A DNA stretch of 64,000 bases from Actinoallomurus soli. GTDB taxonomy: Bacteria; Actinomycetota; Actinomycetes; Streptosporangiales; Streptosporangiaceae. Both the position numbers and the translations under genes were made by a program. The stretch covers positions 124,001 to 188,000 of the forward strand of contig NZ_JAMXMV010000002.1 in the NCBI RefSeq assembly GCF_024055715.1, given 5' to 3'. Position 1 is the first letter of the stretch. Each line of letters opens with the position of its first letter. The notes under the pieces were generated by a model that was given only the letters and a program-made list of their open reading frames with translations, searched no databases and was not told the origin of the DNA. Shown one piece after another: positions 1-64,000 of the stretch.

Positions 1-666
1 CACGTGATCATCAGCGGCCGTGACCCGCGACGCGGCGAGGAGGTGGCGGCCGGGATCCGCGCCGCCGGAGACAAGGCCGACTTCGTCCCCGCCGACCTGG
101 CGGGCGACGCCGACGCGGTGCGCGAGTTCGCCGCTCGGGCGACGGCGGCCGCGGACGGGAAGGTGGACATCCTGGTGAACAACGCCGGTATCTATCCCGC
201 GACGTCCACGCCGGACCTCCCCGACGACGCCCTTGACGCGATGCTCGCCGTGAACATCCGGGCACCGCATGTGCTCGTCGCCCAGATGGCGCCGGACATG
301 GCGGCCCGGGGCACCGGCGTGATCGTGACGATCGGATCCTGGATGGCGACTGTGGGGAGTCCGTTCGCCGCTCTCTACACCGCCACGAAGGCCGCCGACG
401 AGCAGATGACCCGGACCTGGGCCGCCGAATTCGGCCCACGCGGTGTCCGGGTCAACGCCGTCGCTCCCGGCGTCACCCTGACTCCCGGCAACGAGAGCGC
501 CCGCCCCGTGATCGAACAGATGACCGCCGGGACTCCGGCCGGAGTTCCGGTCGCCCCCGAGGACATCGCCCACGCCGTCGCCTTCCTCGCGTCCGAGGAG
601 GCCCGCATGATCCACGGCACCACCCTCTACGTCGACGGCGGCATCACCACCACCCGCCCGGCCTGA
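1..666 (+). CDS. SDR-family NAD(P)-dependent oxidoreductase, 5' end outside window
   Basis: Short-chain dehydrogenase/reductase; the substrate cannot be told. About 221 residues are present and the reading frame is open through the left edge, so the N-terminal TGxxxGIG nucleotide-binding loop lies outside the window. Visible SDR features are the LVNNAG motif, the catalytic YxxxK (YTATK) after a Ser-containing strand, the RVNAVAPG segment, and the C-terminal DGG typical of the classical 250-residue family. Nothing follows it closely on the same strand, so it is probably the last gene of its unit. Confidence 0.9.
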   Translation, partial: HVIISGRDPRRGEEVAAGIRAAGDKADFVPADLAGDADAVREFAARATAAADGKVDILVNNAGIYPATSTPDLPDDALDAMLAVNIRAPHVLVAQMAPDMAARGTGVIVTIGSWMATVGSPFAALYTATKAADEQMTRTWAAEFGPRGVRVNAVAPGVTLTPGNESARPVIEQMTAGTPAGVPVAPEDIAHAVAFLASEEARMIHGTTLYVDGGITTTRPA

Positions 667-754
667 CGTCGAGACGGCCCGGCCGCCACACCGCAGGGAC
701 ACAACGCACCATCGGGAAAGGTCGGACACCACCCGGGGGGCACCTTGTTTCCGC

Positions 755-1043
755 AGCCGTCTATCTGGACGAGACCTCTCGGGTCTGGCTCGCATTTCGT
801 GATGGCCGCGGCGGCGCTCGTTCGGGCTCCCGGCAAGGCCGCCCGCGTTCCTACAGTTCTTTGCTCTGCTCACGCCGGGTAGGCAGTGGACCGTTCCAGG
901 TGTATAGCCGGGGTGAGCAGAGCAAAGGAGGAGAGGAGAAGGGGCGGTGGGGGTGGGGCGGCGAGCGGGCAGGCTCGTCCGGTTCGAGCCGTCCATCACG
1001 GAAAGCGAGTCAGACCCGGCTTCTCTCGTCCAAGTAGACGGCC
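755..1043. repeat. Large imperfect inverted repeat (about 290 bp)
   Basis: Bases 755-805 and the reverse complement of 993-1043 match at about 40 of 51 positions, and a perfect 14-bp inverted repeat is nested inside at 860-873/913-926. The two pairs share nearly the same centre (about 893-899), so the whole region is a palindrome-like unit. Read outward, both arms can encode a related peptide, IT--E-DP--LVQ(I/V)DG. It could be a MITE-like element, a relic of two divergent duplicated gene ends, or a structured intergenic repeat. No target-site duplication was identified. Confidence 0.65.
860..926. repeat. Perfect 14-bp inverted repeat at the centre of the larger palindrome
   Basis: TTTGCTCTGCTCAC at 860-873 is the exact reverse complement of 913-926. 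The 39-base loop carries no obvious coding signal. Flanking bases extend the pairing imperfectly. The stem could act as a bidirectional terminator, but there is no T-run. Confidence 0.7.
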
Positions 1044-1300
1044 ACGAAACGCGACGGGCCCATGCGGCGGCGGATTCGCCCGCAATGCTCTACGCCGCCG
1101 ACGTGGACAACTGCTCCGAATCAAACAGCCGGGTGGGCGGCTGTCTTCCACCCCTGTCCCGCCAGCGGCCACCTCGTCCCTCCTGAGGGGACAGCCTCCA
1201 ACGCGACGCGTTCCCGGGATCCGGTAAGTCCGTCGTCTACCGAGTGGTCGACTTCTCTGCCGAGGGTTCTCGTTGTTCCAACGACCAGAACTCTCGGCAC

Positions 1301-1783
1301 TCACTGGCGCTGATCTGCGAGGAGCGGGCGCAGGCGCGCGCAGACGGCGTCGACTTCGGCCTCCCCCGGCAACTCACCGGCGCGGGACATCGCGACTTGG
1401 AGCTTGGGGCCGGACTCTCCGAAGCGGGCCATGTCGGCCTTGGTGATCGGCTGGACGACGAAGTGGATGTGGCCCGGCTTTCCGCCCGCGTGCGACCACA
1501 GGCAGACGTAGACCTGCTCAGGTCGGACCACCTCCGTGACCGCCGCCGCCGTCCGCCGCAACAGCGGACCGAGCGCCGCGCTCTCGGTGTCGTCGAGGTC
1601 GGCCACGTGCAGGACGTGCCGCAGCGGCTTGACCACGAGCGTGCCGACTCCGAGCGGCCCGACGCAGTGCTCCACGACCAGGCCCGAGCCCTCGTGCAGC
1701 CGCCCGCCCGGCAACGGCCGCACCCCGGTGCTCAGCTCACACGCGATGCATCCGCTACGCGCCGCCTGGTCAGCCGCCGACAC
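1301..1783 (-). CDS. HIT-like family protein
   Basis: A 160-residue protein of the histidine-triad superfamily, usually nucleotide hydrolases or transferases acting on dinucleoside polyphosphates or nucleotide conjugates. Two cysteines near the N-terminus (CIAC, residues 12-15) resemble the zinc-binding start of HIT proteins. The triad region reads PGHIHFVVQP, so two histidines are present and the usual third position of HxHxH is Val. The GTG start overlaps the upstream DUF397-like gene by 14 bases, so it is probably the last gene of the XRE operon. Enzymatic activity is uncertain because of the altered triad. Confidence 0.8.
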   Translation of the reverse strand: MSAADQAARSGCIACELSTGVRPLPGGRLHEGSGLVVEHCVGPLGVGTLVVKPLRHVLHVADLDDTESAALGPLLRRTAAAVTEVVRPEQVYVCLWSHAGGKPGHIHFVVQPITKADMARFGESGPKLQVAMSRAGELPGEAEVDAVCARLRPLLADQRQ

Positions 1784-1883
1784 GGACCTCTTCGACGACG
1801 GCCACTTCCACGCACTGACCGCCCTGCTGATCGGAACGGGTGCTCGTGCGCCACTGAGCCAGCGGCAGTCGTGCCACGATCAC
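1770..1883 (-). CDS. DUF397-like mini-protein, second tandem copy (37 aa)
   Basis: A short gene starting GTG at 1883, overlapping the stop of the preceding copy by four bases (GTGA), and ending TGA at 1770. The product contains QWRTSTRSDQQGGQCVEVAV, which follows the DUF397 core (W-[RK]-S-S-x-S-...-G-C-V-E-V-A). DUF397 proteins are small partners encoded beside XRE/DUF5753 regulators in actinomycetes. At 37 residues it is only a little over half the usual 60-70. Its DNA is a 101-bp-period duplication of the gene upstream. It overlaps the HIT gene start by 14 bases, suggesting translational coupling. Confidence 0.75.
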   Translation of the reverse strand: MIVARLPLAQWRTSTRSDQQGGQCVEVAVVEEVRVGG

Positions 1884-1984
1884 GCATCCTTCATGAGAAC
1901 GGCCACCTCCACGCATTGGCCACCCTCCTCGTCGCTCCGGGTGCTTCTACGCCATTGGACCGGCGGCGCTTCCTCCACGTTCAC
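1880..1984 (-). CDS. DUF397-like mini-protein, first tandem copy (34 aa)
   Basis: Begins GTG at 1984 inside the last codon and stop of the XRE gene (GTGA overlap) and ends TGA at 1880. It contains QWRRSTRSDEEGGQCVEVAV, the DUF397 signature of Trp, Arg, Ser-rich turn and Cys-Val-Glu-Val-Ala. It aligns residue for residue with the next copy over positions 10-29. The C-terminal half of a normal DUF397 domain (VRDSK, FxxxxW) is missing. The two copies probably arose by tandem duplication. Coupled translation with the regulator fits the usual XRE-DUF397 pairing. Confidence 0.75.
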   Translation of the reverse strand: MNVEEAPPVQWRRSTRSDEEGGQCVEVAVLMKDA

Positions 1985-2790
1985 GTGTCCTCCAGAACGG
2001 AACGGATGAGCTCCTCGGACGCCATGGCAGGCAATGCCGCCGCCCGAACCAGGTCGAAGCGGGCCTTGAGCCTCCCGACGTGCCGATGCTCTCTCGTGAT
2101 ACCACCCGAAATCTCACCTGTCGCCGCGTAGGCCACGTCCGGCCCATTGTCGAAGCCCATGATTGTGAAGGGCATCGAGAGGTAGACGGGCGCTTCCTCT
2201 GGAAGGAGCTGAATGGTGATGTTCGGCTCTTTCATCGCGTCGAGGAGGCGTTGGAGCTGGGCGCGCATCACATCAGAGCCGCCCACCTTGCGGCGGATGG
2301 CGTACTCGGCGAGCAGGAGGACGATCCACGGGGGCTCGTCGCGGCGGAGGATCTGCTGGCGTTCCATTCGGGTGGCTACCAGCTGTTCGACCTTGTCGGG
2401 GTGGTTGCCGGCGCTGAGGACGGCGCGGGCGTAGTCCTCGTTCTGGAGGAGGCCCGTGATCAGCATCGGCTCGAAGATGTGCATGGAGGACGCGGTGCCC
2501 TCGGCTTCGAGAAACGGGCGGAACCAGCCGAGGGCCAGTTCGCGGGCGGCGAGGGGCTGGAGCTCGGCGAAATAGCCGTCGAGGGCGAACAGCCGGTCGA
2601 AGTCCTCCGACATGGAGGTCGTCGCCGAGCGCTTGGCGGTCTCGATCTTCGAGATGAGGTCGCCGGTGCAGCCGACGCGATCGGCCAGTGCGTCCTGGGT
2701 CCAGCCGTTCGCGTCGCGGTACTTCCGGAGCTTGTGGGCGAAGAGCGCCGCCACTGATGTCGTCGGGTCGACCTCGCGCCGATATCCCAT
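1981..2790 (-). CDS. XRE-family regulator with DUF5753 domain
   Basis: Helix-turn-helix regulator of 269 residues. The ATG at 2790 is chosen because GGAGGG lies five bases upstream; the open frame runs further 5' but crosses the divergent promoter. The N-terminal HTH spans about residues 15-70 (LRKYRDANGWTQDALADRVG, then LISKIE). The rest is the DUF5753 ligand/partner-binding region (FEPMLITGLLQNEDYARA; PFTIMGF). Such regulators act with DUF397 partners in actinomycete development and secondary metabolism. Two DUF397 mini-genes overlap its 3' end, and an RsbW-like ATPase is divergent, which is a common grouping. Confidence 0.92.
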   Translation of the reverse strand: MGYRREVDPTTSVAALFAHKLRKYRDANGWTQDALADRVGCTGDLISKIETAKRSATTSMSEDFDRLFALDGYFAELQPLAARELALGWFRPFLEAEGTASSMHIFEPMLITGLLQNEDYARAVLSAGNHPDKVEQLVATRMERQQILRRDEPPWIVLLLAEYAIRRKVGGSDVMRAQLQRLLDAMKEPNITIQLLPEEAPVYLSMPFTIMGFDNGPDVAYAATGEISGGITREHRHVGRLKARFDLVRAAALPAMASEELIRSVLEDT

Positions 2791-2899
2791 GTCGCCCTCC
2801 GGGCTGTCACTGTCGGGGGTTGTCGGGCCGCTTCCATTGCCGAGCGTAGTCACATGACAACAGAGTGAGAGGCGAATCGAGAATCCCCCGACGGACGCG

Positions 2900-3286
2900 A
2901 TGGGCAGGGTCATGATCGCCGACTCGTACTCCCTCAAGCTGGGACCGCATCCGGGCGCCGCCAAGGTGGCCCGGCTGGCGGTCGAGCGGCGGCTGCAGGA
3001 CTGGGCGCTGCCGGAGCTGCTGGACGACGTGCACCTCGTCACGACCGAGCTGGTGTCCAACGCCGCGAGGCTCGGTGCCGTCTTCGAGCTGACCATCAGC
3101 CGGCCGGGCGACCGTGCCGTACTGATCGAGGTGCGGGACTTCGCCGACGGCGAGCCCGAGATCCGGGCCGCCGGGCTGGACGAGGAGGACGGCCGAGGGC
3201 TGTTCATCGTCCAGGCGTACGCCACCGCGTGGGGCTGGCGGCCGGAGGGCGACGGCAAGACGGTCTGGGCGCGGTGCGGCGGCTGA
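2900..3286 (+). CDS. ATP-binding protein of the RsbW/SpoIIAB-like (HATPase_c) family
   Basis: A stand-alone 128-residue GHKL-type ATPase domain, the kind that serves as anti-sigma factor or serine kinase. The N-box is LVTTELVSNAARLG (about residues 47-60). The G-box is GRGLFIVQAYATAWGW, ending the Bergerat fold. The gene is divergent from the XRE/DUF5753 operon with 109 bases between the starts, and such pairs recur in actinomycetes. An in-frame second Met (MIADSYS) is an alternative start. No sigma factor or anti-anti-sigma gene is adjacent, so its partner is unknown. Confidence 0.88.
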   Translation: MGRVMIADSYSLKLGPHPGAAKVARLAVERRLQDWALPELLDDVHLVTTELVSNAARLGAVFELTISRPGDRAVLIEVRDFADGEPEIRAAGLDEEDGRGLFIVQAYATAWGWRPEGDGKTVWARCGG

Positions 3287-3575
3287 CCACGAGGCTCCGC
3301 GCGGTCGGGCCTTCCCCCGAATCCGGTCGCGCGGCAGGGGCCGCGGCGAGCGCGGAGGTGAGGGGCCGGTGCTCGCCGTGGCCCGTACGACGTCAGGCGC
3401 ACTTCAGCGGCGTCGGCGCAAGTGCACCGCGGACTCGATATGATCGTTCAAATTGATCTTGAGTCGAGGTCATTAAGCTCTCTGGTGGCGCCGCCGGCGC
3501 TCCGTTGACCGCCCGGTCGTCGAACCGGCCGCCCCCAGGAACGTGGCCGGAGGATCGGCCGAGCCGGGGCGGAAG
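3287..3575. other. Gene-free stretch with AT-rich imperfect inverted repeat
   Basis: No gene was found between the ATPase and the terminator at 3576. An unusually AT-rich patch lies at about 3436-3480. It includes an interrupted inverted repeat, GACTC/GAGTC with internal GATC/GATC, at 3432-3465. It could be a promoter or protein-binding site, but no downstream gene on the plus strand explains it. Confidence 0.4.
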
Positions 3576-3609
3576 AAGGGCCGGCGACCCTTCCGGGTCG
3601 CCGGCCCTT
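3576..3609. terminator. Hairpin terminator of the LLM oxidoreductase unit
   Basis: A perfect 15-bp stem (AAGGGCCGGCGACCC at 3576-3590 with its complement at 3595-3609) closes a four-base TTCC loop. It starts seven bases past the stop codon of the minus-strand LLM gene. No long T-run follows, as is usual for actinomycete intrinsic terminators. Confidence 0.85.
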
Positions 3610-3615
3610 CCCGTC

Positions 3616-4536
3616 TCAGGACAGGTGGGGCATGACCTCGGCGGCCAGGCGTTCCATCTGCTCGGCCTGGTCGAAGAGCGTCGTGAACAGGATCATCTCG
3701 GCGCCCGCGTCCGCGACCTCGCGCAGCCGGGTCACGCACTCGTCCGGCGGGCCGAAGACCGCGACGGGAGTGAGGTCGTCGCCTCCGGAGCGGCCGTACA
3801 CCCGGTTCAACGCGTCGGTCATACGGCGGCGGGCCCGCGTGGCGTCGTCGTCGACCGCGATGTAGACGCGCTTGGCGAGCCGGAAGTCCGCCGGATCGCG
3901 GCCGGCCTCGTCGAGCGCCTCCCGTACGACCCGGGCCTGATCGGTGAACTGCGCGGTCGTCTGCGACCCCGCGCCGAAGAAGCCGTCGCCGTACCGGACC
4001 GCGCGGCGGATCGCGTTGGGGTGGTTGCCGCCGAACCAGAGCGGAGGGTGCGGCTTCTGGAACGGCTTCGGCTCCATGCCCTGACCGTCGAGCTGCCAGA
4101 ACCGCCCGGGGAACGCGATCTCGGTCTCGGTCCAGCAGGCCTTCATCAGCCGGATGCCCTCGGTGAAGCGGGCGACGAAGGCGTCCGCCTCAACGCCGAA
4201 CGCCGCGAACGCCCGGCCGCGACCGCCCGTGCCGACGCCCACCTCCAGCCGGCCCCGGCTGAGCTGGTCGAGCGTGCTGATGCTCTTGGCCAGGTGCAGC
4301 GGATTGTGCAGGGTGGTGACGAAGACCGCGCAGCCCAGCCGCAGGCGTTCGGTGCAGGCCGCCGCGTACGTCATGGTCTCGAGCGGGCTCAGGATAGGCG
4401 CCACGCCGAGGACCTGTTCCTGGGTCCATCCGCTGTGGAAGCCGAGTTCCTCCGCCCGTACGACATAGGCGCGGAACGCGGCCGGGTCGAACTCCCCGTC
4501 GGCGAAGAACTGTGGGATCGAGATCGCGAAGCGCAT
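3616..4536 (-). CDS. LLM class flavin-dependent oxidoreductase
   Basis: A luciferase-like monooxygenase fold (TIM barrel) enzyme of 306 residues using FMN or F420; the substrate is unknown. Family marks are the LSRGRLEVGVGTGG segment, KPFQKPHPPLWFGG before the flavin-binding helix, and the RRAVRYGDGFFGAG region. The length is normal. It lies nine bases behind the HTH regulator gene on the same strand, and a strong hairpin follows its stop, so the two form a two-gene operon opposite an alpha/beta hydrolase. Confidence 0.9.
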   Translation of the reverse strand: MRFAISIPQFFADGEFDPAAFRAYVVRAEELGFHSGWTQEQVLGVAPILSPLETMTYAAACTERLRLGCAVFVTTLHNPLHLAKSISTLDQLSRGRLEVGVGTGGRGRAFAAFGVEADAFVARFTEGIRLMKACWTETEIAFPGRFWQLDGQGMEPKPFQKPHPPLWFGGNHPNAIRRAVRYGDGFFGAGSQTTAQFTDQARVVREALDEAGRDPADFRLAKRVYIAVDDDATRARRRMTDALNRVYGRSGGDDLTPVAVFGPPDECVTRLREVADAGAEMILFTTLFDQAEQMERLAAEVMPHLS

Positions 4537-4545
4537 GCGTTCACG

Positions 4546-5088
4546 CTATTCGAGCGCGGCCGGGGGCTCCTCGGCGGGGAAGAGGATCGGGCTGAGGAGG
4601 TGGCGGGTGCGCTCCGGTGAGGGTTCGTTGGCCATCCGCGCGACGATGACGTCGCGCAACTCCTCGATCATCTCGGCGCGTTCGCGGGGACTGAGCCAGA
4701 TCGCGTGCTGCCGGTAGCCGACCAGGTCGCGGGCCGGATCCGGGTCGCGGTCGAGGTAGGCGTTGAACTCGGCGAGCAGGGTGGCCATGGCCACGGCGAA
4801 GACGCGGCGGTGGTCCTCCGGGGAGACGGACGCGGCCGTCTCGGCGTCGATCACCGCGCGGGCCCGGCGCAGGCGGTACGTCCGCTCGACGGCGCCGCGC
4901 ACCCGCTGCTCGCCGTCGACCTCCAGGAGCCCTCCTTCGGCCAGCAGGCCGACGTGCCGGTACACGGTCGCCTTCGAGACGTCCGGGAGGAGCCCGCACA
5001 GCTGCGCGGTCGTGAGCGCCCGCCCGCCCGACATCGCGTGCACGATGCGGAGCCGCACCGGGTGCAGGAGCAGATCCACCGGGTTCAT
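4546..5088 (-). CDS. Winged-helix (ArsR/HTH_20-like) transcriptional regulator
   Basis: A 180-residue protein whose first 75 residues form an HTH domain (LLLHPVRLRIVHAMSGG, then SKATVYRHVGLLAEGGLLEV). The remaining C-terminal region (about residues 80-180) is probably for ligand binding or dimerisation. The ATG at 5088 sits 29 bases from a perfect 6-2-6 palindrome in the intergenic space shared with the divergent alpha/beta hydrolase. It likely represses both directions. The effector is unknown. Confidence 0.87.
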   Translation of the reverse strand: MNPVDLLLHPVRLRIVHAMSGGRALTTAQLCGLLPDVSKATVYRHVGLLAEGGLLEVDGEQRVRGAVERTYRLRRARAVIDAETAASVSPEDHRRVFAVAMATLLAEFNAYLDRDPDPARDLVGYRQHAIWLSPRERAEMIEELRDVIVARMANEPSPERTRHLLSPILFPAEEPPAALE

Positions 5089-5116
5089 GGTCTGACGATC
5101 TCACGTCTGATACCTT

Positions 5117-5130
5117 TCTCAAAGTTGAGA
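5117..5130. promoter_or_regulatory. Putative operator, TCTCAA-AG-TTGAGA
   Basis: A perfect 6-2-6 palindrome halfway between the HTH regulator start (5088) and the divergent hydrolase start (5153). Position and symmetry suit binding by the dimeric winged-helix regulator next door. Confidence 0.6.
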
Positions 5131-5152
5131 ACGATGAGGAGAGGCCTCGCCC

Positions 5153-6055
5153 ATGCGACCTGCGACACCGGACTCCCGGACCGAGCCCCCGCTGGGGCGG
5201 CTGTACGAGGTGGGCGGCCGGCGGCTGACGCTGCACCGGTCCGGCGCCGGAGAGCCCGCCGTGATCCTCCTGGCCGGGGCCGGCCTCGTCGGCCTCGACT
5301 ACGTCAATCTCCACGACCGCGTCGCCCGGCTGACGACCAGCGTGATCTACGACCGGGCCGGCACGGGCTGGAGCGACCCGGTGCCCCTCCCCCGTACGGC
5401 CGGCGAGGTGACCGACGAGCTGCGCGACCTGCTGACCGCCGCCGGGGTCCCCGGCCCGTACGTGCTGGTCGGGCACTCCCTGGGCGGCGCCTACGCGCGG
5501 CACTACGCGCAGCGCTTCCCCGGCGAGGTCGCCGGACTACTTCTCCTCGACCCCAGCCACGAGGACTTCCTGGTCCGCGCGCCCGCGCAGGTGCCCGAGA
5601 TGCTGGAGCGGATGAAGAGCCGGGAGCTGCCCGAGCCGACCGAGGAGCAGATCCAGCGGTCCCGTGAGGTGCTCGCCGAGCACTTCGCGGCCTGGCCGGA
5701 GGCCGTACGCGGGCCGCTCGCCGAGTACCACCTCACCGCGTGGCGTACGGCGTGGAACGAGGACAAGAACCTCTATACGGAGGTGGCCGACGAGCTCAGG
5801 GACGCGCCGGACCTACCCGACGTGCCGCTGATCGTGCTCACCGCCATGGGCCACGACGTGACCCAGGCCCACCTGTGGCCCGGGGACCTCCTGCGCGAGA
5901 TCAACGACATGAAGCGGACGATCCATGGGGAACTCGCCGCGTCGGTCCCCCGCGGTGAACAGCGGGTCCTCGACGACGTGGGGCACGGCTGGATGCACGA
6001 GGAACGCCCCGACGCCGTCCTCTCCGCCCTCACCGACATCCTCCGCGCCGCCTGA
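5153..6055 (+). CDS. Alpha/beta-fold hydrolase
   Basis: A 300-residue alpha/beta hydrolase. The nucleophile elbow VGHSLGG places Ser109. The catalytic His is probably in the C-terminal DDVGHGWMHEE segment. An AGAG oxyanion-type stretch precedes the first helix, and the DRAGTGWSDP motif is typical of the group. The start is ATG 5153 with GAGGAGAGG upstream. The substrate is unknown. It is divergent from a regulator-LLM operon and shares its palindromic site, so joint control is likely. Confidence 0.88.
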   Translation: MRPATPDSRTEPPLGRLYEVGGRRLTLHRSGAGEPAVILLAGAGLVGLDYVNLHDRVARLTTSVIYDRAGTGWSDPVPLPRTAGEVTDELRDLLTAAGVPGPYVLVGHSLGGAYARHYAQRFPGEVAGLLLLDPSHEDFLVRAPAQVPEMLERMKSRELPEPTEEQIQRSREVLAEHFAAWPEAVRGPLAEYHLTAWRTAWNEDKNLYTEVADELRDAPDLPDVPLIVLTAMGHDVTQAHLWPGDLLREINDMKRTIHGELAASVPRGEQRVLDDVGHGWMHEERPDAVLSALTDILRAA

Positions 6056-6091
6056 CCGTCCACCGGGCGGCGCGGGGAGGGAACGGACGGG

Positions 6092-7288
6092 TCAGGGACG
6101 GGCGCCGAGGCTGTTCACCCAGCCCATCGCCTCGTACGTCATGGTCAGGCTGGGCGCCTTGCGGTCCCCGGACTCCTGGGCGAGCAACCGGCCCGACCGC
6201 GGGTCGATGATCAGACGGATCTCGAAGTTCTTGCCCGGCGAGGCGCTGTCGTCGTTCCCCCCAAGGGCCAGGACCGCGCCCTTGCGGCCCATCGGGTCAG
6301 CGGCCGTGCCGAGGTAACGGATGCCCGGCTGCTCGGCGAGCAGCCGGTACAGCCCGGCCTTCGCGCCCGGTGTCAGCGGCCCGGCCAGCAGGTCCTGCGC
6401 CTCGCCGAAGACGTACTGGGCGAAGTCGCCGTCCATCGACTTACCGTCCTCCTGCTGCGCGGCCTGGTTCTCGTGCTTGAACCAGGTGCGCATGACCTGT
6501 TCGAGTGCCTTCGGGTCGGACGGCAGCTTCGCCAGCTTCTCGATGGTCTTGTCCCGCTGGGTGAGGGAGAGCCTCAGGTCGCTGAAGTCGTAGTTGCCGA
6601 CCACCGGCTTCGCGTCCGTGTCCAGATTCCACTGCCGCCTCTCCTGACGGCTCATCTTCTTCCACGTGGCCTCATCGGCCGGAGTGGCAAAGGTGATCTT
6701 GGGATCGATGCCGACGATCGTACGGTCGTGGCGGTTGCGCCCGTCCCAGCTGTCCTCCGTCCTGCTCACGTACGCGGTGAGGGGCGGGTCCGGCAACCAA
6801 CGGCGCGGCCCCGCCTTGCCGGCCGCCCGCGCCTTGGCCATCGCCTTTGACTCCGCGGCCGTCGAAGGACGGACGAGGGTCGTCTCGCGTTCGCGGGTGT
6901 ACCAGTAGGCACCTGTGGTGAGCGGCGCCTTGGCGGCGCTGTCGGCGCTGGCCAGCAGGACGGCGCGCGCGTCCAGCGCGCGTACGGTCACGGAGGCCGT
7001 CGGCCGGGCGCCGGGAGAGTCGCCGGAGCCGTCGGTGGCGGCGATGACGAACGCCGCACTCGCGGCGACGGCCCCCGCGGCCAGACCGGCCACCAGGACG
7101 CGCGGCATCCGGCGCCGCGCGGCCGGCACGGAGAGGCCGTGGCCGGACCCGGTGCCGTTCCACGCTGCCGCGAGGTCCTGCTCGCGGCGGCGGGCGTGCG
7201 CCTCGGCGACCGTGGTGTCCAGGCCGGCGGGCTTGAGCGTACGGAACATGGCGTCGGTGTCGTGGTTCATGGAGGCTCCGGGGTTCAT
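6092..7288 (-). CDS. CU044_5270-type membrane protein linked to an ECF sigma factor
   Basis: A 398-residue protein with a short cytoplasmic N-terminus, one membrane segment near residues 60-85 (VLVAGLAAGAVAASAAFVIA) and a large extracytoplasmic domain (YWYTRERE, GMPxxKGAVLAL-like pieces). It matches the actinobacterial family named after CU044_5270, found next to ECF sigma genes, and is presumed to be part of an anti-sigma or sensor system. The ATG at 7288 overlaps the sigma stop (ATGA). A second ATG at 7270 with GGAG upstream is an alternative. The coupling with the sigma gene is direct from sequence; the anti-sigma role is inference. Confidence 0.8.
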   Translation of the reverse strand: MNPGASMNHDTDAMFRTLKPAGLDTTVAEAHARRREQDLAAAWNGTGSGHGLSVPAARRRMPRVLVAGLAAGAVAASAAFVIAATDGSGDSPGARPTASVTVRALDARAVLLASADSAAKAPLTTGAYWYTRERETTLVRPSTAAESKAMAKARAAGKAGPRRWLPDPPLTAYVSRTEDSWDGRNRHDRTIVGIDPKITFATPADEATWKKMSRQERRQWNLDTDAKPVVGNYDFSDLRLSLTQRDKTIEKLAKLPSDPKALEQVMRTWFKHENQAAQQEDGKSMDGDFAQYVFGEAQDLLAGPLTPGAKAGLYRLLAEQPGIRYLGTAADPMGRKGAVLALGGNDDSASPGKNFEIRLIIDPRSGRLLAQESGDRKAPSLTMTYEAMGWVNSLGARP

Positions 7289-7845
7289 CGGGCGGCCTTG
7301 TCGGCGGCGCGGGAGGCGGTGGGGCGGCTGGTGCGGGACGCTGGGGTGTTCTCGATCGCCCTGGCGAGGCGGCGCCGCGCCCGGTGCAGGCGGACGAAGA
7401 AGGCCGCGGTCGTACAGCCGACGACCCGGGCCGCCTCGCGGGGAGCCAGGCCGTGCCACATGACGAGCGAGAGGACCTCGAGGTCGCCGTCGGAGAGGCG
7501 GCCGATCGCCGCCAGGGCGCTGTCGCGCTCGACGACGTGGTCCGCGACGTCCCACGCGACCAGGTCGGCGTCGGTGGTCATCGCGGTGACCCGGTCGACG
7601 AGCGCGCGCCGCCGGAAGCCGCTGTCCCGCTGTTTCAGCAGCAGGTTCCGCGCGACCCCCAGCAGCCAGGGCAGTGCCGGCTCGCGGATGTGGTCCAGGC
7701 GGCGCCACGCGACGACGAACGTCTCGCTGACGATGTCCTCCGCCGCGTGCGGCTCGGTCCGCGTGATCACGTAACCGAGCACGCGCCGGTAGTTGTCGTC
7801 GTACAGCTCGGTGAAGCGTCTTCGGGATTCCTCGGAGTAGTCCAA
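7285..7845 (-). CDS. ECF-type RNA polymerase sigma factor
   Basis: A 186-residue sigma-70 family protein. Region 2 covers about residues 8-75 (FTELYDDNYRRVLGYV, AAEDIVSETFVVAWRR). Region 4 covers about 120-170 (LSDGDLEVLSLVMWHGL, APREAARVVG, VRLHRARRRLA). It directs RNA polymerase to a small regulon and is co-translated with the membrane protein gene downstream through an ATGA overlap. A GGTGA-CCTT-TCACC palindrome at 7871-7884, just upstream of its start, may be part of its promoter control. Confidence 0.92.
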   Translation of the reverse strand: MDYSEESRRRFTELYDDNYRRVLGYVITRTEPHAAEDIVSETFVVAWRRLDHIREPALPWLLGVARNLLLKQRDSGFRRRALVDRVTAMTTDADLVAWDVADHVVERDSALAAIGRLSDGDLEVLSLVMWHGLAPREAARVVGCTTAAFFVRLHRARRRLARAIENTPASRTSRPTASRAADKAAR

Positions 7846-7870
7846 CGGAGTCCCTGCCCTTCGGTGAGTC

Positions 7871-7884
7871 GGTGACCTTTCACC
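7871..7884. promoter_or_regulatory. Short palindrome upstream of the ECF sigma gene
   Basis: GGTGA-CCTT-TCACC is a perfect 5-4-5 inverted repeat 26 bases before the sigma gene start, within the promoter region shared with the divergent hydrolase. No regulator gene is obvious for it. Confidence 0.35.
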
Positions 7885-8037
7885 AGTACTTCCGGCGGTC
7901 CCTGCCGCCTTTACCGATCACTCCCGAACAAGATCGCCGAGCGCGCGTCGCTTACCCGAGACGTAATCGACCGCGTTCCCTCCCACCGGGAGGATTCATG
8001 ACGTCGGACCACCCCAGACAGATCAAGGAGCGACCCC

Positions 8038-8853
8038 ATGTTCTTCGAGACCGCTGACGGAACCCGCCTGGCCTACGAGGACTACGGCCAGGGCCCGACG
8101 ATCGTCTTCGTCGCCAGTTGCATGCTGAGCACCGACATGTGGGAGTACCAGATCCCCTTCTTCGTCGAGCGGGGCTACCGGTGCGTCGCGCTGGACCGGC
8201 GGGGTCACGGGCGTTCGGACCGGCCCTCCGTGGGATACGACCTGGACACCAGCGCCGACGACCTGGCCGCGCTGATCGAGCACCTCGACCTGCGGGACGT
8301 CACTCTCGTCGGCCACTCCATGGGAGGCGGCGAGATCGCCCGCTACCTCGCCCGGCACGGCGAGGAGCGCGTCGCCCGCGCGGTGTTCATCTCCGCCATG
8401 CTGCCGTTCATGAAGAGGACCGAGGACAACCCGGCCGGCATCCCGGAGGCCCTCTTCGAGGCCATGAGCGCCAAGATCCGCGCCGATCGGCCCAAGTGGC
8501 TCTCCGACCAGGCCCAGGTCTTCTTCGCCACCCACCTCGGCCCCGCCGTGTCCCCCGCCCTCGTCGACTGGATGATCCGGGAGTGCGAGAAGACCTCGGC
8601 GTGGGCGGTGCTCAAGTTCCAGCACGCGCTGTTCCACGCCGACCACCGCGCCGGGCTGCGCGAGATCACCATCCCCACGCTCGTCGTCCACGGCGCGGCC
8701 GACTTCTCGGCGCCGGTGGACGTGACCGGCCGCCGTACCGCCGAGATCATCCCGGGCACCGTCTACAAGGAGTACCCGACCGCCGGGCACGGCATCTTCG
8801 TCAGCCACCAGGACGAGCTCAACGCCGACCTCCTCGAGTTCATCAAGGGCTGA
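8038..8853 (+). CDS. Alpha/beta hydrolase, non-heme haloperoxidase-like
   Basis: A 271-residue alpha/beta hydrolase resembling cofactor-free haloperoxidases/esterases. Catalytic Ser94 lies in GHSMGG, the acid is probably Asp in HGAADFSAP, and the His is in PTAGHGIF near the end. The DRRGHGRSDRP motif is typical of the group. AAGGAG lies eight bases before the ATG. It stands alone on the plus strand, divergent from the ECF sigma operon. The natural reaction is probably ester or perhydrolysis, not true halogenation. Confidence 0.9.
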   Translation: MFFETADGTRLAYEDYGQGPTIVFVASCMLSTDMWEYQIPFFVERGYRCVALDRRGHGRSDRPSVGYDLDTSADDLAALIEHLDLRDVTLVGHSMGGGEIARYLARHGEERVARAVFISAMLPFMKRTEDNPAGIPEALFEAMSAKIRADRPKWLSDQAQVFFATHLGPAVSPALVDWMIRECEKTSAWAVLKFQHALFHADHRAGLREITIPTLVVHGAADFSAPVDVTGRRTAEIIPGTVYKEYPTAGHGIFVSHQDELNADLLEFIKG

Positions 8854-8958
8854 CGCGCCTTGCGCGCGGCCGACTGCCGCCGGCGGTGCGACTACCGAGC
8901 AGGGGGGTCGGCCGAGGTCGACGGCGCCCGGCCCGCGGGGTGACGGTCGGCCATGGGT

Positions 8959-9798
8959 TCATGTGTCCCACCATTCGCGCAGCCCTCGCGTCGCCGCCAC
9001 CTGGGCCGTGGCGGCGAGAGCCGCACGCCGCGTGGTCTGCGGGTCCAGGACGCTGCCGCCGGAGAGAACGATGACGCTCTGCCGGTCCGGGACCACCACG
9101 GTGACGTCCGCGCCGCGCCGGCGGAGCGATTCGACTTCCAGCTCCAGCACCGGCCCAGGTAGCGGGGCCAGAACGAGGACCCGCTCGGGCCCGCCCGGCC
9201 TGGGCGGGGCGAGCAGGTCGGCGTTGGTGCTCGACCGCACGCCGCCGTCCACCCACATCCGGCCATGCATCAGGACGGGCGCGGCCGCTCCGGGGGCCGC
9301 GGTGGTCGTGGCGATGCCTTCGGCCAGGGTCAGGCCGTCCGGCGGGCCCCACACCCGTGGACGCCCGGTCGCCGCGTCGGCGCAGACCATCCGCAGCGAG
9401 GCGGGCCAGGGGGCGTCGGGGAGCCAGCGCGCCCAGACGGCGGCGAGTTCGGTGACGGCTTGGGGTCTCATGACCTGTGCCGCCTGAGCCGCGATTTGGC
9501 GGATCTCCTCCTCGCTCGGGTGCCCGAGGCCTGCCGAGCGTCCCATACGGCCGAGCAGTGACGGTTGCACGGGCCCGCCCTGTGCGGCGTGCCATCGGGC
9601 ACGGTCGGCCATGGCGGCGGTGAACCGCGCCAGAGGCCGATCGGCCGCCAACCACGCTCCCAGGACGGCGCCGGCGGACGTGCCCAGCACCTCCTCAGCC
9701 GCCCCCAAGGCGACGCCCTGCTCTACCAGCCCGTCCGCCAGGCCGCCCAGCCACGCTGCTCCGGCGGGGCCGCCCCCGCCGAGTATCAGTTTCCGCAT
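8959..9798 (-). CDS. Patatin-like phospholipase family protein
   Basis: A 279-residue serine acyl hydrolase with a catalytic Ser-Asp dyad. The glycine-rich oxyanion loop GGGGPAG is at residues 8-14, the nucleophile GTSAG has Ser41, and the DGG box (MWVDGGVRSS) has Asp184. The start is set at the MRKLILGGGG methionine (9798); the open frame extends upstream, but patatins begin just before the glycine loop and GGGAG precedes this ATG. The likely role is lipid or ester hydrolysis. It lies 22 bases downstream of the FAD monooxygenase gene, so both may be co-transcribed. Confidence 0.88.
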   Translation of the reverse strand: MRKLILGGGGPAGAAWLGGLADGLVEQGVALGAAEEVLGTSAGAVLGAWLAADRPLARFTAAMADRARWHAAQGGPVQPSLLGRMGRSAGLGHPSEEEIRQIAAQAAQVMRPQAVTELAAVWARWLPDAPWPASLRMVCADAATGRPRVWGPPDGLTLAEGIATTTAAPGAAAPVLMHGRMWVDGGVRSSTNADLLAPPRPGGPERVLVLAPLPGPVLELEVESLRRRGADVTVVVPDRQSVIVLSGGSVLDPQTTRRAALAATAQVAATRGLREWWDT

Positions 9799-9820
9799 CA
9801 CGGTCGTCTCCCTGCCGTGC

Positions 9821-11422
9821 TCAATGGATCGGGCCGTGGCTGATGGGCGGGCGCAGAAACGGAACGCGCGCAAGGATGTGGCCGAGCGCCTCGGGAGTGA
9901 AGCCGCTTCCGCGCGCGGCCAGGTAGCCGTCAGGGCGCACCAGAATCCAGTCACCGGCACCGGCCCCCAACGTCTGACGCAACCGCAGGTCGGCGTCGTG
10001 GATGAGAGCCGTCCCAAGTCCGGGGCCCTCGTGCCTGTGGCGTTCAGGTCCGGGACCGTGCGGGACGATCAGATGCGTGCGCAGCCATGCCGGAGCCGTG
10101 CGCGGCGCGTCGGCGGGGGCGAACACCAGCAGATGCCAGCCGGGACGCCGGATCGCCTCGCGCAGGACGGTCCAGCCGGGGGAGTCGGCGTCCGCCGCGC
10201 CGACCTGCGTCAGGCGTTCGCCCGGACGCGGCCCCGCAGCGCCGGAGGCGTTCCCTCCGCCGGTGGTGAGGGGGCTGCCCGCGTAGTCCAGGGCAAGGCC
10301 GGACATGCCGCGGATGAGCTGGCGCAAGAAGGCGTAGTCGGAGTCGCGGCCGTCCTCCCCGGTCGTCATGGCGACCTCCATCACCTCGCCGGTCGAGGCG
10401 AGCAGCGCCTGTCCGACCGGGACGCGCTCGGCATCGTAGGTCTCCAGCAGTCCCGGATCGGCCTCGCCGCGCAGCACCATCGCCAGCTTCCAGGCCAGAT
10501 TCGCGGCGTCCTGGATGCTGGTGTTCATGCCCTGGCCCGACGCGGGCGAGTGAACATGGGCCGCGTCGCCGGAGACGAAGCACCGGCCGACGTGCATGGC
10601 GGGGACGGCGCGCTGCTGGATGGTGAAGGTCGAGACCCACGTCGGCGTCTCCACCCGGGTCTCGCGGCCGAGCGCCTGCGAGAACTTGGCGCTGAAGCGC
10701 GCCGCCACCTCCTCAGGACGGTTCGGGTCGCCCTCCCCGGTGGTGTCGAGAAGCCGCCACTTGTGCGGGTCGGGGAAGGGGAACAGCATCACCAGCCCGT
10801 CCGGGGGGAACATCCAGTGCAGCGCGTCCCTGGCCACCGGGGTGTCCACGACGGCGTCGGCGATCAGCCAGGTGTAGGTGGACTCGCCCTGCAACGGCAA
10901 TCGCAGGGACTTGCGCACGATCGAATGGCCGCCGTCGCATCCCCACAGATACCTGGCCTGGACGATCTCCTCCTCGCCACCCGCGTTCTCCAGCACCGCC
11001 CGCACGCCCGCCCCGTCCTGGGTGAAGGACCGCAGCGCGGTGTTCCACTCGACCGTCGCCCCGGCGGCGGCCGCGTGGCCCCGCAGCACCCGCTCGGTGA
11101 TGACCTGATCCACCATGAACATGTAGGGGAAGCGGGTTTCGAGTCCCGTGTAGTCGTAGTCCAGGCGCAGCGGTCCGTCGTCCAGATGCCGGACGAAGGC
11201 GTTCACCCGGACCCCGAACGGCGCGATGTCGCCCAGGATCCCCATCTGGTCGTAGAGCTCCAGGGTCCGCGAGTGGGTGTTGAGCGCGCGGCTGGTGGTG
11301 GCGGGCCCCGGTGCGGCGTCGACCACCCGGACATCGACACCCCACCGCGCCAGCTGCAAGGCCGCGGTCAGGCCGACCGGCCCGGCTCCCGCGATCAATA
11401 CGTCGACGTCATGAGACGACAT
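9821..11422 (-). CDS. FAD-dependent aromatic-ring monooxygenase (PheA/TfdB/RdmE type)
   Basis: A 533-residue class A flavoprotein hydroxylase. It shows the FAD dinucleotide fold GAGPVGL near the N-terminus, the DG motif in CDGGHSIVRKSL, and the GD motif GDAAHVHSPASGQGMN, with a thioredoxin-like C-terminal region (QTLGAGAGDWILVRPDGYLA). Members hydroxylate phenols or polyketides, including antibiotics. The ATG at 11422 has GGAGGT five bases upstream. It is divergent from a MarR gene with a perfect 9-7-9 palindrome between them, suggesting induction by an aromatic compound. Confidence 0.92.
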   Translation of the reverse strand: MSSHDVDVLIAGAGPVGLTAALQLARWGVDVRVVDAAPGPATTSRALNTHSRTLELYDQMGILGDIAPFGVRVNAFVRHLDDGPLRLDYDYTGLETRFPYMFMVDQVITERVLRGHAAAAGATVEWNTALRSFTQDGAGVRAVLENAGGEEEIVQARYLWGCDGGHSIVRKSLRLPLQGESTYTWLIADAVVDTPVARDALHWMFPPDGLVMLFPFPDPHKWRLLDTTGEGDPNRPEEVAARFSAKFSQALGRETRVETPTWVSTFTIQQRAVPAMHVGRCFVSGDAAHVHSPASGQGMNTSIQDAANLAWKLAMVLRGEADPGLLETYDAERVPVGQALLASTGEVMEVAMTTGEDGRDSDYAFLRQLIRGMSGLALDYAGSPLTTGGGNASGAAGPRPGERLTQVGAADADSPGWTVLREAIRRPGWHLLVFAPADAPRTAPAWLRTHLIVPHGPGPERHRHEGPGLGTALIHDADLRLRQTLGAGAGDWILVRPDGYLAARGSGFTPEALGHILARVPFLRPPISHGPIH

Positions 11423-11430
11423 TCGGACCT

Positions 11431-11455
11431 CCAGTGTCACCTATGCTGACACTGG
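11431..11455. promoter_or_regulatory. Putative MarR operator, CCAGTGTCA-N7-TGACACTGG
   Basis: A perfect 9-bp inverted repeat with a seven-base spacer. It begins nine bases upstream of the monooxygenase start and ends 36 bases before the divergent MarR start. It overlaps the expected promoters in both directions. Confidence 0.7.
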
Positions 11456-11491
11456 ACACACTATCGGACCACCGCGAAAGGCAGGACAGGC

Positions 11492-11938
11492 ATGACCGCA
11501 TCCGATCAGCCCACGGAGCTCCCCCTGGTGGCCCTGCTGCAGCGGCGCACCCGCTGGTTCCAGGACGCCCTCGCCGCGCGCCTGGCCAAAGCCGGAGTGG
11601 ATTCCATCACCCCGGCCCACATGCAGGTCCTGGCGCACCTGCGCGACCGGGACACGGCTCTCAGTGTCGCCGAGTTGGCGCGCCTCGCCGGCGTCTCCCG
11701 CCAGACCATGCATCGCGCTGTCAAGCAGCTGACCGTGGAAGGACTCGTCACGGCCGACGAGGGAGCCGGCTTCCCGCGCACGACTCTCGTCCGCATCACG
11801 GGCCACGGCCTCGAGCGCCGCCGGATCGCCGCCCGCTTCCTGGCCGACCTCGAGGCCGAACTGGACGAGCACCTCGGAACCGACCTCACCGTATCCCTGC
11901 GCGAGGCCCTCACCCGAGCCTGGCCACCAGCCGAATGA
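11492..11938 (+). CDS. MarR-family transcriptional regulator
   Basis: A 148-residue winged-helix regulator. The HTH spans about residues 55-80 (LSVAELARLAGVSRQTMHRAVKQL) and is followed by the wing (EGLVTADEGAGFPRTTLVRIT). MarR proteins usually repress adjacent efflux or degradation genes until a phenolic ligand binds. The divergent FAD monooxygenase and the palindrome between them make that enzyme the probable target. A GGCAGGA-type ribosome site precedes the ATG. Confidence 0.9.
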   Translation: MTASDQPTELPLVALLQRRTRWFQDALAARLAKAGVDSITPAHMQVLAHLRDRDTALSVAELARLAGVSRQTMHRAVKQLTVEGLVTADEGAGFPRTTLVRITGHGLERRRIAARFLADLEAELDEHLGTDLTVSLREALTRAWPPAE

Positions 11939-12016
11939 CCTGGCCCGGGTCGGTGGCGTCTCTGCGGGAACGACGCCGTGGCCCAAGATCCGGGCCGGAG
12001 AAACGATTCTGCGTCG

Positions 12017-12553
12017 TCAGGTGAGCGCGGACCGTCGCCGCCGGGGGACCGGTGCGACGTCCCCGCGGCGGCCCGGGCGCAGGGCCGCGTGCCACTGGCC
12101 GGGGCCGGGGCCGTGCCAGGCGGCCAGCGCGTCGGCGACCAGGCCGGTCACCGCGGCGTAGATCCCCTTGTGCAGCAGGTCGACGGCGAGTTCACGGCGT
12201 GGCCAGGTCCACGGCGGGGCGCCGACGCCGGTGGCGTTCTCCAGGATCTGATCGTTGGTCAGGCGGACCACCCCGAACATCGCCGACGCCCAGGGACCGC
12301 GCAGCCCTGCCGTGGCCATCACCCCGCGGAGCCCGCCGAGCAGCGCGCCCTGGCCGAGGTGCATGGCGAGGTTGCGCGCGGCCGGCTGTCGCCGGCGGTG
12401 CTCCGGCAGGCCCGTCAGGCGTTCGAGGGTCCGCGCCGGGACGTGGGAGTCCGGGCGGCGGGTCCATCGCTGTTCCAGCTTCTCACCGGCCGTCATCGCC
12501 AGCGCGCCGACGAGTCCGGCGGCCATTCCTTCGATCGTTCCCCGTGTCCACAT
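12017..12553 (-). CDS. Hypothetical membrane-associated protein
   Basis: A 178-residue protein not assigned to a family. The start is taken at the MWTRGTIEG methionine (12553); upstream codons look like non-coding extension. Three glycine/alanine-rich hydrophobic stretches are visible (GMAAGLVGALAMTAG, GALLGGLRGVMATAGL, GIYAAVTGLVADALAAW), consistent with short membrane helices. The C-terminus is arginine-rich. It is convergent with the MarR gene and transcribed in the same direction as the LysR gene upstream. No role can be assigned. Confidence 0.55.
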   Translation of the reverse strand: MWTRGTIEGMAAGLVGALAMTAGEKLEQRWTRRPDSHVPARTLERLTGLPEHRRRQPAARNLAMHLGQGALLGGLRGVMATAGLRGPWASAMFGVVRLTNDQILENATGVGAPPWTWPRRELAVDLLHKGIYAAVTGLVADALAAWHGPGPGQWHAALRPGRRGDVAPVPRRRRSALT

Positions 12554-12631
12554 GTCCGCGCCCCTACCCGGGCGCGGCGCTCCGTGACCCTCCGTGAGCG
12601 CAAGGTCCGCCCGTGAGCGCAAGGTCCGCGC

Positions 12632-13537
12632 TCAGACGTCCACGTCCGCGGCGGCGGCGCGGAGGGCGGCGACGGCGGCGCGGATGGCCGGGCGGCGGGC
12701 CGCCTCGGCGCGCCAGATGCCGTACACGTGCCGGTTCAGCGCGGGGCGCACCTGAACGATGCGGACGCCGGGCGGGACGTCACAGCGGCCCAGGCGCGGC
12801 AGGACGGCGCTGCCCAGCCCGGACGCGACGAGCGCGAGCTGCGTGGCGTACTCGTCGGCGGTGTGGCTGATGCGCGGCTCCAGGCCGGCGGTGCGCAGGG
12901 TGTGCTCCAGCCAGTCGCGGCAGATCGCGCCGACCGACTGGGCGATCCAGGCCTCCCCGCGCAGGTCGGCCAGGTCGATGACCTCCCGGTCGGCGAGCGG
13001 GTGGTCGAAGGGCAGGGCGACGTCCGCGACGTCGTCGAGCAGCGGCGCCTTGACCAGGCCGTCCGGGATGGCGAGCGGCACGTTGAACCAGTCCTGGACG
13101 ATGCCCAGGTCGATCTCGCCGCGTGCGGCGAGGGGCACGCTGGCGTGCGGCTCCTGTTCGCGCAGCGTCACCGTCAGGCGGGGGTGCTCTTTGGCGAGCA
13201 GGCTCAGCGCCCGCGGCATCAGGCCGCGCGCCGCCGTGGGGAACGCCGCGACCGCGAGCTCGCCGACGGCGGCGCCGCGGTGCGCCTCCAGGTCGGACTC
13301 CGCGGCCTCGACCATGGCGAGGATGCGCTCGGCGTGCGCGGCGAGGAGGGCGGCGGCGTCGGTGAGGCGGACTCCCCGGCCGTTCCGCTCCAGGAGCTTG
13401 TGACCGGTCTCCCGCTCCAGCTTGGCGACCTGCTGGGAGACGGCGGAGGTCGTGACGTGGAGGACCTCGGCCGCGGCGCTGACGGAACCGTACGTGGCCA
13501 CGGCGTTGAGGGCGCGGAGCCGCTCCAGATCGAGCAT
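12632..13537 (-). CDS. LysR-family transcriptional regulator
   Basis: A 301-residue LysR regulator. The N-terminal HTH covers residues 1-60 (LERLRALNAVATYGSVSAAA, SAVSQQVAKLERE), followed by a two-lobed substrate-binding domain. It is divergent from an EamA-DapA-LLM operon and most likely controls it. A perfect 7-5-7 palindrome overlaps its own start codon and would suit autoregulation. The ligand is unknown; it is probably a compound handled by the exporter or lyase next door. Confidence 0.92.
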   Translation of the reverse strand: MLDLERLRALNAVATYGSVSAAAEVLHVTTSAVSQQVAKLERETGHKLLERNGRGVRLTDAAALLAAHAERILAMVEAAESDLEAHRGAAVGELAVAAFPTAARGLMPRALSLLAKEHPRLTVTLREQEPHASVPLAARGEIDLGIVQDWFNVPLAIPDGLVKAPLLDDVADVALPFDHPLADREVIDLADLRGEAWIAQSVGAICRDWLEHTLRTAGLEPRISHTADEYATQLALVASGLGSAVLPRLGRCDVPPGVRIVQVRPALNRHVYGIWRAEAARRPAIRAAVAALRAAAADVDV

Positions 13538-13553
13538 GTAGACATGCTACATG
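13535..13553. promoter_or_regulatory. Putative LysR operator, CATGTAG-N5-CTACATG
   Basis: A perfect 7-5-7 inverted repeat that includes the LysR start codon complement at 13535-13537 and extends into the 73-base divergent promoter region. It contains a T-N11-A arrangement as expected for LysR sites. Confidence 0.6.
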
Positions 13554-13610
13554 GACGCCTTAAGGAACATTCGCTTGTCCTAAAACGTCGTGCCCGGAAC
13601 GATCGGAGTC

Positions 13611-14519
13611 ATGAGACCTCGCGACATCGCGATCGCGGTGATGATCGCCGCGATCTGGGGCTTCAACTTCGTCGTCATCCACGTGGGGCTCGGCGCCCTG
13701 CCGCCGCTGCTGTTCGCGGCCCTGCGGTTCCTGGCGGCGGCGGTCCCCGCGGTCCTGTTCGTGCGGCGGCCCGCGATCCCGTGGCGGCGGATGACGCTCG
13801 TCGGGCTGCCGCTCGGGGTCGGGCAGTTCGGCCTGCTGTTCATCGCGATGCACCTGGGCATGCCGGCCGGGCTGTCGTCGCTCGTGGTGCAGACACAGGC
13901 GCTCTTCACCGCCGCCTTCGCCGTGCCGATGCTCGGCGAGCGCATGCGCCGGGCGCAGGTCGCGGGCATGCTCGTGGCCTTCACCGGGATCGCGGTGATC
14001 GCCGTGTCGCTGGGCCAGGGCGGGCCGGTGCTCGCGTTCGCGCTGTGTCTCGGCTCGGGGGGCATGTGGGGGCTGGCCAACATCGGCCTGCGCAAGGCCC
14101 AGCCGCCGGACACGTTCGGATTCATGGTCTGGGTCAGCCTGGTCCCGCCGCTGCCCCTGCTCGCACTGTCCCTGATCTTCGAGGGGCCGCGCGCGGACGC
14201 GCACGCGCTGGCGCACATCTCCGCCGGTGGCCTCGGCGCGCTCGCCTACATCGCGTACCTGTCGACGCTCGTCGGGTACGGCCTGTGGGGCGCGCTGCTG
14301 CGCCGGTACGACGCCGGGCAGGTGGCGATCTACTCGCTGCTGGTGCCGCTGTTCGGCGTGTCCTCGGCCGCGCTCCTGCTCGGTGAGCGCGTCACGGTCC
14401 CCGACGTCGTCGCCGGCGTCCTCATCGTCGGCGGCGTCGCCCTCGGCGGCCTCCGCCGCCGTCCGCGGCCCGTCCTCTCCCGGGCCGACGCCCCGGCCGC
14501 CGCACTCGCCGAGAGGTGA
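13611..14519 (+). CDS. EamA-family (DMT superfamily) transporter
   Basis: A 302-residue membrane protein with two EamA repeats and about ten membrane helices, starting IAIAVMIAAIWGFNFVVIHV. Such transporters usually export amino acids or metabolites. The ATG at 13611 is preferred to an upstream GTG because GGAG precedes it. It is the first gene of a three-gene operon with a DapA-like lyase and an LLM oxidoreductase, with near-overlapping junctions. The cargo is unknown but is probably related to the lyase substrate or product. Confidence 0.9.
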   Translation: MRPRDIAIAVMIAAIWGFNFVVIHVGLGALPPLLFAALRFLAAAVPAVLFVRRPAIPWRRMTLVGLPLGVGQFGLLFIAMHLGMPAGLSSLVVQTQALFTAAFAVPMLGERMRRAQVAGMLVAFTGIAVIAVSLGQGGPVLAFALCLGSGGMWGLANIGLRKAQPPDTFGFMVWVSLVPPLPLLALSLIFEGPRADAHALAHISAGGLGALAYIAYLSTLVGYGLWGALLRRYDAGQVAIYSLLVPLFGVSSAALLLGERVTVPDVVAGVLIVGGVALGGLRRRPRPVLSRADAPAAALAER

Positions 14520-14524
14520 CCACG

Positions 14525-15394
14525 ATGCTCCACGGAATCCACGTTCCGCTCGTCACGCCCTTCGGGCCGGACGGCGCCCTCGACGTCCCCTCCCTCGAAC
14601 GCCTGGCCGACCACGTCCTGGCCGAGGGCGCCGCGGGGCTGGTCGTGCTCGCCACCACGGGCGAGGCCGCGCTGCTCACCGGCGACGAACGGCGCACCGT
14701 CATCGCGACCTGCCGGAAGATCAGCGAGCGGTACGGGACGCCGCTCACGGTCGGCGTGGGCACGATCGGCACCGACGAGTCCGTCCGGCAGGCGATCGAC
14801 CGCGCGGCCGACGCGGACCTGCTGCTCGCGGTCGTGCCGTACTACCTCCGGCCGTCCGACGAGGGCGTCCGCGACCACTTCGCGGCGATCGGCGCGGCGG
14901 CCGGAGTGCCGCTGATCCTCTACAACATCCCGTACCGGACGGGGAAGACGCTCCGCGTCGAGACGCTCCTCGGCCTGCTCGCCACCCCGTACGTCGCCGG
15001 GATCAAGCACTGCGCGGGAGCGATCGACGCGGACACCCTGACCCTGCTGGCCGAGGGACGGGGCGTGCTCGGCGGGGACGACGCGTTCCTGTACCCGCTG
15101 CTGCACCTCGGCGCGGCGGGCGGCATCACGGCCTCGGCGAACGTCGCCCCGGCGGCCTTCACCGCGATGGCCGACGCCGTACGGGACGGGGCCGCGCCCC
15201 GCGCCCGCGAGCTCCACAGCGCGCTGCTGCCCCTGGTGAACGCGCTGTTCGCCGAGCCCTCCCCGAGCGTCATCAAGGCGGTGCTCGCCGAGCGCGGCCT
15301 GATCGCCGACGCCACCGTACGGTCGCCGCTGCGGCCGCCGACCGCCGCCTCGCTGACCACGGCGCTCGAACGGCTGCGAGTATTGGAATCATGA
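14525..15394 (+). CDS. Dihydrodipicolinate synthase-family (DapA-like) aldolase/lyase
   Basis: A 289-residue class I aldolase-type TIM barrel. It has the TTGE pyruvate-binding motif (ATTGEAALLTGDE), a catalytic Tyr in ILYNIPYRTG and the Schiff-base Lys in GIKHCAGA. The ATG at 14525 is chosen because GAGAGGTG lies six bases upstream; a GTG overlapping the EamA stop is the alternative. Its setting with an exporter and a LysR regulator points to a catabolic or specialised lyase, and no lysine pathway genes are near. The substrate cannot be told. Confidence 0.88.
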   Translation: MLHGIHVPLVTPFGPDGALDVPSLERLADHVLAEGAAGLVVLATTGEAALLTGDERRTVIATCRKISERYGTPLTVGVGTIGTDESVRQAIDRAADADLLLAVVPYYLRPSDEGVRDHFAAIGAAAGVPLILYNIPYRTGKTLRVETLLGLLATPYVAGIKHCAGAIDADTLTLLAEGRGVLGGDDAFLYPLLHLGAAGGITASANVAPAAFTAMADAVRDGAAPRARELHSALLPLVNALFAEPSPSVIKAVLAERGLIADATVRSPLRPPTAASLTTALERLRVLES

Positions 15395-16314
15395 GGATCG
15401 GATTCGGCGCCCCGGTGTCGGGGGCATGGGCCACGCCACGGAACGTCGGTCACTTCGCGGAGCGCGCGGAGGATCTCGGGTACGCGTCGCTGTGGACGTT
15501 CCACCGTCTGCTCACCCCGGCCGAGAAGGACGCGCTCGCCCCGGTGTACCGCAGCGTGCTCGATCCGCTCCTCACGCTGACCTACGCCGCCGCCCGGACC
15601 TCCCGGATCCGCCTCGGCGTCTCGCTGGTCAACTTCCCGTTCGTCACGCCCGTCTACCTCGCCAAGGAGGCCACCACCCTGGACGTGCTGTCCAACGGGC
15701 GGTTCGACCTCGGGCTGGGCGCCGGCTGGCAGCACGAGGAGTTCGTCGCCAGCGGCACGTCGGAGGAGCGGCGCGGCGCGCGCGCCGAGGAGTTCGTGGC
15801 CGCGCTGCGCACACTGTGGGAGGACGAGGTCAGCTCGTTCGAGGGAGAGTTCTACACGATCCCGCCGAGCCGTCAGGCGCCCAAGCCCGTGCAGAAGCCG
15901 CACCCGCCGGTGCTGCTCGGCGGCGTCGCCGAGGCCGCGCTCAAGCGCGCGGGCCGGATCGCGGAGGGCTGGCTGAGCCGCAGCGCCACCGACCTGTCCC
16001 GCATCCATGAGCAGATCGCGATCGTCCGGCAGGCGGCCGAGGACGCCGGCAAGGACCCCGACGCCGTCCGCGTCGTCGTCCGCGGCGTCGTACGGGCCGG
16101 AGAGGAGGCCACGTACGACGCCGGCAAGCGCCTGCGGCTGTCCGGGTCCTACGACCAGATCCGCGAGGACACCGCCTGGCTCGCCGAGCAGGGCGTCACC
16201 GAACTCTTCTACGACCTCAACTGGGACCCCCTCGTCGGCAGCCCCGACGCCGAGCCCAAGGCCGCCACCGCCCGCGCCGAAGAGATCATCGAAGCCCTCT
16301 CCCCGAACGCCTGA
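15391..16314 (+). CDS. LLM class F420-dependent oxidoreductase
   Basis: A 307-residue luciferase-like oxidoreductase; MRIGFGAPVSG starts the barrel, and the segments LSNGRFDLGLGAGW and KPVQKPHPPVLLGG are conserved. The ATG overlaps the lyase stop codon (ATGA), so the two are translationally coupled. F420 is the likely cofactor in actinomycetes, but FMN cannot be excluded. It may carry out a redox step on the product of the adjacent lyase. Confidence 0.9.
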   Translation: MRIGFGAPVSGAWATPRNVGHFAERAEDLGYASLWTFHRLLTPAEKDALAPVYRSVLDPLLTLTYAAARTSRIRLGVSLVNFPFVTPVYLAKEATTLDVLSNGRFDLGLGAGWQHEEFVASGTSEERRGARAEEFVAALRTLWEDEVSSFEGEFYTIPPSRQAPKPVQKPHPPVLLGGVAEAALKRAGRIAEGWLSRSATDLSRIHEQIAIVRQAAEDAGKDPDAVRVVVRGVVRAGEEATYDAGKRLRLSGSYDQIREDTAWLAEQGVTELFYDLNWDPLVGSPDAEPKAATARAEEIIEALSPNA

Positions 16315-16437
16315 CCGGCCCGGCGGTCCACCCCCTCCTCCTACACCTCGGTGCCGTCAGGCGTGCCCTCTCGCGGCAGCACCGTTGAAGGTATGATCAA
16401 TTGCGGACCTAGATGCACGTCGGCGAGGAGGCGGACG

Positions 16438-16752
16438 ATGCCTGACGCGGATGGGCATCCCGAGGTCGAGGAGATGCGGTTCGGGGACGTGCTCGCGGCG
16501 CTCGCCGACCCGCATCGACGGTCGGTGGTGGCCGAGCTCCTCGACCAGCCCGAAGGCACGGAGCGAACCTGTGCGTCGTTCGGGCTGCCGGTCAGCAAGT
16601 CGACTCTCACCTACCACTTCCGTGTGCTGCGCGAGGCGGGGTTGATCCGCCAGGTGAACCGAGGCAACAGCCGTAAGGTGACACTGCGCGGAGCAGACGT
16701 CGATCAGCGGTTCCCGGGGCTGTTGCAGATGGTGCGCGATGAAGCGCCGTGA
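16438..16752 (+). CDS. ArsR-family transcriptional regulator
   Basis: A 104-residue winged-helix protein. The HTH reads SKSTLTYHFRVLREAGLIRQ, with a preceding LADPHRRSVVAELLDQPEG helix typical of ArsR/HTH_20. The ATG at 16438 has GAGGAGG upstream. No metal-binding Cys pair is seen, so it is probably not a metal sensor. Its normal partner gene is not evident: downstream lies a carboxyltransferase pseudogene on the other strand, then an MFS exporter with its own operator. Confidence 0.85.
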   Translation: MPDADGHPEVEEMRFGDVLAALADPHRRSVVAELLDQPEGTERTCASFGLPVSKSTLTYHFRVLREAGLIRQVNRGNSRKVTLRGADVDQRFPGLLQMVRDEAP

Positions 16753-16793
16753 CCGGCGCCCGTGACCGGCCGGCCGGTCTGATGGCGCCGCGC

Positions 16794-17045
16794 CGCACGA
16801 CGCCTTCCCACTCCTGCTTGACTCCGGGTAGGTAGCCGGGAAGGTCGACGAGGGCGACGAGCGGGATGCCGAAGCCGTCGCACATCCGTACGAAGCGTGC
16901 GGCCTTCTCCGCCGACAGCGCGTCGAGGCAGCCGCCCTTGCGCAATGGGTTGTTCGCCAACCACACCGACCGTCCCACCGCCGATGCGCCCGAGTGTCGT
17001 GATGATGTTGCGGGCCCGGCCGGGGCGGAGCTCGATCCGGTCGAC
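16794..17045 (-). pseudogene. Fragment of acyl-CoA carboxylase carboxyltransferase (AccD/PccB type)
   Basis: Two minus-strand frames together encode part of the C-terminal carboxyltransferase domain. The first gives IELRPGRARNIITTLGRI, then GGGTVGVVG. After a one-base shift near 16956-16961 the second gives LANNPLRKGGCLDALSAEKA and VRMCDGFGIPLVALVDLPGY, then LPGVKQEWEGVVRRGA. Intact beta subunits have about 520 residues; only about 85 remain, bounded by ArsR and the exporter region. The truncation at both ends plus the frameshift mark it as a decayed remnant. A sequencing slip could explain the shift but not the missing ends. Confidence 0.8.
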
Positions 17046-17201
17046 GGAGACACGCGTGAAAGATGACAGGGTCATCACGAACCTCTATGGGTGGGATCGT
17101 CGGGGAAGGGTCAGACGATGGCCGCGAGGCGGGTCAACGGCCGCAGCTCGCGCGAAATATGACAGGCATGTTGATCAGCCGTAAAGCGGAACGACACTCC
17201 A

Positions 17202-17257
17202 TTGCATCGCACCGACGGGGCGGCTACGGTAGGTACGAATTTCTTCGTACCTACCGT
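17202..17257 (+). promoter_or_regulatory. Promoter and 14-4-14 palindromic operator of the MFS exporter
   Basis: A TTGCAT hexamer (17202-17207) and TACGGT (17225-17230), 17 bases apart, form a plausible promoter. The perfect inverted repeat ACGGTAGGTACGAA (17226-17239) / complement (17244-17257), with a TTTC spacer, overlaps the -10 and start site. This is the layout of a TetR-type repressor site. No TetR gene is beside it. Confidence 0.75.
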
Positions 17258-17269
17258 CTCGGAGCGCCG

Positions 17270-18883
17270 ATGAGCAGTGAGCCACCATCTCCGCAGATCA
17301 CCGGCGGCGATCCGGTCCTCCCCGTCGACGCCGCGCCACCTCTGGCGACGTCTCCTCGACCGGAGGCCGAGAGGGCGGCAGGGCACCGCGTGACCCTCGC
17401 CGCGGTGCTCCTGGCCGTACTCGTCGTGCCGACCTCCATCTCAGGCACTGCGGTCGCGCTGTCCGACATCGGCGGCCAGACCTCGGCCGGGCTCACCTCG
17501 CTGCAGTGGGTGGTCAACGCGTTCAACCTCACCTTCGCCTGCTTCACCCTGGCCTGGGGGTCGGTCGCCGACATCGTGGGCCGCGCGAAGGCCTTCGCCC
17601 TGGGCGCCGGGATCTACCTGATCGCGTCTGTGGCGAGCGGCCTGGCCGGCAGTATCCACGTCCTGGACGCCGCACGGGCCCTCGCCGGCATCGGAGGCGC
17701 GGCGATCTTCTCCTGCGGCAGCGCGATCCTGTCAACCGTGTTCACCGGCCCCGCCCGCGTCCGCGCGTTCGCCCTTTTCGGGACGGTCGCCGGGATCGGC
17801 GTAGGCGTCGGCCCGTCGTTCTCCGGCGCGATCGTGGAAAGCCTCGGCTGGCGGTGGATCTTCGGCGTGCACGCCATCGTTCTGGCCGTCGTGCTCTGCG
17901 CCACCCCGGTCGTACTGCGGACGGTCGCCGACCGCGGGCGCACCGGCGCTCGCATCGACCTTCCGGGCGCCGCGCTGTTCATCCTGGCGATGCTCGCGCT
18001 GACGGTCTCCATCGTGCAGGGATCGCAGTGGGGCTGGAGTAGCCTCGGGGTCCTCGGCCTGTTCGCCGTCTCGCTCTCGCTGTTCGCCGTGTTCGCGGCC
18101 GTGCAGCGGCGGGTCGCGCACCCCATGCTCGATCTGAGCGTGCTGCGCGACCGGCGCTATGTCGGGTTGTGCCTCGTGCCGGTCGCCGCGTCGTTCGGGT
18201 TCGTCACGATGCTCACCTACCTGCCGAGTTACCTGACCGCGGCGGCCGGCCGTACGGCCGGTACAGCCGGCCTGATCATGGTGCTGCTCACCATTCCCGT
18301 GTTCGTCTGCCCGATGCTCGCCAGTGCGCTGGTCAACCGGGGCCTACCGGCCGAGACCGTGCTTCGCGCCAGCCTGGTCTGCCTCATCGTCGGCGACCTG
18401 GCGCTGCTGGTCTTCGACCCCGGCTTCTCCGTCCTGGTGGTCGCCGTGCCGCTGCTGGTGACCGGAGCCGGCATGGGCCTGTCGGCCGGCCTGGTCGATG
18501 GCCGAGCGCTGGCGATCGTGCCGGACGAGCAGGCCGGTATGGCGGCCGGGTTCTTGAACACGATGCGCCTGGGCAGCGAAGCAGTCGCCGTCGCGATCTA
18601 CGGCGCGGTGTTCGCCACGCTGGTCCACGCCACGATCTCACGGTCCATCGGCTCGGTGGCCCCCGGAGCCGACGCCGGACGCCTGGCCAACGAGGTCGCG
18701 GCCGGAAACGTCTCCAGTGCGGTACGAGCGGCGGGCACCTCGCCCACGCGGGATCTCACCGCACTCCTCATCCACGGGTACGACGATGCGTTCCACACGA
18801 TGCTGTGGATCCTCGCGGCGATCTGCGCCGGGCTGAGTGGCGTGATCCTCTACTTGCTCCGAGGCCACCGGAACACACAGTGA
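17270..18883 (+). CDS. DHA2-type (EmrB/QacA) MFS multidrug exporter
   Basis: A 537-residue integral membrane drug:proton antiporter of the 14-helix DHA2 family. The N-terminal 45 residues are hydrophilic. LQWVVNAFNLTFACFTLAWG leads to motif A (GSVADIVGRAKAFALG). Motif C-like GTVAGIGVGVGPSFSGAIVE is visible, and a QAGMAAGFLNTMRLGSEA segment lies in the C-terminal half. The ATG at 17270 has GGAG seven bases upstream. The start lies 13 bases after a perfect palindrome, so expression is almost certainly repressor-controlled. Confidence 0.92.
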   Translation: MSSEPPSPQITGGDPVLPVDAAPPLATSPRPEAERAAGHRVTLAAVLLAVLVVPTSISGTAVALSDIGGQTSAGLTSLQWVVNAFNLTFACFTLAWGSVADIVGRAKAFALGAGIYLIASVASGLAGSIHVLDAARALAGIGGAAIFSCGSAILSTVFTGPARVRAFALFGTVAGIGVGVGPSFSGAIVESLGWRWIFGVHAIVLAVVLCATPVVLRTVADRGRTGARIDLPGAALFILAMLALTVSIVQGSQWGWSSLGVLGLFAVSLSLFAVFAAVQRRVAHPMLDLSVLRDRRYVGLCLVPVAASFGFVTMLTYLPSYLTAAAGRTAGTAGLIMVLLTIPVFVCPMLASALVNRGLPAETVLRASLVCLIVGDLALLVFDPGFSVLVVAVPLLVTGAGMGLSAGLVDGRALAIVPDEQAGMAAGFLNTMRLGSEAVAVAIYGAVFATLVHATISRSIGSVAPGADAGRLANEVAAGNVSSAVRAAGTSPTRDLTALLIHGYDDAFHTMLWILAAICAGLSGVILYLLRGHRNTQ

Positions 18884-18923
18884 CCCGCAGCCACTACGTC
18901 GGGACGGGGTCGGCCTGGCAGCA

Positions 18924-18964
18924 CCGAGACTCTCCGCCGCGATGATGGCGACGAAAAGTCTCGG
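18924..18964. terminator. Possible terminator between the exporter and hemL
   Basis: CCGAGACT at 18924-18931 pairs with AGTCTCGG at 18957-18964 across a 25-base loop, in the 107-base gap between two convergent genes. The stem is short and lacks a T-run, so the assignment is tentative. Confidence 0.4.
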
Positions 18965-18990
18965 CGCTGGCGAACATGCCGGGCCGTGGG

Positions 18991-20283
18991 CTATGCGGCT
19001 TCGGCGGCGGCGCGGGCGGCGTGGGGCAGGGCCTCGGTGATGCGCTCCAGGGCCGTGTCGTCGTGGGCGGCGGACAGGAACCACGCCTCGTACGCCGACG
19101 GGGGCAGGTAGACGCCGTGGTCCAGGGCCGTGTGGAAGAACGCCGCGTACTTGCGGGTGTTCTGCCGCTGGGCCTGCTCGAAGTCCAGCACCGCCTCGTC
19201 GGCGAAGAAGATCGAGAACAGGTTGCCCGCCGTCTGCAGCCGGTGCGGGACACCCTCCTTGGCCAGCGCCTCCGTCGCGGCCTCGGCGACGACGCTCGCC
19301 GCGCGGTCGATCCGCGCGTACACCTCGTCGGTGGCGGCGCGGAGGGTGGCCAGGCCGGCGGCGGTGGCCAGGGGGTTACCGGACAGGGTGCCCGCCTGGT
19401 ACACCGGGCCCGCGGGGGCCAGGCGGTCCATGACGTCGGCGCGGCCGCCGAACGCCGCCGCGGGCAGGCCGCCGCCCATCACCTTGCCGAAGGTGTACAG
19501 GTCGCCGGCGACGCCCTCCAGGCCGTACCAGCCGGAGCGCGAGACGCGGAAGCCGGTCAGCACCTCGTCGATGATGAGCAGGGCGCCGTGGCGCTCGCAG
19601 ACGCGCTTCAGCGCGGCGTTGAAGTCCTGGGTCGGCGGGACGATGCCCATGTTGGCCGGGCACGCCTCGGTGATGACGCAGGCGATCTCGTGGCCGTACT
19701 CGCCGAACGTCTCCTCGACGGCGGCGATGTCGTTGTAGCGGAGCACGATCGTGTCGGCGGTGGCCGTGCCCGTGACGCCCGGAGAGTCGGGCAGGCCGAA
19801 GGTCGCAACGCCCGACCCGGCGGCGGCCAGCAGCGCGTCGGAGTGGCCGTGGTAGCAGCCGGCGAACTTCACGATCTTCGAGCGCTCGGTGAAACCGCGC
19901 GCCAGCCGGATCGCCGACATGGTGGCCTCGGTGCCGGAGCTGACCAGGCGGACCTTGTCGATCGGCGTGCGCTCGACCATCTCCTCGGCCAGCAGGACCT
20001 CGCCCTCGGTCGGCGCGCCGTACGAGGTGCCGCGCTCGATGGCGTGGTGCACGGCCTCGACGACCTGCGGGTGTGCGTGCCCGAGGATCATCGGGCCCCA
20101 CGAGCAGATCAGGTCGACGTACTCGTTGCCGTCGGCGTCGACGAGGTACGGGCCACGGGCCGAGGCCATGAACCGCGGGGTGCCGCCCACGGCCCCGAAG
20201 GCGCGCACCGGGGAGTTGACCCCGCCCGGGATGACGGCGCCCGCCCGGTCGAAGAGTTCTTCGGAACGATTCGTGGAAGTCAC
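18991..20283 (-). CDS. hemL: Glutamate-1-semialdehyde 2,1-aminomutase
   Basis: A 430-residue PLP enzyme that isomerises glutamate-1-semialdehyde to 5-aminolevulinate in the C5 tetrapyrrole pathway. Markers are [28 protein letters not shown], the CYHGHSD motif, [10 protein letters not shown] and the PLP lysine (Lys267) in [10 protein letters not shown]. The length is normal. It is downstream of hemB but separated by a primase-polymerase gene, which is an unusual insertion in the hem order rex-hemA-hemC-hemD-hemB. Confidence 0.97.
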
Positions 20284-20302
20284 CCCACGAGTCTCCCAGA
20301 CG

Positions 20303-20971
20303 TCATTCGGCGTCGTCGGCCAGGATCTCCAGTAGCCGCACCGGGTCCGGCAGCGGCACGCCGTACGGCTCCCTGACCCAGGTCACCGCGCGGCCGAACG
20401 GCAGCATCGACGGCGGCGCGACGACGTAGCTGTCGCGGCAGTGCCAGCGCATTCCGGGGTTGTCGGCGATCGTCTCCGGGACGGTGTCGAGGTGGCAGGA
20501 CCACCACTCGTCCTCGTCGACGGGCGCGCCCCGGGTGGCGACGAAGAACAGGTAGCGCTCGTCACCGTAGGCGGCCACCGGGCCGACCGGGACGCCTTCG
20601 CGCTCCATCCGCTCCAGGGCCGCGCGGCCCGCCCCGGCCGGCACGTCGAAGACGTCGAAGACCCGCCCGGTCGGCAGAACGATGTTCGCCTCCGGGTCAC
20701 CCGCCCACCAGCGTCCCAGGGTGTCGGCGTCGACCGTGGCCTGCCGCTGCCACACCTGGGACCGGGGATGCGCCGCGGGCGACGGGCAGCCGATCCGGTC
20801 GCAGGAACACGCCCGCGTGCCGTCGGTCGCCGGATGTTCGCCCGGATAACAGGGCCAGCCCAGGGCGGCGTACTCCTGTACGGCGGCCGCCATGCGCTCG
20901 CGCCTGGCCGACTCGCCCGTCTGGCGGCGGCGCGCCGACCGGTTCGTTCGTTTCGCTGTTACGTCCAGCAT
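20303..20971 (-). CDS. Stand-alone bifunctional DNA primase/polymerase (prim-pol) domain protein
   Basis: A 222-residue protein resembling the N-terminal prim-pol domain of archaeo-eukaryotic primases. The first part has [11 protein letters not shown] and a Cys cluster ([11 protein letters not shown]). The acidic motif is VFDVFDVP, and [13 protein letters not shown] matches the late conserved segment. No helicase domain follows. The ATG at 20971 is preceded by a purine-rich GGAGGGGGAG. It lies between hemB and hemL on the same strand. Similar small prim-pol proteins are widespread in actinomycete chromosomes with no proven role. Confidence 0.75.
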
Positions 20972-21120
20972 CCTGCTCCCCCTCCGCTCCTCTTTCGATG
21001 ATGGCGCGCCGCTCTTTCCCGAGTTGCGGGAACCCCTGAATAGCGGCGAAGCCGTGACCTGCTACGGCGGGGAGGGAGCGAAGCCGCCGTAGCGAGTGGA
21101 GTGAGCGGCCGAGGGACGAG

Positions 21121-21154
21121 GTCGCTCGCGAAGCGAGTGAGGCGCGCGAGCGAC
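21121..21154. terminator. GC-rich hairpin upstream of the hemB stop region
   Basis: GTCGCTCGCG (21121-21130) and CGCGAGCGAC (21145-21154) form a perfect 10-bp stem with a 14-base loop. It sits 19 bases beyond the hemB stop, in the 200-base gap before the prim-pol gene. It probably ends hem operon transcription. Confidence 0.6.
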
Positions 21155-21172
21155 CCGACAGCGCAGCCCAGG

Positions 21173-22159
21173 TCAGGCGCGCAGGGAGCGGGCCACCTCG
21201 GTGGCCCAGTAGGTGAGGACGATGTCGGCGCCCGCGCGGCGGACGGAGGTCAGCGTCTCCATGATGATCCGGTCGCGGTCGATCCAGCCCTGCGCGGCGG
21301 CGGCCTCGACCATGGCGTACTCGCCGCTGACCTGGTAGGCGGCGACCGGGACGTGCACCGTGTCGCGCACCCGCCGGACGATGTCCAGGTAGGTGAGCGC
21401 GGGCTTGACCATGACGAAGTCGGCGCCCTCATCCAGGTCCAGCAGCGCCTCCCGGATCGACTCCTCGGCGTTGGCCGGGTCCTGCTGGTACGCGGACCGG
21501 TCGCCGAACTGCGGAGCGCACTCGGCGGCGTCGCGGAACGGGCCGTAGAACGCCGAGGCGTACTTCACGGCGTACGCCATGATCGCGACGTTGCCGTAGC
21601 CGGCCTGGTCGAGGGCGGTACGGATCGCGGCGACCTGGCCGTCCATCATGCCGCTCGGGGCGACGACGTCGACGCCGGCCGCGGCCTGGGCGACGGCGAT
21701 GGAGGCGTAGCGCTCCAGGGTGGCGTCGTTGTCGACCTCACCGGAGGGCGTGAGGATGCCGCAGTGCCCGTGGTCGGTGTACTCGTCCAGGCACAGGTCG
21801 GCGATGAGCACCGTGGAGTCGCCGAGCTCGGCGGACAGGTCGCGCAGGCCCTTCTGCACGATGCCGGCCGGGTCGTCGGCGCCCGAGCCGCGGCCGTCCT
21901 TGACCGCCGGGATCCCGAACAGGATCAGCCCGCCGACGCCGGCCTCCACCGCGTCGTGCGCGGCCTTGCGCAGCGAGTCCCGGGTGTGCTGCACGACACC
22001 GGGCATCGACGCGATCGGCTGCGGCTCGGTGATGCCCTCCTTCACGAACAGCGGCAGCACCAGGTCGCTCGGGTGCAGCCGGGTCTCGGCGACCATCCGC
22101 CGCAGCGCGGGGGTGCGGCGGAGCCGCCGGGGACGTACGACGGGGAACTGCGCGGTCAC
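21173..22159 (-). CDS. hemB: Delta-aminolevulinic acid dehydratase (porphobilinogen synthase)
   Basis: A 328-residue enzyme joining two 5-aminolevulinates to porphobilinogen. Active-site lysines are Lys199 in [17 protein letters not shown] and Lys252 in [13 protein letters not shown]. The region [14 protein letters not shown] lacks the three-Cys zinc site, so this is the magnesium-type enzyme. [18 protein letters not shown] begins the protein. It lies 20 bases behind the hemD fusion gene in the rex-hem cluster and is the last gene before a hairpin. Confidence 0.97.
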
Positions 22160-22179
22160 GAGGGCCTTCTTTCAGACGA

Positions 22180-23787
22180 TCACTTGCGCCGGCGCGCGCC
22201 GCGGCGCATCTCACTCGGCTTGCGGAGGGGGTCTCCGGCCTCGACCTGGGCGGCCCGCCGCTTCGCACCGTACTCCGCGAGGGCCTCGGCGAGGGCGCTG
22301 ACGGACGGTTTGTCCGCCATCACGTCGACGCGCAGGCCGTACTCCTCGGCCGTGCGCGCGGTCTGCGGGCCGATGCACGCGATCACCGTGACGTTGTGCG
22401 GCTTGCCGGCGATCCCGATGAGGTTGCGGACCGTCGAGGAGGACGTGAACAGCACCGCGTCGAACCCGCCGCCCTTGATCGCCTCGCGGATCGGCGCCGG
22501 CGGCGGCGCCGCGCGTACGGTCCGGTAGGCGGTCACGTCGTCGCACTCCCAGCCCAGCTCGGTGAGCCCGGCGACGAGGGTCTCGGTGGCGATGTCGGCG
22601 CGCGGCAGGAGCACCCGGTTGATCGGGTCGAGGTCCTTGTCGTACGGCGGCCAGACCTCGACGAGCCCCTCGGAGGACTGCTGCCCCTTCGGCATGAGGT
22701 CGGGCTTGACGCCGAACTCCACGAGCGCGGCGGCGGTCTGCTCGCCCACGGCCGCGACCTTCAGGCCGGCGAACGCGCGGGCGTCCAGGCCGTACTGCTC
22801 GAACCGCTCGCGTACGGCGCGCACGGCGTTGGTCGAGGTGAAGACCACCCACTCGTAGCGGCCGGTCACGAGACCCCGAACGGCACGTTCCATCTGCTGC
22901 GGCGTGCGCGGCGGTTCCACCGAGATCGTGGGCACCTCGTCGGGCACGGCGCCGTACGAGCGGAGCTGGTCCGACAGCGACGCGGCCTGCTCCTTCGTGC
23001 GGGGCACCAGCACCCGCCAGCCGAACAGCGGCTTGGTCTCGAACCACGACAGCTTGTCGCGCCAGCGGACGACGTCGCCGACGACCAGCAGCGCCGGGGA
23101 CTCCAGGTGCTTGGTGTCGGAGGCGACCTTGGCCAGCGTGGAGTCGACGGTGTACTGCTCGGTGGTCGTGCCCATCGAGGTGACCGCCACCGGCGTCGTG
23201 TCGGACCGGCCGGCGGCCATGAGGCCCTTGGCGACCTCGCCGATGGTGTTCTCGACACCGAGGATCACGAGGGTGGCCGCGCCCGCGTGGGCGGTCCAAT
23301 CGATCCCGCCCTCCTGGGCGTCGACGATCGTCACCTCGCGGTGCTTGCCGTCCGTCAGCGGAATGCCCGCGTAGCCGGGCACGCCGATGACCGACGAGAC
23401 GCCGGGGACGATCTCGAACGGGATCTTCGCCTTGGCGCAGGCCTTCGCGTCCTCGGCCACGGCGCAGCCCACGCCGGGGTCGCCGGCGAAGACCCGCGCG
23501 ACGACCTTGCCCGACCGGGCCAGGCTCGCGAGGTTCACGCCCGCCGGGCCGATCACCTCGGCGGCGGGGTTGAAGTGCGGCTCGTACGGCGGCGCCAGGG
23601 TCTCGTGGACCACGATGACGTCGGCCGCGCCGAGGATCCTGGCCGCCCGGAGCGTCAGCAGCTCCGGGTCGCCCGGGCCGACGCCGACGAAGGCGACCCG
23701 GCCCTGCCGTGCGGCGGACGTCGTCTCGTCCGTCATCGTGGGGGCCTCGCCCTCGTCGTGTGCGGCCTTTTTGCTCGCGGGGCTCAA
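22180..23787 (-). CDS. hemD: Fused uroporphyrinogen methyltransferase-like / uroporphyrinogen-III synthase
   Basis: A 535-residue fusion. Residues about 28-255 are a tetrapyrrole methylase fold (VGVGPGDPELLTLRAARI, EIVPGVSSVIGVPGYAGIPL). Residues about 260-510 are the HemD cyclase domain. The GRGGEE-type motif expected after FAGDP is replaced by GVGCAVAED, so the methylase half may be degenerate. TTG 23787 is chosen as start: GGGGGAGAG lies six bases upstream and it overlaps the hemC stop (TTGA). ATG 23736 is the alternative. It makes uroporphyrinogen III for heme and possibly precorrin. Confidence 0.93.
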   Translation of the reverse strand: MSPASKKAAHDEGEAPTMTDETTSAARQGRVAFVGVGPGDPELLTLRAARILGAADVIVVHETLAPPYEPHFNPAAEVIGPAGVNLASLARSGKVVARVFAGDPGVGCAVAEDAKACAKAKIPFEIVPGVSSVIGVPGYAGIPLTDGKHREVTIVDAQEGGIDWTAHAGAATLVILGVENTIGEVAKGLMAAGRSDTTPVAVTSMGTTTEQYTVDSTLAKVASDTKHLESPALLVVGDVVRWRDKLSWFETKPLFGWRVLVPRTKEQAASLSDQLRSYGAVPDEVPTISVEPPRTPQQMERAVRGLVTGRYEWVVFTSTNAVRAVRERFEQYGLDARAFAGLKVAAVGEQTAAALVEFGVKPDLMPKGQQSSEGLVEVWPPYDKDLDPINRVLLPRADIATETLVAGLTELGWECDDVTAYRTVRAAPPPAPIREAIKGGGFDAVLFTSSSTVRNLIGIAGKPHNVTVIACIGPQTARTAEEYGLRVDVMADKPSVSALAEALAEYGAKRRAAQVEAGDPLRKPSEMRRGARRRK

Positions 23788-24695
23788 GATGTGCTCTCCC
23801 CCATCAACTGGTCGGCCCCCTCCGCCAGCATCCTGAGCGCGAGATCACGCCCTAGACGCTCGGAATCATCCGGGGAGCCGCTTACCGACAACCGAGTCTG
23901 CCGTTCACCGTCATACCCGACAACGACTCCGGTCAGATGCACGATTTGCTCTTCCCATGCAGCGTATGCGCCCACGGGAGCCGAGCAGCCCGCTTCCAGC
24001 GTGGCCAGAAGCGTCCGCTCGGCCGTTACAGCCGCCCTGGTCGGGGCGTGGTCGAGGGTGGCGAGGAGCTCGATGAGATCATCGCGGTCGGCCCGGCATT
24101 CCACCGCCAGCGCGCCCTGGCCCGGCGCGGGCAGCATCTGGTCGGACTCGAAGATCTCCGAGACGGCCTCCAGGCGGCCGATCCGGTTCAGCCCCGCGTA
24201 CGCCAGCACGACGGCGTCCACCTCGCCTTCGGTGACCTTCCGCAGGCGCGTGTCGGCGTTGCCGCGGATCGGCACGACGTCGAGATCGTGCCGCATCGCC
24301 CGCAGCTGCGCGACACGGCGCGGCGAACCGGTACCGACCCGGGCGCCGGGCCGCAGGTCGGCCAGCTTGGCCGGGCCGCACAGGGCGTCGCGGGGGTCGT
24401 CGCGGTGCGGGACGGCGGCGAGGGCGATGCCCTCGGCCGGCCCGGTGGGCAGGTCCTTCAGCGAGTGGACGGCAAAGTCGATCTCCCCGGAGAGGAGCCG
24501 CTCGCGCAGCCCGTTGACGAACACGCCGGTGCCGCCGATCTGGGCCAGCTGCGCCTTGGAGACGTCGCCCTCGGTGGTCACGCCGACGAGCTCGACCGGC
24601 CGGCCGGTCCGCGCGGTCAGCGCGTCGGCCACCAGACCGGACTGCGTCATGGCCATCAGGCTGCGGCGGGTGCCCAGCTTCAGAGGTGTGGTCAC
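23784..24695 (-). CDS. hemC: Hydroxymethylbilane synthase (porphobilinogen deaminase)
   Basis: A 303-residue enzyme polymerising four porphobilinogens into hydroxymethylbilane. Typical segments are KLGTRRSLMAMTQ, FAVHSLKDLPT, GTGSPRRVAQLRAMR and the dipyrromethane-binding Cys237 in LEAGCSAPVGAYA. The GTG at 24695 overlaps the hemA stop (GTGA). Its own stop overlaps the TTG start of hemD, so hemA-hemC-hemD are translationally coupled. Confidence 0.97.
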   Translation of the reverse strand: MTTPLKLGTRRSLMAMTQSGLVADALTARTGRPVELVGVTTEGDVSKAQLAQIGGTGVFVNGLRERLLSGEIDFAVHSLKDLPTGPAEGIALAAVPHRDDPRDALCGPAKLADLRPGARVGTGSPRRVAQLRAMRHDLDVVPIRGNADTRLRKVTEGEVDAVVLAYAGLNRIGRLEAVSEIFESDQMLPAPGQGALAVECRADRDDLIELLATLDHAPTRAAVTAERTLLATLEAGCSAPVGAYAAWEEQIVHLTGVVVGYDGERQTRLSVSGSPDDSERLGRDLALRMLAEGADQLMGESTS

Positions 24696-25957
24696 TGGAC
24701 ATCCTCCGCCCGGATGACCGCCTCCGGGGCCTTGGGGTCGAGGTCGAAGAGTTCGCGCAGCGCGTCGGCGTACGCGTCGCCGCCGGGGGAGGCCGCAAGC
24801 TCCTTCACGCGCACGGTCGGGGCGTGCAGCAGCTTGTCGACCACGCGGCGTACGGTCTGGGCGATCTCCGCCCGTGACCTGTCGTCGAGTTCGGGGAGCC
24901 GGCCGCCGAGCCGGCCGAGCTCGGCCTCGACGACCTCCGCGGCCTTGCTCCGCAGCGCGACCACCGTGGGGGCGACCGTCGCGGCGACGAGGCCGAGCTC
25001 GAAGGCCTTGACCTCCTCGCACACGATCCGCCGGACGGCGTCGGTGTCGGCCTCGGCGGGCGCGTCGTCGGCGGTGCTGAGGTCGTCCAGGCCGACGAGG
25101 GTGACGCCGGGCAGGTCGCGGACGGCGCGGTCGACGTCGTGCGGCAGGGCGAGGTCGAGCAGGAAGACCGGGCCCCGGACCATGTCCGGGGTGATCACGA
25201 GGCCGGTGGCCCCGGTGCACGAGACGACGATGTCCGCCTCGGCGAGCGCCTCCCGCAGGTGCTCCAGGCGGATCGCCCGTGCCGGGGCGTCGGTGGCCTC
25301 GGCCAGGCGCAGGCCGCGCTCGTACGTGCGGTTGGCGATGACGATCTCGCCGATGCCCTCGCGGGCGAGGGTCGCGGCGGCGAGCGAGCTCATCGAACCG
25401 GCGCCCACCACGAGCGCGCGCCGGCCCTCCAGGGAGCCGGCGCGGCTGAGACCGACGCTGACGAGTGAGGCGCCCGCCCGGTCGATGCCGGTCTCGTTCC
25501 GCGCCCGCTTGCCGACGCGCAGCGCCTGCTGGATCGCCTCGTTCAGCGCCCGGTCGACGGTGCCGTACTTCTGGGCGAGCTTCAGAGCGGTACGGAGCTG
25601 GCCGGCGATCTGGCCCTCACCGACGACCATCGAGTCCAGGCCGCAGGCGACCGAGAAGACGTGCTGGACCGCGCGTTCCTCGTAGTGGACGTACAGGTGC
25701 TGGGACAGCTCGCCCAGCGGCACCTCCGAGTGCCGGGACAGCAGCTCGGAGATCGCCGAGACGCCGGCGTGGAACTTGTCGACGTCGGCGTACACCTCGA
25801 TGCGGTTGCAGGTGGAGACGACGACGACCCCGCTGACATTGGGGGAACCGTGGACGTCGTGCAGCAGCTTGACCAAACGCTCTCCGGTGACCGCGGTGCG
25901 CTCCAGAAGAGCGACCGGGGCGCTGCGATGGCTCAGCCCGACCACGAGAATGCTCAC
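24692..25957 (-). CDS. hemA: Glutamyl-tRNA reductase
   Basis: A 421-residue enzyme that reduces glutamyl-tRNA to glutamate-1-semialdehyde, the committed step of the C5 pathway. GLSHRSAPVALLER starts it, the catalytic Cys50 is in VSTCNRIEVY, and the NADPH-binding domain shows VVGAGSMSSLAAATL. The GTG start at 25957 lies 67 bases downstream of the rex stop, so co-transcription with rex is likely. HemA is normally feedback-controlled by heme, but no motif for this was checked. Confidence 0.97.
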   Translation of the reverse strand: MSILVVGLSHRSAPVALLERTAVTGERLVKLLHDVHGSPNVSGVVVVSTCNRIEVYADVDKFHAGVSAISELLSRHSEVPLGELSQHLYVHYEERAVQHVFSVACGLDSMVVGEGQIAGQLRTALKLAQKYGTVDRALNEAIQQALRVGKRARNETGIDRAGASLVSVGLSRAGSLEGRRALVVGAGSMSSLAAATLAREGIGEIVIANRTYERGLRLAEATDAPARAIRLEHLREALAEADIVVSCTGATGLVITPDMVRGPVFLLDLALPHDVDRAVRDLPGVTLVGLDDLSTADDAPAEADTDAVRRIVCEEVKAFELGLVAATVAPTVVALRSKAAEVVEAELGRLGGRLPELDDRSRAEIAQTVRRVVDKLLHAPTVRVKELAASPGGDAYADALRELFDLDPKAPEAVIRAEDVQ

Positions 25958-26024
25958 TGGTGCTCCCGTCCCTCACCCGACGGCCCCGGGCGGCGGGACG
26001 GCCGTGTCGTCACGTCCGCGCCGC

Positions 26025-26729
26025 TCATGAGCCGTCAACCGCTTCGAGATACTCCTGCTCCACGCCGGCCGGGCCGCCGGCCTTGCGCTGTTCGTGGAAC
26101 GCGAGGATCTGAAGCTCGATCGACAAGTCGACCTTACGCACATCCACCCCGTCTGGCACAGTCAGGACGACAGGGGCGAAATTCAAGATGCTCGTCACAC
26201 CGCTCGCCACCACGCGGTCGCAGACCGGCTGGGCGGCCGAGGCGGGCACGGCCAGGACCGCGATGGAGATCCCGCAGTCCGCGATCACCTGCTCCAGCTT
26301 GTCGATGTGCTCGACGGTCAGGCCGTTGATGCGCTCCCCGACGATGGCCGGGTCGGCGTCGAGCAGGGCGGACATCCGGAACCCGCGCGAGGCGAACCCG
26401 CCGTAGCCCGCGAGGGCGCGGCCGAGGTTACCGAGTCCGACGATGGCGACCGACCAGTCCTGGGTGAGGCCGAGCTCGCGGGAGATCTGGTAGACGAGGT
26501 ACTGCACCTCGTATCCGACGCCCCGGGTGCCGTAGGACCCGAGGTGGGACAGGTCCTTGCGGAGCTTGGCCGAGTTGACGCCCGCCGCGGCGGCGAGCTC
26601 CTCCGACGAGACGGTGACGATGCCGCGTTCGGCGAGCGTGTGCAAGGCGCGGAGGTAGACCGGCAGCCTGGCGACGGTCGCCTCAGGGATGCCTCGGTTC
26701 CGCGCACCGAGGGTGGATCGACGGGTCAC
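26025..26729 (-). CDS. rex: Redox-sensing transcriptional repressor Rex
   Basis: A 234-residue NADH/NAD+ sensor. The N-terminal winged helix shows RGIPEATVARLPVYLRAL and VNSAKLRKDLSHLGSYG. The Rossmann domain has IVGLGNLGRALAGYGGF, and the C-terminal helix is ELQILAFHEQRKA. GTG 26729 is chosen because a Rex box and promoter at 26803-26831 occupy the region where longer starts would fall. It leads the hemA-C-D-B cluster and probably autoregulates, linking heme synthesis to redox state. Confidence 0.95.
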   Translation of the reverse strand: MTRRSTLGARNRGIPEATVARLPVYLRALHTLAERGIVTVSSEELAAAAGVNSAKLRKDLSHLGSYGTRGVGYEVQYLVYQISRELGLTQDWSVAIVGLGNLGRALAGYGGFASRGFRMSALLDADPAIVGERINGLTVEHIDKLEQVIADCGISIAVLAVPASAAQPVCDRVVASGVTSILNFAPVVLTVPDGVDVRKVDLSIELQILAFHEQRKAGGPAGVEQEYLEAVDGS

Positions 26730-26802
26730 AAGCCTGCTCTTCGGGACTCGACTCGCGGCCGGTCCTGAGTCGCCCGTCGGCCCGGTCGCCTGGACTTCCC
26801 TC

Positions 26803-26831
26803 AGATTAAGCCTTTGTGAACGCATGCACAA
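26803..26831 (-). promoter_or_regulatory. rex promoter overlapped by a Rex operator
   Basis: On the minus strand TTGTGC (26831-26826) and TAATCT (26808-26803) are 17 bases apart. TTGTGAACGCATGCACAA on the plus strand (26814-26831) matches the Rex consensus TTGTGAANNNNTTCACAA except at one base. It covers the -35 and spacer, as an autorepressor site should. Confidence 0.85.
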
Positions 26832-26991
26832 AGTCGGTGCTCATCCGCGCAGGTCCCGCCCGGCCACCCGGAGCGGGTCGTCACGGGGCCCTCGACCCCC
26901 AGCTCAGCCGGGCCTCCGGTGCGTTCGGGCGATCTTCACGAGCCGTCTGGGACCGCCGCCCGGTGTGACGCAGAGAACATTGACACGCTGG

Positions 26992-27237
26992 TCAGGCGCC
27001 GAGGGCGGCGCGCAGGCGTCCCTCGTCGACCCGCCAGAAGTCGTGCTGGACGCCGTCGACGAAGGTCACCGGGATCTGCTCCCAGTACAGCCGGGTGTCC
27101 TCCTCGGACGCGGTGATGTCCCGCTCCTCCCAGCCGACGCCCAGATCGCCGCACACCCGCGCGATGATCTCGCGGGCGTCGTCGCACAGGTGGCAGCCCG
27201 GCTTGCTCAGCAGCAGGACGCGCGGTGTCTCAGCCAT
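26992..27237 (-). CDS. Glutaredoxin-like (DUF836 family) protein
   Basis: An 81-residue thioredoxin-fold protein with the redox motif CHLC (Cys15, Cys18) in LLSKPGCHLCDDA, a cis-proline in EQIPVTFVDG, and the typical short DUF836 length. It probably reduces or shields protein thiols in the cytosol. Its start overlaps the stop of the upstream membrane/ABM protein gene by eight bases, so the two are coupled. Gene order with rex and bldN follows the Streptomyces arrangement. Confidence 0.88.
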   Translation of the reverse strand: MAETPRVLLLSKPGCHLCDDAREIIARVCGDLGVGWEERDITASEEDTRLYWEQIPVTFVDGVQHDFWRVDEGRLRAALGA

Positions 27238-28747
27238 GGGGCCAGCGACCGGACGGGTTCGGCTGGTGGGGAGGCCGGCCGTTCGGCGGCGGCTGGATCG
27301 GCCGCGGGCCGGTCATGTCATGCCGCGGGCGGCCCGGGTCCTGGGCGGGCCGCTGGACCGGGCGCGGGCCCGTCATGTCGTTGGGCCGGTGGGCCGCGGG
27401 CTGCCGCGAGGGGTCGTACGGGGCGCGCTGCGGCTCCTGCGGGCGCTGCGGGTCGTACGCGGGCCGCTGCGGCTCCTGCGGACGCTGGGCGTCGTACGCG
27501 GGCCGCTGCGGCTCCTGGGGGCGCGGCTGGTCGTACGGAGGGCGCTGCGGGTCGTGCGGCGGCCGCTGGGCGTCGGGCGGCAGCGCCACCTTCGCGGCGG
27601 TCGCGGTCAGCTCGATGACGTTCGTGCCGGCGACGTGCGAGCGCACCTCACCCGCGAACCGCTGCACGTGCGGCTGCCGGGTGTGGTTCTCCACCGCCGC
27701 GGCGTCACGGAAGAGCTGGTAGAAGATCCGCTGCAGCGGCGCGCTGTCGACGGAGTGGCAGGCGTAGACGAGCGTGCCCGGCTCGCGCTCGATCACCGCG
27801 CGGGTGACCTCGGCGGCCAGCCGGTCGAACGCCTCCTGGTGGCCGTCGTGCAGCGTGTACATCGTGATCCGGCCGTACTGCCCGAGCGGGAACGGAAGCG
27901 CCGGGGCCGCGGGCTGCGGCGCGAACGACGGCTGGGAGTGGTACTGCCCGCCGGCCTGGTGACCCTGGGCGTGCGGCCCCTGCGGCGGCGGGCCGGACGG
28001 CCGACCGAGGGGAGGCTGCCCTGCGTAGTTGGACATCTCGTCGTACGCCTCCGCTTCTTCATTATCTTCGTCTTCGTCGTCATCGGCCCGCTTCGACAGG
28101 ACGCGGGAGACGCCGAACCAGATCAGGGCGACGGCGCCGCCGAGCGCCAGCGGCGCCAGGGGGCCGGGCAGGAAACCGCGCGTCGCGGTGACGAGGAGGA
28201 CTCCCGCGAAGGCGACCATCGCCACGGTCAGCATGATCTCGGTCGCCCGCCGGTCGCGCTTGTTGCCGCGGATCGCGGTGACCGCCACGCAGGAGACGAG
28301 GGCGACGACCGCGAAGACGTGCGCGCCGTTGATGACCAGCTTGGGCAGCGAGGAGTAGTGCCCCGTCGCCTCCGGCAGGCTCTTGCCGAACGTGCCGATG
28401 ATCGGGTCGAGCAGGACGATCACCACGGCCACCACGACGTACGACCCGGCGATGAGCCGGGCCGCGAACCGCGCCTGGACCGAGCGCGCGGCCAGCTCGA
28501 CGACTCCGAGCGCGAGGCTGAAGGGCGCCAGCAGGGTGCCGAACAGCGTGACGCACCGCAGCAGTGCGGGCGAGAAGCCCATCGCGTAGCCCGCGGTCAT
28601 CGCGCCCAGCGCGAGGCCGAGCGCGCCCAGCGTGAACGTCCACAGGAACAGGTGGATCCGCCGCTCGGGGAACCCGCGCACGCCGAGCAGACCCGCGCAC
28701 CCGAAGGCGGCGAGGGTCGCCACAAGTGCCACCGCGACGTTCACCAT
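27230..28747 (-). CDS. Membrane protein with C-terminal ABM-like domain and proline-rich tail
   Basis: A 505-residue three-part protein. Residues 1-210 hold about seven membrane helices (MVNVAVALVATLAAFGC onward). After an acidic linker (DDDEDEDNEEAEAYDEM), residues about 285-390 form a dimeric alpha/beta barrel of the antibiotic-biosynthesis-monooxygenase kind (GRITMYTLHDGHQEAFDRLA, TRQPHVQRFAGEV). The last 110 residues are Pro/Gln/Arg repeats of 13 residues (RPQEPQRPAYD). ABM domains act on quinones or other aromatics; enzyme activity here is unproven. Domain order and the coupling to glutaredoxin suggest a redox or stress role. Confidence 0.8.
   Translation of the reverse strand: MVNVAVALVATLAAFGCAGLLGVRGFPERRIHLFLWTFTLGALGLALGAMTAGYAMGFSPALLRCVTLFGTLLAPFSLALGVVELAARSVQARFAARLIAGSYVVVAVVIVLLDPIIGTFGKSLPEATGHYSSLPKLVINGAHVFAVVALVSCVAVTAIRGNKRDRRATEIMLTVAMVAFAGVLLVTATRGFLPGPLAPLALGGAVALIWFGVSRVLSKRADDDEDEDNEEAEAYDEMSNYAGQPPLGRPSGPPPQGPHAQGHQAGGQYHSQPSFAPQPAAPALPFPLGQYGRITMYTLHDGHQEAFDRLAAEVTRAVIEREPGTLVYACHSVDSAPLQRIFYQLFRDAAAVENHTRQPHVQRFAGEVRSHVAGTNVIELTATAAKVALPPDAQRPPHDPQRPPYDQPRPQEPQRPAYDAQRPQEPQRPAYDPQRPQEPQRAPYDPSRQPAAHRPNDMTGPRPVQRPAQDPGRPRHDMTGPRPIQPPPNGRPPHQPNPSGRWPHG
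27412..27567 (-). repeat. Four 39-bp tandem coding repeats (13-residue proline-rich unit)
   Basis: Units begin at 27412, 27451, 27490 and 27529. The central two are nearly identical at DNA level, and the outer ones have diverged. They encode the Pro-Gln-Arg-Tyr-Asp tail of the membrane/ABM protein and may expand or contract by slippage. Confidence 0.8.
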
Positions 28748-28934
28748 CGGACCAATGGTGCCCGATCTCCGGAGCGGACAGGTAACGGATCCCCCTGTCC
28801 GCGCTTGGATTTGCTACGTCCGGGCCGCGCGGATATCAGGCGGGATTCATCATCCGTCACCATTGCACCAGTTACTGGTGAGTATCTAGCATGTTTCGAC
28901 ACACCCGGTGGCCGATCAGCACCGAGGAGTACCG

Positions 28935-29552
28935 ATGCGCAGCCTCACCCTCGACCCCCCGCCCGTGTCGCCCGCGGGGCCGGTCGCCCTCAAGCCGGCC
29001 GGCGACCAGGATGAGCTGCGCGAGCTGGTACTCCGCGCCCGCGCCGGCGAGTCCGACGCGTTCGCCGCCCTGTACGACCGCTACGTGGATCTCGTCTACC
29101 GCTACGTCTACCACCGCGTCGGCGTCCACCCGCTCGCCGAGGACCTGACCAGCGAGACGTTCCTGCGGGCGCTGCGCCGGATGAGCGTGTTCACCTGGCA
29201 GGGCAAGGACTTCGGCGCCTGGCTCGTCACCATCGCCCGCAACCTCATCCTCGACCACTACAAGTCCAGCCGGTACCGCATGGAGGTCTGCACGGCGGAG
29301 CCCGACGAAGGCGACCGCTGGGAGGAGGGCCCCGAGCGCGTCGTGCTGGACGACTGGACCCACCGGGCGCTGTTCTCGGCGGTCCGCGCCCTCGGGTCGG
29401 AGCAGCGCGAGTGCGTCGTCCTGCGGTTCCTGCACGGCCTGTCGGTCGCGGAGACCGCCACGGTGATGGGCAAGAACAGCGGGGCGATCAAGGCGCTCCA
29501 GCACCGCGCCGTACGCTCCCTCGCACGTGTCGTCCCCCGCGACGTCCGCTGA
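28935..29552 (+). CDS. bldN: BldN-like ECF sigma factor
   Basis: A 205-residue ECF sigma factor. Region 2 is about residues 35-105 ([20 protein letters not shown], then [16 protein letters not shown]). Region 4 is about 140-195 ([20 protein letters not shown], then [20 protein letters not shown]). The [12 protein letters not shown] stretch and the neighbourhood fit BldN, the sporulation sigma of Streptomyces. ATG 28935 follows GAGGAG. Known BldN carries a processed N-terminal extension of about 86 residues and a downstream anti-sigma gene rsbN. Here the pre-region is only about 30 residues and no rsbN follows. Confidence 0.85.
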
Positions 29553-29573
29553 AGGTCCCGGGCGACGTCCGCC

Positions 29574-29647
29574 GAGGGTCCGGCGCGGCTGCGAGAGATC
29601 CTGCGGAGAGTCCCGGCGCAGCTGCGGAGGGTCCCGGCGCGGCTGCG
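29574..29647 (+). repeat. 21-bp tandem repeats downstream of the bldN-like gene
   Basis: The unit GAGGGTCCCGGCGCGGCTGCG occurs at 29627-29647, with close copies at 29606-29626 and 29574-29593 separated by a degenerate partial copy. They fill most of the 154-base gap before the HAD gene, where Streptomyces would have rsbN. No coding sense was found. Confidence 0.75.
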
Positions 29648-29694
29648 GAGGGGACACTGACGGTCCCTCTCGGTTACCGGTGATCGAAAGTGGT

Positions 29695-29700
29695 TACGCT
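29695..29700 (+). promoter_or_regulatory. -10 element for leaderless HAD hydrolase mRNA
   Basis: TACGCT ends six bases before the ATG at 29707, so transcription would start at or next to the start codon. No ribosome site is present between them. Confidence 0.55.
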
Positions 29701-29706
29701 CGTCTC

Positions 29707-30585
29707 ATGCGGTTCTGGCCAAGGCGTGATGATGCCGATGACGCGGAGCTGGCGGGTGAGGCCGCCGCGGCGGCCGCCGCGGTGGTGGACGTGCCGCCAC
29801 CGGACCCCGACCCCAGCGCGGCCGCCTTCTTCGACGTGGACAACACGCTGATCCGCGGCGCCTCCATCTACCACTTCGCGCGCGGGCTCGCCTCACGGAA
29901 GCTGTTCACCGTCCGCGACCTGGCGCTGTTCGCGCTGGGCCAGGCGGCCTTCCGGATGCGCGGCGCGGAGAACGCCCAGCACATCAGCACGGCGCGCGAG
30001 GCCGCCCTGGCGTTCGTGGCCGGGCGCAGCGTCAGCGAGCTCGTCAGTCTCTGCGAGGAGATCTATGACGACAAGCTGGCCGACCGGATCTGGCACGGCA
30101 CCCGCGCCCTCGCGCTCAAGCACCTGGACGCCGGCCAGCAGGTCTGGCTCGTCACCGCCACGCCGGTCGAGCTGGCCCGGATCATCTCGCACCGGCTCGG
30201 CCTGACCGGCGCCCTCGGCACCGTCGCCGAGACCGAGAACGGCGTCTACACCGGCCGGCTCGTCGGTCACCTCCTGCACGGCCCGGCCAAGGCCGGCGCC
30301 GTCCGCGCGCTCGCCAAGCGCGAGGGCCTGGACCTGGCGCGGTGCTCGGCCTACAGCGACTCCTTCAACGACCTGCCGATGCTCACCACGGTCGGCCATC
30401 CGCACGCCGTCAACCCCGACGCCGACCTGCGCGAGCACGCCCGCGAACACGGCTGGCCGGTCCACGACTTCCGCACCGGCCGCAAGGTCACCATGGTCGC
30501 GCTGCCGACCGCGGCCGGGGCGGGCGCGCTCGCCGGCGGCGTCGCCGCCGGCGTCGCGCTCCGCCGCCACTACCGCGACCGCTGA
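29707..30585 (+). CDS. HAD-IB family phosphatase/hydrolase
   Basis: A 292-residue HAD-superfamily subfamily IB hydrolase. Motif I is [11 protein letters not shown] with nucleophile Asp43 and acid Asp45. Motif II is [10 protein letters not shown], and motif III/IV is [13 protein letters not shown] hydrophobic C-terminal stretch ([17 protein letters not shown]) may anchor it in the membrane. The start is the MRFWPRR methionine, six bases after a TACGCT hexamer. The family resembles SerB-type or lysophosphatidate phosphatases; the substrate is not defined. A glycerolipid acyltransferase lies nearby. Confidence 0.88.
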
Positions 30586-30608
30586 CCCGGCCGTACGCCG
30601 AGAGTTCT

Positions 30609-30624
30609 GGTCGCTCCAGCGACC
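30609..30624. terminator. Short hairpin between convergent HAD and aldo/keto reductase genes
   Basis: GGTCGCT-CC-AGCGACC is a perfect 7-bp stem with a two-base loop, in the 110-base convergent gap. A weak bidirectional terminator is possible. Confidence 0.45.
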
Positions 30625-30695
30625 GTGGCTCGCGGTGCTCTCGTCCCAGGTGAGGCGATGACCGCCGCCGGGTCCAGGCCACGCCGTATGGACGG

Positions 30696-32641
<1,946 letters not shown>

Positions 32642-32651
32642 CAGACTGCGG

Positions 32652-33710
32652 TCACCTCCTGCTGAAGCCCCCTACCCCGCCGGTGACCAGGTCAAAGATG
32701 CCCGCTCGCAGGCTTCGCCCGAGCCCTTGGGAGTCGACGAAGTCGGCGAAGGCCTCTTCGGAGCTGTACTTGGGGCGCCAGGACAGTTCGTTGGTCAGGC
32801 GCGTGGTGTCGATGACCCGGCCGTACGTCAGCCAGCGCAGCAGCTCGGGCGAGAAGCCCTTGAGCCCGCCGAACCGGCGGCCGACGTCGCCGAGCGTCTG
32901 GACGGCGGGCGACGGGAGCCGCAGGATCGGGCGGCCCGCCCGGCGCAGGGCCTGGGAGAGCAGCACGACGCCGTCTCCGGCCGCGTTGAAGCAGCCGGGA
33001 TGGTCCTCCACGGCCATCCGGCGCAGGATCTCGACTCCGTCGTCCTCGTGGATGAACTGCAGGCGCGGGTCGAATCCCAGCACGGTCGCCACCACCGGCA
33101 TGTGGAAGTAGCGGCTGAGCGGGTTGTCGACGTTCGGGCCGAGGAAGTTCGCGAAGCGCAGCACGGAGACGAGCAGGTCGGAACGGCGCCGGGCCAGCCC
33201 GCGGACGTACCCCTCGACCTCGACCGCGTCCTTGGCGTAGCCGTGCGCCGGCGGCGCCACGGGCTCGTCGAACTCGGTGAACACGGCCGGGTCACGGGCC
33301 GACGAGCCGTACACCGCCGCCGACGACCGCACCACCAGCTTGCGCATGGCCGCGGACCGCTGGCAGGCGGCCAGCAGCTGCATCGTGCCGATGACGTTGG
33401 CTTCCTTGGTCGCCATCCGTGCGGCCGCGGTCATCGTCACGAGGTTCAGATGCACGACCGTGTCGACGCGCGCCGAATCTATGATCTTGGCGATGCTCGG
33501 CGTGCGGATGTCGACCCGGACGAACTCGGTGCGTCCAAGGGTCGCCTCGGGCGGCACGGTGTCGACGCCGATGACCCGCTCGATGCTCGGCTCTGCCTGC
33601 AGGGCCTCGGCCACCCGTGCTCCGAGCCACCGGGAAACGCCGGTGACCAGGACCACCCGGCTCGCGCCGGAACCTGATGCTGCGCTCGCGGAGGGACGCG
33701 TCGACGGCAC
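32652..33710 (-). CDS. NAD-dependent epimerase/dehydratase family protein
   Basis: A 352-residue extended SDR. The Rossmann motif VLVTGVSRWLGARVAEAL follows a Ser/Ala-rich N-terminus of about 16 residues. AAVYGSS and the HGYAKDAVE catalytic Tyr-Lys region are visible. The GTG start is at 33710. It is co-transcribed with the acyltransferase behind it. In Streptomyces a homologue sits next to the AURKAIP1-type gene, as here. The sugar or lipid substrate is unknown. Confidence 0.88.
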   Translation of the reverse strand: MPSTRPSASAASGSGASRVVLVTGVSRWLGARVAEALQAEPSIERVIGVDTVPPEATLGRTEFVRVDIRTPSIAKIIDSARVDTVVHLNLVTMTAAARMATKEANVIGTMQLLAACQRSAAMRKLVVRSSAAVYGSSARDPAVFTEFDEPVAPPAHGYAKDAVEVEGYVRGLARRRSDLLVSVLRFANFLGPNVDNPLSRYFHMPVVATVLGFDPRLQFIHEDDGVEILRRMAVEDHPGCFNAAGDGVVLLSQALRRAGRPILRLPSPAVQTLGDVGRRFGGLKGFSPELLRWLTYGRVIDTTRLTNELSWRPKYSSEEAFADFVDSQGLGRSLRAGIFDLVTGGVGGFSRR

Positions 33711-33739
33711 CGGTGTCCCCCCATCCGTGGACGGCTGCG

Positions 33740-33838
33740 TTACTTCTTGTTGCGACGCTGAATGCGCGTCTTCTTCAGCAGCTTACGGTGCTTCTTCTTG
33801 GCCATGCGCTTACGACGCTTCTTGATGACAGAGCCCAC
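33740..33838 (-). CDS. AURKAIP1/COX24 domain small basic protein (putative bS22-type ribosomal protein)
   Basis: A 32-residue protein of which more than half is Lys or Arg: it begins [19 protein letters not shown] and ends RIQRRNKK, with a TAA stop at 33740. It starts GTG with AGGG seven bases upstream. This family is a small actinobacterial ribosomal protein (called bS22 in mycobacteria) binding the small subunit. It lies between the epimerase and the BldC-like gene as in Streptomyces. Its small size makes it easy to miss. Confidence 0.92.
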
Positions 33839-33996
33839 GGAACCCTCACTCGATGATCAGCAGGAGACGGGCGATCAGCACCCTTGGCGGGCACACAGCC
33901 CGGTGCCCAAGGGTACCGCCGCCTCGACGCCGATCGTTCGCGGGCCGCCGCCACGCGCCGTGGAAACCGCCGTGACTCCGGCGGATCGCGCGCGCG

Positions 33997-34200
33997 TCAG
34001 CCCGCTTCGATGTACGCGTCCCGCAGATAGTCGTGGACAGCCTGCTCCGGTACGCGGAACGAACGTCCCACGCGAATCGCCGGTAGTTCTCCCGAGTGAA
34101 CGAGGCGGTATACGGTCATCTTGGACACCCGCATCACCGCAGCCACCTCGGCCACAGTCAGGAACCTGACCTCGCTCAGAGGTCGCTCGCCTGAGCTCAT
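33997..34200 (-). CDS. BldC/excisionase-like HTH DNA-binding protein
   Basis: A 67-residue single-domain MerR-like DNA-binding protein. It reads FLTVAEVAAVMRVSKMTVYR, then LVHSGELPAIRVGRSFRVPE, matching the HTH_17/excisionase (BldC) family. BldC-type proteins bind DNA in head-to-tail arrays and control developmental genes in Streptomyces. This is a paralogous family member, as judged from position beside the AURKAIP1 gene, and not necessarily BldC itself. Confidence 0.9.
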   Translation of the reverse strand: MSSGERPLSEVRFLTVAEVAAVMRVSKMTVYRLVHSGELPAIRVGRSFRVPEQAVHDYLRDAYIEAG

Positions 34201-34308
34201 CGGACGCCCTCTTCCACACGCCGCGCGTCAGACCTTTGGGTGACTTTGATCACGGCCGTGTACTTTCCTCCAGCGTAAATCGTGATTCCCGAGTCGCAAG
34301 AGGGGAGT

Positions 34309-35124
34309 TCAATCAATCAGGCTCGAATGTGTCAAAAGATACACAGTGAGCGGGGTGTAGTGATCCGGGAGCACGTTGTCGTCCAGGGGCACCACCGTAT
34401 GGACCTTCCCCTCCGCCTCCCCCGCGAACAGGGCCGGGTCATTACAGTCCGCGAAGCCGACCGTGTCGATACCCGCCTGGCCCGCCGCGCCGGCCCAACC
34501 ATGGTCCGCCATGACCAGATCCGGCCAGGGACCGCCGTCGGCGGAAACTTCTCGCAAAATCGCGCGCATGGGCTCCGCGTCGTGCGTATGGTGCAGCGCC
34601 GCGCCCCCGCTCAACGCCGCGACGCCCTCGATGTAGCGGATCACCCGGCGCTCCGCGCCGCGCGGCGTCTCCACCTCGTACGCCCAGCCGGACGCGGGCG
34701 TCAGCACCCGGCAGCCCCGCGCCCGCAGCGCCCGGCCCACCGCGAGGTACACCGGGAGCAGGCCGCCCGGATGCCCCGTGGCCAGCAGCACCGTCTCCCG
34801 CCGTTCCGCCGCCCGCGCGAGCCGGCCGGCCATGGCCTCCAGTGCGTCGATCGTGCGGTCCGGGTCGATCGTGTCGTCGCCGTACAGGTGCGCCGGGTCG
34901 GGGTTGATGCCGCATTTCTCGGCCATCAGCGCGAAGATCTGGTCGAACCCCCACTCCTGCTCCAGCTCGAGCCCGAACAGGTAGTACGGCTTGCGCGCCG
35001 CCATCCGCCGGTAGTGCAGGAGGTTGCCCTGGCGCGGCGTCGCGACCACCCCGGCGATCAGCGTACGGACCAGGTGCGCGCGCAGCTCGTCGCGCGTCGG
35101 GACCGGGTGATCGGCGAGGCTCAC
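34309..35124 (-). CDS. Conserved actinobacterial protein annotated as phosphatase-like
   Basis: A 271-residue soluble protein. I recognise it only as the family next to acuC-like genes in Streptomyces, often labelled phosphatase without proof. Visible features are a helical N-terminus (RDELRAHLVRTLIAGVVATP), VLLATGHPGGLLPVYLAVGR and DLVMADHGWAGAAGQAGIDT. It ends with a conserved acidic segment (FAGEAEGKVHTVVPLDDNVL). The GTG start overlaps the acuC stop (GTGA), so it is co-translated with the deacetylase. Confidence 0.75.
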   Translation of the reverse strand: MSLADHPVPTRDELRAHLVRTLIAGVVATPRQGNLLHYRRMAARKPYYLFGLELEQEWGFDQIFALMAEKCGINPDPAHLYGDDTIDPDRTIDALEAMAGRLARAAERRETVLLATGHPGGLLPVYLAVGRALRARGCRVLTPASGWAYEVETPRGAERRVIRYIEGVAALSGGAALHHTHDAEPMRAILREVSADGGPWPDLVMADHGWAGAAGQAGIDTVGFADCNDPALFAGEAEGKVHTVVPLDDNVLPDHYTPLTVYLLTHSSLID

Positions 35125-36278
35125 GGCATCGGGTCCAGACCGTGCTCCGGGAACACCGCCTGCCGCGTCGCCTGCACGGCCCGGTCCACCGGATCCGCCG
35201 GGTCGTAGCCGCTCTCCCACGTTCGCACCTCCGTGTCGGCTCCATCGGTCATGCGCTCGGGCGCCCGCCGCCCCGTACGGTCGCGTACGAGCTCCCGCCA
35301 GGACTCCGGGGTCGGCGTGCCGGGCGGGATCGGCCGCCCCGCCGCCTCGGCGAGCAGGTGGGTCCAGGCACGCGGGACCACGTGGACGAGCTCGTAGCCG
35401 CCTCCACCGGTCAGGACCCAGCGGCCGCCGGCCGTCTCGTGGGCCAGCCGGTGCAGCGCGGCGTACGCGGCGCGCTGCCCATCGACGCTCAGCGTCAGGT
35501 GGGCGAGGGGATCGAGCTCGTGGCTGTCGCAGCCCTGCTGGGTGACCAGGACCTGCGGCCGGAACTGCCGCAGGAGCGGCGGGACCACCGCGTCGAAGGC
35601 CCGCAGCCAGTGCCGGTCGCCGCTGCCGGGCGGCAGGGCGACGTTGACCGCCGTGCCCCGCGCCCCCGTCTCCTTGGGCAGCCCGGTGCCGGGGAACAGC
35701 GTCCGGGGCGTCTCGTGCAGGCTGATCGTGAGGACGCGCGGGTCGTCGTAGAACGCCGCCTGGACGCCGTCGCCGTGGTGCACGTCGACGTCGACGTACG
35801 CGACCCGCTCCGCGCCCTGGCCGAGCAGCCAGGCGATCGCGATCGCCGGGTCGTTGTAGACGCAGAACCCCGAGGCCGCCCCGTGCATGGCGTGGTGCAG
35901 TCCCCCGGCGATGTTGGCCGCGTGCTCCGCCTCGCCGGTCCACACGGCGCGCGCCGCGGCCACCGAGGCCCCGGCGACGAGCGCGGACGCGTCGTGCATG
36001 CCGGAGAAGACGGGGTTGTCGGCCAGGCCCAGGCCCCGCGCGACGTCGAGCCGCTCCCGGCGGACCGCCTCGATGTAGGCCGGGTCGTGGACGAGGGTCA
36101 GCAGCTCGTCGCCGGCCGGCTCGAATCCCTCGACGGACACGTGCGGCGCGTCGAACACGCCCAGCTCACGGGCGAGCGCCATCGTCAGCTCGACGCGGAC
36201 GGGGTTCATCGGATGCTCGGCGCCGAAGTCGTACGCCACCAGCCGGTCGTCCCAGAACACCTGAAACGAGGCACTCAC
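35121..36278 (-). CDS. AcuC-like acetoin utilisation/histone deacetylase family protein
   Basis: A 385-residue Zn-dependent deacetylase. Family marks are HPMNPVRVELTMALA, GGLHHAMHGAASGFCVYND (His dyad and Asn), DVDVHHGDGVQ (zinc Asp and His) and GGGGYELV. AcuC proteins deacetylate lysines, including acetyl-CoA synthetase. The start is set at GTG 36278 (SASFQVFWDDRL), with GGGAGG upstream; longer frames run into the neighbour's promoter. The gene downstream overlaps its stop. Confidence 0.92.
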   Translation of the reverse strand: MSASFQVFWDDRLVAYDFGAEHPMNPVRVELTMALARELGVFDAPHVSVEGFEPAGDELLTLVHDPAYIEAVRRERLDVARGLGLADNPVFSGMHDASALVAGASVAAARAVWTGEAEHAANIAGGLHHAMHGAASGFCVYNDPAIAIAWLLGQGAERVAYVDVDVHHGDGVQAAFYDDPRVLTISLHETPRTLFPGTGLPKETGARGTAVNVALPPGSGDRHWLRAFDAVVPPLLRQFRPQVLVTQQGCDSHELDPLAHLTLSVDGQRAAYAALHRLAHETAGGRWVLTGGGGYELVHVVPRAWTHLLAEAAGRPIPPGTPTPESWRELVRDRTGRRAPERMTDGADTEVRTWESGYDPADPVDRAVQATRQAVFPEHGLDPMP

Positions 36279-36327
36279 CGCTCGACCTCCCGACCGCGCC
36301 CAAAGCTCCCACGGGTCACCGTACCTG

Positions 36328-36333
36328 TACGCT
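36328..36333 (+). promoter_or_regulatory. -10 element for a leaderless DUF1272 mRNA
   Basis: TACGCT lies eight bases before the ATG at 36342, with no ribosome site in between, so transcription probably starts at the start codon. Confidence 0.5.
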
Positions 36334-36341
36334 GCACGGCC

Positions 36342-36515
36342 ATGGCGCTCGAGATGCGCGGCGCGTGCGAACGCTGCGACGCCCCCCTGGACCAGAACGG
36401 CCTCGCCTACATCTGCAGTTACGAGGACTCCTTCTGCGGGGCCTGCACCCGCTGGCTGTCCCACGTCTGCTCCGTGTGCGGCGGCGAGCTCGTCCGCCGC
36501 CCCACCCGCGTCTGA
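36342..36515 (+). CDS. DUF1272 cysteine-rich zinc-ribbon-like protein
   Basis: A 57-residue protein with seven cysteines arranged as CxxC (9,12), Cys25, CxxC (32,35) and CxxC (43,46), and the DUF1272 core CERCDAPLDQNGLAYICSYE. It probably binds zinc; no function is known. It is divergent from the acuC operon and has a -10 hexamer close to its ATG. Its length is normal for the family. Confidence 0.9.
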   Translation: MALEMRGACERCDAPLDQNGLAYICSYEDSFCGACTRWLSHVCSVCGGELVRRPTRV

Positions 36516-36566
36516 CGCGCCACGGCGGGAAGCCGCGGGCCGTCCCCGTGCGGAGGACGGCGAGGC

Positions 36567-37751
36567 TCAGGAGCGGCCGACGAGGGCGGGCTCGGGTTCG
36601 GCGCCGATCGTGCGGGTACGGCCGGCGCCGAGGCCGGGCAGCACGAGGATCACCGACACGGCCAGCAGGATGACCGTCGGAACGCTCCACCCGTGGGTGG
36701 CGTCGTGCACCGCGCCGACGGCGAGGGGCCCCAGCGCGGCGATCACGTAGCCCACGCCCTGCGCCATCCCCGACAGCTGCGCCGCCACGTGCGCGTCGGC
36801 GGAGCGCAGGCCGATGAACGACAGGGCGGTGGCGAACCCGACGCCCTGCCCGAGCCCGAGCACGATGATCCACAGCCAGACGGAGCCGATCGGGGCCCAG
36901 GCGGTGCCGGCGAAGCCGATCAGGCAGAGCACGCCGACCAGGACGACGAGGGGCCGCTGGTCGCGCAGCCGGCGCTCGATCACCGGGACGGCCAGCGCGC
37001 CGACGGCCTGCAGGAGGCTGGTGACGCCGAGGGCGTAGCCGGCCGCCGTCTCGCTCAGCCCCCGGTCCTGGCACAGGGTCGGCAGCCAGCCGGAGACGAC
37101 GTAGGCCAGCAGGGACTGGATCCCCATGAACGCGGTGACCTGCCAGGCCAGCCCGGACCTCCAGACCTGCCGCGAGCCCGCGGCGGCCGCCACTCCCGCC
37201 GCCGCCCTGCGGGCGCGCGGCAGCCAGGCCAGCGCGGCGATGGCCGCGGGGATCGCCAGCAGCGCGAGGGGAAGCCGCCAGGACGACCCGGCGGCGTGCT
37301 CGACCGGCACGGCGACGCTGGAGGAGACCGCCGCGCCGACGGTCACGGCGATCGTGTACACGGCCGTGACCGCCATGATCGCTTGCGGGTGGTCCCGCTT
37401 GATGATCGACGGGACGGCGATGTTGCCGACACTGATCGCGATCCCGGCGAGGAGCGCCCCGCCGAACAGCGCGACCGGGGAGGGCAGCACGCGGACCAGC
37501 AGCGCGACGACGAGCACGAGCATGCTGGCGACGAGGAGGCGCTCGCCGCGCGGCGAGCGCCGCAGGAGCGGCAGCACCAGCCCGAAAGAGCCGAAGAAGA
37601 CCAGCGGGAGCGTGGTCAGCGCGCCGGCCGCCGCGCCCGACAGGTGCAGGTCGTCCTGTATCTGGCTGAGCAGCGGGCCGACCGCGACGATGGCGGGGCG
37701 CAGGTTGAGCGCGACAAGAACGATCAGCGCGATTCCGGCGTAGCGCCTCAC
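36567..37751 (-). CDS. CynX/NimT-type MFS transporter
   Basis: A 394-residue, 12-helix major facilitator of the cyanate/nitroimidazole-type subfamily. It starts YAGIALIVLVALNLRPAIVA, has PLLSQIQDDLHLSG in the first periplasmic loop, and repeats of two six-helix halves. The substrate is unknown; family members handle cyanate or small organic anions. Its ATG overlaps the stop of the GntR gene upstream by four bases, so the regulator and transporter form an operon. Confidence 0.9.
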   Translation of the reverse strand: MRRYAGIALIVLVALNLRPAIVAVGPLLSQIQDDLHLSGAAAGALTTLPLVFFGSFGLVLPLLRRSPRGERLLVASMLVLVVALLVRVLPSPVALFGGALLAGIAISVGNIAVPSIIKRDHPQAIMAVTAVYTIAVTVGAAVSSSVAVPVEHAAGSSWRLPLALLAIPAAIAALAWLPRARRAAAGVAAAAGSRQVWRSGLAWQVTAFMGIQSLLAYVVSGWLPTLCQDRGLSETAAGYALGVTSLLQAVGALAVPVIERRLRDQRPLVVLVGVLCLIGFAGTAWAPIGSVWLWIIVLGLGQGVGFATALSFIGLRSADAHVAAQLSGMAQGVGYVIAALGPLAVGAVHDATHGWSVPTVILLAVSVILVLPGLGAGRTRTIGAEPEPALVGRS

Positions 37752-38422
37752 AGCACATCCTCCAGCGCGCGAAGGGTCGGCGCGACGACGAGGGCCGCCG
37801 CGCGGCCGGCCGCCTCGGCGTCGCCGGCGGCGATCGCCGCCAGCACGGCGTGGTGGCGCTCGGGGCCGCCCTCGGGCAGGTCGCGGTCCTCGCGGACGGC
37901 GCTCAGCGACTCGCGCAGGCGGTGCCGGAAGAACCGGAACGCCTCGGTCAGCAGCGGGTTCCGCGCGGTCTCGGCGACGGCCAGGTGGAACCCGGAGTCC
38001 GCCTCGCCGAAGTCGGCGGGGTCCTCGGCCGCGTCGCGGTTCCGCAGGAGCCCTTCGAGGCGCCGCAGGTCCTCGGGCGTACGGCGCAGCGCGGCGAGCT
38101 TGGCCGCCTGCACGTCGTAGGCGAGCTGCACCTCGAACACGTCCCGCAGCGACGCCCGCTCGACCCGCCGGAGCAGCGGCCGGGGGTCGGCGGCGCTGCG
38201 CACGTAGGTGCCGTCGCCGCGCCGGACCTCGAGCACGCCGACGTGGCTCAGGGCGCGGATCGCCTCCCGCACGGCGGGCCGGCTGACGTGCAACCGCGCG
38301 CTGAGCTCGTGCTCGCCGGGGATGCGGTCACCGACCGCCCAGGCGCCGGACGCGACCTGGGCGTGCATCTGGTCGAGCACGGCCTCGACGGCGGACTCCC
38401 GCCGCACCGGCTGCAGCGACAC
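37748..38422 (-). CDS. GntR-family regulator, FadR subfamily
   Basis: A 224-residue regulator. The winged HTH covers residues 10-75 (GDRIPGEHELSARLHVSRPA, then VREAIRALSHVGVLEVRRGD). The FCD all-helical domain follows, with metal-ligand positions around DSGFHLAVAETARNP. It probably responds to an organic acid. The palindrome AGATGTC-A-GACATCT lies 22 bases upstream of its start, and the MFS gene is coupled to it, so it likely regulates that exporter and itself. Confidence 0.92.
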   Translation of the reverse strand: MSLQPVRRESAVEAVLDQMHAQVASGAWAVGDRIPGEHELSARLHVSRPAVREAIRALSHVGVLEVRRGDGTYVRSAADPRPLLRRVERASLRDVFEVQLAYDVQAAKLAALRRTPEDLRRLEGLLRNRDAAEDPADFGEADSGFHLAVAETARNPLLTEAFRFFRHRLRESLSAVREDRDLPEGGPERHHAVLAAIAAGDAEAAGRAAALVVAPTLRALEDVL

Positions 38423-38443
38423 GCCCGTCCTCCCTCAGGTGTC

Positions 38444-38458
38444 AGATGTCAGACATCT
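38444..38458. promoter_or_regulatory. Putative FadR/GntR operator, AGATGTC-A-GACATCT
   Basis: A perfect 7-1-7 inverted repeat between the GntR gene (start 38422) and the divergent hydrolase (start 38550). It contains the TGTC/GACA half-sites expected of FadR-type regulators. Confidence 0.7.
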
Positions 38459-38549
38459 CGCGGTTGACTCTACACGTTTGTGACGTGAGGAACAGGACAT
38501 GTGGGGCATCTAACTAACCAGGTGACTCCTGGCGCAGGAGGCGGTTGCC

Positions 38550-39557
38550 ATGACGCACGTCGCAGAGGCCGAACGTCCGCCGTACGAGCGGATCCCCAGC
38601 TCCCAGAGCCGTGCGCTGGCCGCGGCCATCCGGCTGGGGATCCGTCCCTTCTCCGGCCGCGTCAAGGGCGGCCCGGCCGGGATCCGGCTGTGGCGCACCC
38701 TTCTGGGCGCGGGGTCGCACTGCCTGCGCGCCGATCCCCGCGTCCTCGTCGAACCGTTCAGCGACCCGTGCGTCGACGAGCCGCGGATACGGCGCCCCGT
38801 CCGCGGCGAGTGGCTGCGGCCGCCGGGCGGTGACGCGAGCCGCGGCGCGGTCCTCTACCTGCACGGCGGGGCGTACGCGATCTGCTCGCCGCGCACCCAC
38901 CGCGTGATCACCACCCGGCTGGCCATGGAGACGGGCATGCCGGTGCTCGCGCCGCGCTACCGGCAGGCGCCCGAACACCCGTTCCCGGCGGCGTTCGAGG
39001 ACGCCCTGGACGCGTACCGTCTGCTGCTGGCGCGTGGCATACCGGCCGAGCGGATCACCCTCGTGGGCGACTCGTCCGGCGGGCACCTCGCCGCCGCCCT
39101 GACCGGCGAGGCGTGCCGTACGGACCTGCCGACGCCCGGCAAGGTCGTGCTCTTCTCCCCGTGGATCGACCTGACCGGCGAACTGGCGACGACCTCGGCG
39201 ATGCTGCGGCGGGACCCCTTCATCGTCCCGGCCGTCGCGACGCGGTTCGGCCGGCTGTACGTGGGGACCGGGGATTGGAACGATCCACGACTGTCCATCC
39301 TCAGCTGCGCGAGCGCCGACCTGCCACCGTTCCTGATCCAGGTCGGCGGGATCGAGGTGCTGCGGGACGAGGCCGAACGGTTCGCCGAGGTGCTGGCCGA
39401 GGCCGGGGCCGACTACGAGCTGCAGGTCTGGCCCGGCCAGATGCACGTGTTCCAGATGTTCAACGGCCTGATCCCGGAGGCCGGCGAGGCGATGCGGGAG
39501 GCCGCCCGCTTCATCCGCCGCGACGCCGACCACGGCTCGGTCCCCGAAGCCGCCTGA
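38550..39557 (+). CDS. Alpha/beta hydrolase of the hormone-sensitive-lipase type
   Basis: A 335-residue esterase with the HSL-family oxyanion HGGAYAICSPRTH, nucleophile VGDSSGGHLAAAL, a probable Asp in GGIEVLRDEAERFAE and a His in PGQMHVFQMF. The N-terminal 80 residues form a cap. It probably hydrolyses short-chain esters. It is divergent from the GntR-MFS operon and shares its operator region; control by that regulator is plausible. Confidence 0.9.
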   Translation: MTHVAEAERPPYERIPSSQSRALAAAIRLGIRPFSGRVKGGPAGIRLWRTLLGAGSHCLRADPRVLVEPFSDPCVDEPRIRRPVRGEWLRPPGGDASRGAVLYLHGGAYAICSPRTHRVITTRLAMETGMPVLAPRYRQAPEHPFPAAFEDALDAYRLLLARGIPAERITLVGDSSGGHLAAALTGEACRTDLPTPGKVVLFSPWIDLTGELATTSAMLRRDPFIVPAVATRFGRLYVGTGDWNDPRLSILSCASADLPPFLIQVGGIEVLRDEAERFAEVLAEAGADYELQVWPGQMHVFQMFNGLIPEAGEAMREAARFIRRDADHGSVPEAA

Positions 39558-39600
39558 CGCCCGCCGCGGGCGGCGGGCGGCGGGCGGGGAGCGTTAAGGC

Positions 39601-39662
39601 GGACGTCCTTCAGGCGGCGGGCAGCGGGCGACGGGCCGTAAGACGGACGTCCTTCAGGCGGC
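39601..39662. repeat. 18-bp direct repeat duplicating the trpS 3' end
   Basis: GGACGTCCTTCAGGCGGC occurs at 39601-39618 and 39645-39662, period 44. The second copy contains the last codons and near-stop region of trpS; the first is downstream of it. This looks like a small tandem duplication at the end of trpS. Confidence 0.7.
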
Positions 39663-40637
39663 CGTCAGTCCGATCGCGCGCTTCGCGGCGGCGAGCGTCG
39701 GCGCGGCCAGGGCGCGGGCCTGCTCGGCGCCGGTGCGCAGGACCGCCTCCAGGCCGGCCCGGTCGGCCGCGATGGCGGCGTACCGCTGCTGCAGCGGTTC
39801 GAGCAGCGCGATCACCGCGTCGGCGGTGTCCCGCTTCAGCGCGCCGTACGAGGAGTACGACAGCGCCTCGACCGGCGTGTCCGTGCACGCGGACAGGATG
39901 GCCAGCAGGTTGGACACGCCCGGCTTGGCCGCCGGGTCGTACGTCACCTCCGAGCCGGAGTCGGTGACCGCCCGCATGACCTTGCGGCGTACGACGTCGA
40001 CGGGGTCGAGCAGGTGGATCGTTCCCGGGGAGTCCACCGACTTGCTCATCTTCCGCGACGGGTCGGCCAGGTCCATGACCCGCGCCGCGGTCGCCGGCAG
40101 GACCGCGCGGGGCGGCGTGAACACCGGACCGTACGCACGGTTGAACCGGTCGGCCAGGTCACGGGCGAGTTCGAGGTGCTGGGACTGGTCCGCGCCGACC
40201 GGGACGTCGGTCGCCTGGTAGAGCAGGATGTCGGCGGCCATCAAGGCCGGGTAGGTGAGCAGCGACAGGCGCACGACCTCATGGCGCGCCGACTTCTCCT
40301 TGAACTGGATCATCCGCTGCATCTCGCCGTAGTGCGCGGTGCTCTCCAGCAGGTACGACAGCTCGGTGTGCGCGGCGACCGCGCTCTGCCGGAAGAACAC
40401 GCAGCGTTCCGGGTCGATGCCGGCCGCGACCGCGAGCCCGGCGAGCTCCAGCGCCCGGTCGTTCAGCAGCGCGGGATCGTGCGGGCTCGTGAGGGCGTGC
40501 AGGTCGGCGATCCCGTACACGTGGTCCGTGCGGGCGGCGTCGGCGGTCAGGCGCTGCGCGGACGGCCGCAACGCGCCGAGCAGGTTGCCGAGGGTCGGAC
40601 GGCCGGACGGAGTGAAGAGGCTGAGGACGCGGGCCAC
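39654..40637 (-). CDS. trpS: Tryptophan--tRNA ligase, attenuator-controlled
   Basis: A 327-residue class I synthetase charging tRNA-Trp. The HIGH-equivalent is RPTLGNLLGAL (TxGN is normal for TrpRS), and the KMSKS loop is SRKMSKSVDSPG. GTG 40637 has AAGGAG upstream. The gene corresponds by position and leader to the auxiliary TrpRS1 of Streptomyces coelicolor, which confers indolmycin resistance and is regulated by attenuation. A leader peptide with two Trp codons and alternative hairpins precede it, so low charged tRNA-Trp should raise expression. Confidence 0.93.
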   Translation of the reverse strand: MARVLSLFTPSGRPTLGNLLGALRPSAQRLTADAARTDHVYGIADLHALTSPHDPALLNDRALELAGLAVAAGIDPERCVFFRQSAVAAHTELSYLLESTAHYGEMQRMIQFKEKSARHEVVRLSLLTYPALMAADILLYQATDVPVGADQSQHLELARDLADRFNRAYGPVFTPPRAVLPATAARVMDLADPSRKMSKSVDSPGTIHLLDPVDVVRRKVMRAVTDSGSEVTYDPAAKPGVSNLLAILSACTDTPVEALSYSSYGALKRDTADAVIALLEPLQQRYAAIAADRAGLEAVLRTGAEQARALAAPTLAAAKRAIGLTAA

Positions 40638-40681
40638 GGTGACTCCTTGTGGACAGGGCCACCGCACCGGCGTCACGAGAA

Positions 40682-40750
40682 ACGGCCGCCGAGGCGGCGG
40701 CCGTCGAATGGGTACGCGAGGGAGGTCGGCCGCCGTCAGGCGGCCCACCA
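40682..40750 (-). promoter_or_regulatory. trpS ribosome-mediated transcription attenuator
   Basis: On the minus strand three pairings compete. Segment A (GGGCCGCC, 40746-40739), at the end of the leader reading frame, can pair with B (CGGCGGCCG, 40735-40727). B can instead pair with C (40704-40695), forming an antiterminator. C with D (40691-40682) makes a perfect 10-bp stem with a 3-base loop, followed by TTTCTC, as terminator. A ribosome stalled on the Trp codons (40750-40745) would free B to bind C. Confidence 0.8.
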
Positions 40751-40777
40751 GCTACTGCTGTGGAGCGATCCTCGCAT
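40736..40777 (-). CDS. trpS leader peptide with tandem Trp codons (13 aa)
   Basis: The short frame encodes MRGSLHSSSWWAA, with TGG TGG at codons 10-11 and TGA at 40736-40738. TACACT on the minus strand ends seven bases before the ATG, so the mRNA probably starts at the codon itself (leaderless). Its only evident purpose is to sense charged tRNA-Trp. Two adjacent Trp codons in a 13-codon frame just before a terminator are very unlikely by chance. Confidence 0.85.
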   Translation of the reverse strand: MRGSLHSSSWWAA

Positions 40778-40784
40778 GCCGATC

Positions 40785-40790
40785 AGTGTA
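40785..40790 (-). promoter_or_regulatory. -10 element of the trpS leader transcript
   Basis: TACACT (minus strand) lies seven bases before the leader ATG at 40777, consistent with transcription starting at the ATG. No clear -35 was found. Confidence 0.55.
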
Positions 40791-40827
40791 ACCCGGAAAC
40801 GTCGTACCCGGGTGTGACCATCGCGTC

Positions 40828-41727
40828 ATGGCAGAAACTGTCGCGCTCGCCGTGCGGGGGCCGTTCGACCTGGCGGCGAGCATCCGGTTCCTGGAGGGAT
40901 TCACGCCGGCGGGCCGGCCGGACGCCGGGCGGCACCGGGGCGCCCTCGCGCTCGCCTTCCCCGCCGCGCCGTCCTGGCGTCCCGTGGGCGTCCGGCTCCG
41001 GCAGGAGGGCAGCGCGGTCCGCGCCGAGATCGAGGCGCATCCCGACGACGTGGCGACGGCCGCCGAGCACGCCCGGCGGATCCTGTCGCTGGACGTCGAC
41101 GGCACCGGTTTCGCCGCGCTCGACGACCCGCACGTCGTACGGCTCCGGGAGCGGTTCCCGGGGCTGCGGCCGGTGCTGTTCCACTCGCCGTACGAGGCGG
41201 CCTGCTGGTCCGTGATCGGGCATCGCATCCGGATCGCCCAGGCCGCCGGCATCAAGCAGCGCATGGCCGAGCGTCTCGGCGACGCCGTCGGCGGGGTGGC
41301 GAGTTTCCCCGGCCCGGAGCGGCTGCTGGCCGTCACCGACGTGCCGGGGCTGCCGCCGGTCAAGATCGATCGCCTGCACGGCATCGCCCGCGCCGCCCTG
41401 AACGGCGACCTGGACGCCGGTCGGCTGCGGGCGATGGAGACCGCGCAGGCGCTCGTCGAGCTGCAGCGGATCCCCGGCATCGGGCTGTTCTCCGCGGAGC
41501 TGATCCTCATCCGGGGCGCGGGGCACCCCGACGTCTTCCCCGCCTCCGAGCGACGGCTGCACGACGAGATGGCCCACGAGTACGGCCTGCACGGCCCCAG
41601 CCCGGCACGCCTCGCGGCGATCGCCGAGGCCTGGCGGCCCTACCGGTCGTGGGTCGGGCTGCTGCTGCGCGCCCGGCGCGAGATCGAGACCGCCGAGATC
41701 GCCCGCGGCCGCCGCGTCACCCGCTGA
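40828..41727 (+). CDS. DNA-3-methyladenine glycosylase 2 family (AlkA-like) protein
   Basis: A 299-residue HhH-GPD base-excision enzyme. The helix-hairpin-helix reads LQRIPGIGLFSAELILIRGA and the catalytic Asp follows in GHPDVFP. The N-terminal 100 residues form the beta-rich AlkA domain. It removes alkylated bases from DNA. The ATG at 40828 lies only 50 bases from the divergent trpS leader start, so promoters overlap. Its size and motifs are normal. Confidence 0.88.
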   Translation: MAETVALAVRGPFDLAASIRFLEGFTPAGRPDAGRHRGALALAFPAAPSWRPVGVRLRQEGSAVRAEIEAHPDDVATAAEHARRILSLDVDGTGFAALDDPHVVRLRERFPGLRPVLFHSPYEAACWSVIGHRIRIAQAAGIKQRMAERLGDAVGGVASFPGPERLLAVTDVPGLPPVKIDRLHGIARAALNGDLDAGRLRAMETAQALVELQRIPGIGLFSAELILIRGAGHPDVFPASERRLHDEMAHEYGLHGPSPARLAAIAEAWRPYRSWVGLLLRARREIETAEIARGRRVTR

Positions 41728-41766
41728 GTGCCCGGCGGCCCGTGCGCGGTGGGTGTTCCCGGCGCC

Positions 41767-42204
41767 CTATGCCGAGGCTTCTCGTCGCGTCACCGACGAG
41801 GATTCCCGGCGCCGGCCGCCCGCTCCCGTTCGCGTGAGCCATACACCCAGGGCGGCCGCCACCGTGGACACGGCCTCGGCGACGGTGGTGACGACCTTCT
41901 CGGCGTACCACACCGGCTCGTACATGTTCGGCAGCGGGCCGAGCGACCCGACGTCGACGTACCGGTAGAGCAGGACGGCGCCGAGCGCGCCGGCCGCGAC
42001 CAGGAACGCGATCCCGTACGTGAGCCGGGTCGCGCGGATGAGCACCAGCACGGCGACGAGCGCGGCCAGCACCCCCTGGATCCAGAACAGCGTCCCCTCG
42101 GTGAGGCCGCCGCCCGACGATCCCGTGTCCCCGGCCAGGTGGAAGTGAACGTACGCGTCGACCGCGAGCCCCGCGACGACGAGCAGGCGAAGTATCAGGC
42201 CCAT
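41767..42204 (-). CDS. Small integral membrane protein
   Basis: A 145-residue hydrophobic protein with about four membrane helices (ILRLLVVAGLAVDAYVHFHL, LFWIQGVLAALVAVLVLI, GIAFLVAAGALGAVLLY, VAEAVSTVAAALGVWL). The start is the MGLILRLLV methionine; the upstream extension looks non-coding. I do not recognise the family. It is convergent with the alkA-like gene and lies downstream of the ABC operon by 62 bases, possibly as a separate unit. Confidence 0.7.
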   Translation of the reverse strand: MGLILRLLVVAGLAVDAYVHFHLAGDTGSSGGGLTEGTLFWIQGVLAALVAVLVLIRATRLTYGIAFLVAAGALGAVLLYRYVDVGSLGPLPNMYEPVWYAEKVVTTVAEAVSTVAAALGVWLTRTGAGGRRRESSSVTRREASA

Positions 42205-42266
42205 ACCCGCATCACCGTTCGCGGGGCCGTTCCGGTTCAAACGTCAGGCCGAGAAAACGGCGCGGG

Positions 42267-43030
<764 letters not shown>

Positions 43031-43034
<4 letters not shown>

Positions 43035-43993
43035 CGGGTCGGACCTCCCTCGGTGACGCGCGGCGCGCCGTGGAACGTGAACGCACGCCTCCCGAAGCGG
43101 CGTACGGCGCCCTGGTCCGGACGCCGTCCGGTGCCGCGGCCGAAGTGCTTCTCGATCCGGGTCTGGATCAGCGTGAGGACGGTGGTGACGATGAGGTACC
43201 AGATGCTGGCGACGATGAGCAGGGGCATCGTCTGGTACGTCCGGGAGTAGATGAGCTGGGCGCTGTAGAGGAGCTCGGGCATGGCCAGGACGCTGACGAG
43301 CGAGGTGGTCTTGAGCATGCCGATCGTCTCGTTGCCGATCGGCGGGATGATGATCCGCATCGCCTGGGGCAGGACGATGCGCCGCATCCGGGTCATCGGG
43401 GTCATGCCGAGCGACGCGGCGGCCTCGATCTGGCCGCGCGGCACCGACAGGATGCCGGCGCGCACGATCTCGGCGGTGTAGGCGGCCTGGTTGAGGCCGA
43501 GCCCGAGGAGCGCCGCGGTGAGCCGCGAGACGAGGTGGTTGGCGTCGGCGGTGGCGAACGCGGGCCCGAACGGGATGCCGACGGAGAGCCGCGGGTACAG
43601 CGACGCGAGGTTGTACCAGAAGATGACCTGTACGAGCAGGGGAGTGCCACGAAAGAACCAGATGTAGCCCCACGCGGTTCCGGAGAGGATGGGGTTGCGC
43701 GACTGCCGCATGATCGCCAGCACGGTGCCGAGCACCACGCCGATGAGCATCGCGAGGACCGTCAGTTCCAGGGTCTGGAGCAGGCCGGAGAGGATCTGCC
43801 GGGAGGTGAAGTAGTCGCCGACCACGGACCACTGGTAGCGCGGGTTGCGGATCAGGGTGTGGACCAGCATCGCGGCGAGGACGGCCACGACCGCGGCCCC
43901 GACCCAGCTCGCGGGCTGCCGCCGGCGCCGGGCGTGGATCTCGTCGCCGGGGGCGGGGGCGTCGACCTCCCGCGCCTGCTCGGTGAGGCTCAT
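43031..43993 (-). CDS. Polar amino-acid-type ABC transporter permease
   Basis: A 320-residue HisM/GlnP-type permease with a long cytoplasmic N-terminus of about 30 residues, then five or six helices. The EAA loop reads [20 protein letters not shown], with the [16 protein letters not shown] continuation. The single permease gene probably forms a homodimer. It lies four bases after the binding protein gene and overlaps the ATPase start, so all are one operon. Confidence 0.94.
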
Positions 43994-43997
43994 CGGG

Positions 43998-44933
43998 TCA
44001 CCCCTTCTCGGTCGGCGGGTTGACGACGGACTTGGTGAGGGCGGACTTCTGCTGACCCCACTTGGCGAGGATCTTGGAGTAGGTCCCGTCGGCGATGAGC
44101 TTGTTCATCGCGCCCACGAGGGACTTGTCGAGGCCGGAGCCCTTCTTCATGAACATCGCCTCGAGGCCGGCGCGGATGATCGGCCCGACGGTGACGAGCG
44201 TGCCGTGGGACTGCTGGGCCTGGTAGGCGGTGACGGGGTAGTCGGCGAACAGCACCTGCGTACGGCTGCTGGCCAGCGACTGGTTGGCCGACGACTGGTC
44301 CGGGAAGGCCTGGGTCGTCACGGCGGGCTTGCCGGCCTGGGTGCACTTCTTGCTCTGGTCCTGCGCGTCGGTCAGTTCGAGCGACCCCTGGACGACGGCG
44401 ACGGTCTTGCCGCACAGGTCGTCGAGGCCGGTGATGGTCTTGGCGTCCTCCTTCCGCACGAGCAGTGACTCGCCGGAGTAGTCCGTCGTGACGAAGTCGA
44501 GGACCTTCTCCCGTTCGGGGGTCGGTGCGGCGGAGGAGTGCCCCATGTCGAACTTGCCGTTGGTCACGGCGGGGATGAGGCTCTGGAAGTTGAGGTTCTG
44601 CAGCCGTACCTTCAGGCCGAGCACCCCGGCGACCGCGTAGACCATGTCGATGTCGAGGCCCTGGATGGTCTTGCCGTCCTCGGCGACGAACTCCTTCGGG
44701 GCGAGGGTCGCGTCGGTACCGACGGTGATCTCGCCCTTGTTCCGGATCGCCGGGGGCACGAGCGCGGCCAGCTTCGCGTCCTTGGCGGGTGTGGGGATGC
44801 CCTGCATCGGCCCGAGCGCGGCCGCCTTCGCCGATCCGCCGTCCGCCGCGGGTCCGTTCCCGCATGCCCCCAGCAGCACCATCAGGGCCGCCGGGGGCAG
44901 GACGGCGCGCTGCCATCTGGCCGTGGTCTTCAT
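43998..44933 (-). CDS. Amino-acid-type ABC transporter substrate-binding lipoprotein
   Basis: A 311-residue periplasmic-binding-fold (SBP_bac_3) lipoprotein. The signal peptide ends in the lipobox LLGACG (Cys at about residue 24). The domain reads GLDIDMVYAVAGVLGLKVRL, TPEREKVLDFVTTDYSGESL (with ligand Arg) and LVGAMNKLIADGTYSKILAK. ATG 44933 has GGGAGA upstream. It binds the imported solute: an amino acid, or a conjugate such as a glycated amino acid if its operon partners (sugar kinase, SIS protein) act on the same substrate. Confidence 0.93.
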   Translation of the reverse strand: MKTTARWQRAVLPPAALMVLLGACGNGPAADGGSAKAAALGPMQGIPTPAKDAKLAALVPPAIRNKGEITVGTDATLAPKEFVAEDGKTIQGLDIDMVYAVAGVLGLKVRLQNLNFQSLIPAVTNGKFDMGHSSAAPTPEREKVLDFVTTDYSGESLLVRKEDAKTITGLDDLCGKTVAVVQGSLELTDAQDQSKKCTQAGKPAVTTQAFPDQSSANQSLASSRTQVLFADYPVTAYQAQQSHGTLVTVGPIIRAGLEAMFMKKGSGLDKSLVGAMNKLIADGTYSKILAKWGQQKSALTKSVVNPPTEKG

Positions 44934-44956
44934 CTCACTGTCTCCCTGCTGTCGTG

Positions 44957-45850
44957 TCAGGCGGTCGCCAGGGAGCGGGCCAGCCGGACCGCTCCATTGA
45001 CGGGGGGTTCGGTCAGGACCTCGACGCGGCACCCGGGAACGAGGTCGCCGAGCGCCGCGGTGAACGCCGCCAGGAGCGGCGGCTGGTGGACGATCACGCC
45101 GCCGGCCGCCACGACGCGGTTGGCGGACGCCCCTCGATCGGCGAGGGTGCGGACCAGTTCGGCGAGTTCCCGTCCCGCCGACTCGATGACGTGGCGGGCC
45201 GCGGCGGACCCGTCGCGGTGGGCGGCGAACACGACGGGCGCGCATCCGGCCCACCATTCCGGCGTCCCGGTGGTGAGGCGCGTCGAGATGCCCGCGGTGT
45301 CGGGCAGTTGCAGCGCCTGCAGCAGGTGGCCGATGAGCGGGTCGTCATCCTGCCCGCGGTCGCGGGCCCGCAGCACCGCGCGGGCCGCCTCGCGTACGAG
45401 GCCGGCGCCGCCGCCGTCGTCGCCGAGGAACCAGCCCCAGCCGCCCGCGTAGAGGGTCTCACCGTCGGAGGTCCGGCCGACCGCGATGGACCCGGTGCCG
45501 GCGATGAGGCCGATTCCGGTCGGCCGGCCGCTCGCCGGGACGATCAGCTCGGCGTCGTTGACCACCGTGCACGGGACGTCGACGAGCGGGGCGAGCACCT
45601 CCTGGAAGCGGGCGCACTGCTCGGCGCTGTCGCACCCGTGAGCGCCGACGGCCAGCGCGACGAGGGTGGATCCGGCGCCGAGCGCCTCCTCGAGCAGGTC
45701 CGCCAGCCGCTTGGCCCGGACCGGATAGGAGTACCGGCGCCAGTCCCCGCTCGGCCAGGTCAGGTCGACGACCGCCTCCCCGGCCGGCGTCTCGGCGCGC
45801 AGCCGCGTCTTGGTGGCTCCGACGTCGAAGCCCGCCACCACGTCGGTCAT
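44957..45850 (-). CDS. BadF/BadG/N-acetylglucosamine-kinase-type ATPase
   Basis: A 297-residue ASKHA-fold kinase with FDVGATKTRLR as phosphate-1 loop, NDAELIVPAS, GTGSIAVGR as phosphate-2 and GGWGWFLGDDGGG, typical of N-acetylglucosamine kinase-like proteins. It probably phosphorylates a sugar or amino sugar moiety. ATG 45850 overlaps the stop of the SIS gene (ATGA). Placed between an SIS isomerase/deglycase and an amino-acid-type importer, it likely activates the incoming solute before cleavage or isomerisation. Confidence 0.88.
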   Translation of the reverse strand: MTDVVAGFDVGATKTRLRAETPAGEAVVDLTWPSGDWRRYSYPVRAKRLADLLEEALGAGSTLVALAVGAHGCDSAEQCARFQEVLAPLVDVPCTVVNDAELIVPASGRPTGIGLIAGTGSIAVGRTSDGETLYAGGWGWFLGDDGGGAGLVREAARAVLRARDRGQDDDPLIGHLLQALQLPDTAGISTRLTTGTPEWWAGCAPVVFAAHRDGSAAARHVIESAGRELAELVRTLADRGASANRVVAAGGVIVHQPPLLAAFTAALGDLVPGCRVEVLTEPPVNGAVRLARSLATA

Positions 45851-46917
45851 GCGGACAGCTCGCGCACTGCGTCGATCTTCGTGTCGAGCCGCCGGAACAC
45901 CGACGCGTCGATGTCGGCCGACAGGAGCCGGGCCGTCGACCGCAGCAGCAGCTGGAGGACGACGATTTCCAGAATGGCCCGCCGGCACGCGCTCACCTCG
46001 GGCAGCCGGATCACCCGGCCGGCAGACGTGGAAACGTCCCGGTCGGTGATGAACAGGAGGTTGTCCGTCCGCTCGGCGAGCTGGTCGATCAGCAGTCTCT
46101 CGCGTTCCCGGCCGAGCACGACGTGCGCGGTGTCACCGGCGCTGTCCATCGGCCCGTGCAGGTAGGAGCGGGTCTCCATGCCCATGGCGGGATAGCGCAC
46201 TCCTTCCCGCAGCAGCAGGGCGCCCTCCTCCGCGGCGGTCGCCGAAGGCCCTCCGCCCACGACGTCGACCGCGCGGACGCCCACGACCTGTTCGGCGAAC
46301 GCGTCGACGACCGGCTCCGCCTCCTCCATGACGGCCTCGACCTGGTCGCCGAGGCCGGACCAGCCGGCTCCGACGGCCCCTTCGGTCCAGCGCTCCACGG
46401 CCATGCCGAGCGCCAGGAGGGTGCCGGTGAAGCCGATGGTGGAGACCCCGCTGTCGGGTAGGTCGCCGAATGACAGGAGGGCGTCGCAGACGTCGCCGAG
46501 CGGCGAGTCCGCGTAGTTGGCGACCCCGGCGCGCGCCTCCCGTTCGACGTCGAGCAGGGTCTGGACCGTCTCCCGGCTCCGGCCGCTCTGGGAGACGCCG
46601 ACGTAGAGGTCGGCCAGACGGGCGGGCTGCGTCTTCCGGTGTGCCGGGAGCTCCCCGCACGACGTCCGCTGAGCGACGACGCCTCGGGCGCGCAGCGCGT
46701 GGACCGGGGCGGCGAGGGCCGCGTGGCTGGCGCCGATCCCGGCGAGCAGCACGCTCTGCGGTGCCCGCCACACGTCGAACGACCCGGCGGCGAGCCGGTC
46801 GGCGACGAACACGGCCGCCTTGTCGAGCTGGCGGGGCTGGGCGGCGAAGGCCTCGAGGTACGGGATGCGCTCTTGGGTGGCGTGCTGCCGATCGACCACG
46901 TCAAACTCCTTGCTCAT
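45847..46917 (-). CDS. SIS-domain sugar isomerase/deglycase
   Basis: A 356-residue protein with two SIS (sugar isomerase) domains, related to the GlmS isomerase half and to FrlB-type deglycases. SIS1 reads SVLLAGIGASHAALAAPVHA and VGVSQSGRSRETVQTL; SIS2 has GGGPSATAAEEGALLLREG, then YLHGPMDSAG in the position of the GlmS HGP loop. Such enzymes isomerise or cleave phosphorylated aminosugars or fructosamines. It is first in the five-gene operon, opposite the ROK regulator. Confidence 0.9.
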   Translation of the reverse strand: MSKEFDVVDRQHATQERIPYLEAFAAQPRQLDKAAVFVADRLAAGSFDVWRAPQSVLLAGIGASHAALAAPVHALRARGVVAQRTSCGELPAHRKTQPARLADLYVGVSQSGRSRETVQTLLDVEREARAGVANYADSPLGDVCDALLSFGDLPDSGVSTIGFTGTLLALGMAVERWTEGAVGAGWSGLGDQVEAVMEEAEPVVDAFAEQVVGVRAVDVVGGGPSATAAEEGALLLREGVRYPAMGMETRSYLHGPMDSAGDTAHVVLGRERERLLIDQLAERTDNLLFITDRDVSTSAGRVIRLPEVSACRRAILEIVVLQLLLRSTARLLSADIDASVFRRLDTKIDAVRELSA

Positions 46918-46942
46918 AGCTGTGACCTGCGAGGGTTTGTAA

Positions 46943-46971
46943 AAGTAATCTACTTAAATAAGTACGGTCAA
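46943..46971 (-). promoter_or_regulatory. SIS operon promoter with overlapping palindromic operator
   Basis: Minus-strand TTGACC (46971-46966) and TTACTT (46948-46943), 17 bases apart, form the promoter. The spacer holds TACTTA-AA-TAAGTA (46951-46964, perfect) and AAGTA-ATC-TACTT (46943-46955), giving three half-sites. This fits repression by the divergent ROK regulator. Confidence 0.75.
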
Positions 46972-47013
46972 GAGTGTTCCGGGATGAGGACCGAGAGGGG
47001 AGAATGTTCGGTG

Positions 47014-48204
47014 ATGCCGACGCGTGCGGAGGCCCCGCTACCCGATACCGCCAAAGCGGTGCTGGCCAAGGTGGTCGATCGCGGACAGGTCACCCGGCCG
47101 CAGCTCACGGCGGACGTCGGCCTCTCGCATCCGACCGTCGGCACCGCCCTCGCCGAGCTCGAACGCCGCGAGTTCGTCGCCCGGGTCGGCACCACGCAGG
47201 GTGCGCTCGGCCGCGCCGCGACCGTCTACGGCCCCGGCCCGGGACTCGGCTGGGTGCTGGGCGTGGATCTCGGCACCACCCACGTCGACGTCCTGGCACG
47301 GTCCCTGGCGGGTGACGACCTCAAACGCGAGCGGCACGCCGTGCGCCGAGGCCGGGCCCAGGACGTCGCCGCGCACGCCGGGGACATCGTCCGCGCGATC
47401 ACGGAGGGCCTGGCCGCGTACGGCCCGTTGCGCGCCGTCGCGGTCGCCGTCGGCAGGATCATCCCGCCCGGCCTCGACCTGTCCCCCGCCGACCGGACCG
47501 CGCGACCGATCGAACGGCTGGCCCGCGACCTCGTCACCGCCATGCGCCTGCCGGACGGCGTCCCGGTCATCTTCGAGAACAACGTCAACTGCGCCGCGCT
47601 CGCGGAATCCCACCAGGGCGCCGCCCGCGACACCGGTGACTTCGCGTACCTGCAGATCGGCGTGCGGATCGGCCTGGGCATCGTGATGGGCGGCCGGCTC
47701 CTGCGCGGCGCGACCGGCGCGGGAGGAGAAGTGTCCTTCCTGCCGTTCCCCTGGGCTCCCGGCGTTCATCCGAAACGCGAGGCGCTGGAACGCCACCTCG
47801 GCTCGGACGCCCTGCTCGACCGGGCCCGGCGGGCGGGTGTCGTTCCCCCGCCCGAGACCGCCCAGCAGCTGTTCGAGGCGGCCGCCGCCGGTGACGCCGC
47901 CGCTCAGGCCCAGGTCGCCGACCACGCCGGTGAGGTCGGGCGTCTCGTCGCCGCCGTCGCCGCGATCCTCGATCCCGGTCTCGTCGTGCTCGGGGGCGGG
48001 GTCGGGAAGAATCCGCAGCTACTGCCGGGTGTGGGCGCGGCGCTGCGCGACCTCGGCCAGGAGACCGCGGTCACCGTCACCGAGCTCGGCGACGACGCGA
48101 CCCTCGAAGGCGCCGCGTTGCTGACCGGCGACTACGCGCTGGGCTCGATTCTGGGCGGCTATCACCCACCGCTGGTCGAGCGCCCCTCGGTCGTCACCGC
48201 CTGA
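47014..48204 (+). CDS. ROK-family transcriptional regulator
   Basis: A 396-residue protein. The N-terminal winged HTH is about residues 10-65 (QVTRPQLTADVGLSHPTVGT). The ROK domain has VDLGTTHVDVLA and GGGVGKNPQLLPG. The kinase Asp motif END is ENN (FENNVNCAALAE), and the Cys-rich zinc motif of ROK kinases is missing, so it is a pure sensor. The start is ATG 47014, or GTG 47011. It is divergent from the SIS-kinase-ABC operon, with an operator between them, and likely releases on binding a sugar derivative. Confidence 0.9.
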   Translation: MPTRAEAPLPDTAKAVLAKVVDRGQVTRPQLTADVGLSHPTVGTALAELERREFVARVGTTQGALGRAATVYGPGPGLGWVLGVDLGTTHVDVLARSLAGDDLKRERHAVRRGRAQDVAAHAGDIVRAITEGLAAYGPLRAVAVAVGRIIPPGLDLSPADRTARPIERLARDLVTAMRLPDGVPVIFENNVNCAALAESHQGAARDTGDFAYLQIGVRIGLGIVMGGRLLRGATGAGGEVSFLPFPWAPGVHPKREALERHLGSDALLDRARRAGVVPPPETAQQLFEAAAAGDAAAQAQVADHAGEVGRLVAAVAAILDPGLVVLGGGVGKNPQLLPGVGAALRDLGQETAVTVTELGDDATLEGAALLTGDYALGSILGGYHPPLVERPSVVTA

Positions 48205-48284
48205 GGCCGGCGCATCGATCCCGTCGTGCTGCCTACGGCGGTCGCGCGCGATGTCACGGCGGGATCGGCCGGCCGGTGCGGCGG

Positions 48285-49079
48285 TCAGCCGGCGCCGAGT
48301 TCGCGGCCGCGGTCGCGGGCGGCCTCGATGGCCTCGATCACGGCGGCGCGTACGCCGTGGCGCTCCAGCTCGCGGATGGCCGAGATCGTCGTCCCGGCGG
48401 GCGAGGTCACCGCCTCGCGCAGCATGACCGGGTGGTCGCCGGAGTCACGCAGCATGATCGCCGCCCCCACCGCCGACTGGATCACCATCTCGAGCGCGGC
48501 CGCGCGCGGCATGCCGAGCAGGATGCCCGCGTCGACCATCGCCTCAACGAGGTAGTAGAAGTACGCGGGGCCGCTGCCGGACAGGGCGGTCGCGGCGTCC
48601 TGCAGCGACTCGGGGATGCGCAGCACCTTGCCGACCGGGCTCAACAGCTCCTCGGTCAGCTTCAGGTGCTCCTCTCCGGCGTGCGTGCCGGCGGAGATGA
48701 CGCTCATCGCCTCGTCGACGTGGACGGGGGTGTTCGACATGACGCGGACGACCGCGACGCCCTCGGGCAGGCGCTCCTCGACGAACGCGGTGGGGATGCC
48801 GGCGGCCATCGAGATGACCAGGCGACCCGCCGGGACGTGATCCCGCAGCTCTCCCAGCAGCGTGCCCATGTCCTGGGGCTTGACGGCGAGGACGAGGGTG
48901 TCCGCCGTCGCGGCGGCCTCGGCGTTGGTGACGACCTGGACGCCGTACCGCTCCCGCAGCAGGGCCCCGCGCTCCTCGCGCCGCGTCGTGACCAGCAGCT
49001 CGGCCGGCTTGCGCCCGGCCCGCAGCACTCCGGACAGCAGCGCCTCGCCCATCTTGCCGGCACCGAGAATCGCGATCAT
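48285..49079 (-). CDS. proC: Pyrroline-5-carboxylate reductase
   Basis: A 264-residue NAD(P)H-dependent enzyme making L-proline from pyrroline-5-carboxylate. The Rossmann start is IAILGAGKMGEALLSG. The substrate-binding helix reads ALSGSGPAYFYYLVEAMVDA and the end has VTSPAGTTISAI. ATG 49079 follows GGAGACG. In Streptomyces proC lies in the same syntenic region after trpS. A proline dehydrogenase gene lies 3.7 kb away, so both arms of proline turnover are close. Confidence 0.96.
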   Translation of the reverse strand: MIAILGAGKMGEALLSGVLRAGRKPAELLVTTRREERGALLRERYGVQVVTNAEAAATADTLVLAVKPQDMGTLLGELRDHVPAGRLVISMAAGIPTAFVEERLPEGVAVVRVMSNTPVHVDEAMSVISAGTHAGEEHLKLTEELLSPVGKVLRIPESLQDAATALSGSGPAYFYYLVEAMVDAGILLGMPRAAALEMVIQSAVGAAIMLRDSGDHPVMLREAVTSPAGTTISAIRELERHGVRAAVIEAIEAARDRGRELGAG

Positions 49080-49237
49080 CGTCTCCAGCCTCCCGTCTCC
49101 CCGAAGCGTACCGAGCCGCCCGCCCGGGCCGCTCCCTGACCTGCGGCCGCCGGAGAGATCCTCCCGGACGGGAAAGATCTCGGCCTCTTCGGTGAATTCC
49201 TTGTGACCGCTGTTGTCCATGAGGATCGAGAGTCCGC

Positions 49238-52200
49238 ATGAGAAGACCCAGAGCGAGTGTGGTGATCACACTCGCCGGAGTCGTGGCCGCCGGGATTCCC
49301 GCCACCGCGCACGCCGCGACCGCCCCTCGGCCACGGAAGACGGCCCGGCCCGCGACGGGGAAGCCCGCGACGGCCGAGCTCTCCTCCGGCAGGTTCTGGA
49401 CGGTGACCCTGCTCACCGGGGACGTCGTCCGGGTGCAGACCGTCGCGAACCGCCCGCCCCTCGTCTCGGTGCAACCTGGAGCGGGCCGGAGGAACATCCC
49501 CTTCGTCAAGGACATCCGGCCGGACGGGACCGTCCGGGTGGTCCCCCAGGACGTCGTCTCCAAGATCGGGAAAGTCTACGATCCGGCGCTCTTCGACGTC
49601 ACCACGCTGATCAACGACGGTGACGACGACGCCGCGAGCACCGGCCTGCCGCTCATCGTCAAGAGCGGCGGCGGGGTGAAGGCGCTCGCGGCCGGCGGCC
49701 GGAGCCTCCGCAGCATCGGCGCCACCGCGGTCCGCCAGCCGAGGGCGAAGGGACCCGCGCTGGCCCGCAGCGCGCTGGCCGGGGACGTCCAGCACATCTG
49801 GCTCGACCGCAAGGTCCACGCGCAGGCGCTCGACCACAACCTCGACCAGATCGGCGCCCCTGCCGCCTGGAAGGCCGGCGCGACCGGGAAGGGCGTCAAG
49901 GTCGCCGTTCTCGACACCGGCGTCGACGCCACTCACCCGGACCTTCAGGGGCGGATCGCCGAGCAGCAGAACTTCAGCGACAGCGCCGACACCGTCGACC
50001 GGTTCGGGCACGGCACCCACGTCGCGGCGACGATCGCCGGGACCGGCGCCGCGGCCCACGGCGAACGCAAGGGTGTCGCCCCCGAGGCCGACCTCCTCAT
50101 CGGCAAGGTGCTCGGTGACGACGGCGGCGGCCGGGACTCCGACGTCATCGCCGGCATGGAGTGGGCCGCCCCCAAGGCCAGGATCGTCAGCATGAGCCTG
50201 GGCGGCTGGACCGACGACCCGGCGAACGACCCGACCGCCAAGGCCGTCGAGGAGCTCACGGCCCAGGACGAGACCCTGTTCGTCGTCGCGGCCGGGAACG
50301 ACGGGCTCCCCGACAGCATCGAGTCGCCCGGCGTCGCCCCGTCGGCGCTCACCGTCGGCGCCGTCGACGGGAACGACAAGGTCGCCGACTTCTCCAGCCG
50401 CGGGGGCGCGCTGATGAAGCCGGAGATCTCCGCTCCGGGTGTGGACATCGTCGCGGCCCGCGCCGCGGGCACGGCGATGGGGAACGTCGTCGACGCGCGG
50501 TACACCTCGGCGAGCGGCACCTCCATGGCCACCCCGCACGTCGCCGGGGCGGCGGCCGACCTGCTGCAGACGCACCCGTCCTGGACGCCGGCGCAGCTGA
50601 AGGCCGCGCTGGTGACCACGGCGCACGAGGCCTCGGGAACGGTGTACGAGACGGGCGCGGGCCGGCTGGACGTCGGCGCGGCGGTCGGGGCGACCGTCGT
50701 CGGCGACCGCCCGGGCGTCTCCTTCGGATCGATCCCGCACGGGTCGACCGGAGCCCTCACCCAGCAGCTGAGCTGGACGAACACCGGACCGGCCGCCGTC
50801 ACGCTGAAACTCGCCGGCCACCTCGCCACCCCGCGGGGTGAGAGCGTCGGCGCGCTGAGCCTGCCCGCGACGGTCAGCGTCCCGGCCGGTGGATCGGCGT
50901 CCGTCACGCTGACGCTCGACCCCGGCCGGCTGACGGCGGCGGGTCACTACAGCGGCGCGGTCACCGCGACGGCGGACGGCGTCGCCCTCCGCGTCCCGGT
51001 CGGCGCGACCGCCGAGCCGGAGACCCACACCCTGACGCTGAAGGCCACCGCGATCCCGGGCACTCCCGATGGTGCGCTCGGCGGCTACATCGGGATCGTG
51101 AACAACGACGACCCGAACCTGTACGACGACTCGGCGGAGATCTCCGCCGACGGCGTCGCGCGCGTCACCGTACCGGCCGGCCACTACTCCCTGTTCGGCA
51201 GCGTGGACGACACCACCGAGGGCGCGGCGCGATCCGCGTTCGTCGGAGACCCCGACGTCACCGTGGAAACCGACACCACCGTGACGCTCGACGGCTCCCG
51301 CGCCCGGCCCGTACGGCTGTCGGCGCCCGGCGCGACGGCCGACCCGGAGGCCGTCCAGGGCCTCATGGCCGAACGCGGCGTCGGGAACGCGGTCTGGGGC
51401 ACCGGCGTGCTGGCGTTCGAAGGCTCCCCCGCCGTGTACAGCACGCCGATCGATCCCGCGCGGACCGGCACGTTCCACGCGTACGCCTTCGGCCGGCTGA
51501 CCGACGGCGGGAAGACGGTCTACGACATCCTGCACGACCTCGGCTCCGGGGTTCCCGCAACGGTGGCCTACACGGCCGTCCCCCAGGACCTCGCGCGGAT
51601 CGACGAGCGCTTCGACGCCCTGGCCGGCGACACCTCCCACCCGGACACCGAGAAGCGGTACGGCGTCTCTCCGGGCGGCTTCCTGGTCAACGAGGCGTCC
51701 AGCGACGTTCCCGCGGGTTCGACGCGGACCGACTACGTGTCCGGCGAGACCGGCGTCCAGTGGAGTGACGAGGCGTTCCGCAATGACCTCGGCGAATACG
51801 GCTGGGTTACGGAGGTGCCGATCCGGCGCTACGAGGCCGGGCGGACCTACACGAACGACTGGTTCCGCCAGCCGCTCCGGCCGGGCCCGTACTCGGCGAC
51901 GGATCCGTCGGCGAGCGGCTGCCAACCGGCGCCGACGACCCGGGCCCGGGGGAACATCCACGTCCAGATGGTCGACCTGCAGGATCTGCCGGACGGCTTC
52001 GACTGCCTGCTCGGCGACCCCGTCTGGGAGAACTCCACGTCGCGCACGATGCGGCTGTACGCGGACGGGAGGCTCGCCGGGACCACCACACGTCCCTACG
52101 GCGACTTCAGCGTGCCCGCCAGGGCGGGCACCTACCGGCTCGTCTACGACCTGGACGTGTCGAAGTGGATCCCGGTGTCGACGAAGACCTCGACGACGTG

Positions 52201-52543
52201 GACGTTCCGCTCGAAGCCGGGTGAGGAGCGGGTGCCGCTGCTGACGGTGGACTACGCGCTGCCGCTGGACGTGCTGAACCACCCGAGCGGCGACACCGCG
52301 ACCTTCACCGTCGCCCGCGTCAGGGGAGCGGCCGCCGCGAAGGTCACCGGCCTGAAGCTGTGGACCTCCCTCGACGACGGCACGACCTGGCAGGCCGCCA
52401 CCGTGAGCGGAAGCGGCGGGAGGTACACCGCCAAGCTGCCCACGGCGGCGAAGGACCAGGCCGTGTCCCTGCGCGTCCAGGCCACCGACGACGCCGGCGG
52501 CAGGATCGACCAGACGATCATCCGCGCCTACACCGGCGGCTGA
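49238..52543 (+). CDS. Secreted subtilisin-like (S8) serine protease
   Basis: A 1101-residue extracellular protease. The signal peptide spans residues 1-28 and ends TAHAA. A pro-region of about 170 residues follows. The catalytic triad is Asp226 (AVLDTGVDATHPDLQG), His261 (FGHGTHVAATIAG) and Ser429 (SGTSMATPHVAGAAA). Residues beyond about 500 form beta-rich domains, some repeat-like (LSWTNTGPAAVTLKL), and end in a fibronectin-like module. It probably degrades extracellular protein. The gene stands alone, divergent from proC, and is followed by strong hairpins. Confidence 0.94.
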   Translation: MRRPRASVVITLAGVVAAGIPATAHAATAPRPRKTARPATGKPATAELSSGRFWTVTLLTGDVVRVQTVANRPPLVSVQPGAGRRNIPFVKDIRPDGTVRVVPQDVVSKIGKVYDPALFDVTTLINDGDDDAASTGLPLIVKSGGGVKALAAGGRSLRSIGATAVRQPRAKGPALARSALAGDVQHIWLDRKVHAQALDHNLDQIGAPAAWKAGATGKGVKVAVLDTGVDATHPDLQGRIAEQQNFSDSADTVDRFGHGTHVAATIAGTGAAAHGERKGVAPEADLLIGKVLGDDGGGRDSDVIAGMEWAAPKARIVSMSLGGWTDDPANDPTAKAVEELTAQDETLFVVAAGNDGLPDSIESPGVAPSALTVGAVDGNDKVADFSSRGGALMKPEISAPGVDIVAARAAGTAMGNVVDARYTSASGTSMATPHVAGAAADLLQTHPSWTPAQLKAALVTTAHEASGTVYETGAGRLDVGAAVGATVVGDRPGVSFGSIPHGSTGALTQQLSWTNTGPAAVTLKLAGHLATPRGESVGALSLPATVSVPAGGSASVTLTLDPGRLTAAGHYSGAVTATADGVALRVPVGATAEPETHTLTLKATAIPGTPDGALGGYIGIVNNDDPNLYDDSAEISADGVARVTVPAGHYSLFGSVDDTTEGAARSAFVGDPDVTVETDTTVTLDGSRARPVRLSAPGATADPEAVQGLMAERGVGNAVWGTGVLAFEGSPAVYSTPIDPARTGTFHAYAFGRLTDGGKTVYDILHDLGSGVPATVAYTAVPQDLARIDERFDALAGDTSHPDTEKRYGVSPGGFLVNEASSDVPAGSTRTDYVSGETGVQWSDEAFRNDLGEYGWVTEVPIRRYEAGRTYTNDWFRQPLRPGPYSATDPSASGCQPAPTTRARGNIHVQMVDLQDLPDGFDCLLGDPVWENSTSRTMRLYADGRLAGTTTRPYGDFSVPARAGTYRLVYDLDVSKWIPVSTKTSTTWTFRSKPGEERVPLLTVDYALPLDVLNHPSGDTATFTVARVRGAAAAKVTGLKLWTSLDDGTTWQAATVSGSGGRYTAKLPTAAKDQAVSLRVQATDDAGGRIDQTIIRAYTGG

Positions 52544-52660
52544 CCGTCCCCTCGGGCGGCCGCCGTGAGCGCCCGCCCATCCCCCGGCCGTCCCCGGTCG
52601 GCCGCCGTGAGCGGCCGACCGGGAACCGAAACCGGTCTATCGGACAAGTACTAAGGGGGC

Positions 52661-52682
52661 CCCGGGGCTTTCGGGCCCCGGG
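52661..52682. terminator. GC-rich terminator downstream of the S8 protease
   Basis: CCCGGGGC (52661-52668) pairs with GCCCCGGG (52675-52682) with a six-base loop. It lies about 120 bases past the protease stop, beyond AT-richer spacer sequence. Confidence 0.6.
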
Positions 52683-52687
52683 TACGG

Positions 52688-52748
52688 CGAACCGCCCCGG
52701 CCCGCACCTCCCGTGTGCGCGTTATCCCACCCTGGCCGGGGCGGTTCG
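52688..52748. terminator. Long stem-loop between convergent protease and proline dehydrogenase genes
   Basis: A perfect 15-bp stem, CGAACCGCCCCGGCC (52688-52702) with its complement at 52734-52748, encloses a 31-base loop. It ends 12 bases from the proline dehydrogenase stop, so it probably serves as a bidirectional terminator. Confidence 0.75.
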
Positions 52749-52760
52749 TCCTTACCCGTC

Positions 52761-53687
52761 TCAGGACCTGGAGGCCAGGGACCTCAGGAAGAAGCCGACG
52801 TTGGCCGGGCGCTCGGCCAGCCGCCGCATGAGGTAGCCGTACCACTCCCGGCCGTAGGGGACGTAGACGCGCACCTGCCCGCCGAGCTCGGTCAGGCGCC
52901 GCTGCTCGTTCGGGCGGATGCCGTACAGCATCTGGTACTCGAAGCCGTCCGGGGAACGCTCGTTGAGGATCGCGAGCGCACCGGCGATCTCGATCAGCCG
53001 CGGGTCGTGCGTGGCCAGCATCGGGTAGCCGCGTCCGGCCATCAGCACCCGCATGCACCGCACGTACGACTTGTCCACGGCGTCCTTGCCGGTGAACGCT
53101 ACCGAGTCCGGGGCGTTGTAGGCGCCCTTGCACAGGCGTACCCGCGATCCCTCGTAGGCGAGATCGGCGCAGTACTCCTCGGCGCGGCGGAGGTACGCCT
53201 GGATGACCGCCCCGGTCTCGGGGAAGTCCTGCCGCAGCTCCTTCAGGATGCGCAGGGTCGAGTCGACCCTGGTGTGGTCCTCCATGTCGAGGGTCACGGT
53301 GGTGTTCGCCTGGCGGGCGGCGGCGCAGACGCGCCGGGCGTTCTCCAGCGCCGTGCGCTCACCGTCGTCGAGCAGCTGGCCGAGCGCGGTCAGCTTGACC
53401 GACACCTCGGCGCGGGGGCCGTACCCGGCCTCGGCGAGTCGCTCCAGGAGCCGTTCGTACTCGGTGGTGATCGCCTTGGCCTGGACGGCCTCGACGGTGT
53501 CCTCGCCGAGATGGTCGATGGTGACCAGCAGGCCATCGGAGATGAGCCGGTCGGTGGTGGCCAGGACGTCGGCGGCGGCCTCCCCCGCGACGAACCTGCG
53601 AACGACGCTTCTGCTGTACGGCGCGGTCTCGACGACCCGGCGTACGCCGCTGCTGTGTGAGGCGGCCAAGAGAGCCTGACGGAGCAA
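52761..53687 (-). CDS. Proline dehydrogenase family protein
   Basis: A 308-residue FAD TIM-barrel enzyme oxidising proline to pyrroline-5-carboxylate. Family segments are VTLDMEDHTRVDSTLRIL, VIQAYLRRAEEYCADLAY, RLCKGAYNAP and FEYQMLYGIRPNEQRRL, and it ends YGYLMRRLAERPANV. A TTG at 53687 is preferred as start because AGAGGGGG precedes it; a TTG further upstream is possible. It is the single-domain type, without the aldehyde dehydrogenase fusion of PutA. Confidence 0.93.
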   Translation of the reverse strand: MLRQALLAASHSSGVRRVVETAPYSRSVVRRFVAGEAAADVLATTDRLISDGLLVTIDHLGEDTVEAVQAKAITTEYERLLERLAEAGYGPRAEVSVKLTALGQLLDDGERTALENARRVCAAARQANTTVTLDMEDHTRVDSTLRILKELRQDFPETGAVIQAYLRRAEEYCADLAYEGSRVRLCKGAYNAPDSVAFTGKDAVDKSYVRCMRVLMAGRGYPMLATHDPRLIEIAGALAILNERSPDGFEYQMLYGIRPNEQRRLTELGGQVRVYVPYGREWYGYLMRRLAERPANVGFFLRSLASRS

Positions 53688-53813
53688 GCTTCCCCCTCTC
53701 CCCAAGGGACCACACTGTCCCGATCGCCCATCAGGCTATGCCAGCCGTGACGGCCCTGGTCACGGTGGATCTCCCGCGGATTGACCGAGGACAGGGGGAT
53801 CCGGCCCGGGTGG

Positions 53814-54548
53814 TCAGGGCGTACGGCGGCGGAGGGTGGCGGCGCCCAGCAGCAGGGCGAGGACGGTGCAGCCGGCGATGACGGCGATGTCGCGCCAGAG
53901 GGTGCCGGTCAGGGCGGGGTGATCGGTCAGCTGCCGCATCGCCTCGACGAGGTACGACAGCGGCAGGACGTCGGCGATCCACCGCAGCACCGCGGACATC
54001 TGGTCGCGCGGCACGAACAGCCCGGCCAGCAGCACCTGCGGCAGGACGAACGCCGGCATGAACTGCACCGCCTGGAACTCCGTACGCGCGAAGGCGCTCG
54101 TGAACAGCCCCAGTGCGACGCCGAGCAGCGCGGCGAGCAGGGTCAGGACCACGAGCGTCCACACCGATCCCCGCAGGTCCAGGCCGAGCCACGTCAGGGA
54201 GATCGTGGCGACCACGGCCACCTGGACCAGCGCGGTGACGCCGAACGCCAGCGCGTAGCCCAGCAGCAGGTCCAGCTTGCCGAGCGGCATCGTCATGAGC
54301 CGCTCCAGGGTGCCGCTCGTCCGCTCCCGCAGCGTGGCGACGCTGGTCACGATGAACATCACGACGAGCGGGAACACGCCGAGCAGCATCGGCCCGAACC
54401 GGTCGAACGCCTCCGGCCGGTCCATGACGTACCGCAGCAGGATCATCAACAGGCTGGGGACGCCCACGATCAGCGCGAGCGTGCGGTGGTCGTGCCGGAG
54501 CTGGCTCAGGATCCGCCGGGCCGTCGCGAGCGTGATGGCGACGCTCAT
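53814..54548 (-). CDS. ABC-2 type exporter permease
   Basis: A 244-residue membrane protein with six helices, beginning with a short soluble segment (ARRILSQLRHDHRTLALIVG) and ending in the ABC-2 LPLSYLVEAMRQLTDHP region. It pairs with the ATPase whose stop overlaps its ATG (ATGA). The layout resembles DrrAB-type drug or lipid exporters. The substrate is unknown. It is divergent from a SigE-type ECF sigma gene. Confidence 0.92.
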   Translation of the reverse strand: MSVAITLATARRILSQLRHDHRTLALIVGVPSLLMILLRYVMDRPEAFDRFGPMLLGVFPLVVMFIVTSVATLRERTSGTLERLMTMPLGKLDLLLGYALAFGVTALVQVAVVATISLTWLGLDLRGSVWTLVVLTLLAALLGVALGLFTSAFARTEFQAVQFMPAFVLPQVLLAGLFVPRDQMSAVLRWIADVLPLSYLVEAMRQLTDHPALTGTLWRDIAVIAGCTVLALLLGAATLRRRTP

Positions 54549-55273
54549 CGCCGCCCCACCGCCTCTCTCCGCTCGATGATCTTCAGGAACGCCTGCTCCA
54601 GGTCGCCGGTGCCCGTCTGCTCGCGCAGCGCGCCGGGCGTGTCGTCGGCGATGATCCGGCCGTCCCGCATGAGGAGCAGCCGCTCGCACCGGGCGGCCTC
54701 GTCCATGACGTGGCTGGAGACCAGCAGGGTCGTCCCCCGGGCCGCCAGCTCGTGGAACAGCTCCCACAGCTCGCCGCGCAGCACCGGGTCCAGCCCGACG
54801 GTCGGCTCGTCCAGGACGAGCAGCTCCGGCCGGCCGAGCAGCGCGACGGCGAGGCTCGCCCGGTTCAGCTGGCCGCCGGAAAGGGAGGCGACGAGCTGGT
54901 CGCGGGCGCCGCCGAGGCCGACCTCGTCGACGACCCGGTCGACGTCGCCCTTCGCGGCGCCGAGCACGGAGGCGAAGTAGCGGAGGTTCTCCCGGACGGT
55001 CAGGTCGGCGTAGACGGCCGGTTTCTGGGTGGCGTAGCCGATGCGGTGGCGCAGCGCGCGGTGGCCGGCCGGGCGGCCGAGCACGGTGACGGTGCCGCTC
55101 TGGACGATCTGGACTCCGACGACGGCCCGCATGAGCGTCGTCTTGCCGCAGCCGCTCGGCCCGAGCAGGCCGACGACGGAACCGCGCGGCACCGCGAAGG
55201 TCAGGTCGTGCAGGACCGTACGCCCGCCGCGCGCGACCCGGAGGTCCCGGGCCTCCACGACAGAATTCATCAT
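54545..55273 (-). CDS. ABC-2 exporter ATP-binding protein
   Basis: A 242-residue DrrA-type ATPase. Walker A is GLLGPSGCGKTTLMRA, signature LSGGQLNRASLAVALLG, Walker B LLVLDEPTVGLDP and H-loop LVSSHVMDEA. Two ATGs (55273, 55270) compete for the start. It energises the permease encoded next. The pair is alone on the strand, so it is a two-gene exporter. Confidence 0.94.
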   Translation of the reverse strand: MMNSVVEARDLRVARGGRTVLHDLTFAVPRGSVVGLLGPSGCGKTTLMRAVVGVQIVQSGTVTVLGRPAGHRALRHRIGYATQKPAVYADLTVRENLRYFASVLGAAKGDVDRVVDEVGLGGARDQLVASLSGGQLNRASLAVALLGRPELLVLDEPTVGLDPVLRGELWELFHELAARGTTLLVSSHVMDEAARCERLLLMRDGRIIADDTPGALREQTGTGDLEQAFLKIIERREAVGRR

Positions 55274-55457
55274 GCGTTGAAATTAGGCCCGCGCCCTCGG
55301 TGTGTCAAGGCATCCCGGCCCCATGACGGGCTTCGACGGAGCGCGGGACTCTGCGTGCGTGCTCCGAACGATCGTCACGCGCTGACGGGATGTCCCGGCG
55401 AGGCATAGTGGCGCTCTCCCGTCGCGTCTACCGACATGACAGGACGAGAGGAGACCC

Positions 55458-55985
55458 GTGAACCATGAGGCGCGTCGGCAGTTCACCGAGTTCGTCACGG
55501 CACGAACACCGAGCCTGCTGCGGCTCGCGTACGTGCTCACCGGCGACCGGCACGCGGCCGAGGACCTGCTGCAGAGCGCACTGACCAAGACGGCGGCCCG
55601 GTGGGGAAGCGTGCGGGACAGCCCCGAGGCTTACGTGCGCAAGGCGATGTACCACGAGCAGGTGGGCCGCTGGCGCAGCCCGCGATGGCGCCGGGAGTCC
55701 GTCACCGACGCCGTGCCCGACCGCTCCATCGCCGATCTGAGCGGGCAGGTCGACCTGCGGCTCGCCCTCGAGCATGCGCTGCTGGCCCTGCCGCCGCGGC
55801 GAAGGGCCGCGATCGTCCTGCGGTATTTCGAGGACCTGCCGGAGGCGGAGGTCGCGCAGGTGATGGGCTGCTCGGTCGGCACCGTGCGCAGTCAGACGCA
55901 CCGCGCGCTGGCCCGGCTGCGGGAACTGGTGCCCGACTTCGCCGCGCTGGCCGAGGACCCCGCCCCCGAATCGACGAGGAGCTGA
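55458..55985 (+). CDS. SigE-family ECF sigma factor
   Basis: A 175-residue sigma factor of the actinobacterial SigE (ECF41/SigE-like) group. Region 2 has SLLRLAYVLTGDRHAAEDLL. Region 4 has LPPRRRAAIVLRYFEDLPEA, then VAQVMGCSVGTVRSQTHRAL. GTG 55458 follows GAGAGGAG. The membrane protein gene directly behind starts two bases after its stop, so the two are coupled as a sigma plus presumed anti-sigma. Confidence 0.9.
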   Translation: MNHEARRQFTEFVTARTPSLLRLAYVLTGDRHAAEDLLQSALTKTAARWGSVRDSPEAYVRKAMYHEQVGRWRSPRWRRESVTDAVPDRSIADLSGQVDLRLALEHALLALPPRRRAAIVLRYFEDLPEAEVAQVMGCSVGTVRSQTHRALARLRELVPDFAALAEDPAPESTRS

Positions 55986-55986
55986 C

Positions 55987-56883
55987 ATGACCACGAGACA
56001 GGACGAGGTCCTCAAGGAGACCCTGCACCGGATGGCGGGCCGCGTCACCGACGCCGACCCGGCCGGCGAGCGGCTGGCCGGACACGCTCTACGCGGCGCG
56101 GAACGGCGGCGGACCAGGCGGATCGCCGCGGGAACCACCGCCGGTGTCGCCGCGATCACGCTCGCGTCAATCGCCGTCGCCGGCGGAGGCCGGGACCGCG
56201 CCGAGCCGGAAGCGGTGCGCCCGGTGACGTCCGGTTCTCCGACCCACCACCTTCGACTCCCGTCGAACACCGCGGCGGAACGCGCCGTGGTCCGCGCCTG
56301 CATGACCACTGATCCGGACGTCCCAGACATCACGGCCGCCGACGATCCGGGAGAGATGACAGGGCCCGGGACCCGCATCGCCGACTTCCGGGTCCTGGTC
56401 ACCTACCGGGACCCACTCGGGCAGGCCGTGCTCCTCGGCAGCACCGTCGCGCACCGAACCTGCGATCTCGACACCCGCGGCCGGCCGACCGCCACCGATC
56501 GGATGACGCATCAGACCGCGAACGCCTGGCAGCCGTCGCTGTCCTCGGCCACCAGGGTGATCTCTCTGGACGACGGCAGGGAGGACATCCTCCACCGCTC
56601 CGACATGACGGGCGACGACAAGACCCCGCACGGCGTCCAGGCGGAATTCGCGGGCCGGGTCCGGCCCGACGTGACCCGGGTGACCTTCACCCTGCCCGAC
56701 GGGCGGACCTCCGACGCCGCCGTCGCCCATGGGTTCTTCCTGTGGCGGAAGAGGACCGACACGCCGGTTCCAGTACGGGACCTGTCTCCCTACAGAACAC
56801 TGGTCATCCGGGCCTACGACCACGGCGGCCGGCTGTTGACGACGGTACGCACCCAGATCAGCGCCGCGCTCGCGGGCTCGTGA
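55987..56883 (+). CDS. Membrane-anchored partner of the SigE-type sigma factor
   Basis: A 298-residue protein. It has a cytoplasmic N-terminus of about 55 residues, one transmembrane helix at about 56-77 (GTTAGVAAITLASIAVAGGG) and an extracellular domain. No zinc-binding anti-sigma motif (HxxxCxxC) is seen. It is probably a sigma-linked sensor or anti-sigma factor, judged from its coupling to the ECF gene. The extracellular part is not recognised. Confidence 0.7.
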   Translation: MTTRQDEVLKETLHRMAGRVTDADPAGERLAGHALRGAERRRTRRIAAGTTAGVAAITLASIAVAGGGRDRAEPEAVRPVTSGSPTHHLRLPSNTAAERAVVRACMTTDPDVPDITAADDPGEMTGPGTRIADFRVLVTYRDPLGQAVLLGSTVAHRTCDLDTRGRPTATDRMTHQTANAWQPSLSSATRVISLDDGREDILHRSDMTGDDKTPHGVQAEFAGRVRPDVTRVTFTLPDGRTSDAAVAHGFFLWRKRTDTPVPVRDLSPYRTLVIRAYDHGGRLLTTVRTQISAALAGS

Positions 56884-56906
56884 TCGGTCTCACGCGGTGG
56901 GGCGGG

Positions 56907-57491
56907 TCAGCCCTCGAGGTAGCGCTGGAGGGTCGGTGCGAGCAGCGCGACGAGCTCGTCCTCGGTCGCCGACGCCACCGGCTCGATCTGCACGATGTAC
57001 TTCAGCATCACGACGCCCATCATCTGGGCCGCGGCCGCCGCGAGGTTCAGCGGCGGCAGGGCCAGGGCGTCGGCGACACGGGCCAGAATCGCCCGCGTGA
57101 CGAACTCCCGCAGGAGCGCCGCGCCCTGCTCCGTCGTGGCCGCCGACCGGAGGATGCCGACGAACTGCGGCCGCAGCCGCGGATCCGACCAGATCCGCAG
57201 GAACGTCCGCGCCATCCGCTCACCGATCTGCGACCGCGGGCCGGCCATCACCTGCCCGAGGAACACCGCGGGATCCACCGGCAACTCCATCGCCGCTGCG
57301 AAGAGCTCCTCCTTGGAGCCGAAGAAGTGGTGGACCAGCGCCGGGTCCACCCCGGCCTCACGGGCGATGGCCCGGATCGAGGCCTTGTCGTAGCCGCGCT
57401 CGCCGAACAGCACGCGCGCGGCCGCCAGGATGTCGTCCCGCGACGAGGACGGCCCGGGACGGCGTCCCGGCCGGCGCGTCGGCGTCGTCAT
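56907..57491 (-). CDS. TetR-family transcriptional regulator
   Basis: A 194-residue repressor. The HTH covers residues 17-62 (RDDILAAARVLFGERGYDKA, then SIRAIAREAGVDPALVHHFF). The C-terminal ligand domain is helical (TetR_C_17-like), with LFAAAMELPVDPAVFL. It lies 43 bases after a sugar isomerase gene on the same strand and may be co-transcribed. Its target is unknown; the palindromes at 17226 and 31684 lack nearby regulators, but linking them would be speculation. Confidence 0.9.
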   Translation of the reverse strand: MTTPTRRPGRRPGPSSSRDDILAAARVLFGERGYDKASIRAIAREAGVDPALVHHFFGSKEELFAAAMELPVDPAVFLGQVMAGPRSQIGERMARTFLRIWSDPRLRPQFVGILRSAATTEQGAALLREFVTRAILARVADALALPPLNLAAAAAQMMGVVMLKYIVQIEPVASATEDELVALLAPTLQRYLEG

Positions 57492-57534
57492 CCGCGGCGC
57501 CCCTCGTCACCGGTCCGAGGGGCCGCCGGCGCGG

Positions 57535-58422
57535 TCACGAGGGCGTGACCTCGCCCTCGGAGTCCACCTGCCAGGGACCGGCGGGAGCGGGAGCGGCCGC
57601 GGCGAGGTGCAGGCGCGCGAACGCGAGGGACTCGGCGAGATCGCTCTCCCGCTGCTCACGGTCGGTGGCGCGGCGGGTGTTGATCTCGACGACGATCTGG
57701 CCGCCGTAGCCCTGCGCGGCCAGCCGCTCCAGCATCTCCGCGCACGGCTGGTTGCCCCGGCCGGGGACCAGGTGCTCGTCGCGGTTGACGATGCCGATGC
57801 CGTCGGCGAGATGGATGTGCGCCAGCCGGTCGCCGAGGGAGTCCGCCATGGTGAGCGGGTCCGAGCCGGACACCGCGGCGTGCGACAGGTCGATCGTCAC
57901 GTTGGGGTAGTCCATGTCGACGGGGTTCCAGTGCGGGGAGTACATCCCGACCTCCGCCGCGCGCGCCCGTACGGGGAACATGTTCTCCACCGCGAAGACG
58001 ACGTCGGTCTCCTCCTGCATACGGGCGAGCCCCTGCTCGAACTCCCGGGCGTACTCCCGCTGCCAGCGGAAGGGGGGATGGACCACGACGACCTCGGCGC
58101 CGAGCTTCTCGGCGGTGTCCTTGGAGCGGAGCAGCTTGCCCCAGGGCTCACGACCCCAGACCCGCTGGGTCAGCAGGAGACAGGGCGCGTGGATCGACGT
58201 GATCGGAATCTGGTGATAGTCGGACAGTCTGCGCAGCACGTCGATGTCCTGGCTCGCCGGATCGGCGGTGACCATGATCTCGATGCCGTCGTACCCGAGG
58301 CGCGCGGCGAGGTCGAACGCGGCCGGCGTCTTCTCCGGGTAGACCGACGCCGAGGACAGAACGATGGGCGCGTCGGGGACCTGGAGGACTTCTTCCACAA
58401 TCGGCAAGCCTATGCGTTCCAT
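57535..58422 (-). CDS. Sugar phosphate isomerase/epimerase family (AP endonuclease-2 fold)
   Basis: A 295-residue TIM-barrel protein of the xylose isomerase-like/AP_endonuc_2 superfamily. The metal-site segments are [34 protein letters not shown] and VEINTR near the end. It may act on a sugar or sugar acid; the exact reaction is unclear. It is divergent from a methyltransferase and precedes the TetR gene. Confidence 0.82.
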
Positions 58423-58484
58423 CGTCTGGTCCGGCCAGCCGTGCCCGCGTCCGTCGCGAAGGCGTGTTCACGTCCGGGGCCGTC

Positions 58485-58490
58485 TACCGT
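58485..58490 (+). promoter_or_regulatory. -10 element for leaderless methyltransferase mRNA
   Basis: TACCGT ends six bases before the GTG at 58497. The only purine-rich stretch (GGAGG) is one base from the codon, too close to act as a ribosome site, which supports a leaderless start. Confidence 0.5.
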
Positions 58491-58496
58491 GGAGGC

Positions 58497-59189
58497 GTGA
58501 TCGCCCCTGGAGCCATCGCCAGCCCCAACATCTGGAACAGCCCGCAGGTCTACGAGCTGGAGAACCGCGCGGTCGACCCGGACGGGCGGATCGAGCGGGC
58601 CATGCGCGAGATCCGGTCCTGGGACGGCGCGGTGGTGCTCGACGTGGGCTGTGGCACGGGCTTCCACCTGCCCGCGTTCGCGCGGACGGCGGCGAAGGTC
58701 GTCGGCGTCGAACCGCACGCCGGGCTGGCCGGCCTCGCCCGCCGGCGCGTCGCCGACGTGCCCAACGTTGCCGTACGCGTCGGCGCGGCCCAGGCGCTCC
58801 CGGTACCCGACGCGTCGGTGGACGTGGTCCACGCCCGCTGGGCGTACTTCTTCGGGCCCGGCTGCGAACCGGGCCTGGCGGAGCTGGGCCGGGTCGTACG
58901 GCGCGGGGGCGCGGCGTTCGTCATCGACAACGACGCCACGCGGTCGACGTTCGGCGCGTGGTTCCGGCGCTGGCTGCCGTCGTACGACCCCGTCGCCGTC
59001 GAGCGGTTCTGGTCTCGGCATGGGTTCTCCCGTACGCCGCTGGAGATGCGCTGGCGCTTCGACGACCGCGCGGATCTCGAGGCCGTACTGAAGATCGAGT
59101 TCCCGGCCGAGCTCGCCGAGGAGTTCCTGGGCGAGGTCGAGGGCTGCGAGGTCGACTACGCCGTCAACCTGTGGTGGCGGCGCTACTGA
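58497..59189 (+). CDS. Class I SAM-dependent methyltransferase
   Basis: A 230-residue methyltransferase. SAM motif I is VLDVGCGTGFHLPAFA, then VVGVEPHAGLA and ASVDVVHARWAYFFGPG. The end ends in an aromatic YAVNLWWRRY. GTG 58497 is chosen from the TACCGT element; an in-frame GTG at 58464 is longer. The substrate is unknown. It is convergent with the SGNH hydrolase, 12 bases apart, and divergent from the isomerase. Confidence 0.88.
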   Translation: MIAPGAIASPNIWNSPQVYELENRAVDPDGRIERAMREIRSWDGAVVLDVGCGTGFHLPAFARTAAKVVGVEPHAGLAGLARRRVADVPNVAVRVGAAQALPVPDASVDVVHARWAYFFGPGCEPGLAELGRVVRRGGAAFVIDNDATRSTFGAWFRRWLPSYDPVAVERFWSRHGFSRTPLEMRWRFDDRADLEAVLKIEFPAELAEEFLGEVEGCEVDYAVNLWWRRY

Positions 59190-59201
59190 CGCGGTACCCG
59201 T

Positions 59202-60227
59202 TCAGCCGGCGGACACGCGGGACGCGCCGAGCACGGCCAGCACCCGGTCCGCGACGGCCTGCATGCCCTTGGCGTTCGGGTGGACGGGGGCGGCCGGGTT
59301 CTTCACCAGGATGCCCTCGACCCACCGGTCGGCGGAGCACATGTCGTGACGCCGCCCGGTGGTGTACGCGTCGACGAACCGCGCGTCGCCGAGCCGGGCC
59401 TCCGCGGCCAGCATCTCGTTGAGCCGCCGCTCGAACCGGTCGAGGAACGGGATGTCGCCGGAGGCCGTGGGGACGTTCGGCCAGCATCCCGTGCGGGAGG
59501 GCAGCATGCGGGGATAGCCGACGAGCAGGACGCGGGCGCGCGGCGCACGGGCGTGAACGGCCCGCAGGATCGCGGCGACCTTCGGCGCGGTCGCGGCGAT
59601 CCGCTCGTCCAGGGTCGTGCCGTAGTAGCGCGCGCAGGGCGCGCCGTGGTGATCGACGAGGCTGAACGCCGCGCAGGTCAGCACGATGCGGCTGTAGCCG
59701 ATGTCGTTGCCGCCGATGCCGATCGTCACCAGGGTCGTGTCGCGGGTGACGGCGTCGAGTTGCGGGATGTTGTGGCCGAACAGGACGGACTGGGACCGGC
59801 TCAGGTCCTCGGTCGTGGCCGCGCTGCAGCTCACGTCGGTGAACGAGGCGGGCTGCAGCATCCGCGCCACGAGCGAGGGATAGTTGTGGTCGGAGCGCAG
59901 GCATGCGATCGGGCTGCCGTGCCGGTGCGGGATGAACGGCCCCGCCGTGAACGAGTCGCCGAGCGCGACGTAGCGGCCGCCGGTGACCGCCGGCTCCCAG
60001 CCGCCTGTCGTGGTGACCGCCCGTGCAGGGCCGCCGGTCACGGGAACCGCCCGTGCCGAGCCGCCGGTGACCGCCGGCTCCGAGCCGCCTGTCGTGGTGA
60101 CCGCCCGTGCAGGGCCGCCGGTCACGGGAACCGCCCGTGCCGAGCCGCCGGTCACGGTGACCGCCCGCGCCGAGCCGCCGGCGACGAGCGCCGGAACCAA
60201 TGACACGACTGCAAGCCACCTGCGCAT
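59202..60227 (-). CDS. Secreted SGNH/GDSL hydrolase with repeated N-terminus
   Basis: A 341-residue secreted esterase/lipase. The signal peptide ends VAGGSARA. Residues about 17-83 are repeats of 8-10 residues (GGSARAVTVT, GGPARAVTTT, GGWEPAVT) that repeatedly recreate the signal-peptidase-like ARA-V site. The catalytic domain has YVALGDSFTAGPF (Ser), the Gly-Asn block VTIGIGGNDIGYS and HPNAKGM (His). It likely hydrolyses lipid or ester substrates outside the cell. The repeat region is a linker that may vary in length. Confidence 0.9.
   Translation of the reverse strand: MRRWLAVVSLVPALVAGGSARAVTVTGGSARAVPVTGGPARAVTTTGGSEPAVTGGSARAVPVTGGPARAVTTTGGWEPAVTGGRYVALGDSFTAGPFIPHRHGSPIACLRSDHNYPSLVARMLQPASFTDVSCSAATTEDLSRSQSVLFGHNIPQLDAVTRDTTLVTIGIGGNDIGYSRIVLTCAAFSLVDHHGAPCARYYGTTLDERIAATAPKVAAILRAVHARAPRARVLLVGYPRMLPSRTGCWPNVPTASGDIPFLDRFERRLNEMLAAEARLGDARFVDAYTTGRRHDMCSADRWVEGILVKNPAAPVHPNAKGMQAVADRVLAVLGASRVSAG
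59976..60143 (-). repeat. 84-bp tandem duplication in the SGNH hydrolase N-terminus
   Basis: Units at 59976-60059 and 60060-60143 are nearly identical (one visible C/G difference), each encoding 28 residues, and a shorter related block continues to about 60190. Such a recent duplication is prone to slippage. Confidence 0.85.
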
Positions 60228-60365
60228 CGCGCCCTCCCCCTGCCCTCCTGTCCGCCAGTAAGGATCGGCGGACAGGTTTCGTCAACTCTCTTGTCCGAGA
60301 TCGGCCAGTGACTACTATGTCACCCCGAGTCACCGAGGTCACTCTCATTTGTCGGCGGCGGGCCG

Positions 60366-60371
60366 TACAGT
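60366..60371 (+). promoter_or_regulatory. -10 element for leaderless radA mRNA
   Basis: TACAGT ends seven bases before the ATG at 60379 with no ribosome site in between. A GTGAC-N6-GTCAC palindrome lies further upstream at 60308-60323. Confidence 0.5.
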
Positions 60372-60378
60372 CGCGGGC

Positions 60379-61779
60379 ATGGCGAAGAGCGTGAAGCAGG
60401 CGTACCGCTGCACCGAGTGCGGGTGGCAGACCTCGAAGTGGGTCGGGCGGTGCGGCGAATGCCAGGCGTGGGGCACCGTCGATGTGGCGGGCGCGGCCAA
60501 GCCGGCGCGGGTCGTGACGCCCGGCCCGGTGAGCGCGCCGGCCCGGCCGATCGGCCAGGTCGACGTGCAGGCCGCGCAGACCGCCGCCACGGGGCTGGAC
60601 GAGCTCGACCGCGTGCTCGGCGGCGGCCTGGTGCCGGGCGCGGTCCTGCTGCTGGCCGGCGAGCCCGGCATCGGCAAGTCCACCCTGCTGCTCGAGGTCG
60701 CGGCGCTGCACGCCGACCGCGGCACCGCGCTCTACGTCACGGGTGAGGAGTCGGCGGAGCAGGTGCGGCTGCGGGCCGACCGGATCGGCGCGATCGCCGA
60801 CCGGCTCTACCTCGCCGCCGAGACCGACCTGGCGGCCGTCCTCGGGCAGATCGACTCGGTCGCCCCCGAGCTGGTCGTGGTCGACTCGATCCAGACGATC
60901 GGCTCGGCGGAGATCGACGGCGCCGCCGGCGGGGTGAGCCAGGTGCGGGAGGTCGCGGCCAACCTGATCCGGGTCGCCAAGGAGCGCGGCATCACGACGG
61001 TCGTCGTCGGCCACGTGACCAAGGACGGCTCGATCGCCGGTCCGCGCGTCCTGGAGCACCTCGTCGACGTCGTGCTCTACTTCGAGGGCGACCGGCACAG
61101 CCGGCTCCGGATGATCCGCGCGGTGAAGAACCGCTACGGCCCCACCGACGAGCTGGGCTGCTTCGACCTGTCGGAGATGGGGATCATCGGGCTGGCCGAT
61201 CCCAGCGGCCTGTTCCTGACCCGGCAGGAGAAGCCCGCGCCGGGCACCTGCGTGACCGTGACGCTGGAGGGCCGGCGGCCGCTGGTGGCGGAGGTGCAGG
61301 CGCTCGTCGCACCGTCGCCGCTGGCCAACCCGCGCCGTATGACGTCCGGGCTCGACTCCGCCCGGATCGCGATGATGCTCGCGGTGCTGCAGCGCCGCTG
61401 CCGCATCAAGCTGCACGACCGCGACGTGTACGCCGCGACGGTCGGCGGCGTGCGGCTCAGCGAGCCGTCCGTCGACCTGGCCGTGGCGCTCGCCGTCACC
61501 GGCGCGGCCAACGACGCCGCCCTCCCCTCCGACCTGGTCGCCTTCGGCGAGGTCGGCCTGGCCGGCGAGGTGCGCGGCGTGCAGGCGGCCAAGCGGCGGC
61601 TCGCCGAGGCGTCCCGGCTCGGCTACCGGCGCGCCATCGTGCCCGGCGGGTCGATCGATCCGACTTCCGGCCGCACCAGTGGCACGATCGTGACGGATGA
61701 GGGTATGCAAGTGACAGAAGTGGACGACGTTTGGACGGCGCTCGCCCTCGCGTTCGCGACGGCGGCCGCGGACGCGTGA
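60379..61779 (+). CDS. radA: DNA repair protein RadA (Sms)
   Basis: A 466-residue RecA-like helicase for recombination and branch migration. A four-Cys zinc finger is at Cys11, 14, 25 and 28. Walker A is LAGEPGIGKSTLLLE with Lys100, the KNRYG motif is AVKNRYGPTDELG, and a Lon-like C-terminal domain ends it. The start is the MAKSVKQAYRC methionine, which has a -10 hexamer just upstream. disA follows, a pairing conserved in many Gram-positive bacteria. Confidence 0.96.
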   Translation: MAKSVKQAYRCTECGWQTSKWVGRCGECQAWGTVDVAGAAKPARVVTPGPVSAPARPIGQVDVQAAQTAATGLDELDRVLGGGLVPGAVLLLAGEPGIGKSTLLLEVAALHADRGTALYVTGEESAEQVRLRADRIGAIADRLYLAAETDLAAVLGQIDSVAPELVVVDSIQTIGSAEIDGAAGGVSQVREVAANLIRVAKERGITTVVVGHVTKDGSIAGPRVLEHLVDVVLYFEGDRHSRLRMIRAVKNRYGPTDELGCFDLSEMGIIGLADPSGLFLTRQEKPAPGTCVTVTLEGRRPLVAEVQALVAPSPLANPRRMTSGLDSARIAMMLAVLQRRCRIKLHDRDVYAATVGGVRLSEPSVDLAVALAVTGAANDAALPSDLVAFGEVGLAGEVRGVQAAKRRLAEASRLGYRRAIVPGGSIDPTSGRTSGTIVTDEGMQVTEVDDVWTALALAFATAAADA

Positions 61780-61871
61780 CCGCGCGCCGGTCGCCAACCG
61801 GCGAGGGGAGCGGGTGGGCGTCTCGCGTTCACCGATAAACTGACCGCCGTTCAGAGACCTCCGGGGGTCAC

Positions 61872-62951
61872 GTGCCAGCACAAGACAGAGGCAGAGACGA
61901 GCGACGCCGCGCAACCCTTGCCGCCGTCGCTCCGGGGACGCAGCTCCGCGACGGGTTGGAACGCATCCTTCGGGGTCACACCGGCGCGTTGATCGTGATG
62001 GGCTACGACCGTGTCGTCGCCGGCCTGTGCACGGGTGGTTTCGAGCTTGACGTCGAGTTCTCCTCCACCCGGCTCCGCGAGCTGGCCAAGATGGACGGCG
62101 CGATCGTCCTGGACGCCGGCTGCACCCGCATCGTGCGCGCCGGCGTGCACCTCATGCCGGATCCGACGATCCCGACCGAGGAGTCCGGCACCCGGCACCG
62201 CACGGCCGAGCGGGTCGCCCGCCAGACCGGCTACCCGGTGCTGTCGGTGAGCCAGTCGATGCGGATCATCGCGCTGTACCTCAACGGCCAGCGCTACGTC
62301 CTGGAGGACTCGGCCGCCATCCTGTCCCGCGCCAACCAGGCCCTGGCCACGCTGGAGCGCTACAAGCTGCGCCTCGACGAGGTCTCCGGCACGCTGTCGG
62401 CGCTGGAGATCGAGGATCTCGTCACCGCCCGCGACGTCAGCGCGGTCGTGCAGCGCCTGGAGATGGTGCGCCGCATCGCCGACGAGATCAAGGGCTACGT
62501 CGTCGAGCTCGGCACGGACGGACGGCTGCTGTCCCTGCAGCTCGACGAGCTGGTGTCCGGCGTCGACGTCGACCGCGAGCTGATCGTCCGCGACTACCAG
62601 CCGGAGGACCACTCCCGCTCGGTCGAGGAGGTCCTCGCCGCGCTCAACCAGCTGTCGGCCTCCGAGCTCCTCGACCTGGCCACCGTGGCCGACGTGCTCG
62701 ACTTCGGCGGCAACGACCCGCTGGACACCCCGGTCAGCCCGAAGGGCTACCGCCTGCTCGCCAAGGTCCCCCGCCTGCCCGGCCTGCTGATGGAGCGCCT
62801 CGTCGAGCACTTCGGCGGCCTGCAGAAGCTCCTCGCCGCCAGCATCGACGACCTGCAGTCGGTCGGCGGGGTCGGCGAGTCCCGCGCCCGCAGCGTCCGC
62901 GAGGGCCTGTCCCGCCTGGCCGAGTCCTCGATCCTCGAACGCTACGTCTGA
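61872..62951 (+). CDS. disA: DNA integrity scanning diadenylate cyclase DisA
   Basis: A 359-residue enzyme making cyclic di-AMP from two ATP. The DAC domain has the catalytic DGA (Asp75-Ala77) in [10 protein letters not shown] and TRHRTAERV (RHR at 108-110). A central helical spine follows, and the C-terminal helix-hairpin-helix domain ([20 protein letters not shown]) scans DNA. GTG 61872 follows GGGGGTCAC. It lies 92 bases after radA, and a strong hairpin ends the unit. Confidence 0.96.
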
Positions 62952-63076
62952 CACGCCCGACCCGAGCCACCCGGCGTCCGCCGCCCCGCGCCCGAGCCTG
63001 AGCGGTGCCCACCGCCCGCGTCCGCTAGAAGCGAAACCGGCCGGCCGCATCGCATGCAGCGCCGCCGCTGGGCCAC

Positions 63077-63112
63077 ACGCAAGGCCGCAGCCCTCTGGCT
63101 GCGGCCTTGCGT
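63077..63112. terminator. Bidirectional terminator between disA and the CsbD gene
   Basis: A perfect 16-bp stem (ACGCAAGGCCGCAGCC, 63077-63092, with its complement at 63097-63112) closes a CTCT loop, 37 bases before the convergent CsbD stop. Confidence 0.9.
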
Positions 63113-63148
63113 CGAGACGGGATCGGCGAGATCAGTCCCCGAACGGGA

Positions 63149-63322
63149 TCAGTCCTTGAAGACGTCCTTGATCTTCTCGCCGGCCTGCTTCGCGTCGCTC
63201 TTGGCCTGGTCGGCCTTGCCCTCGGCTTCCATCTCTTCGTTTCCGGTGACCTTGCCGACCGCTTCCTTCGCCTTGCCCTTGATCTTGTCGCCCGTGTTCG
63301 CGGCCTTGTCCTGCGCGCTCAT
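63149..63322 (-). CDS. CsbD-family stress-response protein
   Basis: A 57-residue hydrophilic, helical, Lys/Glu/Ala-rich protein. It shows the CsbD pattern DKIKGKAKEAVGKVTGNEE. AAGGAG precedes the ATG. Family members accumulate under sigma-B-type stress, with no known catalytic role. It is convergent with disA across a strong terminator. Confidence 0.93.
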   Translation of the reverse strand: MSAQDKAANTGDKIKGKAKEAVGKVTGNEEMEAEGKADQAKSDAKQAGEKIKDVFKD

Positions 63323-63437
63323 ATCGACTCCTTTTCGCCGTGCATCGCTCGGCCGGGGCCTACCCGCCCTGGCGGCAGGAATGCAGATGTGCCCGGGGGG
63401 CTCGCCCCGCTGGAGTGGGGGCATCGTTTCCGGCGCT

Positions 63438-63473
63438 GTCCCCTCAGGCGGGATTTCTTCCTCCTGAGGGGAC
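63438..63473. repeat. Hairpin GTCCCCTCAG-N16-CTGAGGGGAC
   Basis: A perfect 10-bp inverted repeat. Its right arm is shared with the gap at 1179-1192 (CCTCCTGAGGGGAC), where CTGTCCC also occurs upstream, suggesting related intergenic elements. Confidence 0.55.
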
Positions 63474-63600
63474 CGCGCCGAGAGACAGTGGGCCACCTGC
63501 GGGAGCGGACCGGTGAGAGGTACGGGCACCGCCGACCGGGCGGCCCGGTCCTGCCTGGTAGGTGGGCCGCCCGCCGGGATAGGGCATCGTTTTCATGCCT

Positions 63601-63637
63601 GTCTACACAGGGGAGAAAAATTCTTCTCTGAGTAGAC
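63601..63637. repeat. 37-nt imperfect hairpin with an AT-rich centre
   Basis: GTCTAC at the left pairs with GTAGAC at the right, and CAG/CTG and AGAA/TTCT pair inside around a central AAAAAT. It is the most AT-rich spot in this gap and may end the truncated gene transcribed from the right edge. Confidence 0.5.
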
Positions 63638-63813
63638 GCTCCTGGAAGACGGCACGCCACCTGGGAGTCCGTTGTGAGGATGATTGTCCGGTGTGTCGCT
63701 GGAGCCAAGGGCGTACGCGGAGCAGGAGACGGGCGGGTCGCCCGGTCCCCGGCCGGTATGGCCTGACCGCCGGTCGGTGCGTGGCCACCCCTCAATGATT
63801 CGCCGGACAGGCC

Positions 63814-64000
63814 TTAGCGCAGGCGGAAGACCTGGCTCTGCGTCCGGACGCCGGCGCTCTTGGCCGAGACGACGTACGTCCCCGGCCGGGCGCGCGAGTC
63901 GCCGCCGCAGCGCGTACGGTCCCAGTCGACGTCCGCGATGTACGGGACGCCGCGCCGCAGGAGCCGGGGCTCGGACGCGGGGCGGTCGGCGCACCGATCG
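63814..64000 (-). CDS. C-terminal end of an unidentified protein, 5' end outside window
   Basis: An open minus-strand frame reaches the right edge and ends TAA at 63814. The last 62 residues include YIADVDWDRTRCGGDSRARP, then GTYVVSAKSAGVRTQSQVFR. The pattern of a tyrosine-containing beta strand (GTYVV) and a final FRLR resembles the last strand of an Ig-like or inhibitor-like beta domain of a secreted protein. Two cysteines in this end may be disulfide-bonded. The family cannot be named. Confidence 0.6.
   Translation of the reverse strand, partial: DRCADRPASEPRLLRRGVPYIADVDWDRTRCGGDSRARPGTYVVSAKSAGVRTQSQVFRLR

Follow-up and report, generated by a model that had tools for sequence, protein, structure and literature searches.

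A predicted leaderless tryptophan attenuator before an auxiliary trpS gene of Actinoallomurus soli and its counterparts before trpE and TrpRS-II-type genes

The auxiliary tryptophanyl-tRNA synthetase (TrpRS) gene of Streptomyces coelicolor is reportedly controlled by an attenuator, described by Vecchione and Sello in 2010. In the trp leader of Escherichia coli, alternative 1:2, 2:3, and 3:4 pairing governs a biosynthetic operon, and the leader has a Shine-Dalgarno (SD) sequence. The locus described here shares the logic of alternative pairing but differs from E. coli in both the SD sequence and the biosynthetic target. Mycobacteria are said to use leaderless polycysteine short open reading frames (ORFs) as amino acid-responsive attenuators, a result attributed to Canestrari et al. 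in 2020; these resemble our leader, itself a presumed leaderless short-ORF attenuator, but the amino acid is cysteine rather than tryptophan. In Streptomyces lividans TK24, the passages on trpL2 describe a leader encoding MMTRTCTQLWRAA and a stop codon that is leaderless by transcriptome sequencing (RNA-seq) and has two hairpins and no U-rich tail, and they describe the trpE leader as leaderless as well (PMC8079986). The A. soli leader, which we presume to be leaderless, is likewise 13 amino acids long with trpS downstream; trpL2 has a single Trp codon and then Arg, as given in the same passages, whereas the A. soli leader has two Trp codons (PMC8079986). Seliverstov et al. (2005) predicted a classical attenuator before trpS2 of Streptomyces avermitilis; this is a prediction, and the word "leaderless" is absent from their text (PMC1262725). 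Leaderless Trp attenuators before trpS are already known, as trpL2 illustrates, and ours is very probably a new member in another genus. We add three findings to this. A covarying helix, P1, joins the 5' end to the stretch after pairing arm B; this architecture recurs in front of trpE in the A. soli genome; and a synthetase of the TrpRS-II type is also preceded by presumed leaderless Trp leaders.

The locus lies in a window of 64 kb, by which we mean the whole stretch of A. soli DNA that was analyzed. Its features, all on the minus strand and in window coordinates, are as follows.

40785 to 40790, minus strand: -10 promoter element TACACT, read from the sequence, 7 nt upstream of the leader ATG (40777)
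40736 to 40777, minus strand: putative leaderless leader ORF encoding MRGSLHSSSWWAA, 13 codons plus stop
40770 to 40777, minus strand: P1 5' arm, ATGCGAGG, with the start codon inside the arm
40745 to 40750, minus strand: TGG TGG control codons, read from the sequence and from WW/WR conservation among 156 loci
40739 to 40749, minus strand: arm A, overlapping the WWAA codons; a Trp-stalled ribosome is expected to mask it
40724 to 40734, minus strand: arm B, partner of A or C, beginning at W1+16
40714 to 40721, minus strand: P1 3' arm, CCTCGCGT, from folding and comparison
40695 to 40705, minus strand: arm C, partner of B (antiterminator) or D (terminator)
40681 to 40691, minus strand: arm D, downstream half of the terminator hairpin
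40675 to 40682, minus strand: weak U-rich tail TTTCTCGT, read from the sequence
40643 to 40648, minus strand: SD sequence AAGGAG of trpS, read from the sequence
39654 to 40637, minus strand: auxiliary trpS, 327 amino acids, GTG start, TIGR00233 at 289.7 bits

The leader ORF (40777 to 40736) reads ATGCGAGGATCGCTCCACAGCAGTAGCTGGTGGGCCGCCTGA. The initial annotation had described a TACACT element and a 13-codon frame with TGG TGG, followed by three mutually exclusive hairpins of which the last is a terminator. Element and frame are both present, 7 nt apart on the minus strand, and all three hairpins can form: A:B at 40749-40724 (-23.0 kcal/mol), B:C at 40734-40695 (duplex, -22.0 kcal/mol; fold, -19.0), and C:D at 40705-40681 (-21.8 to -22.1 kcal/mol). 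Two points are weaker than annotated: the U-tract behind the strong C:D hairpin, TTTCTCGT, is poor, and a simple scan identified no sigma-70-type promoter with a -35 element. The 97-nt leader as a whole folds with a z score of -5.8 against 200 shuffles. That account did not include P1, the pairing ATGCGAGG:CCTCGCGT, which encloses A:B and pairs the whole ATG. The pattern TAnnnT-N6/7-[AG]TG opening a short ORF with WW (TGG TGG) or WR (TGG and an Arg codon) occurs once on the two strands of the window. In a 141-nt fold of the window alone, the trpS SD sequence is partly paired in a separate small hairpin (40640-40665, minus strand). A T-box or other known RNA family was considered and rejected: the sole Rfam match up to E = 1 within 40500-41000 is isrD at 19 bits (threshold, 37), and the loci L001, L183, and L239 have no Rfam match at gathering score.

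We gathered 171 trpS loci, 156 of them of the window's TrpRS type and 15 others. A leader with WW (125 loci) or WR (31 loci) precedes trpS in all 156 and in none of the 15, a set that consists of 8 genus housekeeping copies and of L154-L160, which fall short of the cut at E <= 1e-88 and were assigned to it after scans had already found them without a leader. The 156 loci include duplicates and yield 144 distinct leaders. Among these, TAnnnT lies 6 nt from the start in 31, 7 nt in 102, and 8 nt in 2 (6 or 7 nt in 133/144) and at any other distance within 0 to 39 nt in just 2; these counts are partly by construction because the leader finder favors starts with a -10 element at 6 to 8 nt, and a separate scan permitting 4 to 9 nt again gave 6 to 8 nt. 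An SD-like 5-mer occurs at -16 to -4 of the leader start in 0/144 leaders and within 45 nt upstream of the trpS match in 123/144. The -10 boxes of L119, L128, L134, L162, L164, L166 (f26), and L167 (f47) are without the first T (CATGAT, CACACT, GACCAT, CAAGAT). This comparison gives strong support to ribosome-mediated attenuation with a leaderless leader, in the contrast of 156/156 with 0/15 loci, the spacing, the lack of an SD sequence, and the placement of arm B. The TGG TGG pair is present in the window as described but is not essential: four of the eight genus leaders have WW, and the other four, in which an Arg codon comes after TGG, were missed by a WW-only search, so WW was dropped as a defining feature.

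In 125 of the 144 leaders, the distance from the first base of the initial Trp codon (W1) to the start of arm B is 16 nt, and in all of them it is 14 to 19 nt. Three codons separate W1 from the stop in 130 of the 156 loci. A ribosome with W1 in its A site covers the message to about W1+12; with B starting near W1+16, arm A would be masked and arm B free. For the window leader, arm B ends 14 nt past the stop codon's first base, and most of B would therefore be expected to lie under a ribosome that has reached the stop; the leader ORF ends beyond B in 19/144 leaders, as in Streptosporangium-type leaders. By computed energies, A:B, B:C, and C:D are formable in 144/144 leaders, with medians of -19.2, -22.0, and -21.7 kcal/mol, against -23.0, -22.0, and -22.1 for the window leader in the same comparison. 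The median for B:C drops from -22.0 to -12.1 kcal/mol when C is shuffled (144 leaders). We judged B:C by energies because its pairing register shifts by one base between clades; counting in fixed columns finds no B:C covariation, with 66.7% of cells paired versus 74.5% when slid by one. The parts of the attenuator, their geometry, and their conservation are seen in the sequences themselves.

Together, these features make it very probable that a transcription attenuator sensing tRNA-Trp charging controls the auxiliary TrpRS gene. RNA polymerase would start at or beside the ATG, and a ribosome would load straight onto the 5' end without an SD site. When Trp-tRNA is plentiful, the ribosome would translate both TGG codons, reach the stop, and cover A and most of B, leaving C to pair with D and transcription to end. 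When Trp-tRNA is scarce, through Trp starvation or inhibition of the housekeeping TrpRS, the ribosome would stall on the Trp codons and mask A but not B; pairing of B with C would then leave D single, trpS would be transcribed, and charging would be restored. Without a loaded ribosome, P1 and A:B would form and leave C:D intact, making the default state off. Transcript start, leader translation, termination, and Trp response in this scheme are what the arrangement of the sequence leads us to expect.

The output of a leader that senses Trp-tRNA could instead lie mainly in Rho-dependent termination or in control of trpS translation, with little intrinsic termination at C:D. We consider this improbable, although the weak U-tract of the window, the low count of 1 to 3 T in 32/144 distinct leaders over the 9 nt that begin with D's final base, the S. 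lividans passages that report no U-rich sequence (PMC8079986), and the small hairpin that holds part of the trpS SD sequence all lean toward it. They are opposed by the constancy of C:D, which of all elements varies least (98.3% of its cells are paired in A2, an alignment of 24 sequences in which row L146 lacks its 5' end), and by the position of the trpS SD sequence about 33 nt beyond arm D. Far less credible still is an untranslated leader in which an ordinary promoter precedes a structured 5' untranslated region or a terminator and the WW frame is there by coincidence. The scan that found no -35 element leans toward it. Against it, 144 distinct leaders retain a WW/WR frame close behind the -10 element and a constant distance to B, and the TAnnnT-N6/7-[AG]TG WW/WR pattern arose in none of 20 first-order Markov simulations of the window.

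The gene behind the leader had been proposed to be an auxiliary synthetase. A search of the window's genome (9.42 Mb, 60 contigs) found a second trpS, 46% identical to the first, and one trpS of each type is present in 8/8 genomes of the genus searched. In a 53-protein tree, from which three mis-extracted proteins (L083, L096, and L034) were omitted, the window's TrpRS groups with auxiliary actinomycete enzymes in a clade of 23 proteins, 2 of them from Streptomyces, apart from the housekeeping copies (split support, 0.96). The likeness to the Streptomyces gene neighborhood is also supported. The window contains a histone-deacetylase-family gene (35121-36464; PF00850, without an NCBIfam match), which we take to be acuC, and homologs of it and of proC (TIGR00112) lie near trpS in all five Streptomyces loci with long flanks and at L017 but at none of the 16 other loci tested. 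The Streptomyces sets behind the clade and the neighborhood comparison are without S. coelicolor; they support the view that the window's trpS locus is one shared with Streptomyces, found here in another genus. In Streptomyces scabiei, an rRNA operon lies directly upstream of the auxiliary trpS (L034:4010-9176), and such an operon may be why many Streptomyces contigs end a few hundred bases before trpS. In one genus (g55), two window-type TrpRS genes (L343 and L345) lie in neighborhoods that share only about 1 kb, suggesting that gene and attenuator may travel together.

The window's TrpRS may also be resistant to indolmycin. SGR_3809 of Streptomyces griseus encodes an indolmycin-resistant auxiliary TrpRS, according to the relevant section of a review (PMC6804068), and His43 of Bacillus stearothermophilus TrpRS is implicated in indolmycin sensitivity in the passages concerned (PMC4899734). 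This His is retained at the aligned residue of the window's enzyme. At position 9, the window's enzyme has Thr where B. stearothermophilus TrpRS has Gln. Among the 147 readable loci of the type (9 further loci were unread), 137 have Lys or Thr there, 7 have Gln, and 3 have Val or Ala; the housekeeping TrpRS copies of the genus have Gln, as their N termini were read.

A covariance model (R1) built from alignment A2 recovers the trpS leader in 8/8 genus genomes at 64 to 86 bits; the initial annotation had made a lack of the hairpins among close relatives a reason to abandon its reading, and the leader is present in every one. In seven of the eight, R1 finds a second, weaker site (31.6 to 41 bits; E values of 0.0016 to 0.079), while four further matches below 30 bits in the genus are without such a leader. 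The second site in the window's genome is as follows.

Contig C18, 13366 to 13466, plus strand: second presumed leaderless Trp attenuator, encoding MRTQSTQWWWRR and a stop codon (L183), found with R1

The gene after it encodes anthranilate synthase component I (PRK13566, 798 bits against a cutoff of 645; Chorismate_bind). Across the family, 62/341 genomes have an R1 match at E <= 0.001; the search is nonexhaustive, matching 25 of the 42 family genomes with the window's type (type 1) and missing mainly Streptosporangium-type leaders, and the downstream gene was inspected for part of the matches. Among the extra matches inspected, 29 loci precede a trpE-like gene, as judged by N-terminal sequence (by a family test for L183 only), and another TrpRS lies downstream in 8 genomes. 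One match (G058:C216, L201/L237; 68.7 bits), with the leader VRMSHGYCGWRRP, has no clean long trpS frame directly downstream. The closest solved structures to the other TrpRS are TrpRS II 2a4m (241 bits) and 1yi8, the next scoring 189; both are presumably from Deinococcus radiodurans. This TrpRS-II type is 29 to 39% identical to the window's type, and a split with a support of 1.0 in the 53-protein tree sets it apart from both that type and the housekeeping copies. Leaderless Trp leaders precede it at 30/30 loci in one genus (L239-L268), at 37/39 loci by the strict pattern (L270-L308; 35 of the 39 from other genera), and, with a slightly looser -10 element, at 24/30 loci of a class-wide sample (L309-L338) that includes some loci of the earlier sets. 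The remaining 6 of these 30 have no Trp-containing ORF of 6 to 28 codons in the stretch searched, and the leader is therefore not universal for the TrpRS-II type. A search of titles, abstracts, and selected passages found no paper whose title or abstract describes P1 or leaders of TrpRS-II-type genes.

P1 can be compared across these three groups. Its pairing averages -15.7 kcal/mol in the 144 type 1 leaders against -9.9 when the 3' partner is swapped between clades; a different choice of swap partners gives native and swapped means of -15.7 and -12.0 for type 1 (n = 144), -16.6 and -12.5 for TrpRS-II-type leaders (n = 65), and -14.1 and -9.8 for trpE leaders (n = 26). Leaders were obtained at 66/67 type II and 27/27 trpE loci entered into the comparison, with L281 and L294 (type II) and L229 and L232 (trpE) left out beforehand. 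The excess is absent from group f26, 10 leaders labeled by peptide start (-9.25 versus -8.96). In A2, compensatory changes occur at 6 of 10 P1 pairs. Covariation of the whole structure is 0.258 versus 0.130 when shuffled, with 0/500 shuffles attaining the native score, and sliding gives no more than 0.090; two of the five covariation measures are only mildly above shuffles (both-side-changed pairs, 12 versus 10.2; further pair types, 30 versus 26.6). All these counts ignore relatedness. The comparison does not support the idea that P1 sequesters the start codon at every locus: the UG of that codon is paired in 60/144 type 1, 21/65 type II, and 21/26 trpE leaders, against fractions of 0.29, 0.29, and 0.35 with swapped partners, and just the trpE group clearly exceeds the swapped level. 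P1 may serve as a default-off gate.

The two spare synthetases seldom share a genome. At cutoffs of E <= 1e-88 for the window's type and E <= 1e-70 for the TrpRS-II type, 42 of the 341 family genomes have the former, 170 the latter, and 1 both (one-sided Fisher test, 8e-13; the test ignores shared descent). Three genera contain both types, and their genomes with type 1, type II, and both number 2, 51, and 0 of 54; 5, 56, and 0 of 65; and 12, 5, and 1 of 16, where genus sizes assume consecutive genome handles. A class sample of 394 genomes has 46 with the window's type, 45 with the TrpRS-II type, and 1 with both (G665). We also considered an in-place swap of the types by comparing stretches of 18 to 19.5 kb that surround eight loci from two genera, four of type 1 and four of type II; none of the 16 between-type pairs shares a blastn match (E <= 1e-20). 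The types thus sit at unrelated sites in these eight loci, which rejects replacement in place there.

We regard the attenuator as genuine and well conserved, and the wider pattern, comprising P1, the two TrpRS lineages, and their near-exclusive distribution, as the part worth specialist attention. For that pattern we offer a tentative reading, which we hold at slightly less than even confidence: an actinobacterial family of leaderless Trp attenuators in which a covarying P1 would lock the 5' end, ribosomes could load only during the first ~60 nt, and control would therefore be strictly off by default, the whole forming a portable module before trpE, TrpRS1-type, and TrpRS-II-type genes whose synthetases would substitute for each other across genomes. 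Such leaders offer a system for asking how a ribosome loads on a leaderless 5' end that is soon folded away. The linkage of two separate TrpRS lineages by one kind of control, with their near-exclusive distribution, points to exchangeable back-up or resistance enzymes. Our results indicate that an inducible back-up TrpRS under leaderless attenuation is a general actinomycete design and not a Streptomyces peculiarity.
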